From positions 1 through 40,659 of the forward strand of contig CADCKR010000017.1 of NCBI GenBank assembly GCA_902802105.1: DNA of 40,659 nt, written 5' to 3'. Positions 1 through 40,659 of the stretch are shown one piece after another (position 1 is the stretch's first letter; each line of letters starts with the position of its first letter). The position numbers and the translations under genes are program-made. Source of the stretch: an uncultured Ruminococcus sp. (GTDB lineage: Bacteria > Bacillota > Clostridia > Oscillospirales > Acutalibacteraceae). Below the pieces are notes generated by a model. The model made no database searches, was not told where the DNA came from, and worked only from the letters and a program-made list of their open reading frames with translations.

Positions 1-43
1 GTTATCTGTCGGAATGAAAAATGTTCCCATAACTAACACGGGA

Positions 44-99
44 GCGCAGGCTCTGCGCCGGCGCATCTGCGGCACTATCTTTGTGCGGTATTGCCTTAA
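44..99. repeat. Composite intergenic repeat: GCGCAG hairpin plus 22-nt repeat
   Basis: Positions 44-58 form a 6-bp hairpin (GCGCAG-3 nt-CTGCGC), followed by the palindrome GCGCCGGCGC. The same hairpin core occurs at 22566-22580 and, in the opposite orientation, at 27736-27750; the last shares about 23 nt with this copy. Positions 78-99 are an exact 22-nt repeat of 10755-10776 (core GTGCGGTATTGCC). Both parts are intergenic in every copy. The repeat class is not identified. Confidence 0.7.
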
Positions 100-133
100 T
101 TTATATATTAAATAAAAATTCACATTGTTGCTA

Positions 134-162
134 TTGTATTTTACTGCATAATGTGGTATTAT
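134..162 (+). promoter_or_regulatory. Promoter of ireB
   Basis: A -35 box TTGTAT (134-139) and -10 box TATTAT (157-162) are separated by 17 nt. They end about 20 nt before the ireB start, which has a G-rich Shine-Dalgarno (GGGGGTGG, 171-178). Matches are good but not perfect. Confidence 0.6.
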
Positions 163-183
163 ATAAAGGCGGGGGTGGTATAG

Positions 184-429
184 ATGCATGATAAGACAAT
201 GATATTCTCGCTGTCGGATAACAGGGACGACAGCATCAGGGCGATTCTCACAACTGTATACAGGGCACTTGAGGAAAAGGGTTATAATCCCATAAACCAG
301 ATAGTAGGTTATATATTGTCTGAAGATCCGACATATATCACCACACATAAGAACGCCAGGTCTCTGATACGCAAAATTGACAGGGATGACCTTCTTGAGG
401 TTCTGCTCAAAAGCTACCTTAAATCATAA
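184..429 (+). CDS. ireB: IreB family regulatory phosphoprotein
   Basis: An 81-residue protein that matches the IreB/UPF0297 (YrzL) family over its whole length, with the hallmark segment [17 protein letters not shown] (31-47) and the following [11 protein letters not shown]. In Enterococcus, IreB is a small cytoplasmic protein phosphorylated on N-terminal threonines by the PASTA kinase IreK and dephosphorylated by IreP; it affects cephalosporin resistance. Here the only threonine at the extreme N terminus is Thr5, so it is the likely phosphosite (inference). Family members usually sit upstream of ruvX; here the next gene is an unrelated small ORF. A promoter lies just upstream. Confidence 0.93.
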
Positions 430-499
430 CATATCCCGGTTACAGCCAGAAACCCGACCGAATACTGACTTAATAACGCAATAACGAAGGAGGCAGATC

Positions 500-793
500 A
501 TGGCTGAAACAAAGTTTTTTCAGTATAAAGGCAAGCCGCTTGTCAGATGCGGAGATACACTTTATTATGGTGACATGAAGGACAAGTATGTTATCAAGAT
601 GGTGATAAAATCCAAGCAGCCTGCTGCTGAAATGGATGTTGCCGATAAGGTTTCCGTTCAGCTCATAAGCACAGACCCGAACCTCAGTCCGAGAAAGGCT
701 ATCGTAAAGTCAAGTGAGAAGGCAAGTCTTTATCTTGCGATCGACATTGCAAGCGTCTGGCTGCAAAAAGCCCTTAAAGATGCCAATGCATAA
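500..793 (+). CDS. Small conserved-looking hypothetical protein
   Basis: A 97-residue soluble protein with a strong AGGAGG ribosome binding site at 489-494 and ATG start. No family is recognised. The N-terminal half alternates beta-strand-like stretches with polar residues (FQYKGKPLVRCGDTLYYGD, 7-25); the C-terminal third looks helical (LYLAIDIASVWLQKAL). There is no signal peptide or membrane segment. It lies 70 nt after ireB in the same direction and is followed immediately by a terminator, so it is probably the last gene of the ireB transcript. Function unknown. Confidence 0.75.
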   Translation: MAETKFFQYKGKPLVRCGDTLYYGDMKDKYVIKMVIKSKQPAAEMDVADKVSVQLISTDPNLSPRKAIVKSSEKASLYLAIDIASVWLQKALKDANA

Positions 794-810
794 TTACGTA
801 ACAAAAAAGA

Positions 811-845
811 CCCGACAGGTCATTATGATCTGTCGGGCTTTTTTG
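811..845 (+). terminator. Rho-independent terminator after the ireB unit
   Basis: Stem CCCGACAG/CTGTCGGG (811-818/830-837), extended inward by partial pairing, followed by a T-rich run (839-844). It starts 18 nt after the stop at 793. An A-run lies on the other side, so it may also work on the minus strand, where pheT ends at 930. Confidence 0.85.
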
Positions 846-857
846 TTCCTGTATGAG

Positions 858-915
858 GTCTCGCCGGCCGGACCGACAGGCGAGACAGGGGGACTCTCAT
901 TTGAAAGTCCCCCTG
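858..915. repeat. Two adjacent hairpins between convergent genes
   Basis: Hairpin 1 pairs GTCTCGCC (858-865) with GGCGAGAC (879-886). Hairpin 2 pairs CAGGGGGACT (886-895) with AGTCCCCCTG (906-915), 10 perfect base pairs. Neither has a T-run. Hairpin 2 resembles the GGGGGACTT..AAGTCCCC hairpins at 34517-34545 and 34632-34655, so it belongs to a dispersed hairpin repeat family. It lies 15 nt from the pheT stop. Confidence 0.65.
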
Positions 916-929
916 ACAAGTTATGCAGC

Positions 930-3308
930 TTAGGTTGCGGAGGTTTTGATGGTGACGTTCATTTCGGCAAGGTCTTTTACTACCTTGTCGATGATATCCT
1001 GTACTTCGGCAGATGAAAGCGTCCTCTCTGACGATGAGAATACAAGTCTTACCGTTATTCTGTGGATTTCGGCTGTGTCGTAGGTGTCAACGATAGCGGC
1101 GCTCTTCAGCAGACCGCTGGTTTCCTTCTCCCAACAATTTTTAAGGTCGGCATAAAGCACTCCTTCGGGAATGTCCATGCTCAGGTCGTATTCGATAGAA
1201 GGATACTTTGAAGGCTCACTGTATACGATGCCCTTGTCACTGCAGGCGGCAAGCTTTTCAACGTCTATCTCGGCAAATACGATGTTTGCCTTCTTGTCGA
1301 TGTTCTTGCTTACAGTCGGATGTGCAATGCCGATAACGCCCAGCTCAGCGCCGTCAAGCAGTATCTTGTTCAGGTTTACCGGATGCTCGTAGCTGTGTGC
1401 AGGCTTAGCTGCGGTAAAGGTCAGAGTGCTGTGCTTGATGTCGGCAGCAATGGCAGCAAGAATATCACGCATTCTGAAATAAAGATCACGCATATCGCTT
1501 GCTTTGCTGAAAAGCGTGATCGCAAGCTTCTTGTGCTCGATGCACATATTGTTCTCGTCAAGACCGTTTACTACTCTGCCGATCTCGAAGATGCCGAATT
1601 CGGGAGCATAGGCTGTGTTTACCTTTAACTGACAAAGCTGAGTGGGGATGATCGAATTGCGGAGAGTTTCAATATTCGGGTTGGTCGCATTGGCAAGCTT
1701 TATATTTTCCTCGACCGGTATGCCCAAAGCTTTAAGCTCGTCATTGTATGCCCATACATAAGAATGAAGCTCGTGGAGAGCAAATTTCTTTACAAGCAGA
1801 TCCTTGATCTTTTCCTCGTCTGTCTTTACCTGCGTCATTCTTACAGGATAGAGCGGTGAGCGTGTGGTGTTTATCTCAAAATTATCATAGCCGTAAATTC
1901 TCGTTATCTCTTCGATAATATCGGCGTTCATTGTAACGTCCTTGGTTATTCTCCAGGAAGGTACCCTTACAGTGAAGCCGGTACCGCTGTGTGTCACGTC
2001 AAAGCCAAGGCTTGTAAGCGTCTTGACGATGGTATCGCCGTCGATGCTGATGCCGGTGTACCTGTCAACAAAGGCCTGATCGAAGCAGAGCGTTACAGGC
2101 GGGAACTTTACTGCATACTCGTCAGTAAGCCTTGATACGACACGAACGCCGCCGTCGTACTTTTTCAGGAGATAAAGGAAACGCGCAATAGCCGGAACAG
2201 TCATTTCCGGGTCAAGGCTCTTTTCATAGCGCATGGAAGCGTCTGTTCTGTGAGAGAGCCTTACGGTGGATTTTCTTACTGATGCAGCGTCAAAGTTTGC
2301 TGATTCAAGCGTAAGTGTAGTAGTGTCCTCAACTATCTCGGAATCGAGGCCGCCCATTATTCCGGCGATGGCAACAGGAGTGTTGTCATTGCATATCATA
2401 AGGGTATTCTCGTCAATGTTCCTTTCTGCACCGTCAAGAGTTGTGAAAACAAAGGGCTTGTCAAAGCGCTTTATCCTGATCTTTTCAACCTTTCTTGCGT
2501 CAAATGCGTGCATCGGCTGACCCATTTCAAGCATGAGGTAGTTTGTGAGGTCTGCAAGGAAGTTTATGGCTCTCATGCCGCAGTAGAAAAGTCTGATGCG
2601 GATGTTTACAGGGCTTACATTCCTGCTTATGTTCTCGACCTTCATGGTGCTGTATCTCTTGCAGAGAGTGTCCTCGATCTTCATGTCTACCTCAGGCAGA
2701 CTGTCATATACAGTCAGATCCTCCATTTCGGGAGCTTTCAGCTTCCTGCCGGCAAGGGAGGCAAATTCTCTTGCGATGCCGTAATGACCCCAGAGGTCGG
2801 GACGGTTCGTCAGGCTCTTGTTATCGACCTCGAAGATGATATCCTCAATGTCGTAAATTTCTTTCAGGTCTGTACCGAGCGGAACATCGTCGGTTATCTC
2901 CATGATGCCGGAGTTATCGTCGCTTATGCCAAGCTCAGACTCGCCGCAGCACATTCCGTATGAAGTATATCCTGCCAAAGCCCTCGGAGCGATAGTGATA
3001 TCACCGATGGTCGCGCCAAGCTTTGCAAAGGCCGTTTTCATGCCGACTCTGACGTTTGGTGCGCCGCATACAACGTCTGTGAGCTGTCCGTCACCTGCAT
3101 CGACCTTGAGCAGATGGAGCTTCTTTGACTGAGGGTGAGCCTCTACCGACTTTATCTCTGCAACAACAACGCCGCTGAGATCCTTTCCCTTGAAGAATAT
3201 ATCGTTTTCCACTTCTGCTGTGGAGAGTGAAAACCTGTGGATGAGGTCAAGCTTGTCAAGACCGCTCAGGTCAACGAAATCCTCTATCCAGTTCATTGAT
3301 AAAAACAT
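930..3308 (-). CDS. pheT: Phenylalanine--tRNA ligase beta subunit
   Basis: A 792-residue protein of normal length for bacterial PheT. It forms the alpha2-beta2 synthetase with PheS in the cytoplasm and charges tRNA-Phe. Domains in order: N-terminal segment MNWIEDFVDLSG; OB-fold tRNA-binding domain (about 40-150, VVVAEIKSVEAHPQSKKLHL); B3/B4 editing region (about 210-380, including MGQPMHAFDARKV); B5 domain (about 400-475); catalytic-like core; C-terminal FDX-ACB anticodon-binding domain (about 700-792, YSEPSKYPSIEYDLSM). The start at 3308 is preferred over the in-frame ATG at 3296 because GGGAGG lies 8 nt upstream of it. pheS is 14 nt upstream, giving one pheS-pheT operon under the T-box. Confidence 0.97.
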   Translation of the reverse strand: MFLSMNWIEDFVDLSGLDKLDLIHRFSLSTAEVENDIFFKGKDLSGVVVAEIKSVEAHPQSKKLHLLKVDAGDGQLTDVVCGAPNVRVGMKTAFAKLGATIGDITIAPRALAGYTSYGMCCGESELGISDDNSGIMEITDDVPLGTDLKEIYDIEDIIFEVDNKSLTNRPDLWGHYGIAREFASLAGRKLKAPEMEDLTVYDSLPEVDMKIEDTLCKRYSTMKVENISRNVSPVNIRIRLFYCGMRAINFLADLTNYLMLEMGQPMHAFDARKVEKIRIKRFDKPFVFTTLDGAERNIDENTLMICNDNTPVAIAGIMGGLDSEIVEDTTTLTLESANFDAASVRKSTVRLSHRTDASMRYEKSLDPEMTVPAIARFLYLLKKYDGGVRVVSRLTDEYAVKFPPVTLCFDQAFVDRYTGISIDGDTIVKTLTSLGFDVTHSGTGFTVRVPSWRITKDVTMNADIIEEITRIYGYDNFEINTTRSPLYPVRMTQVKTDEEKIKDLLVKKFALHELHSYVWAYNDELKALGIPVEENIKLANATNPNIETLRNSIIPTQLCQLKVNTAYAPEFGIFEIGRVVNGLDENNMCIEHKKLAITLFSKASDMRDLYFRMRDILAAIAADIKHSTLTFTAAKPAHSYEHPVNLNKILLDGAELGVIGIAHPTVSKNIDKKANIVFAEIDVEKLAACSDKGIVYSEPSKYPSIEYDLSMDIPEGVLYADLKNCWEKETSGLLKSAAIVDTYDTAEIHRITVRLVFSSSERTLSSAEVQDIIDKVVKDLAEMNVTIKTSAT

Positions 3309-3322
3309 TTGAAATTCCTCCC

Positions 3323-4375
3323 TTATTCGTCATCCGTAAACTGAGCAAGTGCTTTCAGGCTGCCGCTGTTCAGATCCCTTATGTCCTTGATGCCGTACTT
3401 CATCATTGCAAGGCGTGTAAGACCGAGACCAAATGCAAAGCCTGTGTACTTATCGGGGTCGATGCCTCCCTCACGGAGAACGTTGGGGTGTATCATGCCG
3501 CAGGGACAAAGCTCAAGCCATCCGCTGTGCTTGCACGAGGGGCAGCCTGTGCCGCCGCAGATAAGACAGCTTATGTCAAGCTCGAAGCCGGGCTCCACAA
3601 AGGGGAAGAAGCCCGGGCGGAGCCTTACCCGGATATCCTTGCGGAACACTTCCGAAAGCATAGTTTTCATAAAGTAGATCAGGTTGGAGATAGAGATATC
3701 CTTATCCACCATCACGCCCTCCATCTGGAAGAAGGTGTTTTCGTGGCAGGCGTCCGTTGCCTCATTGCGGAAACAGCGGCCGGGGAAGATAGCTCTTATC
3801 GGCGTACCGTTTTCGATCAGCGCAGGGCCGTACTTCCTGAGAATAGCATTCTGAGCTGCTGAGGTCTGCGATTTAAGGAGCTGACCGTTAGTAAGGTAGT
3901 AGGTGTCCTGCATATCCCTTGCCGGGTGGTGCTTGGGGATATTCAGCGATTCAAAGCACTCATAGTCTGTCACGATCTCGGAGTAATCCTCCACGGTAAA
4001 GCCCATTGATCTGAATATATTTTCGCACTGTCTTTGTACGAGAGTTATCGGGTGATATGAGCCGCAGGCGCAGTTTGACGGGGTGGTGATGTCAAACGCA
4101 GGCATCGACCTGATCTCCAGCTCGATCTGCTTTTGTTTAAGCTCTGCGGTCTTTTCCTCGATCATTTTTGCAGCGGCTTCCTTCAGCTTGTTGACGTCTG
4201 CGCCGAAAGTCTTTCTCTGTTCGGCTGCGAGATCCTTCATTCCCTTTACGAGATTGGTAATGCTGCCCTTTTTGCCAAGATAGCCTACTCTTATGGAATC
4301 AAGTCCCACAAGGTCGGCTGCTTCGGCGATCTTGCTTTCCAGTTCTTCCTTTAGCTTTAAAATTCTTTCGTCCAT
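3323..4375 (-). CDS. pheS: Phenylalanine--tRNA ligase alpha subunit
   Basis: A 350-residue catalytic subunit of Phe-tRNA synthetase. The N-terminal coiled coil (1-85, MDERILKLKEELESKI) contacts tRNA-Phe. The class II core follows with motif 2 region FPGRCFRNEATDACHENTFFQMEG, the strand FFPFVEPGFELDISC and motif 3 GFAFGLGLTRLAMMKYGI. A CxxCGGxGCPxCK insertion before GMIHPNVL is usual in Firmicutes PheS. The ATG at 4375 is chosen: GGAGG (on the minus strand) precedes it by 7 nt and family members start here. The frame stays open upstream to 4504, but that stretch is T-box leader. First gene of the pheST operon. Confidence 0.97.
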   Translation of the reverse strand: MDERILKLKEELESKIAEAADLVGLDSIRVGYLGKKGSITNLVKGMKDLAAEQRKTFGADVNKLKEAAAKMIEEKTAELKQKQIELEIRSMPAFDITTPSNCACGSYHPITLVQRQCENIFRSMGFTVEDYSEIVTDYECFESLNIPKHHPARDMQDTYYLTNGQLLKSQTSAAQNAILRKYGPALIENGTPIRAIFPGRCFRNEATDACHENTFFQMEGVMVDKDISISNLIYFMKTMLSEVFRKDIRVRLRPGFFPFVEPGFELDISCLICGGTGCPSCKHSGWLELCPCGMIHPNVLREGGIDPDKYTGFAFGLGLTRLAMMKYGIKDIRDLNSGSLKALAQFTDDE

Positions 4376-4380
4376 AATAA

Positions 4381-4668
4381 CCTCCGATAAAAATAATTCT
4401 GCGGAAAAATAAAAGCCCCTGCGCACAAAACGCAGGGACGAAATATACAGCGGCGATCTGCCGTTTTCCGTGGTACCACCCTGATTTCCGCAATAAACGG
4501 ACACTCAACGGTGAATAACGACACCAACCGTCACGGCCTACTCATGCGATTTTTCAGCCGCGCCGCTCCTGAGTGAACTTCACTGCATTAGTATGGCTCC
4601 GTTTTCAGCACCGGGAGCTCTCTGTACACGTTCATGCAGCTACTCTCTCCGTCACAGCGTTTGTTCAG
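4381..4668 (-). ncRNA. T-box leader, tRNA-Phe specific
   Basis: The conserved T-box sequence AGGGTGGTACCACGG is present on the minus strand at 4468-4482 (consensus AGGGTGGNACCGCGG). Upstream are Stem I features: AGAGAGCT at the apical side, and a specifier-loop segment GTGAAGTTCACTC with TTC (complement of 4575-4577), the Phe codon. GAGTAGGCCGTGACGG lies in the linker/Stem III region, followed by the terminator. T-box leaders read tRNA aminoacylation by pairing the specifier with the anticodon and the T-box bulge with the tRNA 3' end. The Phe specifier matches the downstream genes. The outer boundaries are approximate. Confidence 0.93.
4405..4440 (-). terminator. T-box-controlled intrinsic terminator
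   Basis: On the minus strand the stem CCCTGCG (4431-4437) pairs with CGCAGGG (4417-4423) and is followed by a T-rich run. It lies between the T-box sequence and pheS. Antitermination would be triggered by uncharged tRNA-Phe. Confidence 0.88.
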
Positions 4669-4674
4669 AGATTT

Positions 4675-4703
4675 ATTATACCACATAAATTTGTTTTTTG
4701 CAA
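4675..4703 (-). promoter_or_regulatory. Promoter of the T-box-pheST transcript
   Basis: On the minus strand TTGCAA (4698-4703), 17 nt and TATAAT (4675-4680). It lies immediately upstream of the first recognisable T-box leader sequence, which fixes the transcription start near 4668. Confidence 0.85.
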
Positions 4704-4724
4704 CAGGTAAAATCACGGCTTCAC

Positions 4725-4867
4725 GGAAATTGATTTTGGAGCACCGGCGAGTTACACGGGGGAAACCCTTCCTAAAACCGCTGAATTTGATATGTTTGAG
4801 AACAAAATACTACACAGAATCATCCTCTATTGTAATTCTGTGATACTGCCTGCCATAAAATTGATTT
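4725..4867. repeat. Diverged and expanded copy of the 88-bp TIR element
   Basis: Outer parts match, in inverted orientation, the element at 29204-29291: the block CACCGGCGAGTTACACGGGG (4743-4762) and the block with TCTATTGTAATT, TGTGATACTGCCTGC and AAATTGATTT (about 4827-4867). About 65 nt in the middle have no counterpart at 29204-29291. The terminal AAATTGATTT overlaps the stop codon of the minus-strand gene ending at 4866. Together with the T-box leader it fills the gap between pheS and that gene. Confidence 0.7.
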
Positions 4868-7800
4868 ACGCATTGCTGGCATCAGTATCAAAGCAGACAG
4901 AATCAACAAGCTTCTTTTCAGCCTTGTTATAGATCACGATGTTAAGTCCGCGGCTGTTGACAGAATAGTTTTTGCCGTCAATTTCAATTACGGCTTCGTT
5001 TCCGTTGCGGTAAACACGGCTTGCAACATAGAGCCTGCATCCGCCTACATCGGAATTGAAAACAGTCGGTCTTTCTCCGCTGCCAAGCTGCTCGAATACG
5101 ACCCTGCCGCTGTTGATGACGGCAGCATAGCTGTGACCGTGCTGTCCTTGAAGGTTTGTGCTCAGTCCGAGAGCCTTGAGCTTTTCGGAAACAGATGGAT
5201 CAAGCGCGGCTCCCGTAGTATCCTTGACGGCTATAACGATAATATTGCCGTCTGTTTTGTTTTTGAGTGAGCTGAGATAACCGGTCATGCTGTTGTCCTC
5301 CGGAGCGCTTTCCTCGTCCATGCCGGCAGCCATGCTCATCACAAGTTCCATAAGATTGTTGATCTTTTGCTCCTGCTCGTCAATTATCTCACGGAGTATA
5401 TCAAGCTCGCTGAAAGCTGCGACCTTTGGCTTATCAAGGGCTTTTGTGAGCCAGTCTGTGCAGCGCGCGCGTTCTCTGTCAAGAATTTCGTATACCTTGT
5501 CATAATCCACCGGCTGCGCAAGCAGTTCGAGGTCTATGTCAGAGGAATCTGAGATAAGCCTGTCTTCAAGATGCAGCATTTTTGCAATGGACCAGAACCT
5601 TGCTGCGCCCCGGTGCTCGTTGATGATAACGGCAAAGGGCTTCCTCATAAGGATAGCAAAGCACATACCGTGAAAAGAATCAGTCACGAAATATTCGCAG
5701 TTGGCTATGCTTTGCAGTCTTTCTTCGGTTTTCAGCGGACCTTTGTAAAGGTCGCCGAGAGGCTCGTAATATGAAGCGGGAAGATTATATTCCGAGAAGG
5801 TCTCGCAGTCCGCATCAAGACTTTCCTTGAAATAACGCACGATCATGGCTTTTTCTTCGGAAGGGTCAAGAATGTATGCGCTGACGTATCTTTCGGGAGT
5901 TTTGCGCCGGCAGCGGCCGATAAGAGCCTGATAATGCTTCATATCGCAGAGGAACACCGGGTCGAGCACCCATTCTGCGTTGTTTATGCCGTATACCTCT
6001 TTTGCGGTAACAACACCGCTGTCCTCACGGCATGAGAAGCTGTCGAAGCGCTGGAGATAAAACGCAAGCTCCCTGTGTATCTTGGGGTCGCCGAGAGTGC
6101 GCCCGAAGGAAGCCGAATAAGCGATCTTCTTTTTGTCATCGCTTACCCAGTCGAGAGAGGTATATTTATCGAGCTCTGAATAGAGATAGAAATTAAAAAG
6201 CTTGTCTGAGCCTACAACAAAGGTATCGCACTTGCTGTTGAGATTGCGGCGCATTTCCGTTTTGTCCGGGTAAGATTCAGCCACGGCGTAATCCGGATAA
6301 AGCGGAGCAATGTGTATCTTTTTGTACTGGTCGATCAGGCCGCTCAGATACTTTGCGGTTTTGGGGCGCTCTATCATAAGGACGGAATATCCGAGGTCTT
6401 CAAGCGTATGATAAAGCGCATAGTGTGTCAGAGCGCCGCCGAAGTTCTTTGCGTAGAAGTTGACGGCAAGACCTACATCAAAGTGATTTTTTGTCAGCAG
6501 TTCAACACTTCTTGTCAGTGTATGGTGTTTAAGCAGCTCCATAAATCTTGGGCGCTTGGGGCTTGCCGGATAGATCGGAAAAACACGGGTCTTTTTGATA
6601 TCGCTTGTTTTAAGGTCCATTTTCTTCTTTTTGAGAAGCCTTGAATTTATGGAATCAAAGAACTGTCTGCCGTTCTGATTGTTAATGAAAACAATGGATG
6701 TTCCGAGATGATCGGTCATTTCGGGAGCGATATCCTGTATGCCCCAGAAATCGCCGATAGAAACATCGCCCTGTCTTGGGAAAGCACAGAATTTGCAGTC
6801 TGCGCAGGAAAGCCTGAGCGCAATCTTGTCATGGAAAACGTGCTCAAAGGGGTCGTCTTTTTTAAGGCTGCTTTCGTAGACTCTGCCGTTGCTGAATTCT
6901 ATGCGGATAAAGGTGCTGCTTCTCCAGCCGTGGCGCATTTTGTCACGGAAAATTATATTGACAGGCTTCGGCGGCACTCCTTCGGTGCATATTTCCGGCC
7001 GTGCCGATATTTCTTCAATATATGTTCTGAGCATCTTTTGTGAAGGAACGCCGTGACAGAGAATATCAACGGTAAAAAGATTGTCATAGCGTCTGCCGAG
7101 ATACGAGTTAAGTCCTGCCACCTGACATGGGGTTCCGGTAAAGAGTACGGGCTTGTTTTCGTTCAGCAGCTTTTTAACGTCACGGTAGAGAGTGCCGATA
7201 TTGCTCTGAGCATATTTTGACTTTTTCATAGCCTCTGTTCCGTCGGTAGTGTCTGCGATTATATGCCTTATCTCCAGATTGTCGCTGTCAAACACTGCGC
7301 CGCATACATAGCCGCCCATTTCAAGTATCTTATCGGCAAAAACGGTAAACATACCGCCGGATGAGCTTGATGTTCTCACCTCATCGTTTGCCATAGCCGA
7401 ATATATTATAGGAGCTTCTGTATTATCTGCGGGGACATTAACGGCCGGACAGGTATTGATGCATTTGCCGCACCTGATGCACTTTTCGGGGTCTATGCAG
7501 GGCATGATGAAGCCGTCAGGGTTTTCCTTCATAGACACTGCATCGGCAGGACATACATTGACGCAGGCAGAGCAGCCGGTACATACATTTTCGGGCACAC
7601 CGGCAACAGTTTCGGGATTTATGCCGTTCATCTTGTCGTTCCGGAAGGTCTTTATGCGCTTGTCGCCGGCCGGCGCTTTCTTTTCGGATCCTATAGCATT
7701 TTTCAGCCAGTCGCGTGACTGCTTCGATTTTTCTTCAAGTATTGCCCTGACCTTTTCATAGTCGATCTTCTGATCAAGCAGCTCGGCTATGCGCTTATCA

Positions 7801-8795
7801 AGGTATTCGGGAGTATTATCTTCAACGTCAAGGTGTATGAGCCTGTTTTCAAGTCCGACGGCTGAAAGCAGGGTGCGGAACCTGGGCAGACCCTGTATCT
7901 CTCTTGCGAGTATAACAAAAGGACGTTCAAATATAAGCGCGAAGCAAAGTCCGTGGAATGAGTCGCCAACATAGCACTGGGTGTTTTCAAAGTATTTCAG
8001 CCAGTCTTCAACACTTGGCAGAGAGAGGTCTTTTTCGCTGATGCCTGTTTCTTCCTCAGAAAGATTTGGATTTGGCAGGATAACGGGCTTACAGCCGAGC
8101 TTTTCCGACATCCTGATGAACGCGCCGTGTTTCAGCGCTGTAGAGCCGAGGAAATACGAGGTCGTGTATTTTTCGGGCAGCTGCAGCTTTGAGTTTGCGG
8201 CTATATCATGGTAGACCTGCCTGCTGCACAGGAAAACCGGATCCATTATCTTATCAGCGCTGCAGCCGAACACATCTTTGCATATCCTGACAGCTTCATC
8301 CTCACGCACACCGATATGATCGAACTTCTTCATACACTGTTCAGACCACGTTTTTTCAACGTCAGGCGACTTATAGCCGTCTCCGAAGGAACACGCCATT
8401 GCTATTTTCTTCTTGCTGTCATCCGCAAAATCAAGGAAGAAGAACTGTCCGGAATTGCGGCACGATATCCTGTAGTTCCACACGACGTCGGAACCGACAA
8501 TAAAGGTATCAATATCATCGTTCAGCTTACGGTAGTCAAGTGAGCTGTGATATGACGGAGTTACGTTATTATCACAGTATTTGTATATGAATTTGTTTGC
8601 GATAGTATCCTTTTCAGCGTATTTAGGCGTCCAGAGCACCTCCGGCTTGTTTACCATAGCGGCACTGAGCCCCATAGACTTAACAACGTCATAAAGTGCG
8701 TAATAGGTAAGTATTGAGCCGTAATTCAGACCGTACCACAGTCCGACTATGCCTACGTCATAATGCTTATTTTCGTTTACTTCGGGATTGCTCAT
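4866..8795 (-). CDS. Multidomain polysaccharide pyruvyltransferase / Fe-S FrhB-type oxidoreductase / ILEI-like protein
   Basis: A 1309-residue cytoplasmic fusion without signal peptide or membrane segments. Residues 12-365 are a polysaccharide pyruvyltransferase domain (CsaB-like; VGSDVVWN 100-107, GDSFHG 277-282). Residues 405-450 hold two [4Fe-4S] ferredoxin motifs (CTGCSACVNVC, CIRCGKCINTC). Residues 463-720 match the coenzyme F420 hydrogenase/dehydrogenase beta subunit (FrhB) family (SSGGMFTVFA, GTPCQVAGL, CADCKFC, GDFWG). Residues 771-1118 are a second pyruvyltransferase domain (VGSDKLFN 861-868, TDSFHG 1038-1043). A coiled-coil-like linker (1128-1156) leads to an ILEI/PANDER-like domain (1172-1305). 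Pyruvyltransferases of this family add pyruvate ketals to surface glycans; FrhB-type partners are common beside them and may act on a flavin or glycan-linked redox step. It follows a GlfT2-like glycosyltransferase by 116 nt, suggesting joint action on one envelope glycan. A ribosome binding site AAAGGAG supports the start. Exact substrates are unknown. Confidence 0.88.
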   Translation of the reverse strand: MSNPEVNENKHYDVGIVGLWYGLNYGSILTYYALYDVVKSMGLSAAMVNKPEVLWTPKYAEKDTIANKFIYKYCDNNVTPSYHSSLDYRKLNDDIDTFIVGSDVVWNYRISCRNSGQFFFLDFADDSKKKIAMACSFGDGYKSPDVEKTWSEQCMKKFDHIGVREDEAVRICKDVFGCSADKIMDPVFLCSRQVYHDIAANSKLQLPEKYTTSYFLGSTALKHGAFIRMSEKLGCKPVILPNPNLSEEETGISEKDLSLPSVEDWLKYFENTQCYVGDSFHGLCFALIFERPFVILAREIQGLPRFRTLLSAVGLENRLIHLDVEDNTPEYLDKRIAELLDQKIDYEKVRAILEEKSKQSRDWLKNAIGSEKKAPAGDKRIKTFRNDKMNGINPETVAGVPENVCTGCSACVNVCPADAVSMKENPDGFIMPCIDPEKCIRCGKCINTCPAVNVPADNTEAPIIYSAMANDEVRTSSSSGGMFTVFADKILEMGGYVCGAVFDSDNLEIRHIIADTTDGTEAMKKSKYAQSNIGTLYRDVKKLLNENKPVLFTGTPCQVAGLNSYLGRRYDNLFTVDILCHGVPSQKMLRTYIEEISARPEICTEGVPPKPVNIIFRDKMRHGWRSSTFIRIEFSNGRVYESSLKKDDPFEHVFHDKIALRLSCADCKFCAFPRQGDVSIGDFWGIQDIAPEMTDHLGTSIVFINNQNGRQFFDSINSRLLKKKKMDLKTSDIKKTRVFPIYPASPKRPRFMELLKHHTLTRSVELLTKNHFDVGLAVNFYAKNFGGALTHYALYHTLEDLGYSVLMIERPKTAKYLSGLIDQYKKIHIAPLYPDYAVAESYPDKTEMRRNLNSKCDTFVVGSDKLFNFYLYSELDKYTSLDWVSDDKKKIAYSASFGRTLGDPKIHRELAFYLQRFDSFSCREDSGVVTAKEVYGINNAEWVLDPVFLCDMKHYQALIGRCRRKTPERYVSAYILDPSEEKAMIVRYFKESLDADCETFSEYNLPASYYEPLGDLYKGPLKTEERLQSIANCEYFVTDSFHGMCFAILMRKPFAVIINEHRGAARFWSIAKMLHLEDRLISDSSDIDLELLAQPVDYDKVYEILDRERARCTDWLTKALDKPKVAAFSELDILREIIDEQEQKINNLMELVMSMAAGMDEESAPEDNSMTGYLSSLKNKTDGNIIVIAVKDTTGAALDPSVSEKLKALGLSTNLQGQHGHSYAAVINSGRVVFEQLGSGERPTVFNSDVGGCRLYVASRVYRNGNEAVIEIDGKNYSVNSRGLNIVIYNKAEKKLVDSVCFDTDASNA

Positions 8796-8911
8796 CAGTA
8801 TAACTCCTTTTCCGGTATTTTTTAGGAACTTTTATTCGGTCTGTGCGCGTTGGTGCCCTGAGCATGGCAGATAAGACAAGCAGAAATGAAAAATAATTTC
8901 TGAACGGTTCC

Positions 8912-10732
8912 TTATTCAATATCAAGATATTTCTTCCAGAAGCTCAGTTCCATAAGCTCACGGCCGCGCTCGCTGTAGGATTTTGCGGTTTTGCGGTACC
9001 TGAATCTTGCTTTTAGTGACAGCGACCATAATCTCAGCATCATGCCCAATGTTTTCATTGAGCTTTTCACGGTCACAAATCCCTTTCCGCTGCAATCGTC
9101 ATAGTGAAGCACCCTGTGCGCACGATAGAAATGTACAGGTCTTGCGGCAAAGGTGGGCGCAATGGAAGGCATATCGGTTTTCTTTTTTCTTTTGCATGGC
9201 AGTATTATGCCGTTGGCTGTAGCTTTTCTCCACATCCTCTGCTTTCGGCCGGGTTCCGGCAGCTTTGACGCACGTACATATTCGTCATGGTCAAACGGCA
9301 CACCAAGCTCCTTTATATCCAGAAGCCTGTAGCCTCTGCCGATTATATCCTTGTGCAGCGCTTCACCGTCCTGCTTCATAAGCCAGTCTACGCCCCTGAA
9401 ATAATCGTTTGCGCCGTCCAGAAGGAGCCTGGCGTTTTTGTAGCGGTAGAATACAAGCTCTCGCTTGACCTGTGAGGTCAGGTTTTTGATGAACATTTTA
9501 CGGGTGTAGGGGAGAGAGTGTATAGAATTGTCAATAAGCCTGTTCCTGAAAATGTAGTAGTACATTGATGATGAGTATTTGTTCTCAAACGGCTCGTGCC
9601 AGACGCATATACCGTTCATAAGTATGAGGTGCTTCATGTTCCGCAGACCGTATTCAACGTCATCACCTCTGATGAAGATAGGCAGCGGCAGATTGCTCTC
9701 GCTGACGACATCAGCAGGAAATGCGCAGTACCACCATGCGTTGTATTCCGTTTCCTCTTCTTTTTCGTTAAACAGGCAGGCTTCAGGTCTGTTGAGGTCA
9801 AGGCCGGACTTATAGGATATCAGCTCTCCCATGTTCCATTTTGCGCCGTTTTCGGTCTGAATATTCTGATTGTCGAGCCTGAGCATAGCCCCGCCCACGA
9901 AAGCATCCTTGTATTCGTCCCTGAGCAGTGAGAGCAGTACAAAGGTGCGGTATACAGAATCGGGGTTGATTATTATATCATCGTCCATAACAAGAACATG
10001 GGTGATGTTTCTTTCACTGCGGCACTTCATTATCTCTATCATGCCTCTTGTAAATCCGCCTGCACCGCCCGTATTCCTGTTGCCGAAAACGTGTATCTTG
10101 TCGCAGAGCTCTGTTTCGCTGCGGCTGAGCGTTTTTGCATTGTCAGAAATAAATATTTCGAGGTTATCGCTCATTCCCGATCCAGGGTCGCTGAGGAAGG
10201 TATCGTACATTTCCTTTACGTTTCGCAAGACAAACTCCTCACGCTTGAAGGTGCATATATCTATGGCGATCTTCACACGGCGTATATCTTCGGGAGCTGT
10301 TTCGCCTTCGTACCAGCCCTCAAAGATCGTTCCCTTATCGCTCAGGCATGAGAGCTTAAAGCTGTATATCCCCTTGTCGGAGCTGCTTTCAAACGGGAAG
10401 GTATAAACGCCTTCCTTACCGTCACTGCCGAAAATATGCCTGCCAAGTGTCTCTGAGGCAATGCCGTCTTCGGTCCTTTCCTTGCGCATGAGCGTTATCC
10501 TGAACCTTCCGCATACGCGCAGAACGATGCTTATTTTTTTTACATTTGTATATTTGTGCCATTTCTCAACGGTACAGCCGTTAAAGTAGGTATCAAAGGA
10601 TATGATAGTATCACTTTCTGTTTCAAGCCGATTTTTTTCTTGTATCAGCCGTGTATCTCCGTCACTGCGGAAATAAAGTTTTTCTTCGGTGCATATTCCT
10701 GTTTTCGGAAAAATCAGGTTTTGAAGTTTCAT
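8912..10732 (-). CDS. GlfT2-like galactofuranosyltransferase (GT2)
   Basis: A 606-residue glycosyltransferase. Residues 1-150 resemble the N-terminal beta-sandwich of GlfT2-type polymerases. The GT-A domain begins at VKIAIDICTFKRE (153-165), followed by SDNAKTL, GNRNTGGAGGFTRGM (217-231), the metal-binding VMDDDI (248-253), the acceptor motif RGDDVEYGLR (355-364) and VWHEPF (377-382); a helical C-terminal region follows. GlfT2 enzymes use UDP-galactofuranose and act at the inner membrane face. The start at 10732 is chosen because GGGAG is suitably spaced and the sequence from MKLQNLIF matches the family; the longer frame to 10912 runs through the promoter. It is the first gene of the glycan unit. 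The sugar specificity is inferred from the family. Confidence 0.85.
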   Translation of the reverse strand: MKLQNLIFPKTGICTEEKLYFRSDGDTRLIQEKNRLETESDTIISFDTYFNGCTVEKWHKYTNVKKISIVLRVCGRFRITLMRKERTEDGIASETLGRHIFGSDGKEGVYTFPFESSSDKGIYSFKLSCLSDKGTIFEGWYEGETAPEDIRRVKIAIDICTFKREEFVLRNVKEMYDTFLSDPGSGMSDNLEIFISDNAKTLSRSETELCDKIHVFGNRNTGGAGGFTRGMIEIMKCRSERNITHVLVMDDDIIINPDSVYRTFVLLSLLRDEYKDAFVGGAMLRLDNQNIQTENGAKWNMGELISYKSGLDLNRPEACLFNEKEEETEYNAWWYCAFPADVVSESNLPLPIFIRGDDVEYGLRNMKHLILMNGICVWHEPFENKYSSSMYYYIFRNRLIDNSIHSLPYTRKMFIKNLTSQVKRELVFYRYKNARLLLDGANDYFRGVDWLMKQDGEALHKDIIGRGYRLLDIKELGVPFDHDEYVRASKLPEPGRKQRMWRKATANGIILPCKRKKKTDMPSIAPTFAARPVHFYRAHRVLHYDDCSGKGFVTVKSSMKTLGMMLRLWSLSLKARFRYRKTAKSYSERGRELMELSFWKKYLDIE

Positions 10733-10754
10733 ATAATACACTCCCAGTATGCGG

Positions 10755-10776
10755 TCTTTGTGCGGTATTGCCTTAA
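10755..10776. repeat. 22-nt repeat at the start of the glycosyltransferase transcript
   Basis: An exact copy of positions 78-99. Read on the minus strand it begins 3 nt after the -10 box of the glycosyltransferase gene, so it would form the first bases of the mRNA. Confidence 0.75.
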
Positions 10777-10778
10777 CT

Positions 10779-10807
10779 ATTTTATCATTAAAGGTATAAA
10801 TAATCAA
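10779..10807 (-). promoter_or_regulatory. Promoter of the glycosyltransferase / pyruvyltransferase unit
   Basis: On the minus strand TTGATT (10802-10807), 17 nt and TAAAAT (10779-10784). The 5' untranslated region would be about 40 nt and includes the 22-nt repeat. Confidence 0.6.
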
Positions 10808-10922
10808 GATTCTTACAAAAATTGACACTGAAATCCATATCACAAAAAAACTTGATGCAAACAAAATTCGCTCATTTATGCAGAGCTGAGGTGATATACT
10901 TATTATTGACAAATTTACATAT

Positions 10923-10955
10923 AGCAGTCCGTAAAAATAACGGCGGCGGACTGCT
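10923..10955 (+). promoter_or_regulatory. Hairpin in the leader of the YbjN-like gene
   Basis: AGCAGTCCG (10923-10931) pairs perfectly with CGGACTGCT (10947-10955). It lies 9 nt before the AAGGAG ribosome binding site (10965-10970). There is no T-run, so it is not a simple terminator. A TTGACA (10906-10911) lies just upstream, but no well-spaced -10 box was found. Confidence 0.5.
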
Positions 10956-10979
10956 GCGTATAATAAGGAGAGATCAAGT

Positions 10980-11444
10980 GTGTCAACAAAAATTATGCCC
11001 TGTTCACAGGATTATAACATTCTTTGCGGCGTTCTTGAACGAAACGGCATTCTTTACGAGGTGAAAAGCGATCATTCGGTTGCCTGCATAGTGTGTGCCG
11101 GCGGAGGGGATATCCGCATGACGTTTTCTGTAGATACCTCAAAAATGCTTGTGACGCTTTTTGCGCCTGTTATTACAGGCGTCCCTGCCGAAACTGCTAC
11201 CGATATGGCTCTTGCCGTATGCATGATAAACGACCGGATACCGGAGGGCGCATTCTGCTTCGATGTTACGGCGGGAATAGTTTATTTCCGGCTGACACAG
11301 AGCTATTATAACCGAGGGCAGACGGAATTTATTTTTGAGTATATGCTTTCAAGCGCCGCGGGAATGATAGAGAAGTACCGTCCCGGGCTGAGAAGGCTGT
11401 CTGATAAAAAGGCTTTTTTCACTGAGCGGAAATACTACGCATAA
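10980..11444 (+). CDS. YbjN-like domain protein
   Basis: A 154-residue soluble protein with a GTG start 9 nt after AAGGAG. Alternating strands in the first half (GGDIRMTFSVDTSKMLVTLFA), the helix ETATDMALAVCMINDR, then FCFDVTAGIVYFRLTQSYYN followed by a helical C terminus fit the YbjN/secretion-chaperone-like fold. YbjN proteins are poorly characterised and sometimes linked to stress and motility control. No catalytic residues are evident. It precedes pdaA by 48 nt, and co-transcription is plausible. The family call rests on pattern recognition only. Confidence 0.55.
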   Translation: MSTKIMPCSQDYNILCGVLERNGILYEVKSDHSVACIVCAGGGDIRMTFSVDTSKMLVTLFAPVITGVPAETATDMALAVCMINDRIPEGAFCFDVTAGIVYFRLTQSYYNRGQTEFIFEYMLSSAAGMIEKYRPGLRRLSDKKAFFTERKYYA

Positions 11445-11492
11445 TCACAGATCTGATGCATATCTATTTACCATGAAAGGCGAAAAGGGGCG

Positions 11493-12308
11493 GTGGATTT
11501 GTATCTGATACTGAAAAGAAAAACGGTCATAAAGGCATTGACGTGTATTCCGGTGCTTGTGCTGATAATGCTGATCGGCGCAGGGCTTACGGGCGGCAAT
11601 ACGATGGAAACGGCGGCTTCGGACAACAACTGGGGACTGAGCTTCAATACGGCAAGCGGCATTCCGACCGGCAACGCTTCTCAGCAGGAGCTGAAAAAGT
11701 ATGATGCGTTATATCTTGGCGATACCTCACAGAAGAAAATATACCTTACCTTTGACGCAGGCTACGAGAACGGCTATACTGCGAAGATACTTGACACACT
11801 CAAAAAGCACAATGTAAAGGCGGCGTTCTTTCTTGTGGGCAACTATATAAAGACCTCGCCTGAGCTTGTGAAGCGCATGGTAAATGAAGGCCATACAGTG
11901 GGAAATCATACAATGACTCATCCTGACATGGCGGCGATATCTGACAAGGAGAGCTTCAAAAAGGAGCTGACTGAGCTTGAAGCTCTGTATAAGGATGCTG
12001 TCGGCAATGAGATGAAGAAGCTTTACCGCCCTCCGCAGGGCAAGTTCAGCATTGAAAACCTGAAAATGGCCAAGGAGATGGGATATCACACTGTTTTCTG
12101 GAGCCTTGCCTATGTTGACTGGTACAATGACGATCAGCCGAGCCGTGAAGAGGCGTTTGACAAGCTTATACCAAGGATGCACAGCGGAGCGGTAGTCCTT
12201 CTGCACAGCACCTCCGAAACGAACTGCAATATACTTGACGAGCTTCTTACCAAGTGGGAAGACATGGGCTACACCTTCGGCGATATTAACGAGCTTACCG
12301 GCACATAA
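11493..12308 (+). CDS. pdaA: Polysaccharide deacetylase, PdaA-like (delta-lactam-biosynthetic)
   Basis: A 271-residue membrane-anchored or exported NodB-type deacetylase. The N-terminal hydrophobic segment (about 10-33) is followed by WGLSFNTASGIPTGNASQQELKKYDA, characteristic of the PdaA subfamily. Catalytic motifs: TFDAGYEN (the PdaA variant of TFDDG), HTMTHPDM (metal histidines), RPPQGKFS and LLHSTSE. PdaA de-N-acetylates muramic acid to allow muramic delta-lactam formation in the spore cortex, so a sporulation role is likely. The listed start is GTG at 11493, but AAAGGGG ends at 11490, only 2 nt before it; the TTG at 11499 has better spacing and may be the real start. A terminator follows. 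Confidence 0.88.
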   Translation: MDLYLILKRKTVIKALTCIPVLVLIMLIGAGLTGGNTMETAASDNNWGLSFNTASGIPTGNASQQELKKYDALYLGDTSQKKIYLTFDAGYENGYTAKILDTLKKHNVKAAFFLVGNYIKTSPELVKRMVNEGHTVGNHTMTHPDMAAISDKESFKKELTELEALYKDAVGNEMKKLYRPPQGKFSIENLKMAKEMGYHTVFWSLAYVDWYNDDQPSREEAFDKLIPRMHSGAVVLLHSTSETNCNILDELLTKWEDMGYTFGDINELTGT

Positions 12309-12342
12309 AGCTGATATGAACTCCTGCCGCCTGAAACAACTG

Positions 12343-12397
12343 TCTTCGCGGCGCATTACTTCCGGCGCAGGTGAACTGTAAGCGCGTAACCATAAAA
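12343..12397 (+). repeat. Dispersed repeat ending in GCGTAACCATAAAAA (copy 1)
   Basis: It begins TCTTCGCGGCGCATTAC and ends GCGCGTAACCATAAAAA; a second plus-strand copy is at 23993-24038 with the same ends and a diverged middle. The inner ends GCGCATTAC and GTAAGCGC can pair (one bulge). A more diverged minus-strand copy is at 29124-29178. It lies just after pdaA and before the terminator. Confidence 0.65.
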
Positions 12398-12443
12398 AAA
12401 CTCTCTCCGTTACGGAATGATCCCGCGGCGGAGAGAGCTTTTT
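12394..12443. terminator. Bidirectional terminator between pdaA and the phosphoesterase gene
   Basis: Stem CTCTCTCCG (12401-12409) / CGGAGAGAG (12429-12437), preceded by seven A and followed by CTTTTT. It can terminate both convergent genes (stops at 12308 and 12461). Confidence 0.85.
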
Positions 12444-12460
12444 ATGCATTGATCACATTA

Positions 12461-15268
12461 TCATGCGTTGACTTTAAGAGCGAATTCCTTTACCCTGACT
12501 GTGCCTGTGCTGTCCTTGACCTTTATCTGCAGGGTATATGTGCCAAGTGAAGCCGGAGTCCATGTGTGGCTTTCTGCTGAGCTGTAGCCCCTGAGGACCG
12601 TCCACTTGCCGCTTGGAGCCTTTACGACATAAGCGTACTGATAGGGAGCCTTGCCGCCTGATGCCGAGCCGCTGAATGTAACGCTCTGTCCCTTGATGAC
12701 GGATGCTGCGGAAACGGACGAGGTATTTGCAAGTGCCGGAAGAACTTTAAGGTCAAATGCCTTTACTTTGACTGTGCCGGCGCTGTCCTTGGCCTTGACC
12801 TGGATCTTGTAGGTACCTGTGCAGGCCGGGGTGAACTTATAGCTTGCGCTGTCGCTGTAGTTTTGCAGTACGAACCACTTGCCCTGGGGATTCATCGTTA
12901 CAAATGCAAACTGACAGGGTTCTGTGCCGCCGTCTGCGCTGCCTGTAATATTTACGCTGCCGCCGAGAATGATGCTCTCGGCAGACATTGAAGAGGTGTT
13001 TTCAAGCTCCTTTGGTACAAATGCAGACCTGCACGTTACCTTTACCGTCTTAGCTGACGGATCATAAGCAAGATCAATGAGAGAGCTTGCGTTCAGACCG
13101 CTTATGGTTATGCTCTTGCCTCTTGAAGAAGATTTTGCGAGAGTGAAGCTGTGCTCGCTGCCTGCTTCAAAAGTAAGCTTTGCGCTTTCCGAAAGGCTGT
13201 AATACTTATCGTCGAACTTGTCATATACACAGAAGCTGAAATTATTGCTGCTTCCGGAAGTATATGTAGTGGTATATGCGCCGTTTCCGTCCGGCTTCAT
13301 AAAGGTGTCCACAGCATTCCAGCCGTGCTCGTCTGTTACATAATAAAGCAGTGCATAATGAGTGTTTTCCATCTCTTCGAGCGAGAAGTTGGAAACACAA
13401 TACTTTCCGTTTTCACTTCCGGCTATTGAGAATGTATCGTACTTGAACGAGCGCAGCGAAAGATCGACTGTCTGCTTTTCGTTGCTGCCGCAGTTAAAGA
13501 TGATATTGCTGTACTTGGTCTGGCTGAAATCTATCATGTAGATATCATTGTTTTCAGCGTCTTTGCCTACCTTTGTCATCTCTGCGCCCGGCCATTCCTT
13601 ATTCTTGGATGAACCGTCCCATGCATAGGCGCACACCTTGCTCCAACCCTTGTTGTTTACAAAGTAGTATGCATCGCGCAGAGGAAATACCTGTATATTT
13701 CCTGTATAGGCCTCAAGCCCTTCTATGCAGCTTTCAAACTCATCAAGTATTCTTTCATCAACGATAACGGCATTCTTGTATTTATAGTAAAGCTTTTTCA
13801 GAGCCTGATAGCTGTCGTATGATGCAAACTGGTAATTATCCGAAAGTATGCCTGCCGCCTTTTCAAGCTCAGGCCTGATGTCAACATCAATATTCTTTGG
13901 CGGGAGAGGACCTACGATCGGACCGATGCGCGGAGAAAGATGTGTGCGTGATCCCTCCATGATGTAGCAGTACTTGGGGTATATCAGCTCTTTGAGGATA
14001 TTCACGCCGTAGAAAACTATCTCATTTTCGTATACCTCGGTCATATATGCCTGAGAGTTGAAGCCCTTGCCGCCGTTTCTTTCAAGCTTGGTATAGGAAG
14101 AATCCGGCATTGTAGAACCTGCAAGAGACGGAGTATGTATCATGTGAGCGGCAGTGCCGTTCTCGTCAGAATAGTTGTAATCCATAGAAAAATCCTCGTG
14201 GGTATGCCCCGAAAGGAATACTATGTTAGGATACTTTTCAAGGAGAGCTTTGAATTTTTTGGTCGATTCATGCTTCTGATTGAGCATTCCGCTGTAGTAG
14301 GGATTGCTCATTCTGTCGCCTGCGCCGAATCCCTCGATCGGTGAATGCTGGATAAGGAATATATTATTATACTGATAGTTTTTCTCAATAAGATCAGTTG
14401 CCCATTCGATCTGCTCATCCGAAAATTCCTCGTACTGATTAGGCGACTTGTTGAACTCGAGCGCCATAAATATAAAAATGTCGCCGGTCAATTCATCTAT
14501 CCTGTAAAAATACGGCTTACCGCTTTTTGAACCGTCGGTACCCGAACCCTTTATAAAGGATCTCAGACCGCTTGATACGTCCTGACGCATATCGTGGTTG
14601 CCGTCAGACTCCCATACAGGATTGACAAAATCACTCTTGCTCAGAACCTTCTGATAAGCAGCCCATTCCTTGTCGGGGCCTGAATCGTTTGTGACACAGT
14701 CGCCTGAAACGATGATGTAATCCGCATTGTTCTTTACGCTGTAGGCAAGTCCCTGCTTGAAATTGTTCTCTGCATTGACATACCAGCCTGAGCCCTTGTC
14801 GATATGGACATCCGAGAAGGTGCTGAACTTATAGAGCAGATCTCCGCTGGCCGACAGCAGCCTTTTGCTCTGGGGTATGTCATAAACCGTGTATGCGTCT
14901 GCTGTGTAAAGTGAGTCTGTAACTGCAATGACCTTTGTAGCGCCTGCGGGTATGGCTGTATGGTAGCCCATGCTCACATTCTTGCTTTCGCCTGCATTCA
15001 TGCTAAGCTCGTCTATAGGATAATAGCCGTCAAGAGCCTTGGTGTCGTCTGCCCAGTAAAGCTTATACTTTGCCGCAGCATCAGCCTTGAGGGTGATCTG
15101 TCCTTCGGCGTAGCCTGCCTTGTCACTAAAGTTTCCGGTGAAGGTATAGGTGAGTTCTTTCGCTGCCGAAGCTGCATAAACGGCACTGTATGATGATATC
15201 ATAACAGGAAGAGCAAGAGATGCCGAAAGCAGAAGCACTGCGGTTCTGGATAGTGTTTTTGCTCGCAT
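12461..15268 (-). CDS. Secreted metallophosphoesterase with CBM26-like starch-binding module
   Basis: A 935-residue exported protein with signal peptide (1-33, cleavage near VYAASA). A calcineurin-like phosphoesterase domain spans about 145-420, with metal motifs DVH (153-155), GDC (189-191), GNHD (223-226), QHSP (307-310) and GHTH (354-357), so all key residues are present. Residues 533-605 (YYFVNNKGWSKVCAYAWDG, EWPGAEM) look like CBM26. Residues 640-745 form another beta-rich module. Two tandem repeats (757-843 and 848-933; each has NTSS, then SVxFxGSAxGG, KW, TYxxQxKxKDS) close the protein and are typical of Ruminococcus secreted proteins. No transmembrane or LPxTG anchor is seen. The phosphorylated substrate is unknown; starch or a starch-bound surface is a likely location. 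The start has AAAGGAAC upstream. Confidence 0.88.
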   Translation of the reverse strand: MRAKTLSRTAVLLLSASLALPVMISSYSAVYAASAAKELTYTFTGNFSDKAGYAEGQITLKADAAAKYKLYWADDTKALDGYYPIDELSMNAGESKNVSMGYHTAIPAGATKVIAVTDSLYTADAYTVYDIPQSKRLLSASGDLLYKFSTFSDVHIDKGSGWYVNAENNFKQGLAYSVKNNADYIIVSGDCVTNDSGPDKEWAAYQKVLSKSDFVNPVWESDGNHDMRQDVSSGLRSFIKGSGTDGSKSGKPYFYRIDELTGDIFIFMALEFNKSPNQYEEFSDEQIEWATDLIEKNYQYNNIFLIQHSPIEGFGAGDRMSNPYYSGMLNQKHESTKKFKALLEKYPNIVFLSGHTHEDFSMDYNYSDENGTAAHMIHTPSLAGSTMPDSSYTKLERNGGKGFNSQAYMTEVYENEIVFYGVNILKELIYPKYCYIMEGSRTHLSPRIGPIVGPLPPKNIDVDIRPELEKAAGILSDNYQFASYDSYQALKKLYYKYKNAVIVDERILDEFESCIEGLEAYTGNIQVFPLRDAYYFVNNKGWSKVCAYAWDGSSKNKEWPGAEMTKVGKDAENNDIYMIDFSQTKYSNIIFNCGSNEKQTVDLSLRSFKYDTFSIAGSENGKYCVSNFSLEEMENTHYALLYYVTDEHGWNAVDTFMKPDGNGAYTTTYTSGSSNNFSFCVYDKFDDKYYSLSESAKLTFEAGSEHSFTLAKSSSRGKSITISGLNASSLIDLAYDPSAKTVKVTCRSAFVPKELENTSSMSAESIILGGSVNITGSADGGTEPCQFAFVTMNPQGKWFVLQNYSDSASYKFTPACTGTYKIQVKAKDSAGTVKVKAFDLKVLPALANTSSVSAASVIKGQSVTFSGSASGGKAPYQYAYVVKAPSGKWTVLRGYSSAESHTWTPASLGTYTLQIKVKDSTGTVRVKEFALKVNA

Positions 15269-15312
15269 AAAGATCGTTCCTTTCTTATTATTATTTTTAT
15301 TATTTTAAATAA

Positions 15313-15341
15313 ATTATAATGCTTTTTTCACTATAAGTAAA
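15313..15341 (-). promoter_or_regulatory. Promoter of the secreted phosphoesterase gene
   Basis: On the minus strand TTTACT (15336-15341), 17 nt and TATAAT (15313-15318), about 45 nt upstream of the start in an AT-rich leader. Confidence 0.6.
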
Positions 15342-15496
15342 TAGATTTTATTGATTTTATACGGAGATCAATTTTTCTTGTCTGACTTGTCTGCTTTTCG
15401 GGAACGTCACAACGATTCACTAAAGATCGTGCGTCCGGTTTCTTGGGTATATTTTAACAGTTTGCTCCACACTATTCCAAGCTCCAAATTCAAAGC

Positions 15497-15525
15497 TTGA
15501 AATTTTCATCAGAATGTATTATTAT
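15497..15525 (+). promoter_or_regulatory. Promoter of the DUF3592-like/transglutaminase unit
   Basis: TTGAAA (15497-15502), 17 nt and TATTAT (15520-15525), about 31 nt upstream of the TTG start at 15557. Confidence 0.65.
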
Positions 15526-15556
15526 ATACTATATACGTGTTTAGGAGGATACCCGA

Positions 15557-16477
15557 TTGGAACGGATAAAAAAAATTATTGCCAAAAAGTATTTCTTCGT
15601 TGTGTTTTTCTTTACGCTTGTGGTGATCCTTGCTTTTGCACTGCATTTCACTATCCAAGATGATATAAACAGAGGCAAGCCTCAGGACGACCTGCCAAGA
15701 GTTGAGGCAGCTATAATAAACTTCCCCGATTCATATTCGATAGAGGAAAACGGCAGTGATATGGAGATGTACTCGAATGTTCAGATAGAGGTCTCTCTCG
15801 GTGACAATGAAAAACAGATCACCTATATTTCGGGAACAGTGCCGAAGAATTCGTCCGGCGAACTGAAATACGGCAGTACAATAAAAGTAAAATACAGTCC
15901 TGATGACCATTCTGTCTTTTACTACGCAAATGACCCCGTACCACATTACAGGGTGTTCCTCTATGTGGTGTACTCTATCCTCATCGTTGCCTGCATCGGT
16001 GCAACTATCTTCTCATCAAAGGTTACCGAACACCTTGCACAGAAAAGGATCGTTGAAGAAAATATGCGCAGAGTAAGAGATGAACACGATGCAGGGGCTG
16101 CCGAAGCATCTGCCGGCTACAGCGGTATTGACGGCAAGGATAACGTGTCGGCCGCTGTTGATCCCTTTGCAAACGACAAGACCGACTATAACGCGATCTT
16201 TGAGCAAAACAGGCGGCTTGATGATGCAGAATACAGCGCTGAGGGTACATATTCTGCTTATGACAGCTCTCACTCAGACGCAGACACAGCGTATACATAT
16301 CAGGGAGAAAGCGGCTCTTTCTCTGACCATACATACGGTGTATGCTCACCGGGCGCTCCGTCCGGTTCACCTTATGATAATGATGCTCAGGCAATACGGC
16401 CTGACAACAGCTATGGTATGCCCAATGCTTCTATGGATGCGCCTTACGACCCCAACATACCATACACAGGAACGTGA
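15557..16477 (+). CDS. Two-TM membrane protein, DUF3592-like
   Basis: A 306-residue protein starting at TTG with AGGAGG 8 nt upstream. TM1 is about 13-31 (FFVVFFFTLVVILAFALHF) and TM2 about 133-153 (VFLYVVYSILIVACIGATIF). The extracytoplasmic part between them has an all-beta pattern ending in GSTIKVKYSPDDHSVFYYAND, similar to DUF3592 proteins. The C-terminal 130 residues are low-complexity, rich in Asp, Ser, Tyr, Gly and Pro (YSGIDG, YDSSHSDADTAYTYQG). The next gene, a transglutaminase-like lipoprotein, is 46 nt downstream. The gene at 18007 encodes another DUF3592-type protein. Function unknown. Confidence 0.6.
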   Translation: MERIKKIIAKKYFFVVFFFTLVVILAFALHFTIQDDINRGKPQDDLPRVEAAIINFPDSYSIEENGSDMEMYSNVQIEVSLGDNEKQITYISGTVPKNSSGELKYGSTIKVKYSPDDHSVFYYANDPVPHYRVFLYVVYSILIVACIGATIFSSKVTEHLAQKRIVEENMRRVRDEHDAGAAEASAGYSGIDGKDNVSAAVDPFANDKTDYNAIFEQNRRLDDAEYSAEGTYSAYDSSHSDADTAYTYQGESGSFSDHTYGVCSPGAPSGSPYDNDAQAIRPDNSYGMPNASMDAPYDPNIPYTGT

Positions 16478-16523
16478 CACGGCATAGTGCGGGATCTGCT
16501 GTAAATCGGAAAGAAGGTAAGCT

Positions 16524-17954
16524 ATGAAAAAGGTAAGTCTGATCGGAATATCTCTTCTGTCTGCTGCCGTGATGATGTGCGGCTGCAATAATACCGTTTC
16601 GCCTTCTGATTCATCCTATACATCAACAAACATTTTTTATACGCCGTCTGAATTTTCTGTGTCTGAAAGCACAGAGGAAAGTCCGGTGCAGAGTCCGGCA
16701 GAAATCCCGGATGAAAGCTCTGATGAAAGCTCAGACGAAAGCCCGGCAGAAAGCCCGGCAGAAAGCCCGGAGCCTTCTGTAAGCACAAGCTCACAGCCGT
16801 CAGAGACCGAAAGCTCTCAGGTCTCTGAAAGTCCGGAGCCAAGCCCTGCCGAAAGCTCTCAGACGAGCGAGATATCTCAGGAGCCGAAAACGCATTACCC
16901 GGATGAAGATACTTCCGACATATACGGTATAGACAGAAAATATTTTGTAAATAAGCTGTCTGAGGAACAGCGCAAAAACTTTGCCGTTTTGTATCATGCG
17001 GCTATAAACGGAGAGGAGAAGGCGGTCTTTCACCGGACAGTGAAAGAGGATGAGCTTGACACGCTTATGTGGCTGCTGAACTACGACTGCCCCGAGCTGA
17101 TACATCTCAAGGGCGATTACTCTCCTATGAGCGAAGGAAACAATATCGTCAGCGGCGTATACTTCTTTTATAATATGACGCCTGATGAATACGCTGAGTG
17201 CTGTGAAAAAATGAATGCTTTCTTTGACGATCTCAAAAAACAGACAGACGGCATGGACGAATATGAAACCGAAAAATACGTTTATGACATGATGTTCGAT
17301 TCGCTTACCTATACGGAAACTACCGACCATTCAGGCTCAGCCTACGGTGCTCTTATCGAGCACAAGGCACGCTGCGAGGGCATAAGCAAGGGATTTGCAT
17401 GGTGTATGAATGAACTTGGGATAGACTGCATAACTATTTCAGGCTATCCGCTCTGGGAAAACAATAGTATGTACGCATCACATTCATGGAATATTATCCG
17501 TCTTGGCAGCAGCTGCTACCATGTTGACCTGACAGCCGATAACCTGAAAGAAAGCGAAGATCAGACAGTATATCCGCTGTACAGCTTCCTCAATCAGAGT
17601 GATGCGGTTATGCAGAGCACTCATAAGCCGCTTGATCTGTACACAAGTCTCGGTATGCCCGCCTGTGAAGATGACGACATGAATTATCATGTGATGAACG
17701 GTCTTGTGATAACGCCTGATGATGACCCCAAGGAAGCTCTGTGGGAGCTTTTGGACAGGTATTTTTCTCCCGAAGGAGAAGTATACATTATGATAAGGTT
17801 TACCGATGAAAATATATACGAAAGCTTTACCAATACATGGGAAACATACTATGATGCATATATTGAAGAAAAAGGTCTTGACTATCGCTATGCAATGCTG
17901 TATTTTAACGATGTAGGAAAGACAGTCGGCCTGCACATAGACGAGCAGTCGTAA
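16524..17954 (+). CDS. Lipoprotein with transglutaminase-like domain
   Basis: A 476-residue lipoprotein: signal peptide MKKVSLIGISLLSAAVMMCGC with lipobox ending at Cys21. Residues 30-125 are a Ser/Glu/Pro linker with repeated SPAES/SSDES units that probably crosses the cell wall. The C-terminal domain is transglutaminase/protease-like: YETEKYVYDMMFDSLTY, catalytic Cys in HKARCEGISKGFAW, His in ASHSWNII and Asp in YHVDLTAD, so the Cys-His-Asp triad is complete. Such domains act as crosslinkers or cysteine peptidases on the cell surface. It sits between two DUF3592-like membrane proteins in one direction, suggesting a shared envelope role (inference). Confidence 0.85.
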   Translation: MKKVSLIGISLLSAAVMMCGCNNTVSPSDSSYTSTNIFYTPSEFSVSESTEESPVQSPAEIPDESSDESSDESPAESPAESPEPSVSTSSQPSETESSQVSESPEPSPAESSQTSEISQEPKTHYPDEDTSDIYGIDRKYFVNKLSEEQRKNFAVLYHAAINGEEKAVFHRTVKEDELDTLMWLLNYDCPELIHLKGDYSPMSEGNNIVSGVYFFYNMTPDEYAECCEKMNAFFDDLKKQTDGMDEYETEKYVYDMMFDSLTYTETTDHSGSAYGALIEHKARCEGISKGFAWCMNELGIDCITISGYPLWENNSMYASHSWNIIRLGSSCYHVDLTADNLKESEDQTVYPLYSFLNQSDAVMQSTHKPLDLYTSLGMPACEDDDMNYHVMNGLVITPDDDPKEALWELLDRYFSPEGEVYIMIRFTDENIYESFTNTWETYYDAYIEEKGLDYRYAMLYFNDVGKTVGLHIDEQS

Positions 17955-18006
17955 CAGTGCAGTTCCTTGATTATAAGGAGCCGAAATCACAACGGAGGGA
18001 TAAGCA

Positions 18007-18681
18007 ATGAAAAAGCTATCCATTGAAAGGATAGGTAAAAGGGGCAGTATTGTAATGCTCATTGCAGGAATATTGTGTCTTGCGTTCGGAATATTCCTGC
18101 AAATACGCACGAACGACCTGCCTTTTGATGCTGTGGAGCTGACAGCAACAATTACCGCCTTTGAAGATTCTGACCAATCGAAAATGCAGACCACAACTAC
18201 TCTCGTGAGCTATACATTTGAGGGGCATGAATATAAAAATATCCCTCTCGGACAATACGAAGGCTCGTGGAGGGTAGGCGACAGCATCAGGATATGTCTG
18301 CATTCGGAAGAACCTGCAAAGATATGGACGCGGACAATGCAGTACAGGGGCATTTTTTACATTCTGTTTTCAGCATCGTTCCTTTTAGTTGCGATCTACA
18401 AGCTGCTGCAGTTCCGAAAAGAAAAGGTTCAGCCTGAGAGCGATATTGATGACAGCGTTGAAGAGAAATTCAAGATGTCATCAATAATAATACCTATGGC
18501 AGCCGGAATACCGCTCACCATTACAGGCATCCTCTATTGGGTAATGGAGCATTCAATTCTTGGTGTACTTATTGTAGCGTTAGGTGCAGCTGCTATCCTG
18601 ACAGGTATATTTTCTCTGCTTGACTTTATCAGATACAAGCGTGAAAAAAAAATAAAAAAACAGGTTCCGAAAGCCCGATGA
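18007..18681 (+). CDS. DUF3592 domain membrane protein
   Basis: A 224-residue protein with about four membrane segments: 16-34, 113-133, 158-178 and 182-204. The extracytoplasmic region 40-105 (VELTATITAFEDS, LVSYTFEGHEYKNIPLG, GDSIRICLHSEEPAKIW) matches the DUF3592 pattern. The C terminus is strongly basic (RYKREKKIKKQVPK). GGAGGG precedes the ATG. Last gene of the unit that starts at 15557, followed by a terminator. Function of the family is unknown. Confidence 0.75.
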   Translation: MKKLSIERIGKRGSIVMLIAGILCLAFGIFLQIRTNDLPFDAVELTATITAFEDSDQSKMQTTTTLVSYTFEGHEYKNIPLGQYEGSWRVGDSIRICLHSEEPAKIWTRTMQYRGIFYILFSASFLLVAIYKLLQFRKEKVQPESDIDDSVEEKFKMSSIIIPMAAGIPLTITGILYWVMEHSILGVLIVALGAAAILTGIFSLLDFIRYKREKKIKKQVPKAR

Positions 18682-18688
18682 ACCGTCC

Positions 18689-18725
18689 AAGCTGTGAAGA
18701 TACTGTTCTTTGCAGCTTTTTTATG
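18689..18725 (+). terminator. Terminator after the DUF3592 gene
   Basis: A 12-bp stem AAGCTGTGAAGA (18689-18700) / TCTTTGCAGCTT (18707-18718) with two G-T pairs, followed by a T-run. Confidence 0.8.
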
Positions 18726-18729
18726 CTGA

Positions 18730-18760
18730 AAAAGGAGCGGCAGATCGCCGCTCCCTTTTT
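18730..18760. terminator. Terminator for the aro-pheA operon, bidirectional
   Basis: Stem GGAGCGGC (18734-18741) / GCCGCTCC (18747-18754), flanked by A-run on the left and T-run on the right. On the minus strand it ends the operon whose last stop is at 18775. Confidence 0.85.
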
Positions 18761-18774
18761 GTGTCCGCTTTGCG

Positions 18775-19905
18775 TTAATGTTCTTTGTAGTTGCCAAGGA
18801 AGGAGAAATCGGCAAGCTCGTCAGATAGAGCGCGCATGAGCGGAAGTGTGTTTTTGTCGTTCATGTTGCCGGCAAAATCAAGATAAAACAGATATTCAAA
18901 CCCCGTGCCGGCCTTTGGCCGGGATTCTATCTTAGTCAGATTGAGACCATCGGCAGCAAACCTGCACAAAATGTTGTAGAGCGAACCTGTACGGTGCGGA
19001 AGTGAAAAGCACAGGCTTATTTTGTCAGCATCATTCTCGATATAAAGCTCCTTGGATATAACAAGAAAACGTGTTGTGTTGTCGGGTGAATTCTGAAATC
19101 CTGTCAGAAGCACCTCAAGGCCGTACTCCCTTGCAGCGTCCTTTGAGCATATAGCCGCAATATCGTCCTTTCCGGAGGCTGCGGCCATCTGCGCAGCAGC
19201 TGCAGTGCTCTGATATTCCTCGTGGCGCAGTCCCCTTGAACGCAGATACTCCGAGCACTGCAGAAGCGCCTGGCGGTGTGAATAAACCTTGCGCACATCC
19301 TCTAACCTTGTGCCCTTCTTTGCCGCAAGACAGTGATCTATCGAAATATCCACAGCCGAGACAATATAATAACGGTATTTCAGCATAAGGTCGTAAACCT
19401 CTGTAACAGAACCTGCGGTGCTGTTTTCTATCGGTACAACGCCAAAGCTTGCCTCATCACGCTGTATCGCCGAAAAAACATCCTGAAACGACGGATAATA
19501 CATGGGCGTACCGTTCGGGAATACCATCATGCAGGCACGTCCGGTATATGTTCCCGGAACTCCGAAGCAGGCAAGCTTCAGGTCACTGCTGCTGTAGGGT
19601 ATCTCATTTTTTGCGGAACAAACAGCGTTTCTCAGCTTCTCGCCGCTGCCGAGCATCTCATGCTGGAGAGCGCGGCTCAGCTCCATTATAGCCGCATAAA
19701 GCTGACGTGCCGATGAACCGTATTTACCGGCATTTTTTTCGGCCTTGTCAAGTATTTTAAGCTCCCTTTCAGGGTCAAATATCTTCATGCCGTTTTCGAG
19801 CTTGTACTCTGCAACGCTGCGTGAGCACTCCATCCTTTTTGTGAAAAGCTCAACGATCTGACTGTCTATGCTGTCTATCTCTTTTCTTATCTCATCAAGA
19901 TTCAT
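18775..19905 (-). CDS. pheA: Bifunctional chorismate mutase / prephenate dehydratase (P-protein)
   Basis: A 376-residue cytoplasmic enzyme that turns chorismate into prephenate and then phenylpyruvate for phenylalanine synthesis. Residues 1-85 are an AroQ-type chorismate mutase (MNLDEIRKEIDSIDSQIVEL, R and K of the active site visible). Residues 108-285 are prephenate dehydratase (FGVPGTYTGRAC, GVVPIENSTAGSV, and TTRFLVI with the catalytic Thr-Arg-Phe). Residues 290-370 are an ACT domain (SLPHRTGSLYNIL, ESRP) for phenylalanine feedback inhibition. The start overlaps the aroC stop by 4 nt, indicating translational coupling. Last gene of aroA-aroC-pheA. Confidence 0.96.
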   Translation of the reverse strand: MNLDEIRKEIDSIDSQIVELFTKRMECSRSVAEYKLENGMKIFDPERELKILDKAEKNAGKYGSSARQLYAAIMELSRALQHEMLGSGEKLRNAVCSAKNEIPYSSSDLKLACFGVPGTYTGRACMMVFPNGTPMYYPSFQDVFSAIQRDEASFGVVPIENSTAGSVTEVYDLMLKYRYYIVSAVDISIDHCLAAKKGTRLEDVRKVYSHRQALLQCSEYLRSRGLRHEEYQSTAAAAQMAAASGKDDIAAICSKDAAREYGLEVLLTGFQNSPDNTTRFLVISKELYIENDADKISLCFSLPHRTGSLYNILCRFAADGLNLTKIESRPKAGTGFEYLFYLDFAGNMNDKNTLPLMRALSDELADFSFLGNYKEH

Positions 19906-20987
19906 AGCTTACCTGCCTCCTTCATAAGCTCTGTCATAGCTGCCGCTGCCGCCGCTTCTATCACAGGCACTGCCCGCACTGCTATACACGGGTCGTGTCT
20001 GCCCTTTATCGCAAGAGTTGTGTCGGTCTTTTCTTTAAGGTCAACGGTTTTTTGCTCAAGCGCGATAGAAGGGGTGGGCTTCATTGCAGTCCGGAATATT
20101 ATAGGCATTCCTGAGCTTATGCCGCCGAGTATGCCTCCGTGATTGTTTGTCCTTGTGCGGACACAGCCTTCGTCATAAAAAAATTCATCGTTGTTTTCAC
20201 TTCCTCTGAGCGAGGAGCCTTCAAAGCCGGAACCGAACTCAATACCCTTTACCGCAGGCACACCGAAAATAATTGACGAAAGCACGTTCTCAACACCGTA
20301 AAACATAGGCGAACCGATGCCCGCAGGCATACCCGTCACAGCGCACTCTATAGTACCGCCTATGCTGTCGCCCGAAAGACGGCACTCTTCGATAAGAGCC
20401 CTCATTCCGGCTTCACGGCTCTGGTCTATCAGGCCGAAGACCGATGAAGAGAGCCTGTTCATAAGCTCATCTGGGATATATGTGCCGTCAAAGCGTTCAT
20501 CGTATATATTTCCTACAGAAGCTATATGGGCAGCTATTTTTATGCCTCGTCTTTCAAGTATCTGCCGGCACACGGCGCCGGTAAAAACAAGAGGTGCTGT
20601 CAGTCTTGCGGAGAAATGTCCGCCGCCCCGTATATCGTTAAACCCGCTGTATCTTATATATCCGGTAAAATCGGCATGAGCAGGTCTGGGACGTGTCATC
20701 ATATCGCCGTAATCCTGAGAGCGTGTGTTCGTGTTTCTGATAACAGCGCAGAGCGGAGCGCCTGTAGTGGTATCTGCTAACATTCCCGAAAGTATCTCGG
20801 GCTGATCTTTTTCAAGTCTGGGAGTTGCCGCCTTGTCCCTGCCGGGAGCACGTCTTGACATTTGCAGTAGAAGAGCATCCATGTCGATCTTCTCGCCGGC
20901 TGGCAGACCGTCTATCACAACTCCGATGCCTTTGCCGTGGCTCTCTCCGAAAATCGAGAGCTTTATATTGTTACCCCATGATGACAT
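19902..20987 (-). CDS. aroC: Chorismate synthase
   Basis: A 361-residue FMN-dependent enzyme converting EPSP to chorismate, the last shikimate pathway step. Motifs: GESHGKGIGVVIDGLPAG (N-terminal signature), SRRAPGRDKAATPRLEKD, RPRPAHADFTG, FNDIRGGGHFSARLTAP, NNHGGILGGISSGMPI and the C-terminal GRHDPCIAVRAVPVIEA. Length is standard. The start at 20987 is chosen (GGAGG 8 nt upstream, SSWGNNIKLSIFGESHG matches the family start). The open frame to 21020 lies within aroA. It overlaps the end of aroA by 17 nt. Confidence 0.97.
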   Translation of the reverse strand: MSSWGNNIKLSIFGESHGKGIGVVIDGLPAGEKIDMDALLLQMSRRAPGRDKAATPRLEKDQPEILSGMLADTTTGAPLCAVIRNTNTRSQDYGDMMTRPRPAHADFTGYIRYSGFNDIRGGGHFSARLTAPLVFTGAVCRQILERRGIKIAAHIASVGNIYDERFDGTYIPDELMNRLSSSVFGLIDQSREAGMRALIEECRLSGDSIGGTIECAVTGMPAGIGSPMFYGVENVLSSIIFGVPAVKGIEFGSGFEGSSLRGSENNDEFFYDEGCVRTRTNNHGGILGGISSGMPIIFRTAMKPTPSIALEQKTVDLKEKTDTTLAIKGRHDPCIAVRAVPVIEAAAAAAMTELMKEAGKL

Positions 20988-22251
20988 TATATTTTCCTCC
21001 AAGCTTTTCAATATCCTCAAAGAATGACGGATATGATTTGTTTATGCTTTCCATATCAGAGATCACGATGCTTCCGTCACATCGGCATGATGCTGCTGTC
21101 ATAGACATAACTATGCGGTGATCGTTGCACCCCTCAACACTGCCGCCGTGAAGAGTCTTGACACCCTTTATTATCAGACCGTCAGGAGTTTCGCGTATAT
21201 CTGCGCCGAGCCTTGTAAGAGCATCGGTCATTGCCGCAAGACGGTCGCACTCCTTTATGCGCAGGCGTTCTGCTCCGGTTATGCGTGTAACTCCTTCGCA
21301 GAGTGCGGCAGTAACAGCAAGAGCCGGCACCATATCGGGAATGTTCTCTGCGTCTATGTCTATGCCGTGAAGACTGCCCCCGCTTATGGTTATGCTGCCA
21401 GACGGGTTTTCTGTCACGGACGCACCGAAACGGGAGTATATCTCCATGCAGGCTTTGTCGCCCTGACACGAGGATACATCAAGGTTGTCTATGGTTATGC
21501 ATCCGCCGAGAGCAGCTGCCGTCATAAAGAAAGCGGCCTGTGACCAGTCGCCTTCTATTTCATAGCTGCGCGCACAGTAGCTCTGACCGCCTTTTATTTT
21601 CCATCCCTCTGATGTACGGCAGACGGAAACGCCGAAGACCCTCATAATATCTGTCGTCATATCTATATATCCCGCAGACTGAAGCTCAGAGGTAAGTATT
21701 ATCTCACTGTCGCCCTCAAGCAGCGGCAGAGCAAGCAGCAGGCCTGTAATGAATTGTGAGCTGATATTTCCGGGTACACGGTATATACCGCTTTGAAGCC
21801 TGCCTGATATATCGAGCGGCAGACCGCCCTTTGCAGAGAACGATACGCCCTTCTCCGGCAGACAGTCCGAAAAAACGCCGATAGGGCGCTGAGGCAGCCG
21901 TCCGTGACCGATAAATCGTGCATCTGCGCCGAGAGCAGCAGCCACCGGAATAAGGAAGCGCAGCGTAGAGCCGCTTTCGCCGCAGTCAAGGGTGATTTTT
22001 TTATTATGCAGAGAATCATGCAGTGCTGTACCGTCAACAGTTACGGTATCGCCGTTTACTGTTATATCCGCACCAAGTTCGCGCATACAGGAGATAGTTG
22101 CGGCAATGTCGTCTGACAAAGCGACAGGACGCAGCGTACTTTTGCCGGAGGCCAGAGCCGCGCAGATAACAGCACGATGGGAAGCACTTTTTGAAGGTGG
22201 CATAGAAACGCAGCCTTCAAGTCTGCATGGAGCAACGCTTACACTGTTCAT
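20971..22251 (-). CDS. aroA: 3-phosphoshikimate 1-carboxyvinyltransferase (EPSP synthase)
   Basis: A 426-residue cytoplasmic enzyme joining shikimate-3-phosphate and PEP. Motifs: PPSKSASHRAVICAALA (S3P/PEP binding Lys), CGESGSTLRFLIP, GRLPQRPIG, EGDWSQAAFF, DMVPALAVTAAL (catalytic Asp), RLRIKECDRL, CNDHRIVMSM and INKSYPSFFED. Length is standard. First gene of the aroA-aroC-pheA operon; the three genes cover the last steps from shikimate phosphate to phenylpyruvate. No T-box or other amino-acid leader was seen upstream, so pheA control may be only allosteric. Confidence 0.96.
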   Translation of the reverse strand: MNSVSVAPCRLEGCVSMPPSKSASHRAVICAALASGKSTLRPVALSDDIAATISCMRELGADITVNGDTVTVDGTALHDSLHNKKITLDCGESGSTLRFLIPVAAALGADARFIGHGRLPQRPIGVFSDCLPEKGVSFSAKGGLPLDISGRLQSGIYRVPGNISSQFITGLLLALPLLEGDSEIILTSELQSAGYIDMTTDIMRVFGVSVCRTSEGWKIKGGQSYCARSYEIEGDWSQAAFFMTAAALGGCITIDNLDVSSCQGDKACMEIYSRFGASVTENPSGSITISGGSLHGIDIDAENIPDMVPALAVTAALCEGVTRITGAERLRIKECDRLAAMTDALTRLGADIRETPDGLIIKGVKTLHGGSVEGCNDHRIVMSMTAASCRCDGSIVISDMESINKSYPSFFEDIEKLGGKYNVIMG

Positions 22252-22309
22252 ATAAACACCTCATAATGAAGCCGGACGGAAAACCCGCCGCTATAGTAAT
22301 ATAAAAAAT

Positions 22310-22338
22310 ATTATACAACAAAATTCGTCAAAAGTAAA
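22310..22338 (-). promoter_or_regulatory. Possible promoter of aroA-aroC-pheA
   Basis: On the minus strand a perfect TATAAT (22310-22315) lies about 58 nt before the aroA start. A weak -35 TTTACT is placed 17 nt upstream (about 22333-22338). Confidence 0.4.
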
Positions 22339-22390
22339 ATACTAATTTGGGCGGCAGGTTACACGGGCGGCAAGCTGCCGCTCCCAATTC

Positions 22391-22443
22391 GCTGCCTGTT
22401 CAACACATACTGTAGTCAATGCCGCCGCGGAAAGTAAATTAGC
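22391..22443 (-). repeat. 53-nt dispersed repeat, copy at 22391
   Basis: 50 of 53 positions match 29136-29188 (core ACATACTG, GTCAATGCCGCCGCGG, AAAGTAAAT). On the minus strand its start resembles the GCGGCGCATTAC repeats at 12343 and 23993. Confidence 0.75.
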
Positions 22444-22624
22444 ATCTGTGAAAGAATGTTCGTCAAAAGACGCTGATCCACCAACTTCTACGGGGATGAC
22501 TAAAGAATGAGCAGAACAAAGCGAGTGTAAACGAGCGGAGCGGACACGGCACCGGCGGCTCGCCGGCGCAGGCTCTGCGCTGCCGCCGCGGAAATTGATT
22601 TTAATGTGTTGTATGGAGCAACGG

Positions 22625-22654
22625 TTGACATATAAGGATGATTTGATATATAAT
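22625..22654 (+). promoter_or_regulatory. Promoter of the tandem-repeat lipoprotein gene
   Basis: Consensus TTGACA (22625-22630), 18 nt, consensus TATAAT (22649-22654), giving a leader of about 78 nt before the ATG at 22739. Confidence 0.85.
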
Positions 22655-22738
22655 ATTGCAAAGGAGAAATGTAAAAGAAGTTGTTTTATGCGCGGCTTTG
22701 CGGATGCAGTGCTGCTTGTGTAAAACGGAGGAATCAAA

Positions 22739-23320
22739 ATGAAAAAAATCAGGACGATCATTCTTGCTGCCGGTCTTATGGGTGCTATGATCTTTTGTAT
22801 GACCGGATGCGGTGAGGATGCACTGAAACCTTCCGGCAATAACAGCATATATCAACAGAGTATACCCAAAAGTACTGTATCGAACCCGTTTAATGAGATC
22901 AGCCGTGTCAGCGATCCTTATGCGAATGTCAGTGACCCTTATGCGAATGTCAGTGACCCTTACGCGAATGTCAGCGACCCTTACGCGAATGTCAGCGACC
23001 CTTACGCGAATGTCAGCGACCCTTATGCGAATGTCAGCGACCCTTATGCGAATGTCAGTGACCCTTACGCGAATGTCAGTGACCCTTACTACGATTACAT
23101 CTATTCTGACCGGAACAGCCGCTACAACAGCAGATACAGTTATGACTATGACTACAGCTACGGTTACGATCATGATGATTACGGCTATGGCTACAACAGC
23201 TACGGTTACGATCATGATGATTACGGCTATGGCTACAACAGCTACGGTTATGATTATGACGATTACGGCTATGACACATACGGCCGCAGTAATTTTGATC
23301 TTAACAACTACGGTTGGTAA
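22739..23320 (+). CDS. Lipoprotein with VSDPYAN tandem repeats and Tyr/Asp/Gly-rich tail
   Basis: A 193-residue lipoprotein: signal peptide with lipobox MTGC (Cys at about 23). Residues 57-112 are eight perfect heptads VSDPYAN followed by a ninth partial VSDPY. Residues 120-193 are rich in Tyr, Asp, Gly, Asn and Ser, with a 14-residue unit YGYDHDDYGYGYNS repeated 2.5 times. No globular domain is visible, so it is probably an extended wall-spanning or surface protein; the His/Asp clusters could bind metal (inference). CGGAGG precedes the start. The gene at 23348 follows after 27 nt and shares the transcript. Confidence 0.75.
   Translation: MKKIRTIILAAGLMGAMIFCMTGCGEDALKPSGNNSIYQQSIPKSTVSNPFNEISRVSDPYANVSDPYANVSDPYANVSDPYANVSDPYANVSDPYANVSDPYANVSDPYANVSDPYYDYIYSDRNSRYNSRYSYDYDYSYGYDHDDYGYGYNSYGYDHDDYGYGYNSYGYDYDDYGYDTYGRSNFDLNNYGW
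22907..23089 (+). repeat. 21-bp tandem repeat array, 8.7 units
   Basis: Eight full in-frame units (22907-23074) and a partial ninth encode VSDPYAN. Units differ only at silent sites (TAT/TAC, AGT/AGC, one CCT/CCC), showing selection on the peptide. Unit length is a multiple of three, so changes in copy number keep the frame. Confidence 0.95.
23159..23275 (+). repeat. 42-bp tandem repeat, about 2.7 units
   Basis: Units at 23159-23200 and 23201-23242 are identical; a third, changed copy runs to about 23275. Each encodes YGYDHDDYGYGYNS. Confidence 0.9.
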
Positions 23321-23347
23321 TACAATAATGAAAACGGAGAATCAAAC

Positions 23348-23929
23348 ATGAAAAGAAGCTTTAAAACGATAAGGATCATCGCAGCAATGATATCCGTGTC
23401 ACTTGCAGTTTGCGGGGCTTCTGCCTGCACTTCACAAAATAATGAGCAGAATTCCGGCAATGATACTTCGGTAAGTGCACAGCCGTCCGGAGCAGCAAGC
23501 GCAGAGGAGCAGTCAGTTACAGAGAGTACACAGCCGTCCGGAGCATCAGGCACAGATGAGCAGTCAGTTACAGAGAGTGCATTACCGTCTGAAACGGAAT
23601 ATTCAAGTGCTGAAAGTTCCATCGCTTACGGAACGGAAGAAATGGCTCATCCGTCTGACCTCGTGGGTAAATGGTCGCTGAAGCTTGAAACATCAGAGCT
23701 TACATCCGATGAGATGAAATCCGCCGAGGAAAGAATGAAAAACACAAGCATCATGCTGAATACAGACGGTTCTGCTGTAGGCTTATACGGTGATGCAAGA
23801 GTCAAGGGCGCATGGGGTGTACAAAACGGCTATGTTTATGTTATACTTGGCGAGGCGACCGAGATATTCAGATATTATATCGACACGCTTATAAGCGTGA
23901 ACTATCAGGGAATGAGCTTTGTAAAATAG
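23348..23929 (+). CDS. Small lipoprotein with lipocalin-like C-terminal domain
   Basis: A 193-residue exported protein with a signal peptide (KTIRIIAAMISVSLAVCGASAC); ASAC is a reasonable but imperfect lipobox. Residues 40-85 hold a repeated linker (AQPSGAASAEEQSVTES, TQPSGASGTDEQSVTES, ALPSETE). The C-terminal domain (about 107-193: LVGKWSLKLE, SIMLNTDGSAVGLYGDARVKGAWGVQNGYVYVIL, FRYYIDTLISVNYQGMSFVK) has the pattern of small lipocalin-like beta barrels. The same layout is found in the protein at 24096, so the two are paralogues. GGAG precedes the start. Ligand and role unknown. Confidence 0.75.
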   Translation: MKRSFKTIRIIAAMISVSLAVCGASACTSQNNEQNSGNDTSVSAQPSGAASAEEQSVTESTQPSGASGTDEQSVTESALPSETEYSSAESSIAYGTEEMAHPSDLVGKWSLKLETSELTSDEMKSAEERMKNTSIMLNTDGSAVGLYGDARVKGAWGVQNGYVYVILGEATEIFRYYIDTLISVNYQGMSFVK

Positions 23930-23992
23930 AGCTTCTCATAAGCTTCCGTGAAGATTTTATGATGTTCATTGAAGTATCACCATCTTCGCGGC

Positions 23993-24038
23993 GCATTACA
24001 TCCGGCGCGGACAAGCTGTCAGCGCGTAACCATAAAAA
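23993..24038 (+). repeat. Dispersed repeat ending in GCGTAACCATAAAAA (copy 2)
   Basis: Same ends as the copy at 12343-12397 (TCTTCGCGGCGCATTAC and AGCGCGTAACCATAAAAA) with a diverged middle. It lies between two lipoprotein genes and has no T-run of its own. Confidence 0.65.
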
Positions 24039-24095
24039 TCACACGAATCACCTGACGAGATCAGGCAAATAATAAAAAACGAGGAGGATATCACA

Positions 24096-24896
24096 ATGAA
24101 AAAATCACTTACGATCATGTTTGCGGCATTACTTTCTGCTGTGATGATAGGCTGCATGGCTGCCTGCAATAACGGCGGCGGTGATCAGAACTCAGCAGCA
24201 AACAGCACTGTCAGTACTGCTGCATTAAATCCGTTTGACTGGGGAAGTCAGACACCGGAGCAGAGCAATGCACAGCCCGAAACGGTATCGGACATACAAC
24301 AGAGCACCTTTGCTCCGTCGGCAGTGAGTACAGATGAACCGAGCGTGACTGAATCGAGTGTTGAGATCATAGTACAGCCGAGCATGACAAGTCAGCCGAG
24401 TGAGCCCGATGTCATTGATCGTGAGCCGGGCGTAAGCGATACGAGCGATCTGCCGCTTTACAGCGGAGAAGACAGCGATGATATGGACGAGAGTGACGAC
24501 TGGGATATCAGTGATGACGATGATGACGATGATGATGAGAGCAGCTTTGATATTGATGATTCTCAGGTAACACCTAAGGGAACTCCGCTGCCGCAGTATG
24601 CAGGAACATGGAGCTGGCAGTACGATTTCGATTCGCTTGATCCTGCAGAGGCATCTATTGCAAGGGCTATGGTAGATGATTACGGTTTAAGCATTGAATT
24701 TGTACTTAATGCTGACGGTTCAGTGTCTATGGTCATGACAAGTGGAGGTGCGAGTGAATCTCAGGACGGAGGCAAATGGTCGGCGGAAGGCAACAGTATT
24801 TATATAACATTTGATGAAGATACCGAAGAATTCCAGTACAGCGACGGCAAAATGTCGTCAAATTTATTTAAAGGCGGCTATTTTGTCAAGAAATAA
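24096..24896 (+). CDS. Lipoprotein with acidic linker and lipocalin-like domain
   Basis: A 266-residue lipoprotein: signal peptide MKKSLTIMFAALLSAVMIGC with candidate lipid-modified Cys20 (or Cys24). Residues 30-130 are a Ser/Thr/Gln/Pro linker; residues 126-150 are very acidic, with DDDDDDDD. The C-terminal domain (about 167-266: YAGTWSWQYDFDSL, IEFVLNADGSVSMVM, GGKWSAEGNSIYITF, GGYFVKK) resembles the protein at 23348. GAGGAGG precedes the ATG. Third of three lipoprotein genes in a row; a terminator follows. Function unknown. Confidence 0.78.
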   Translation: MKKSLTIMFAALLSAVMIGCMAACNNGGGDQNSAANSTVSTAALNPFDWGSQTPEQSNAQPETVSDIQQSTFAPSAVSTDEPSVTESSVEIIVQPSMTSQPSEPDVIDREPGVSDTSDLPLYSGEDSDDMDESDDWDISDDDDDDDDESSFDIDDSQVTPKGTPLPQYAGTWSWQYDFDSLDPAEASIARAMVDDYGLSIEFVLNADGSVSMVMTSGGASESQDGGKWSAEGNSIYITFDEDTEEFQYSDGKMSSNLFKGGYFVKK

Positions 24897-24907
24897 TTTG
24901 CAGAAAA

Positions 24908-24956
24908 ACGGACGGAAGCGCGCATATCCTGCGTGTCTCCGTCCGTTATGTTATTT
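24908..24956 (+). terminator. Probable terminator of the lipoprotein cluster
   Basis: ACGGACGGA (24908-24916) pairs with TCCGTCCGT (24938-24946), and the interior GCGCGCA/TGCGTGT pairs further with G-T pairs. The downstream tract is T-rich (TTATGTTATTTT) but interrupted. Confidence 0.65.
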
Positions 24957-24975
24957 TATCATGTCTGGATATATC

Positions 24976-25005
24976 TTAAAATTTGCGGCAGGCATTATCA
25001 CAAAA
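24976..25005 (+). repeat. Fragment of the 88-bp TIR element
   Basis: 27 of 30 positions match 29214-29243 (TTAAAATTT, GCAGGCA.TATCACAAAA). It lies between the lipoprotein terminator and the end of the ABC permease gene. Confidence 0.6.
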
Positions 25006-25028
25006 GCTCTCTTTTGTTCATAAATGAA

Positions 25029-25724
25029 TCAGAATTCTCTCCTTTTGTAGAACATACAGGATATGCACCATATCACTGCCGCCAATGCCGCTGTTATCAC
25101 AAACATTCCCAGTGACATAAAATAATAATTTCCGTTGGTGATCAGCTCGTTAAGATTTTTTATAAAAGGGTCTTCAGGATTTTGCGACACAATGCAAAAC
25201 ATTGTTCCGACCGAAATGACAAGGCTGAGAATAAACTTTATTATTTTGCTGCTGACGGCAACCTCTATCAATATCAGCATAAGCACTACGAAGAGATCAA
25301 CGCTGAAAACAAAGCTGAAACCCAGCACAAGAAATTTCCACTCGAAGGTGTCGGAAGCGATCATGTAACAGATAGGCATAATCGTGCATATGATTGAACA
25401 AAACAGCGTGAAGATCCCGAAATAAAGAAACAGGGCAGAAATATATTTTCTATGTGAAACAGGCATGACAGCAATATATTTTACGAAGCATGGCGAACTG
25501 TAATCCGAAATGATCGGCATGATCGGCATGGAGGAGAGTATTACTCCTATAAACATTGTTGAAAGCCACATACTCGGGTCAAATACCTTGGGAACATCAT
25601 GGTTCTTTTCAAGAAATAAAGGTACCAGCGATGCGAAAGCCAGACAAATTATCAAAGACGCAAACAGAGCTATAAAAAACGGTCTTTTAATACCGTATAA
25701 CCATCTCAGCATCAAGCCCTTCAT
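25029..25724 (-). CDS. ABC-2 type transporter permease (second)
   Basis: A 231-residue protein with about six membrane segments (14-36, 50-72, 101-124, 134-158, 163-182, 203-224). The segment YIAVMPVSHRKYISALFLYFG is the coupling-helix-like motif seen in ABC-2 permeases (MPVS/TPVT-R-K-I-I). It ends in FYKRREF, like the neighbouring permease that ends in YKKKEF. Last gene of the gntR-ABC-permease-permease operon, 12 nt after the previous gene. Substrate unknown; in YtrABC-type systems it is often a cell-wall-active compound. Confidence 0.82.
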   Translation of the reverse strand: MKGLMLRWLYGIKRPFFIALFASLIICLAFASLVPLFLEKNHDVPKVFDPSMWLSTMFIGVILSSMPIMPIISDYSSPCFVKYIAVMPVSHRKYISALFLYFGIFTLFCSIICTIMPICYMIASDTFEWKFLVLGFSFVFSVDLFVVLMLILIEVAVSSKIIKFILSLVISVGTMFCIVSQNPEDPFIKNLNELITNGNYYFMSLGMFVITAALAAVIWCISCMFYKRREF

Positions 25725-25736
25725 ATTTATACCTCC

Positions 25737-26414
25737 TCAGAATTCCTTCTTTTTGTAAACAGCCCTTGAGATCAGCAGTGAGATCACTGTAAGCACAACA
25801 CAGACCGAAAGTATAGCGGCTGAAATTATATACTTGTCTGTATGGATCAGACCGTTTGCCGCACTCAGAATTTCTTCGTTTTTGCCAAGTAATGCAGAAG
25901 CTATCACTACGCCTGACAGAATCGCCATAAAAACGATAACAAATATTACACTGCCTGCTATATTGCCGAATTTTACGGATATAGGTATGGTGAACGAAAG
26001 CATAAATATACATATTCCCGTAAGAGCGGAAAAAATGAACAGCCATTCCCTGAAATCAAAGCCTGTAGTTTTTATCATAAGAACAACGGAAGGCAGTGTT
26101 GACATAAGTATATACAGGACAGACATAACTGCCGTCATAAGATATTTGCTGTTTATGATCTGTTTTCGTGTAACAGGCGTTGTGAGCAGGAATTTGTTCC
26201 AGCCTGTTGTTTCTTCGCCGAAATGCATGGATAACGAGAAAAAACTGCCTATCATTGAAAGCATAGTACCAATAGAGAACATATCTGCAAGTGTGTTCTG
26301 CAGGGCGTCCACATTAAAGCAGATGTATATCGGAAAAATAAAAAATAAAGCAAGTATCAGGAAAGCCGGAAACTTTGCTGCGGATAAAAGAGTTTTGAGA
26401 AAAACGCTTTTCAT
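25737..26414 (-). CDS. ABC-2 type transporter permease (first)
   Basis: A 225-residue integral membrane protein with about six hydrophobic segments. FLLTTPVTRKQIINSKYLMTAVMS (75-98) is the typical ABC-2 coupling motif. It starts 1 nt after the ATPase gene, so the two are translationally coupled. It is distantly similar to the following permease, suggesting a heterodimeric channel. Confidence 0.83.
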   Translation of the reverse strand: MKSVFLKTLLSAAKFPAFLILALFFIFPIYICFNVDALQNTLADMFSIGTMLSMIGSFFSLSMHFGEETTGWNKFLLTTPVTRKQIINSKYLMTAVMSVLYILMSTLPSVVLMIKTTGFDFREWLFIFSALTGICIFMLSFTIPISVKFGNIAGSVIFVIVFMAILSGVVIASALLGKNEEILSAANGLIHTDKYIISAAILSVCVVLTVISLLISRAVYKKKEF

Positions 26415-26415
26415 A

Positions 26416-27258
26416 TCATGTACTCTCCTTTACCATAAACACAAAGAGTTTTTCGATATCCACAGGATAAGACTGTATGTCTTTGGGCACATTATCCTTT
26501 AGTACAATAGCCTCTGCGCCAAATGTGCCCACCTTCCTGCCGATGACAGCTTCGGGCTTTATGCTGTTCAGTTCATTTTCGGTACAGTGTATTACAACAT
26601 ATTGCTCGTATATTTTGTCCTTTTCTTCGTACAGCATAAGCTTTCCCTTGTGCATGAAGGCGATATAGTCGCATATTTTTTCAAGGTCGCTGACTATGTG
26701 TGAAGAAATAAGTATTGAATGCTCATCGTCAGATATAAATTCCAGCAGGATATCTATAATATCGTCACGCACTACAGGGTCAAGACCGCTTGTGGCTTCG
26801 TCAAGCACGAGCAGCTTTGCATGATGTGAAAGTGCAGCGGCTATCGAAAGCTTCATTTTCATTCCTCTTGAAAATGAGCCTATTTTCTTTTTCTCCGGCA
26901 GTTCAAATTTCTTTAAATAACCGGTATAGGCTTCGTCATCCCAGTTCTTATAAGCGGCACGGAATATACTGCAAAGATTTTTCGGGTTCAGTTCAAGCGG
27001 AAAGCAGCATTCGTCAAATACAACGCCGATATCCTCCTTTACGCTGTCAAGCTCCTTTACGTTATCTCTGCCAAATATCTTTATGCTGCCGCTCTGCTTT
27101 CTCAGCAGGTTAAGGATAAGCTTTATGGTAGTGCTTTTTCCTGCGCCGTTCTCGCCCACAAGGCCTACTACGCAGCCGCCGGGTACATTCAGGCTAAGAT
27201 CATCTATTTTAAAATCCTTGAAACTCTTGCACAGTCCTTTGATCTCTATAGCGTTCAT
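26416..27258 (-). CDS. ABC transporter ATP-binding protein (YtrB-like)
   Basis: A 280-residue ATPase with all nucleotide-binding motifs: Walker A GENGAGKST (35-43), Q-loop region, signature SFSRGMKMKLSIAAAL, Walker B LLVLDEATSGLDP, D-loop and switch His in ILISSHIVSDLEKI. A C-terminal extension (about 220-280) is usual for this subfamily. It lies 3 nt after the GntR gene and has GGAG upstream. It powers the two permeases that follow. Confidence 0.92.
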   Translation of the reverse strand: MNAIEIKGLCKSFKDFKIDDLSLNVPGGCVVGLVGENGAGKSTTIKLILNLLRKQSGSIKIFGRDNVKELDSVKEDIGVVFDECCFPLELNPKNLCSIFRAAYKNWDDEAYTGYLKKFELPEKKKIGSFSRGMKMKLSIAAALSHHAKLLVLDEATSGLDPVVRDDIIDILLEFISDDEHSILISSHIVSDLEKICDYIAFMHKGKLMLYEEKDKIYEQYVVIHCTENELNSIKPEAVIGRKVGTFGAEAIVLKDNVPKDIQSYPVDIEKLFVFMVKEST

Positions 27259-27261
27259 AAA

Positions 27262-27633
27262 TTACTCCTCCATTTCAGTCACAATCATTTCGATCAGGTC
27301 GTCCTTTGTCAAATTACAGCTTCTTGCAAGGCTTATTATCTGACATATTTGTTTCTCGATTTTTTTCAGATTTTCCTCACGCATAAGCTCGGCGTTATTG
27401 CCCGAAACAAAGCAGCCCTTTCCCGGAACTGTATAAACAAATCCTTCCCTTTCAAGCTCCTCGTAGGCTCTTTTGGTAGTTATCACGCTGATGCGCAGTT
27501 CCTTTGCCAAGTTCCTTATAGACGGCAGCATTTCATCTGTTTTGATCTCGCCGCTGATAATAAGCTCCTTTATTTTCTGACATATCTGGTCATAAATAGG
27601 CACTCCGCTTCTGCTGTCGATAAATATAAGCAA
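27262..27633 (-). CDS. GntR family transcriptional regulator (YtrA subfamily)
   Basis: A 123-residue repressor. Residues 1-75 are the winged helix (GVPIYDQICQKIKELIISGEI, LPSIRNLAKELRISVITTKRAYEELEREGFVYTVPGKGCFV). The short helical C terminus (80-123) is a dimerisation region and lacks a ligand domain, as in the YtrA subfamily. The start is TTG with AGGAGG 7 nt upstream. As first gene of the ABC operon behind a palindromic operator, it is very probably an autorepressor relieved by an envelope stress or antibiotic. Confidence 0.9.
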   Translation of the reverse strand: MLIFIDSRSGVPIYDQICQKIKELIISGEIKTDEMLPSIRNLAKELRISVITTKRAYEELEREGFVYTVPGKGCFVSGNNAELMREENLKKIEKQICQIISLARSCNLTKDDLIEMIVTEMEE

Positions 27634-27667
27634 TCCGGCACCTCCTCAGCTGAGTATATTCAGTTCA

Positions 27668-27694
27668 TACTGTATATATACATTATATACAGTA
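27668..27694. promoter_or_regulatory. Palindromic GntR operator
   Basis: A perfect 11-bp inverted repeat TACTGTATATA (27668-27678) / TATATACAGTA (27684-27694) with a 5-nt spacer. It covers the -10 box of the promoter, as expected for repression. Confidence 0.85.
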
Positions 27695-27710
27695 ATTACA
27701 GATTTGTCAA
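27682..27710 (-). promoter_or_regulatory. Consensus promoter of the GntR-ABC operon
   Basis: On the minus strand TTGACA (27705-27710), 17 nt and TATAAT (27682-27687), both perfect. The -10 box lies inside the operator palindrome. Confidence 0.92.
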
Positions 27711-27731
27711 TATGAAAAGAAAAATTTTTTT

Positions 27732-27759
27732 GCCGGCGCAGAGCCTGCGCTCCCCTGCC
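27732..27759. repeat. GCGCAG hairpin repeat, inverted copy
   Basis: Shares about 23 nt in inverted orientation with positions 42-64; the core hairpin is 27736-27750. It lies between the GntR promoter and the terminator of the BI-1 gene. Confidence 0.65.
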
Positions 27760-27775
27760 CGGCAGCAAGCTGACG

Positions 27776-27811
27776 CAAAAAAACCTCGGAACAGAATTAA
27801 CTGTTCCGAGG
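27776..27811 (-). terminator. Terminator of the Bax inhibitor-1 gene
   Basis: An 11-bp perfect stem CCTCGGAACAG (27784-27794) / CTGTTCCGAGG (27801-27811) followed on the minus strand by seven T. Confidence 0.9.
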
Positions 27812-27841
27812 TTCAAGCGGCAAACTGCCGCCCACTATCTA

Positions 27842-28840
27842 CTATCTTCTTGCTTTGCCCATGAGCTTGAGAATGTAAATAAAGAGATTTACAAAGTCAA
27901 GATAGAGCTGAAGCGCAAGGTTGACAGAAAGCTTTTTGAGCATTTCGTCGTTGCCTGAATAAGCGTTGTAGCTTGCCTTGATCTTCTGAGTATCGTAAGC
28001 AGTAAGACCGATAAAGATCGCAATGCCGATGAGAGCAATAATGATCGAAGCCCAGCTCATGTGTACGAAAATACCGATGACTGAGAAGAGGATCAGTACG
28101 ATAAGACCGATCATAAGCAGCGGACCAAGCTTTGAAAGGTCACGCTTGGTAACGATACCGTAGATAGCAAATGAAACGAACAGCACAGCCGCAGCCGCAA
28201 ATGCGAATATAGCGGAGCCTGCGTCATAAACGCAAAGGATAGGCGTAAACGTAACGCCGCTGACGATCGAATAAGCAATAAACAAACCAAGACTTGCGCC
28301 ATAGGGAAGCTTCTTTACAAAGAGACTGAGTACGAAAGCAAGAACCAGCTCAACTATAATGCCGCCGTAGAAAACGGGGAGCATATTTGTAAACTTGAGA
28401 TAAAGGTCAAGCTCAGAGCCTGAGGTAAGATAAAGCATAAGTCCCAGAGCAACAAAGAATGTAAGTCCGAGACCGGCGCCCATCCACAGGAAGATCTTCT
28501 TGCTGTAATCTGCAAGTGTCATTGTGCCTGTGCCTGCTGCAGCGCCTGCATTAACGCCTGCCGGAGCAGCATTGAATCCGGGATTCTGTGAATATCCGCC
28601 CTGAAACTGAGCGTTGTAGCCGTTCTGCGGCTGCTGATAAGCGTTGTATCCGTTGGGGTTGGGATTTCCGTAGGTTCCTCCATCATAGGGGTTGTAACCC
28701 TGAGTTGAGGAATTATCCTGATAATTATTTGCCTGATAAGGTGCATTTGCGTTCGGATCATAGCTGCCCATGAAACCCTGGCTGTAACCGTTCTGGTTTC
28801 TGTTGTTGGGGTCATAGCCGTTGAAATTGCCGTTATTCAT
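27842..28840 (-). CDS. Bax inhibitor-1/YccA family membrane protein
   Basis: A 332-residue protein. Residues 1-105 are low-complexity (Asn, Tyr, Gly, Gln and Pro, with YNPYDGGTYGNPNPNGYNAY). Residues 115-332 hold seven membrane segments with the BI-1 pattern (TLADYSKKIFLWMGAGLGLTFF, LTAYDTQKIK near TM6-7, LYLDFVNLFIYILKL at the end). Bacterial members can act as pH-sensitive calcium leak channels; the role here is inferred. The Asn/Tyr-rich tail is common in Firmicutes members and is probably cytoplasmic. AAAGGATG precedes the ATG. Single-gene unit with its own promoter and terminator. Confidence 0.9.
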   Translation of the reverse strand: MNNGNFNGYDPNNRNQNGYSQGFMGSYDPNANAPYQANNYQDNSSTQGYNPYDGGTYGNPNPNGYNAYQQPQNGYNAQFQGGYSQNPGFNAAPAGVNAGAAAGTGTMTLADYSKKIFLWMGAGLGLTFFVALGLMLYLTSGSELDLYLKFTNMLPVFYGGIIVELVLAFVLSLFVKKLPYGASLGLFIAYSIVSGVTFTPILCVYDAGSAIFAFAAAAVLFVSFAIYGIVTKRDLSKLGPLLMIGLIVLILFSVIGIFVHMSWASIIIALIGIAIFIGLTAYDTQKIKASYNAYSGNDEMLKKLSVNLALQLYLDFVNLFIYILKLMGKARR

Positions 28841-28893
28841 AGTATCATCCTTTCATATCATAAAGCATGTCTGAATGTCCTATATATATAAAG

Positions 28894-28926
28894 CATCTGA
28901 CATTTATAATATCAGTATATCAGATG
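28894..28926 (-). promoter_or_regulatory. Inverted repeat in the BI-1 leader
   Basis: CATCTGA (28894-28900) and TCAGATG (28920-28926) are perfect inverted repeats 19 nt apart, just downstream of the -10 box on the minus strand. It may be an operator or an mRNA hairpin. Confidence 0.45.
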
Positions 28927-28936
28927 ACCTGAGATA

Positions 28937-28965
28937 AATATAACTTTTTTTTGCTAAATTGTCAA
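28937..28965 (-). promoter_or_regulatory. Promoter of the Bax inhibitor-1 gene
   Basis: On the minus strand TTGACA (28960-28965), 17 nt and TATATT (28937-28942). The leader would be about 90 nt. Confidence 0.8.
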
Positions 28966-29123
28966 CATGATAATCCTCCAAAAAAGTGGTTATTTTCCGA
29001 TGTTTTTGATACAAGCTGCGAGCATTGTAAAAATAAACATACAGGGCGTTGCGTTTTTGTATGAAATGAAAGTGAAAAATCAAATATGAAAAGTTAAAGT
29101 TTAAATACCTCACAAGTATATAT

Positions 29124-29188
29124 TTTTATGGTTACGCTGCTTGTTCAACACATACTGCAGTCAATGCCGCCGCGGAAAGTAAATCAGC
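29124..29188 (-). repeat. Dispersed repeat, composite copy at 29124
   Basis: Positions 29124-29139 (minus strand GCGTAACCATAAAAAT) match the 3' ends of the repeats at 12343 and 23993. It continues into the 53-nt block 29136-29188, which is 50/53 identical to 22391-22443. The overlap shows that the two repeat types are parts of one family. Confidence 0.7.
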
Positions 29189-29203
29189 GCCGGCGGCTCG
29201 CAG

Positions 29204-29291
29204 GGAAATCAATTTTTAAAATTTACAGCAGGCAGTATCACAAAATTACAATAGAGCCCCCGTGTAACTCGCCGGCGCTAAATTGATTTCC
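29204..29291. mobile_element. 88-bp MITE-like element with 12-bp perfect TIRs
   Basis: Terminal inverted repeats GGAAATCAATTT (29204-29215) and AAATTGATTTCC (29280-29291) are perfect. There is no coding capacity. Related sequence occurs at 4725-4867 (inverted, expanded), 24976-25005 (internal fragment) and about 40463-40494 (one end), so the element is dispersed. No clear target-site duplication was seen, and the mobilising transposase is not in the window. Interpretation as a MITE is inference. Confidence 0.65.
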
Positions 29292-29302
29292 GTGCCGGCC
29301 GC

Positions 29303-29331
29303 TTGAAATTGGAAGAAAAATATAATATAAT
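29303..29331 (+). promoter_or_regulatory. Promoter of murD
   Basis: TTGAAA (29303-29308), 17 nt and TATAAT (29326-29331), about 39 nt upstream of the ATG. The -35 box begins 12 nt after the TIR element. Confidence 0.8.
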
Positions 29332-29369
29332 AATAAAGTATGTAAAATTATTCAGGGAGATGGCTTTTT

Positions 29370-30764
29370 ATGGAAAATAATATAAGAAGATTTCTTGAAG
29401 GTCTGAAGGGCAAAAGAATAGCTCTTTGCGGTATCGGCGGCAGTAACCTTCCGCTGATAAAGCTTTTTGGCAAATACGGAGCTTTTGTTATGGCTTGCGA
29501 CAAGCGCGGGAGGGAGGCTCTTGGAGAAAATGCACAGCTTGCAGAACAGTACGGCGCAGAGCTTCATCTTGGTGAAGGCTATCTCACCGGACTTGATGCG
29601 GATATGATCTTCCGTACACCCGGCATGAGGTTCTATATGGACGAGCTTACGGAGGCAAGAAAAAACGGCGCCGCAGTTACAAGCGAAATGGAGGTGTTCT
29701 TTGACCTCTGCCCGTGCAAAACTATAGCGGTAACAGGCAGCGACGGCAAAACTACTACCACTACCATAATATCCGAAATGCTGAAAGCTCAGGGCTATAC
29801 CGTACATCTGGGCGGCAATATCGGCAGACCGCTGCTTCCCGATATAGAGAGCATCGCGCCGGAAGATGTTGCAGTGGTCGAGCTTTCAAGCTTTCAGCTC
29901 ATTTCCATGAGGAAAAGTCCGGATATAGCCGTGGTGACTAACCTTGCGCCAAACCACCTTGATATCCACAAGGATATGCAGGAGTATATCGACGCAAAGA
30001 AAAATATCGTTCTTCATCAGAACGCTTTCGGACGTGCTGTGCTCAACCTTGACAACGATATTTCAAATTCATTCGAGGAATATACAAGAGGCGAAACTCT
30101 TAAATTTTCCAGAAGGCAAAAGGTCGGAAACGGCGCATATATGTCCGCGGACGGTGAGATAATAATGAACTGTCACGGAAACGAGACCGTAATTATGAAT
30201 GCATCCGATATAAAAATACCCGGACTTCACAACATAGAAAACTATCTTGCTGCTGTTTCGGCAGTGTGGGGAATGGTGACTCCCGAAACAATAAAGAATG
30301 TCGCAGTTGATTTCGGCGGAGTAGAGCACCGCGCTGAGCTTGTAAGAGAGCTTGACGGAGTAAAATACTATAACGATGCTATCGGTACAAGCCCCACAAG
30401 AACCGTGAAGGGTACACTTTCACTTTACGACAGGAAGATAATCCTCATTGCCGGCGGCTACGACAAACACCTTTCATACGATGAGATGGGGCAGGTAGTG
30501 CCCGGAAAGGTAAAGGTGCTCATTCTCTTCGGAGCTACGGCAGACAAGATAGAAGCTGCCACAAGAGCCGCCGCAGACTATAAGGAGGGCTCACCCGTTA
30601 TCATACGTGTGAACAGCATGGAGGAAGCAGTAAATGCCGCAAGAGCCAATGCTGTAAGCGGCGATATCGTTTCGATGTCACCTGCAAGTGCAAGCTTTGA
30701 TATGTACAAGAATTTTGCAGAAAAGGGTCTGCACTTCAAAAGGCTTGTCAATGAGCTGAAATAA
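29370..30764 (+). CDS. murD: UDP-N-acetylmuramoyl-L-alanine--D-glutamate ligase
   Basis: A 464-residue cytoplasmic ligase that adds D-Glu to UDP-MurNAc-L-Ala with ATP in peptidoglycan precursor synthesis. Domain 1 (1-110) is the UDP-binding Rossmann fold (RIALCGIGGSNLPLIKLFG). Domain 2 contains the P-loop AVTGSDGKTTTTTIISEML, ELSSFQL and NLAPNHLDIHKDMQEYIDAKKNI (catalytic Lys/His region). Domain 3 (about 310-464) begins FGGVEHRAELVRELDGVKYYNDAIGTSPTRT. GGGAG precedes the ATG. It is isolated from other dcw genes here and is followed by a lipoprotein gene that may share its transcript. Confidence 0.96.
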   Translation: MENNIRRFLEGLKGKRIALCGIGGSNLPLIKLFGKYGAFVMACDKRGREALGENAQLAEQYGAELHLGEGYLTGLDADMIFRTPGMRFYMDELTEARKNGAAVTSEMEVFFDLCPCKTIAVTGSDGKTTTTTIISEMLKAQGYTVHLGGNIGRPLLPDIESIAPEDVAVVELSSFQLISMRKSPDIAVVTNLAPNHLDIHKDMQEYIDAKKNIVLHQNAFGRAVLNLDNDISNSFEEYTRGETLKFSRRQKVGNGAYMSADGEIIMNCHGNETVIMNASDIKIPGLHNIENYLAAVSAVWGMVTPETIKNVAVDFGGVEHRAELVRELDGVKYYNDAIGTSPTRTVKGTLSLYDRKIILIAGGYDKHLSYDEMGQVVPGKVKVLILFGATADKIEAATRAAADYKEGSPVIIRVNSMEEAVNAARANAVSGDIVSMSPASASFDMYKNFAEKGLHFKRLVNELK

Positions 30765-30781
30765 TGGAAGGAGTTCGTCCG

Positions 30782-31663
30782 ATGAAAAAAAGAATACTTT
30801 GCCTTGCCGTGCTTGCTTCGCTTACACTGACAATGCTCTGCGGCTGCGGCTCAAAAAATAATAAGGAAAGCTCAGAACAGAAAAGCAAACCGTCAGAAAC
30901 CTCACAGGCTTCTCAGGTATCGGCAAAAAGTGAGCAGCCGGATGAAAGCAGTGAAGAAAGCGCAGAAAGCGCAGAAAGCGAAGAACCGTCTAAGCCTGTT
31001 TCACCCTCAAAGCCCGTATCGCCCTCTGTAGACATGAAGTTCTGGGGCGCATCCGAACTGGAGGAGCTTGTCGGCAAAAGCAAGATAGAGAATCTTACTG
31101 TTACAGCGGCTGAATATGCCCCTGTAGCGGGCAGCGATACGCTTTACTGTACTACAGCGGAAATAAGCGTGACCGGACTTTTTGACGATGTTCTTTCTCT
31201 CAGCGACTACCTCTCCAAGCAGGAAAAGAATAACATATATATAAACGGTTTTTCACTTTCGGTCGATTACAACAACGATATGACAGCCGTTATAAAGGTT
31301 ATAAACCCGTACCCTGTAGGAGAAGAGTTCAGCGAGGACGAGCTGAAGGAATATATAGCCGTCAGGTGGAACAGTGTTGACAAAAACGGCGCAATAGCAG
31401 CTTTCATCGACGAAAACTCAAATTATTACCTCAAGACTGCCGAATGTGACTTTACTCCTGCCGAGGACGGAAGCATAACCTTCCTTGCAGGAATAGATTT
31501 CAGCACTTACAACGGCTTTGTTGCCTACAGATATAAGCTTAGCCGCTCGGAAAATTTCATACTCAGCGACAACGTGTCAGTGCAGGAGAAATCCGAGGAC
31601 TATTATGACGACAAGGCTTTTCATGCTGATGTACTTCTGACAACGAATAAATTCAACAAATAA
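30782..31663 (+). CDS. Lipoprotein of unknown function
   Basis: A 293-residue lipoprotein: MKKRILCLAVLASLTLTMLCGC with a good lipobox (LCGC). Residues 25-85 are a Ser/Glu/Lys/Pro linker with SAESAESE and SKPVSPSKPVSPS repeats. The C-terminal domain (90-293) has an alpha/beta or beta-sandwich pattern and no recognised motifs. The start at 30782 is chosen because GGAAGGAG ends 8 nt upstream and the signal peptide begins there. The frame also has an ATG at 30764 overlapping the murD stop, but that would add six unlikely residues before the signal peptide. Confidence 0.78.
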   Translation: MKKRILCLAVLASLTLTMLCGCGSKNNKESSEQKSKPSETSQASQVSAKSEQPDESSEESAESAESEEPSKPVSPSKPVSPSVDMKFWGASELEELVGKSKIENLTVTAAEYAPVAGSDTLYCTTAEISVTGLFDDVLSLSDYLSKQEKNNIYINGFSLSVDYNNDMTAVIKVINPYPVGEEFSEDELKEYIAVRWNSVDKNGAIAAFIDENSNYYLKTAECDFTPAEDGSITFLAGIDFSTYNGFVAYRYKLSRSENFILSDNVSVQEKSEDYYDDKAFHADVLLTTNKFNK

Positions 31664-31676
31664 AAGGAATCAAGCT

Positions 31677-32714
31677 ATGAAAATTATACCCGAAAATTTG
31701 TATATGAGATCTTTGCTGGAAAAGCTGTGTACAGACAGCGGCGTTTCGGGCTGTGAATATGAAATGCTGCCTGTAATAAATGACCTGCTCGGCAATATCG
31801 CGCAGATAAGCACCGACAGCAGCGGAAATATCATCGCTTCGATGGGCACCGAAAACACAAACAAGCATATTATAATAGATGCTCATATAGACAGGATCGG
31901 TCTTGCTGTTACCTGCATAAATGAGCAGGGCTTTGTAAAGGCTGAACCTGTCGGCGGCATCGACCTGCGCTCACTTCCGGGGAGTGCCGTAAAAATTCAC
32001 GGAAGCAAGGAGCTGACCGGAATAATATGCACTATGCCGCCTCATCTCTCGGACGGAGATGAGCTTTCACGTGATAAAATATGGATAGACACCGGACTTC
32101 CTGCCGGAAAGGTAAGGGAGATAGTGTCGCTTGGCGATACGGCTGTTCTGTGCAGCGAATTTCGGGAGCTGCTCGGAAACAAGGTCTCCGTATCGGCTCT
32201 TGACAACAGGAGCGGCTGTGCCATTCTCGTCAGATGCGCGCGTCTTCTTGCAGAGGAAAAGCTGCCCTGTCGGGTATCCTTTGTTTTTTCCTCTCAGGAG
32301 GAAACAGGCGAGCTTGGCGCAGGAACAGCGGCATTTTCTCTTGAACCGGATGAAGCTGTAGTTATAGATGTAGGCTTTGCCGCTCAGGACGGCGTACCTC
32401 CCGAAAAAAGCGGCAAGCTTGGCTGCGGCGGCATAATCTGCATATCACCTGTGCTTTCAAAGCAGGTGACACAGAAGCTCATGGACATTGCATCCTGCCT
32501 TGAAATGAAATACGACTTTGAGGTATGCGGCGGTGCTACCGGAACCAATGCCGACAGGATAGCCTGTTCACGCAAAGGAGTAAAAACAGGCGTGATATCT
32601 TTGCCGTCAAAGAATATGCACACTCCTACAGAGGTCGTCAGCCTTGAAGATATGGAAAATCTTGCTGCGCTTCTGAAAATCTATATAATGGAAGGCGGTG
32701 CAGACAATGCTTGA
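31677..32714 (+). CDS. M42 family metallopeptidase (first of a pair)
   Basis: A 345-residue glutamyl-aminopeptidase/endoglucanase-family protein with two-metal centre: DAHIDRIG (His and Asp), ALDNRSG (bridging Asp), SSQEETGELGA (catalytic Glu-Glu), VIDVGFA (Asp) and NMHTPTE (His). All metal ligands are kept; HIDRIG replaces the more usual HMDEIG. M42 enzymes are cytoplasmic and form large tetrahedral oligomers that trim short peptides. The next gene, a second M42 member, overlaps its end by 8 nt, so the two are coupled and may form a mixed complex. Confidence 0.9.
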   Translation: MKIIPENLYMRSLLEKLCTDSGVSGCEYEMLPVINDLLGNIAQISTDSSGNIIASMGTENTNKHIIIDAHIDRIGLAVTCINEQGFVKAEPVGGIDLRSLPGSAVKIHGSKELTGIICTMPPHLSDGDELSRDKIWIDTGLPAGKVREIVSLGDTAVLCSEFRELLGNKVSVSALDNRSGCAILVRCARLLAEEKLPCRVSFVFSSQEETGELGAGTAAFSLEPDEAVVIDVGFAAQDGVPPEKSGKLGCGGIICISPVLSKQVTQKLMDIASCLEMKYDFEVCGGATGTNADRIACSRKGVKTGVISLPSKNMHTPTEVVSLEDMENLAALLKIYIMEGGADNA

Positions 32715-33732
32715 CTATGAGCTTCTGCAAAAGCTATGCACAAGCTGCGGCATTTCCGGTGACGAAGGTGAGGTGCGTGAGCTTATCCTCAATGAAATAA
32801 AGCCCTTCGCCGACGAGATCACCGTTGACGCTTCCGGAAATATCATCGCCTTTAAAAAAGGCAGGCGCACACCTGCAAAGAAGCTGCTTATCTCTGCGCA
32901 CATGGACGAGGTAGGCTTTATAGTAACATATATAACCTCAGACGGCTGTTTGAAATTCGACTGTGTTGGCGGCGTCAATGACAGCGCTGCATTTTCAAAG
33001 AATGTAAAGGTAGGCCCCAAAAAGCTGCACGGTGTTGTCTGCGCGAAGCCGGTGCACCTTCTCACTGCCGACGAGAAAAAGAAAAGCCCCAAGATTAAAG
33101 ACCTGCTTATAGACATAGGCGCCGAAAGCCGCGAGGAAGCCGAAAAATACGTTTCGCCCGGCGACAGCATTGTTTTCGACTCGCTTTATGAGAACAGATA
33201 CGGCAGAGTTATATCAAAGGCAATAGACGACCGTTTCGGCTGTCTTGTGCTCATTGAGCTTATCAGGAGCGAGTTGGAATATGATACATGGTTCAGCTTT
33301 GTCGTACAGGAGGAAATAGGTCTGCGCGGCGCAAAATGTGCGGCTTTTTCGGTCGCTCCCGATAATGCCATCGTGATAGAGGCCACCACTGCGGCCGATG
33401 TGCCTTATTCTGAGAATGAGGACCGTGTATGTCTTGTCGGCGGCGGCGCCGTTGTCACATTTATGGACAGGGCGACAATATACGATAAGGAGTTTTACCG
33501 CATTGCAAAGGAATGCGCAGAGCAGGAAGGCATTAAATTCCAGACAAAGACAAAAATAGCCGGCGGCAACGATGCAGGAGCGATACATTCATCACGCGGC
33601 GGCGTCAGAACGCTTGCCATATCCGTTCCGTGCAGATATCTTCACGCATCAGGCAGCCTTGCATCAACAGATGATATGGAAGCCGTGTTCAGGCTTGCAA
33701 GGTCTGCGGCCGCAAGAATACAGGGAATGTAA
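32707..33732 (+). CDS. M42 family metallopeptidase (second of a pair)
   Basis: A 341-residue paralogue of the upstream peptidase with SAHMDEVG, AIDDRFG, VQEEIGLRGA, VIEATTAAD (Glu where the partner has Asp) and RYLHASG; the centre looks functional. The start ATG at 32707 is preferred over the in-frame GTG at 32698, because GGAAGG (32690-32695) is too close to the GTG. The clearly different metal-site residues of the two copies suggest different substrate specificity. Confidence 0.9.
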   Translation: MLDYELLQKLCTSCGISGDEGEVRELILNEIKPFADEITVDASGNIIAFKKGRRTPAKKLLISAHMDEVGFIVTYITSDGCLKFDCVGGVNDSAAFSKNVKVGPKKLHGVVCAKPVHLLTADEKKKSPKIKDLLIDIGAESREEAEKYVSPGDSIVFDSLYENRYGRVISKAIDDRFGCLVLIELIRSELEYDTWFSFVVQEEIGLRGAKCAAFSVAPDNAIVIEATTAADVPYSENEDRVCLVGGGAVVTFMDRATIYDKEFYRIAKECAEQEGIKFQTKTKIAGGNDAGAIHSSRGGVRTLAISVPCRYLHASGSLASTDDMEAVFRLARSAAARIQGM

Positions 33733-33743
33733 GCGATAACGGT

Positions 33744-34568
33744 ATGATAAGATATGTTGACAATGAACTGAAAGACAGGCTTGCAGAGTATGTCAGGCAG
33801 AGCAGCATTTTTGCCTGCCGCATAGCCTGCCTGCTGAAAAGCTACGGCACCGGCTACAGCTTTGCGGATTTTTACCTTCAGCTTGACAGCAGCGGCAAAC
33901 CGACCGCCGCAGCGGTAAAGTATTATTCCGACATGACGATAATGCTTTCGGACGGCTGCGATACTCAGGAAATTCTTGAATTCATCGGCATGACCGCACC
34001 TTCCGGGATAATGTGTCCGCCTGAGCTTTTTGCAGATACCGGCAGTGCTTTTTCGGCCGCCGGAAATTTCAGCATCAGGGAATGTGTTATAATGAAGCTG
34101 ACCTCTCCCTGCTGCGATGCGTCACACGGCGGGAATATCACGGAATCACCGCCATTAAACAGGGTATGGGAGCTTATAAGTTCATGCGGCGATGACGGGT
34201 TATCTGTTCCGGCATACGATGATTTTCTGCCCGATATATCGCATAAGCTGCGGCACGGTACAGCGATGCTTTGTGCATATACCCTTGGCGGAGCTGTTGC
34301 CGGCGCGGCTATGACCGTAGCGCAGTCCGATACCTGCGCCCTGATAGGTGCGGTCGCAGTATCAAAAGAACACCGCAGGAAAGGCATCGGTTCAGCCTGT
34401 ATAAGGTACCTTTGCGCAAGGCTTAACGAAAAGGGTATAAGCGATATTTACATTCTGCGTGAGGCGGACAAAAACGAGCTCTTTTATTGTTCCCTCGGCT
34501 TCACAAACTCCGGTCAGGGGGACTTTTGCGAAAAAGTCCCCCCGACACCCCCGAAAACGATGTTTTAA
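33744..34568 (+). CDS. GNAT family N-acetyltransferase
   Basis: A 274-residue protein. Residues 1-170 are an uncharacterised N-terminal region. The C-terminal GNAT fold (about 175-255) shows AGAAMTVAQSDTCALIGAVAVSKEHRRKGIG, where the RRKGIG loop binds acetyl-CoA, and DIYILREADKNELFYCSLGF. The last 16 residues (QGDFCEKVPPTPPKTM) are encoded by a dispersed hairpin repeat (34513-34568), so the native C terminus has probably been replaced or extended. It lies 11 nt after the M42 pair. The acceptor is unknown. Confidence 0.85.
   Translation: MIRYVDNELKDRLAEYVRQSSIFACRIACLLKSYGTGYSFADFYLQLDSSGKPTAAAVKYYSDMTIMLSDGCDTQEILEFIGMTAPSGIMCPPELFADTGSAFSAAGNFSIRECVIMKLTSPCCDASHGGNITESPPLNRVWELISSCGDDGLSVPAYDDFLPDISHKLRHGTAMLCAYTLGGAVAGAAMTVAQSDTCALIGAVAVSKEHRRKGIGSACIRYLCARLNEKGISDIYILREADKNELFYCSLGFTNSGQGDFCEKVPPTPPKTMF
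34513..34568 (+). repeat. GGGGGACTT hairpin repeat inside the GNAT 3' end
   Basis: GTCAGGGGGACTT and AAGTCCCCCCGAC can pair; the block continues CACCCCCGAAAACGA.GTTTT. A second copy at 34632-34686 has the same order (GGACTTTTGCGAAAAAGTCC, then CCCCCGAAAACGACGTTTT). A related hairpin is at 886-915. Confidence 0.85.
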
Positions 34569-34957
34569 AGCTGAATTGCTTTTTTGTCAGAATAGCCCTG
34601 TTTGATATTTTTGCATATAAAGATTTTAAACAGGACTTTTGCGAAAAAGTCCCCCAACACACTTGATACCCCCGAAAACGACGTTTTCAGAATTGAAGCG
34701 TCTGTAGTTGAATATTTAGCTATGAATGAGCAGATTTAAAACTTTTCGTGAAACTGCACAATATTCCGGCAATCCTGACCGCTCCGCTTTCAGGGGAGGC
34801 AGTGACAGGTTTTAGTTTCTCCAAGCCTCCCATGAAAGGGGAGGTGGCGCGGACGAAGTCCGTGACGGAGGGGTTCCGAAAGCAAAAATTTTTGTGCACT
34901 TTTTAGATTTGCTCATTTATAGTATTTAGTTTATTTTTAAAAGGAAAAGGGAAAAAT
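34569..34957. other. Intergenic repeats between GNAT and the Met-gamma-lyase-like gene
   Basis: No gene. It contains the second hairpin repeat (34632-34686). A region bounded by imperfect inverted repeats at 34720-34742 and 34900-34922 (about 19 of 23 positions) encloses a GC-rich repeat (CAAGCCTCCCATGAAAGGGG, GGACGAAGTCCGTGACGGAG at about 34817-34870). No strong promoter was found. The start of the next gene has only a weak AGGAAAAGGG site. Confidence 0.65.
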
Positions 34958-36214
34958 ATGATATCTGAATTTTATAAAATTTCTCCTAAGATACTTGAAC
35001 TGTCTGATAAGGCTATGGAGCTTTGCAGACCGTTCCTTGATAAAACAGATGAGATAACCGAATATAATCAGCAGAAAATGCTGAAAGCATTTCAGAAGGC
35101 AAGAGTAAGCGAAAGCTTATTTGCGGCTTCTACAGGCTACGGCTACGGCGACAGAGGCCGTGATGCTCTTGATGAGGTGTTCGCAGCTGTGCTCGATACA
35201 GAAGATGCACTTGTGCGCCATAACTTTGCAAGCGGTACCCATACGCTGACAGTAGCGCTTTTCGGTGTGCTGCGCCCCGGCGACACGATGCTTTCCGTTA
35301 CAGGCCTGCCATACGATACCTTGCAGGGCGTTATAGGCATTGGCGGCGATTCCTGCGGTTCACTCAGGGAATTCGGCATAAATTATGAACAGCTCGATCT
35401 GCTGCCGGACGGCAGGGTCAATCTTGAAGCTATGAAGGAACGTGTAAGACCAGACACAAAAATGGTCTATATCCAGCGTTCAAGAGGTTATTCTCTGCGC
35501 CCGTCGCTCAGAGCATCTGAGCTTAAGGAAATAGCCGATCTTGCACATAAGCTTGCGCCCTCGTGTATCGTAATGCTCGATAACTGCTACGGTGAGTTCG
35601 TTGAGAAAGAAGCGCCGGGCTCTCTCGGCATCGACCTTATGGCAGGATCGCTGATAAAGAACCCCGGCGGCGGCATAGCGCCCACAGGCGGCTATATTGC
35701 CGGAAAAAAGGATCTCGTTGAGGCTTGCAGCTACCGTCTTACCACTCCCGGCACAGGCAAAGAGATCGGCTGTACCCTCGGAAACAGCCGTGAGCTTTTT
35801 ATGGGTGCATTTTCCGCTCCGCACGTTACCGGTGAAGCGCTCAAAACAGCAATATTCACATCAGCACTGTACAGTCTTCTCGGCTTTGAGGTGACTCCGG
35901 AATATTCAGAGGAGCGCGGCGATATTATACAGGCAATACTTTTGGGCAGCGAACAGTGCCTTATAAGCTTCTGTCAGGGAATACAGCAGGCATCTCCTAT
36001 TGATTCATTCGTAACGCCGGAGCCTTGGGATATGCCCGGATATGACAGCAAGGTCATAATGGCAGCAGGCGCATTTACATTGGGTTCATCAATAGAGCTT
36101 TCTGCGGATGCACCGCTGCGCCCGCCCTATGCAGTGTGGATGCAGGGCTCGCTTAACTTTCACACAGGCAAATTAGCTGCTCAGTTAGCCGCAAGTAAAA
36201 TAATAAATGAATGA
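34958..36214 (+). CDS. Methionine gamma-lyase family / aluminium resistance-like PLP protein
   Basis: A 418-residue PLP-dependent fold-type I enzyme of the YnbB/Met_gamma_lyase (PF06838) family. Visible features: ASTGYGYGDRGRDALDEVFA, HNFASGTHTLTVALFGVLRPGD, VYIQRSRGYSLRPSL, VMLDNCYGEFVE (PLP ring Asp), and SLIKNPGGGIAPTGGYIAG with the Schiff-base Lys. The family has been linked to sulphur amino acid metabolism and aluminium resistance, but the true reaction is unsettled. The next gene starts 32 nt downstream. Confidence 0.9.
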   Translation: MISEFYKISPKILELSDKAMELCRPFLDKTDEITEYNQQKMLKAFQKARVSESLFAASTGYGYGDRGRDALDEVFAAVLDTEDALVRHNFASGTHTLTVALFGVLRPGDTMLSVTGLPYDTLQGVIGIGGDSCGSLREFGINYEQLDLLPDGRVNLEAMKERVRPDTKMVYIQRSRGYSLRPSLRASELKEIADLAHKLAPSCIVMLDNCYGEFVEKEAPGSLGIDLMAGSLIKNPGGGIAPTGGYIAGKKDLVEACSYRLTTPGTGKEIGCTLGNSRELFMGAFSAPHVTGEALKTAIFTSALYSLLGFEVTPEYSEERGDIIQAILLGSEQCLISFCQGIQQASPIDSFVTPEPWDMPGYDSKVIMAAGAFTLGSSIELSADAPLRPPYAVWMQGSLNFHTGKLAAQLAASKIINE

Positions 36215-36246
36215 TCCGCAGCGGCCTTTCAGCAAGGAGGGATAAA

Positions 36247-37167
36247 TTGGAGATAAGAAAAAGACTTGTCAGCAGAGCTGCACAAAAACAGAGAATGCGT
36301 CTTGCCGTAGACCTTTGCTCGCTTTACGGGATATCTATCCTGTTTTTGCATATATTGATAACCCTTTTAACAGCCAATGCTCAGGACAGTTATCCGGGCT
36401 ATTATATCGTTTCGATCGTCAACTCTGCTGTTGCCACCCTCCTGCCGGCTCTGCTGCTTTGTTATATAGGCAACGGCATAAGATACTATGTCAGGCCGAA
36501 GGGCAGAAAGACAAAGCCCTTGGATTCGTTTTTGCTTGTGGCTTTCGGCTTCTGCGGCTGTCTGACAATAAATATGTTTTCATCCTTCGTTGATGATTTT
36601 CTTCCGAAAATGAACCGCACCGTTTATCTTACGATCGACAACGATTTCGGAAGTTTTATGCTGGTGATGATCTCAACGGCAGTGCTGCCCGCCTTGTGTG
36701 AGGAGATCGGCTACAGGGGATATATATACTCCTCGCTCGCAGGCTACGGACATCTTACGGCGGTCATTTTTTCTTCCGTTATTTTCGGGCTTATGCACGC
36801 AGATTTCGGCGCCGTTATATTTGCTTTTTTATGCGGGCTGCTTTTCGGCTGCATAAGAAAAACCTCCGGGATATTTATGCTTACGATAATAGTGCATTTC
36901 CTGAACAACGCATTTTCAACCGTCAGCACATTTATCAGAATGTCGTTCGGCAAAGAGTTTTTTTCATTGTTCTACAGTATTTCAAACAATGCAGCCTACG
37001 TCATTATGATATTGTTATTCCTGATACTAAGGCACCGGAAGGTCAGGATTTTCAGGTTTGCAAAGCCGCCGTGTTCGCTCACCAAAAAGGACAAGCTTGC
37101 AGCGGTATTGTGTTCGCCTGTGTTCATTATGTTTGTGGGGCTTGCGGTACTGTTCAAATTCATGTAA
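36247..37167 (+). CDS. CPBP family intramembrane metalloprotease
   Basis: A 306-residue membrane protein with about eight hydrophobic segments. The Abi/CPBP motifs are complete: EEIGYRGYIYSSL (EExxxR), FGLMHADFGAV (FxxxH) and HFLNNAFSTV (HxxxN). CPBP proteases resemble Rce1 and process membrane peptides or prenylated proteins, and some give self-immunity to bacteriocins. The start TTG at 36247 is chosen because AGGAGG ends 6 nt upstream. The frame is open to 36211 but has no ribosome binding site there. It lies between the PLP enzyme and tadA. Confidence 0.88.
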   Translation: MEIRKRLVSRAAQKQRMRLAVDLCSLYGISILFLHILITLLTANAQDSYPGYYIVSIVNSAVATLLPALLLCYIGNGIRYYVRPKGRKTKPLDSFLLVAFGFCGCLTINMFSSFVDDFLPKMNRTVYLTIDNDFGSFMLVMISTAVLPALCEEIGYRGYIYSSLAGYGHLTAVIFSSVIFGLMHADFGAVIFAFLCGLLFGCIRKTSGIFMLTIIVHFLNNAFSTVSTFIRMSFGKEFFSLFYSISNNAAYVIMILLFLILRHRKVRIFRFAKPPCSLTKKDKLAAVLCSPVFIMFVGLAVLFKFM

Positions 37168-37179
37168 CGGAGAATATCT

Positions 37180-38076
37180 ATGACAAGAGACGAAAAATTC
37201 ATGCGGTCTGCCCTTGAACTTGCAAGACAGGCGCTTTCGCTTGGCGAAGTGCCTGTAGGCGCCGTTGTTGTTCTTGGGGAGAGGATAATCGGCAGCGGCT
37301 TCAACAGCCGTGAAACAGACAAAAACTCCCTTTGTCATGCTGAGATAAAAGCGATAAATGACGCCTGTAAGAACCTCAACGGCTGGCGGCTGAATAACTG
37401 TGAGCTTTTTGTAACGCTTGAGCCGTGCCCCATGTGTGCCGGAGCAGTGATAAACTCCCGGATAAAGCGGGTGATATATGGCGCATCGGACAAAAAAGCG
37501 GGTTCGTGCGGTTCTGTGACAGACTTGTTTGCATTGCCGTATAATCACAAGCCTCAGACAGTCAGAGGTGTGCTTGAAAATGAATGCTCAGATATACTGT
37601 CGGAGTTTTTTTCGCAGCTCAGGCTCAGTGCGGTTCAGGCCGGAAGCGAAAACGGTATATTTTTCTTTGCGGAAGGAACTCTCTGGAACGATTCGCCGCA
37701 GCACTATATGTATCCGGGCATAAAAGAGCTGCTCCAAAAGCTGCACGAGAATTACAGAATACTTGTCGTCAGCATCATGAGCTCCGAAGAGCTCGACGAT
37801 ATCATCCAAGCCCACGGTCTGGACATATACATTGACTGCCGCAGGTCATACGGCATGAGCGAGGGTCTTGCAAAGACCGATGTGCTGCGTATGCTTATAA
37901 AGCGCAGCAGGCTGAAAAGAGCTTTCTGCACAGGCAGCGCAGACACTGACAGGCAGGCTGCACAGACCTGCGGCTTACCGTTTGTCTATGCAGCATACAG
38001 CTCCGGAAAGGTTCGTTCATGCGATGCAGCCATTACATCTCCCGCTGAATTGCTTCAAAAGATAACACTGCTGTAA
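37180..38076 (+). CDS. tadA: tRNA adenosine deaminase fused to a degenerate HAD-like domain
   Basis: A 298-residue protein. Residues 1-148 are TadA, which deaminates A34 to inosine in tRNA-Arg(ACG): CHAEIKAI (zinc His and catalytic Glu, 52-59) and EPCPMCAGAV (zinc cysteines, 81-90). Residues 158-298 match the HAD fold (FFFAEGTLWNDS 161-172, YPGIKELLQKL, VVSIMSS, GLAKTDVLRMLI, CTGSADTDRQAAQTCGLPFV). In the first motif the nucleophilic Asp is replaced by Phe163 and the second Asp by Glu165, so phosphatase activity is unlikely. Normal TadA ends at about 150-165 residues. No frameshift is needed, so the fusion is real in this sequence. A GGAG site precedes the ATG. Confidence 0.93.
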   Translation: MTRDEKFMRSALELARQALSLGEVPVGAVVVLGERIIGSGFNSRETDKNSLCHAEIKAINDACKNLNGWRLNNCELFVTLEPCPMCAGAVINSRIKRVIYGASDKKAGSCGSVTDLFALPYNHKPQTVRGVLENECSDILSEFFSQLRLSAVQAGSENGIFFFAEGTLWNDSPQHYMYPGIKELLQKLHENYRILVVSIMSSEELDDIIQAHGLDIYIDCRRSYGMSEGLAKTDVLRMLIKRSRLKRAFCTGSADTDRQAAQTCGLPFVYAAYSSGKVRSCDAAITSPAELLQKITLL

Positions 38077-38111
38077 TTTTAAGGCTCTTGTCTGACGGTT
38101 TATAAGAAACG

Positions 38112-38152
38112 AAAGGCACGTCAAAGCTTCAAAACTATGACGTGCCTTTTTA
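38112..38152. terminator. Bidirectional terminator after tadA
   Basis: A 12-bp stem AAAGGCACGTCA (38112-38123) / TGACGTGCCTTT (38138-38149) followed by T. It lies 35 nt after the tadA stop and 3 nt before the end of the convergent minus-strand operon. Confidence 0.88.
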
Positions 38153-38154
38153 AA

Positions 38155-38565
38155 TTACAAGCCCACTTTATTATATTGTCTGAGTACAAGCTCAAGCGCT
38201 ATTCCTAATACCATTCCGACAAGAATATAAACGAAGATCCTCAGCTCAAACGGACCGCCTATTACAATACGGCCTGCATGGCTCTCGTAAATATCTATGT
38301 ACCAGCCGAATTCCACTTTACGGAATATCTGCAAAAACGCTACCAGAAGATACGATATGCCGCCAACGACCCATGCGGCGGCTTTTTTGGAAATTATTGC
38401 AATAAGGAAATAAATTCCCATTGTGATAAATACAAAGCTGCCTTCCATCGCAAGACCGCATTCTTCAACAAGAGGATTCATAGAAATATCCGTCATGCGC
38501 ACAACATAGCCTACAACAATAAGGAAAACCGCAATGATAAAATATAATATTCTGTTTCGCTGCAC
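38155..38565 (-). CDS. Small membrane protein, unknown
   Basis: A 136-residue protein with four membrane segments (about 6-23, 42-60, 64-84, 107-128). The segment RIVIGGPFELRIFVYILVGMVLGIALELVLRQY at the end is the most distinctive part. The overall layout resembles small four-helix proteins, but no family is recognised. It starts 2 nt after the HAD gene stop and is probably co-transcribed. AGGAG lies within the HAD gene end. Function unknown. Confidence 0.72.
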   Translation of the reverse strand: MQRNRILYFIIAVFLIVVGYVVRMTDISMNPLVEECGLAMEGSFVFITMGIYFLIAIISKKAAAWVVGGISYLLVAFLQIFRKVEFGWYIDIYESHAGRIVIGGPFELRIFVYILVGMVLGIALELVLRQYNKVGL

Positions 38566-38567
38566 AA

Positions 38568-39215
38568 TTACTCCTCCAGCATATCAGAGAAATCGAAAAT
38601 ATATCTGTCGGCAACGCTTCTGAGGTATGGCTCGCTTTCCTTTGAGGCTTCATCATATACAGCGACCGTGTACATATCAGCCTTTTTTGCTCCGCTTATA
38701 CCCTCAGGGATATCCTCAAAGACGATGCAGTCTTTTTTCGACACTCCCAGTTTTTTTGCAGTGTAAAGATATATATCAGGGAAGCTTTTGTTTCTTCCTA
38801 CCTGAGAGGTATAGCATATCTCGTCAAAATATCCGCTGAGTCCGTTGTTTTCGAGAACAGGCTCCAGCAGATACGGATCTGATGATGTTGCCATTCCTAA
38901 CTTTACACCGTTTTTTTTCAGAAAATCAAGGTATTCCTTCGTGTAGGGCTTTAGCCTGACATTGTTTGCATATTCATGCCTTGCCATATCGAGCCATGTC
39001 TGAACGATCTGTTCGACACTCTCGTCAAGCCCGTAGATCCTGCGGGTATATTCTGCTGCCGTTTCAAAAAACATACCACGGACTTTTTCGGTATATTCCT
39101 TTGTGACAGGTATGCCCCTCTGAGTAAGAAAATCAACATCTACCTTATGCCATACATACATTGAATCAATAACTGTACCGTCAAGGTCAAATATCGCAGC
39201 CTCGAAATTCCTCAT
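38568..39215 (-). CDS. HAD family hydrolase (beta-phosphoglucomutase-like)
   Basis: A 215-residue cytoplasmic HAD subfamily IA enzyme with cap domain. Motif I FDLDGTVIDSM (nucleophile Asp and acid/base Asp), helical cap (about 20-85), motif II MATSSD, motif III Lys in VGRNKSFPDIY and motif IV VFEDIPEGISGAKKA. All catalytic residues are present, in contrast with the HAD-like half of the TadA fusion nearby. Likely a sugar phosphatase or phosphoglucomutase; substrate unknown. The start at 39215 is chosen (GGAGG 5 nt upstream and the usual MRNFEAAIFDLDG start). The frame reads to 39245 without support. Confidence 0.9.
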   Translation of the reverse strand: MRNFEAAIFDLDGTVIDSMYVWHKVDVDFLTQRGIPVTKEYTEKVRGMFFETAAEYTRRIYGLDESVEQIVQTWLDMARHEYANNVRLKPYTKEYLDFLKKNGVKLGMATSSDPYLLEPVLENNGLSGYFDEICYTSQVGRNKSFPDIYLYTAKKLGVSKKDCIVFEDIPEGISGAKKADMYTVAVYDEASKESEPYLRSVADRYIFDFSDMLEE

Positions 39216-39263
39216 TATTACCTCCGTTGAACCGCAAAATACCATATTATGTAATTCCCTAAT

Positions 39264-39269
39264 ATTATA
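39264..39269 (-). promoter_or_regulatory. Possible -10 box of the HAD/membrane protein unit
   Basis: A perfect TATAAT on the minus strand about 49 nt before the HAD start. The -35 at 17 nt (TTTATT) is weak. Confidence 0.4.
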
Positions 39270-39384
39270 TCACAGCATCAAAAAAGAATAAATACACAGA
39301 TTTCAGAAATTATCTGTTGATTTTTGTCTATTTTTACATAATCAGAAATGTCACAAAAGCCAATAATTGCCACCGTGTACAAAA

Positions 39385-40197
39385 TCAGATAACCGGCAGC
39401 ATGACAGGTTCCCTCTTGCTGTATACTGTAAAATGAGTAAATCCGCATTTGAGCAGCAGGTTCAGACCGTCCTCGATTCCCGAGCCGACATCTCTCCAGC
39501 GGTGAGCATCCGATCCTAAAGTGACATACCTTCCGCCAAGCTCACGGAAACGGCGTATAACATTTTCATCCGGCAGTGTTGTTCCTATCAGCTGACGCAG
39601 ACCGGAGGTGTTGACCTCAAGCGCCTTATCGTTTTTGATAAGTGTTTCAAGTACAGCGTCAAGCTGCTGCGCATACTGCATAACATCAGCATTGATATCA
39701 GGATTGGCGTAAATATATCTGAAAGGATAGGTGATGTGTGCAAGTGAATCGAAGCAGTTGCTTTGTGCAAGCTCCAGCAGCTCGTTGAAATATCTGTCAA
39801 GAAGTCCGCTGCAGTTTTCGGGAGTATAATTCAGAAAATAGAAATCCTTTTCTCCTTTGAGGTTATGCAAAGACCCGAGAACAAAATCAAACTCTGCAAG
39901 AGACAAAGCTTCATCTGCGGCTTTTTTGTCCTGTGTGGGCTGACCAAGCTCAATGCCGGTGTAAATTTTCAGCCTGTCGGCATACATTCCCCTGGCTTTC
40001 ATAATGTCGTGTACAGAAGCTTCGATATCAGGGCGCACGTTTTCCTTGTAGAACTCATTGCATTCACAATGGTCGGTTACTGTAAGAGAATAAAGGCCGA
40101 GATTAAGTGCCCTTTCAGCTAGCATAGCCACACTGTCCTTACCGTCAAACGAACGCTCGCTGTGTGTATGGCTGTCAGAAATAAATTTATACTTCAT
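39385..40197 (-). CDS. PHP family histidinol-phosphatase (HisK/HisJ type)
   Basis: A 270-residue protein with full PHP metal motifs: DSHTHSERSFDG (8-19), VTDHCE (40-45), GIELG, VLGSLHNLKG, DSLAHITYPFR, LEVNTSG and TLGSDAHRWRDVG. PHP histidinol-phosphatases hydrolyse histidinol phosphate in histidine synthesis. No other his genes are nearby, so the substrate is inferred from the family; related PHP phosphoesterases act on other phosphates. AAAGGGGA precedes the ATG. Single gene with its own promoter. Confidence 0.86.
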   Translation of the reverse strand: MKYKFISDSHTHSERSFDGKDSVAMLAERALNLGLYSLTVTDHCECNEFYKENVRPDIEASVHDIMKARGMYADRLKIYTGIELGQPTQDKKAADEALSLAEFDFVLGSLHNLKGEKDFYFLNYTPENCSGLLDRYFNELLELAQSNCFDSLAHITYPFRYIYANPDINADVMQYAQQLDAVLETLIKNDKALEVNTSGLRQLIGTTLPDENVIRRFRELGGRYVTLGSDAHRWRDVGSGIEDGLNLLLKCGFTHFTVYSKREPVMLPVI

Positions 40198-40269
40198 AAG
40201 ATATTCCCCTTTATGATTGTGTTATCAATACAAACGCTGAAAAACCTAAGCTTTAGCGCATCCATGCAG

Positions 40270-40278
40270 ATTATAGCA
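40270..40278 (-). promoter_or_regulatory. Extended -10 promoter of the PHP phosphatase gene
   Basis: TGCTATAAT on the minus strand (TATAAT 40270-40275) about 73 nt upstream of the start; it is an extended -10 with a weak -35. Confidence 0.5.
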
Positions 40279-40513
40279 TTATTTTTGCGAATTGCCTATC
40301 TGAAATAACGAAAAAAAAAGACCAAAAATTTCCCTTGAAAACTGTTGAACAATCACAGTATGCGGCAAATACAGCGGTCATATAAGATCAATTCCTGAAA
40401 TTTTGCGGCGTTTTGATAACAAGTACATCAAAGTTCAGCGGTTTTTGGAAAAGAGTTCTCTCGTGCAACTTGCCGGCGCAAAATTGATTTCTGTGGATTT
40501 TTCAAAAAAGCTC

Positions 40514-40542
40514 TTGACAATGATAGAATTATATGATATTAT
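40514..40542 (+). promoter_or_regulatory. Promoter of tRNA-Trp
   Basis: TTGACA (40514-40519), 17 nt and TATTAT (40537-40542), about 32 nt upstream of the tRNA. Confidence 0.85.
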
Positions 40543-40574
40543 AAGCTACGTTGCATGACAACAGAATAACATAT

Positions 40575-40650
40575 AGGGGTATAGCTCAGTTGGTAGAGCA
40601 GCGGTCTCCAAAACCGCGTGCCGAGGGTTCAAGTCCTTCTGCCCCTGCCA
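40575..40650 (+). tRNA. tRNA-Trp (CCA)
   Basis: A 76-nt cloverleaf: acceptor AGGGGTA/TGCCCCT, D-arm TAGCTCAGTTGGTAGAGCA, anticodon stem GCGGT/ACCGC with loop CTCCAAA (anticodon CCA), T-loop TTCAAGT and an encoded 3' CCA. In Firmicutes this tRNA often precedes secE-nusG, which would lie outside the window. Confidence 0.97.
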
Positions 40651-40659
40651 AATGAAAGC

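Follow-up and report, generated by a model that had tools for sequence, protein, structure and literature searches.

A five-part transferase and oxidoreductase fusion beside a GlfT2-like protein in an uncultured Ruminococcus is a candidate for making lactyl ethers on a galactofuranose polymer

What might a cell make with a single polypeptide that combines two polysaccharide pyruvyl transferase (PST) domains, two [4Fe-4S] motifs, an FrhB domain and an ILEI-like domain, and whose gene lies beside one for a GlfT2-like galactofuranosyltransferase? We examined this gene pair in a window of 40,659 nucleotides from an uncultured Ruminococcus sp. Both genes, and all features given below, are on the minus strand. 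The fusion (4866..8795) is an open reading frame of 1309 residues with an ATG start and no internal stop. In a Pfam search, PF04230 covers two stretches of it with 219.9 bits together: PST1 (7902..8726; 112.5 bits, cut-off 25.3) and PST2 (5616..6446; 119 bits). Between them lie two Fer4 motifs at about residues 405-451 (7443..7583), FrhB_FdhB_N at residues 464-533 (7197..7406; 30.3 bits, cut-off 22) and FrhB_FdhB_C at residues 550-719 (6639..7148; 63.9-66.5 bits, cut-off 23.3). The eight cysteines of the [4Fe-4S] motifs are invariant across 16 aligned rows, the window counted in, and the FrhB_FdhB_C match is the only one in its own genome, which is 89.5% complete. The C-terminal ILEI-like domain spans residues 1166-1305 (4881..5300), with the PF15711 match at residues 1166-1230. 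In the whole fusion this match scores 28.3 bits (cut-off 27), which is marginal taken alone; the score rises to 33.4 bits when the domain is excised, and PF15711 is matched at E<=0.01 by all 15 aligned members, one of which is the window's own. The intact frame and the Pfam matches bear out the domain content that a sequence-only reading had assigned to this frame.

Of 61 genus genomes, 14, including the window's own, carry the five-part frame at full length and free of stops. Three further copies are cut by contig ends and one is interrupted, and a four-part form that lacks PST1 is found in 4/61. A second genome collection holds 15 frames longer than 1250 residues among 36 loci, although it overlaps the first in many assemblies and is not an independent count of fusions. 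The same frame recurs in many genomes, and the fusion is therefore not an artefact of assembly, an error that the sequence-only reading had allowed for.

The neighbouring gene, upstream on the same strand, encodes a protein of 606 residues (8912..10732). It carries a Glft2_N domain (10343..10726; 34.4 bits, cut-off 26.1) and matches the solved GlfT2 over residues 3-453 (phmmer, E 2e-32), which upholds its earlier designation as GlfT2-like. A GT-A region resembling Glycos_transf_2 (9860..10258) scores 17.5 bits, below the Pfam cut-off. In and downstream of this region, the protein shares DDD, GDDVEYGLR and VWH motifs with the solved GlfT2, in which the DDD, DD and H motifs are catalytic. It thus resembles mycobacterial GlfT2 in N-terminal domain, motifs and overall similarity, but differs in being one of three paralogues in its genome, of which one is tied to the fusion and two lie elsewhere. 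From its sequence, we regard it as a putative galactofuranose (Galf) polymerase that may be processive. The 116-bp gap between the two genes (8796..8911) contains an AGGAG-type site before the fusion ATG, and no terminator-like site was found in it. Upstream of the GlfT2 ATG is a weak promoter-like TTGATT-17-TAAAAT (10779..10807), recognised by consensus match only.

The supply of Galf can be followed through UDP-galactopyranose mutase (GLF). In its own genome, GLF is encoded at G000:C35, away from the gene pair. All co-occurrence tables reported here were built from hand-copied presence lists for the genus and the class. Among 64 genus genomes, 31 have both GLF and GlfT2, 4 have GlfT2 only, 1 has GLF only and 28 have neither (P = 1.7e-12). 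The fusion and GLF likewise co-occur in genus genomes (19 with both, 3 with the fusion only, 12 with GLF only, 27 with neither; P = 3.9e-5). GlfT2 lies within 200 bp upstream of 26 of the 34 fused FrhB-PST frames, and GLF lies directly downstream of three. Three distant relatives have GlfT2, a fused FrhB-PST and the mutase in one run. In G090, a single tightly packed run holds the genes for an ABC membrane protein, an ABC ATPase, GlfT2, the fusion and GLF. The co-occurrence of GLF and GlfT2 and the one-run loci sustain the proposed link to a galactofuranose-type glycan, and we consider it well supported that the gene pair is tied to such a glycan. The idea of a compact two-gene pathway is not supported, since the mutase and two GlfT2 paralogues are encoded elsewhere in the genome.

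We compared the PST domains with CsaB, Pvg1p and WcaK, ketal pyruvyltransferases of the same PF04230 family. In profile alignments, both domains keep the equivalents of CsaB R148 and H308, residues whose roles are given in PMC10435577. CsaB R306, for which docking predicted a contact to PEP (PMC10435577), is replaced by serine in both. Where the ketal enzymes read R-L-H (CsaB R306-L307-H308), PST1 reads S279-F280-H281 (7953..7961) and PST2 reads S1040-F1041-H1042 (5670..5678). The profile used for this S-F-H type (A2) comprised 24 rows: 21 FrhB-linked PSTs, the two window domains and one genus PST. The residue at the 306 position is serine or threonine in 52 of 74 FrhB-linked PSTs; arginine is kept in the other 22, which counts against a lactyl reading. 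Arginine occupies the position in 19/20 control PSTs from FrhB-less genomes, a set that we picked from the top of the list and that is biased to CsaB-like enzymes; that none of these 20 stretches has FrhB is by construction and is not evidence. At the CsaB K328 column, in a gapped loop, the residue is Q for PST1 and R for PST2. We gave up this column as an additional hallmark of the subfamily, because PST2 has arginine there and CsaB K328R retains activity (PMC10435577), so that the site does not tell the types apart.

PST1 and PST2 fall in one clade with the E. coli PSTs of O124, O69, IAI1 and plasmid origin, apart from WcaK. In a tree thinned to alternate rows of the control and FrhB-linked sets, and lacking four E. 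coli rows that include L261, support for this clade is 100/95. An earlier tree omitted rows shorter than 240 residues and most same-genus loci and carried one WcaK fragment mislabelled 'frh'; both trees flag long branches. In E. coli, FrhB occupies the same O-antigen locus as the S-F-H PST, adjoining it in O124/O164 and IAI1 and one gene off in O69, and the O124 locus also has glf. We take the O124 antigen to bear glucolactilic acid, a lactyl ether. Unlike the fusion, the O124, O69 and IAI1 loci have separate genes and one PST, with no ILEI or GlfT2 annotated, and their FrhBs are much diverged: by blastp the window FrhB matched the plasmid protein (E 5e-7) and not those of O124 and IAI1, whereas a profile found all four (O124, IAI1, plasmid and O69). 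One E. coli locus, L261, has a PST with serine at the 306 position and lacks FrhB within the 17 kb covered, which counts against the lactyl reading; a tree grouped this PST with the R-x-H enzymes, at the end of a very long branch. Genes for glucolactilic acid in Shigella boydii 17 are named in a publication title.

Glycans of other genera offer parallels in structure. Klebsiella K22 and K37 have PST genes and a capsule without pyruvate (PMC4616057), and a title cited by PMC3857182 gives '4-O-[(S)-1-carboxyethyl]-D-glucuronic acid' for the K22 capsule; this likeness to the proposed chemistry is drawn from descriptions rather than from compared sequences. The diheteroglycan of Enterococcus faecalis carries a 3-O-lactic acid ether on beta-Galf (PMC3060912, PMC8424007), a likeness of glycan structure and not of genes. 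Two nitroreductases were counted among 79 Klebsiella loci, whose types were not named, and F420-hydrogenase genes also occur in Klebsiella loci.

Among 293 class genomes, 54 have both an S-F-H-profile PST and FrhB, 7 have the PST only, 23 have FrhB only and 209 have neither (P = 1.4e-32). FrhB, present in 77/293 overall, is thus found in 54 of the 61 genomes with an S-F-H PST, compared with 20 of the 130 that have only other PST types. We collected 80 FrhB stretches from the class, omitting fragmentary or weak matches (e.g. G110, G108, G165, G194, G177), the window's own genome and G090. A PST is present in 63 of them, within 300 bp in 38 and in the same frame in 9. This tie of FrhB to one PST subfamily, adjacent or fused, supports the earlier claim that the redox and transferase steps are coupled. 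Against a lactyl reading, 27 of 84 S-F-H-profile PST matches lack an FrhB within 6 kb, and no FrhB match was found in 7 of the 61 genomes. In these seven, no nitroreductase was found beside the S-F-H PST, and where one shares its contig the shortest distance is 21 kb; we rejected nitroreductase as a general stand-in partner in FrhB-less Clostridia. Therefore, some S-F-H PSTs may make ketals, or their reductase may be encoded elsewhere. Three E. coli plasmid loci that had seemed clean proof of an interchange between nitroreductase and FrhB were weakened as such, being IS-ridden with truncated genes. A tblastn search of plasmids for the enterobacterial FrhB returned only seven plasmid records, from Bacteroidota and Clostridia. 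CofE, a single marker gene for F420, was found in none of the 64 draft genomes of the genus, and F420-dependent redox is rejected for the genus. Our literature search for FrhB or F420 hydrogenase together with pyruvyltransferase returned only PMC4616057.

Because a lactyl ether rather than a pyruvate ketal is indicated by the transferase subfamily, by its FrhB partner and by the counterparts in E. coli and Klebsiella, FrhB, whose function had been called unclear, has from sequence a concrete candidate role as the reductase of an enolpyruvyl intermediate. On the same grounds, the sequence-only reading was most likely wrong that the glycan is decorated with pyruvate. We lean, by a narrow preference, towards a model in which the fusion and GlfT2 together make lactyl (1-carboxyethyl) ethers on a galactofuranose polymer by enolpyruvyl transfer followed by flavin/Fe-S reduction. 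The gene pair would polymerise, and also modify, a surface glycan that contains galactofuranose, with the GlfT2-like protein adding Galf from UDP-Galf provided by the mutase encoded elsewhere in the genome. The two PF04230 domains would move the enolpyruvyl group of PEP onto sugar hydroxyls, both reaction and acceptor being our proposal, and having two of them may allow two positions or residues to be served. The Fe-S/FrhB unit, probably fed by ferredoxin via flavin and not F420, would reduce the enolpyruvyl C=C before the ketal closes, giving an acidic lactyl ether, while the ILEI domain may hold the glycan. MurA and MurB would be a precedent for this chemistry, in which a lactyl ether arises when the transferred enolpyruvyl group is reduced by flavin, but they are unrelated proteins that use a soluble nucleotide sugar, whereas the fusion is proposed to act on a polymer.

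The model must be weighed against others. The PST domains could make pyruvate ketals on Galf, with FrhB carrying out a reduction of its own within that pathway. Pyruvyl transfer gives PF04230 its name, a ketal on Galf does exist (5,6-pyruvyl-Galf in Klebsiella K12; PMC4616057), and some S-F-H PSTs have no FrhB nearby; we nevertheless think this unlikely, given S-F-H where ketal enzymes have R-x-H, the clade with E. coli FrhB-locus PSTs apart from WcaK, and the K22 capsule, which as far as the title and description go combines a PST gene with a lactyl ether and no pyruvate. More doubtful still is a reading in which the substrate that FrhB reduces is the sugar or some other part of the glycan (a keto-sugar, for instance), its fusion to PST reflecting only the polymer that both work on. 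FrhB is a broad flavin/Fe-S fold, and 17 of the 80 FrhB stretches, some of them short contigs, have no PST, but a reductase of other substrates would have no need to be tied to one PST subfamily.

Two further alternatives are, in our estimate, slightly less probable again. One domain could yield a lactyl ether with FrhB and the other a ketal, as the mere 33% identity of PST1 and PST2, their unlike K328 columns and the four-part relatives that keep FrhB and PST2 would allow; both domains are, however, of S-F-H type and in one clade. Equally improbable is a GlfT2-like protein that takes another furanose or hexose donor, so that the polymer is not a galactan. Remote similarity cannot reveal specificity, and 3 of the 22 fusion genomes gave no GLF match (G044, 77% complete; G036, 73%; G059, 93%), but GLF and GlfT2 both co-occur and adjoin.

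More tentatively than for the fusion itself, and at slightly under even chances, we suggest that the S-F-H type, a large subfamily annotated as 'polysaccharide pyruvyl transferases', consists of enolpyruvyl transferases and not of ketal-formers. Its members would make lactyl ethers together with an FrhB fed by ferredoxin or, for some enterobacterial capsules, with a nitroreductase. The rumen fusion would be the extreme case, with both steps, two transferase sites and its own glycan-holding domain, acting on a galactofuranan. These data suggest that many genes annotated as pyruvyltransferase do something else. If so, the widespread FrhB-PST gene pair would gain a function, and many glycans of gut bacteria that are predicted to be 'pyruvylated' should be called 'lactylated'. 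Lactyl ethers withstand acid better than ketals do, and they would change charge and recognition in a different way. The fusion would also offer a single enzyme for crystallisation and assay, and the residue type at CsaB 306 together with an FrhB neighbour provides a simple diagnostic.

Reading-frame, domain and similarity searches confirmed that the 1309-residue frame and the GlfT2-like neighbour claimed by the sequence-only reading are both real and correctly placed. The frame (4866-8795, minus strand) is a five-part fusion of a first polysaccharide pyruvyl transferase domain (PST1, PF04230), two [4Fe-4S] motifs, FrhB_N/C, a second PF04230 domain (PST2) and ILEI. It adjoins the GlfT2-like gene (8912-10732, minus strand) across a gap of 116 bp, with an AGGAG-type site ahead of the fusion. 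No terminator-like site was found in this gap and, given the shared strand, these features make a single transcript likely. ILEI is the weakest domain call, scoring 28.3 bits where the cut-off is 27. Excised, it scores 33.4 bits, and the family was matched by 15/15 aligned members, window included. In a profile search against solved structures, the top match was a cell-surface hyaluronidase (E 0.001); FAM3C was weak (E 0.23) and the others were at chance level. The ILEI/GG domains of animal glycan enzymes bind glycans, which suggests by analogy that ILEI may hold the glycan in the fusion.

The full fusion is present in 14 of 61 genus genomes, its own included. Three other copies are cut by contig ends, one is interrupted, and four genomes have a form without PST1. 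A second, named collection, which shares many assemblies with the genus set, gave 36 loci. Most come from MAGs submitted under the names uncultured Ruminococcus, Clostridia or Clostridiales, and the record titles that state a source point to the rumen, rectum or cecum of ruminants and deer. FrhB and PST share one frame in 34 cases in this collection. In 26 of these 34, a same-strand GlfT2 lies no more than 200 bp upstream (two of the 34 are at contig edges), and a UDP-galactopyranose mutase gene lies directly downstream in three. Relatives show shuffled module orders: ILEI-PST-Fer4-FrhB, PST-Fer4-FrhB, and PST with thiamine-pyrophosphate enzyme domains. Three loci of this last type, in same-genus GlfT2 clusters (L072:9190-13086, minus; L094:4481-7231, minus; L077:9534-12188, plus), combine PST with TPP_enzyme_N and a MenD-like middle or C-terminal domain. 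Two PST-Fer4-FrhB fusions, 1414 and 1561 aa long (L096:3696-7940 and L079:7532-12217, both minus) also carry hexapeptide-transferase domains, with an additional epimerase domain in L079.

Of 293 class genomes, 77 have FrhB and 191 have PF04230. PST was present in 63 of 80 fetched FrhB stretches, within 2 kb in 58, within 300 bp in 38 and in the same frame in nine. CofE, an F420 marker, was not found in any of the 64 genus genomes searched; therefore, FrhB in this genus is probably not F420-linked.

Excerpts of a study of the ketal maker CsaB describe R148, H308 and K328 as critical to PEP binding, with R306 an additional contact predicted by docking (PMC10435577). In PSTs from genomes without FrhB, the R306-L307-H308 position reads R-x-H in 19 of 20. 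Among 74 FrhB-linked PSTs, the R306 site holds S or T in 52 and R in 22. PST1 and PST2 both read S-F-H and retain the counterparts of R148 and H308. The K328 column (Q in PST1, R in PST2) says little, since CsaB K328R is active, and was dropped as support for the subfamily split. The finding of FrhB in 0/20 control PST stretches was also dropped, because the controls came from genomes without an FrhB hit. An S-F-H profile matched 61 genomes out of the 293, and FrhB is present in 54 of these; among genomes having only other PST types, it is present in 20 of 130. As an equally clear counter-result, 27 of 84 S-F-H matches have no FrhB within 6 kb. FrhB was not found in seven of the 61 genomes, and no nitroreductase was found within 20 kb of their S-F-H PSTs. 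A second FrhB-linked class with an R-T-H triplet (11/74; for example L110:12248-13423, minus, and L121:2080-3255, plus) falls mostly in one branch on the R-x-H side of a 108-row quick tree.

A later tree of 53 rows splits the S-F-H from the R-x-H type with support 100/100. A single clade (support 100/95) unites PST1 and PST2 with PSTs from the same genus and order and with those of E. coli O124, O69, IAI1 and plasmids. The earlier 108-row tree, which did not yet include O69, shows this as well (support 94). By BLAST, PST2 matched the O124 PST (30% identity, E 7e-36) and gave no match to the ketal maker WcaK at E 1e-3. The FrhB domains of the window and E. coli are much more distant than the PSTs.

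We propose that the PST domains would transfer an enolpyruvyl group from PEP, and that the flavin/Fe-S unit would then reduce its C=C bond to give a 1-carboxyethyl (lactyl) ether. MurA and MurB make the lactyl ether of muramic acid by enolpyruvyl transfer followed by reduction; this route is established for muramic acid and proposed for the fusion. FrhB-family enzymes of chlorophyll biosynthesis reduce a vinyl group with ferredoxin. The sequence-only reading had proposed decoration with pyruvate. In sections of the published work, E. faecalis diheteroglycan has a lactyl ether on Galf (PMC3060912, PMC8424007), which gives the proposed product on a galactofuranan a chemical precedent; for a pyruvate ketal, Galf of Klebsiella K12 provides one as well (PMC4616057). 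Parts of Pan et al. 2015 report pyruvyltransferase genes in four (K8, K22, K37, K66) of 46 Klebsiella capsules without pyruvate, and two nitroreductase genes and one coenzyme F420 hydrogenase gene among 79 loci, which those parts do not tie to capsule types (PMC4616057). As excerpted, PMC3857182 describes the cps genes of K22 and K37 as the same apart from a single frameshift in an acetyltransferase. For the K22 structure it cites a paper whose title names 4-O-[(S)-1-carboxyethyl]-D-glucuronic acid, a lactyl ether.

O124 and O58 were named as tests of the lactyl reading before other E. coli O loci were examined; O58 was not found. We take the O124 antigen to carry a lactyl ether. From 610 E. 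coli genomes in which glf was matched, nine loci carrying a divergent glf were surveyed. FrhB adjoins an S-F-H PST in one of the nine, the O124/O164 cluster. No FrhB was seen in the other eight, among them a locus (L261) whose PST has S-L-H, with no FrhB within the 17 kb shown. By DNA similarity, five out of 5426 E. coli genomes have O124-type FrhB, and each of the five is annotated O124/O164; one plasmid gave a short match. IAI1-type FrhB occurs in eight, with a short match in three more; the two of these examined are both O69. In each of the three locus types (O124/O164, IAI1 and O69), FrhB is paired with an S-F-H PST. Related S-F-H PSTs (85-100% identical) are also found on three E. coli plasmids, in loci broken up by insertion sequences. 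On the first, the PST adjoins a nitroreductase; on the second, a PST adjoins a nitroreductase remnant and, again, a PST adjoins an FrhB. The third has two copies, one intact and next to an insertion sequence, the other truncated and following a nitroreductase. The odds for the lactyl reading rest on the class-wide association of S-F-H PSTs with FrhB, the shared clade, and the K22 and O124 cases.

Among the five complete O124/O164 genomes (loci L263, L267, L310, L311), FrhB is 100% identical, and the PST gene is one frame in two and split in three. If O164 is without the lactyl group, as we assume, the split gene would be a natural loss variant. Titles listed in two papers concern two Shigella boydii 17 genes for glucolactilic acid (PMC5643014) and the cross-reaction of O164 with S. 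dysenteriae 3 (PMC13161533).

Taken singly, FrhB-PST pairs, GlfT2 and lactyl ethers are already known, and genes for one lactyl sugar are named in print, according to a title. In the open-licence literature searched, no prior account was found of the five-part fusion with its GlfT2 partner, of the class-wide link between the S-F-H subfamily and FrhB, or of the proposed change of product from ketal to lactyl ether; these three are new as far as that search reaches, and earlier statements elsewhere are possible.

Among 64 genus genomes, the mutase (PF03275) occurs in 32 and GlfT2-like genes in 35; 31 have both, four GlfT2 only and one the mutase only (p = 1.7e-12). Fusion and mutase also overlap across 61 genomes (both 19, fusion only 3, mutase only 12, neither 27; p = 3.9e-5). 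The source genome has three GlfT2 paralogues: the window copy, a second that neighbours the mutase and a third that neighbours a PST-like gene. In G090, a genome from another family of the same order, one tightly spaced run of genes encodes an ABC membrane protein, an ABC ATPase, GlfT2, a Fer4-FrhB-PST fusion and the mutase. Given the mutase co-occurrence, the paralogues and this five-gene run, the "compact two-gene pathway" first suggested is too small a description. The PST-like gene beside the third paralogue (contig 31, L064:16069-17289, minus strand) retains neither the R148 nor the H308 equivalent (VSVNNFYN and TDDYYG at these positions) and so looks like a pseudo-enzyme; similar degenerate copies adjoin GlfT2 in several genus genomes.

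The window contig represents 40.7 kb of a 2.0-Mb draft genome. It also encodes a secreted-looking metallophosphatase with starch-binding CBM26 and Y_Y_Y repeats (12461-15268, minus strand), two side-by-side M42 aminopeptidases overlapping by 17 bp (31677-33732, plus strand), and a frame joining a cytidine/MafB19-type deaminase domain to a HAD-like domain that scores under the cut-off (37180-38076, plus strand).
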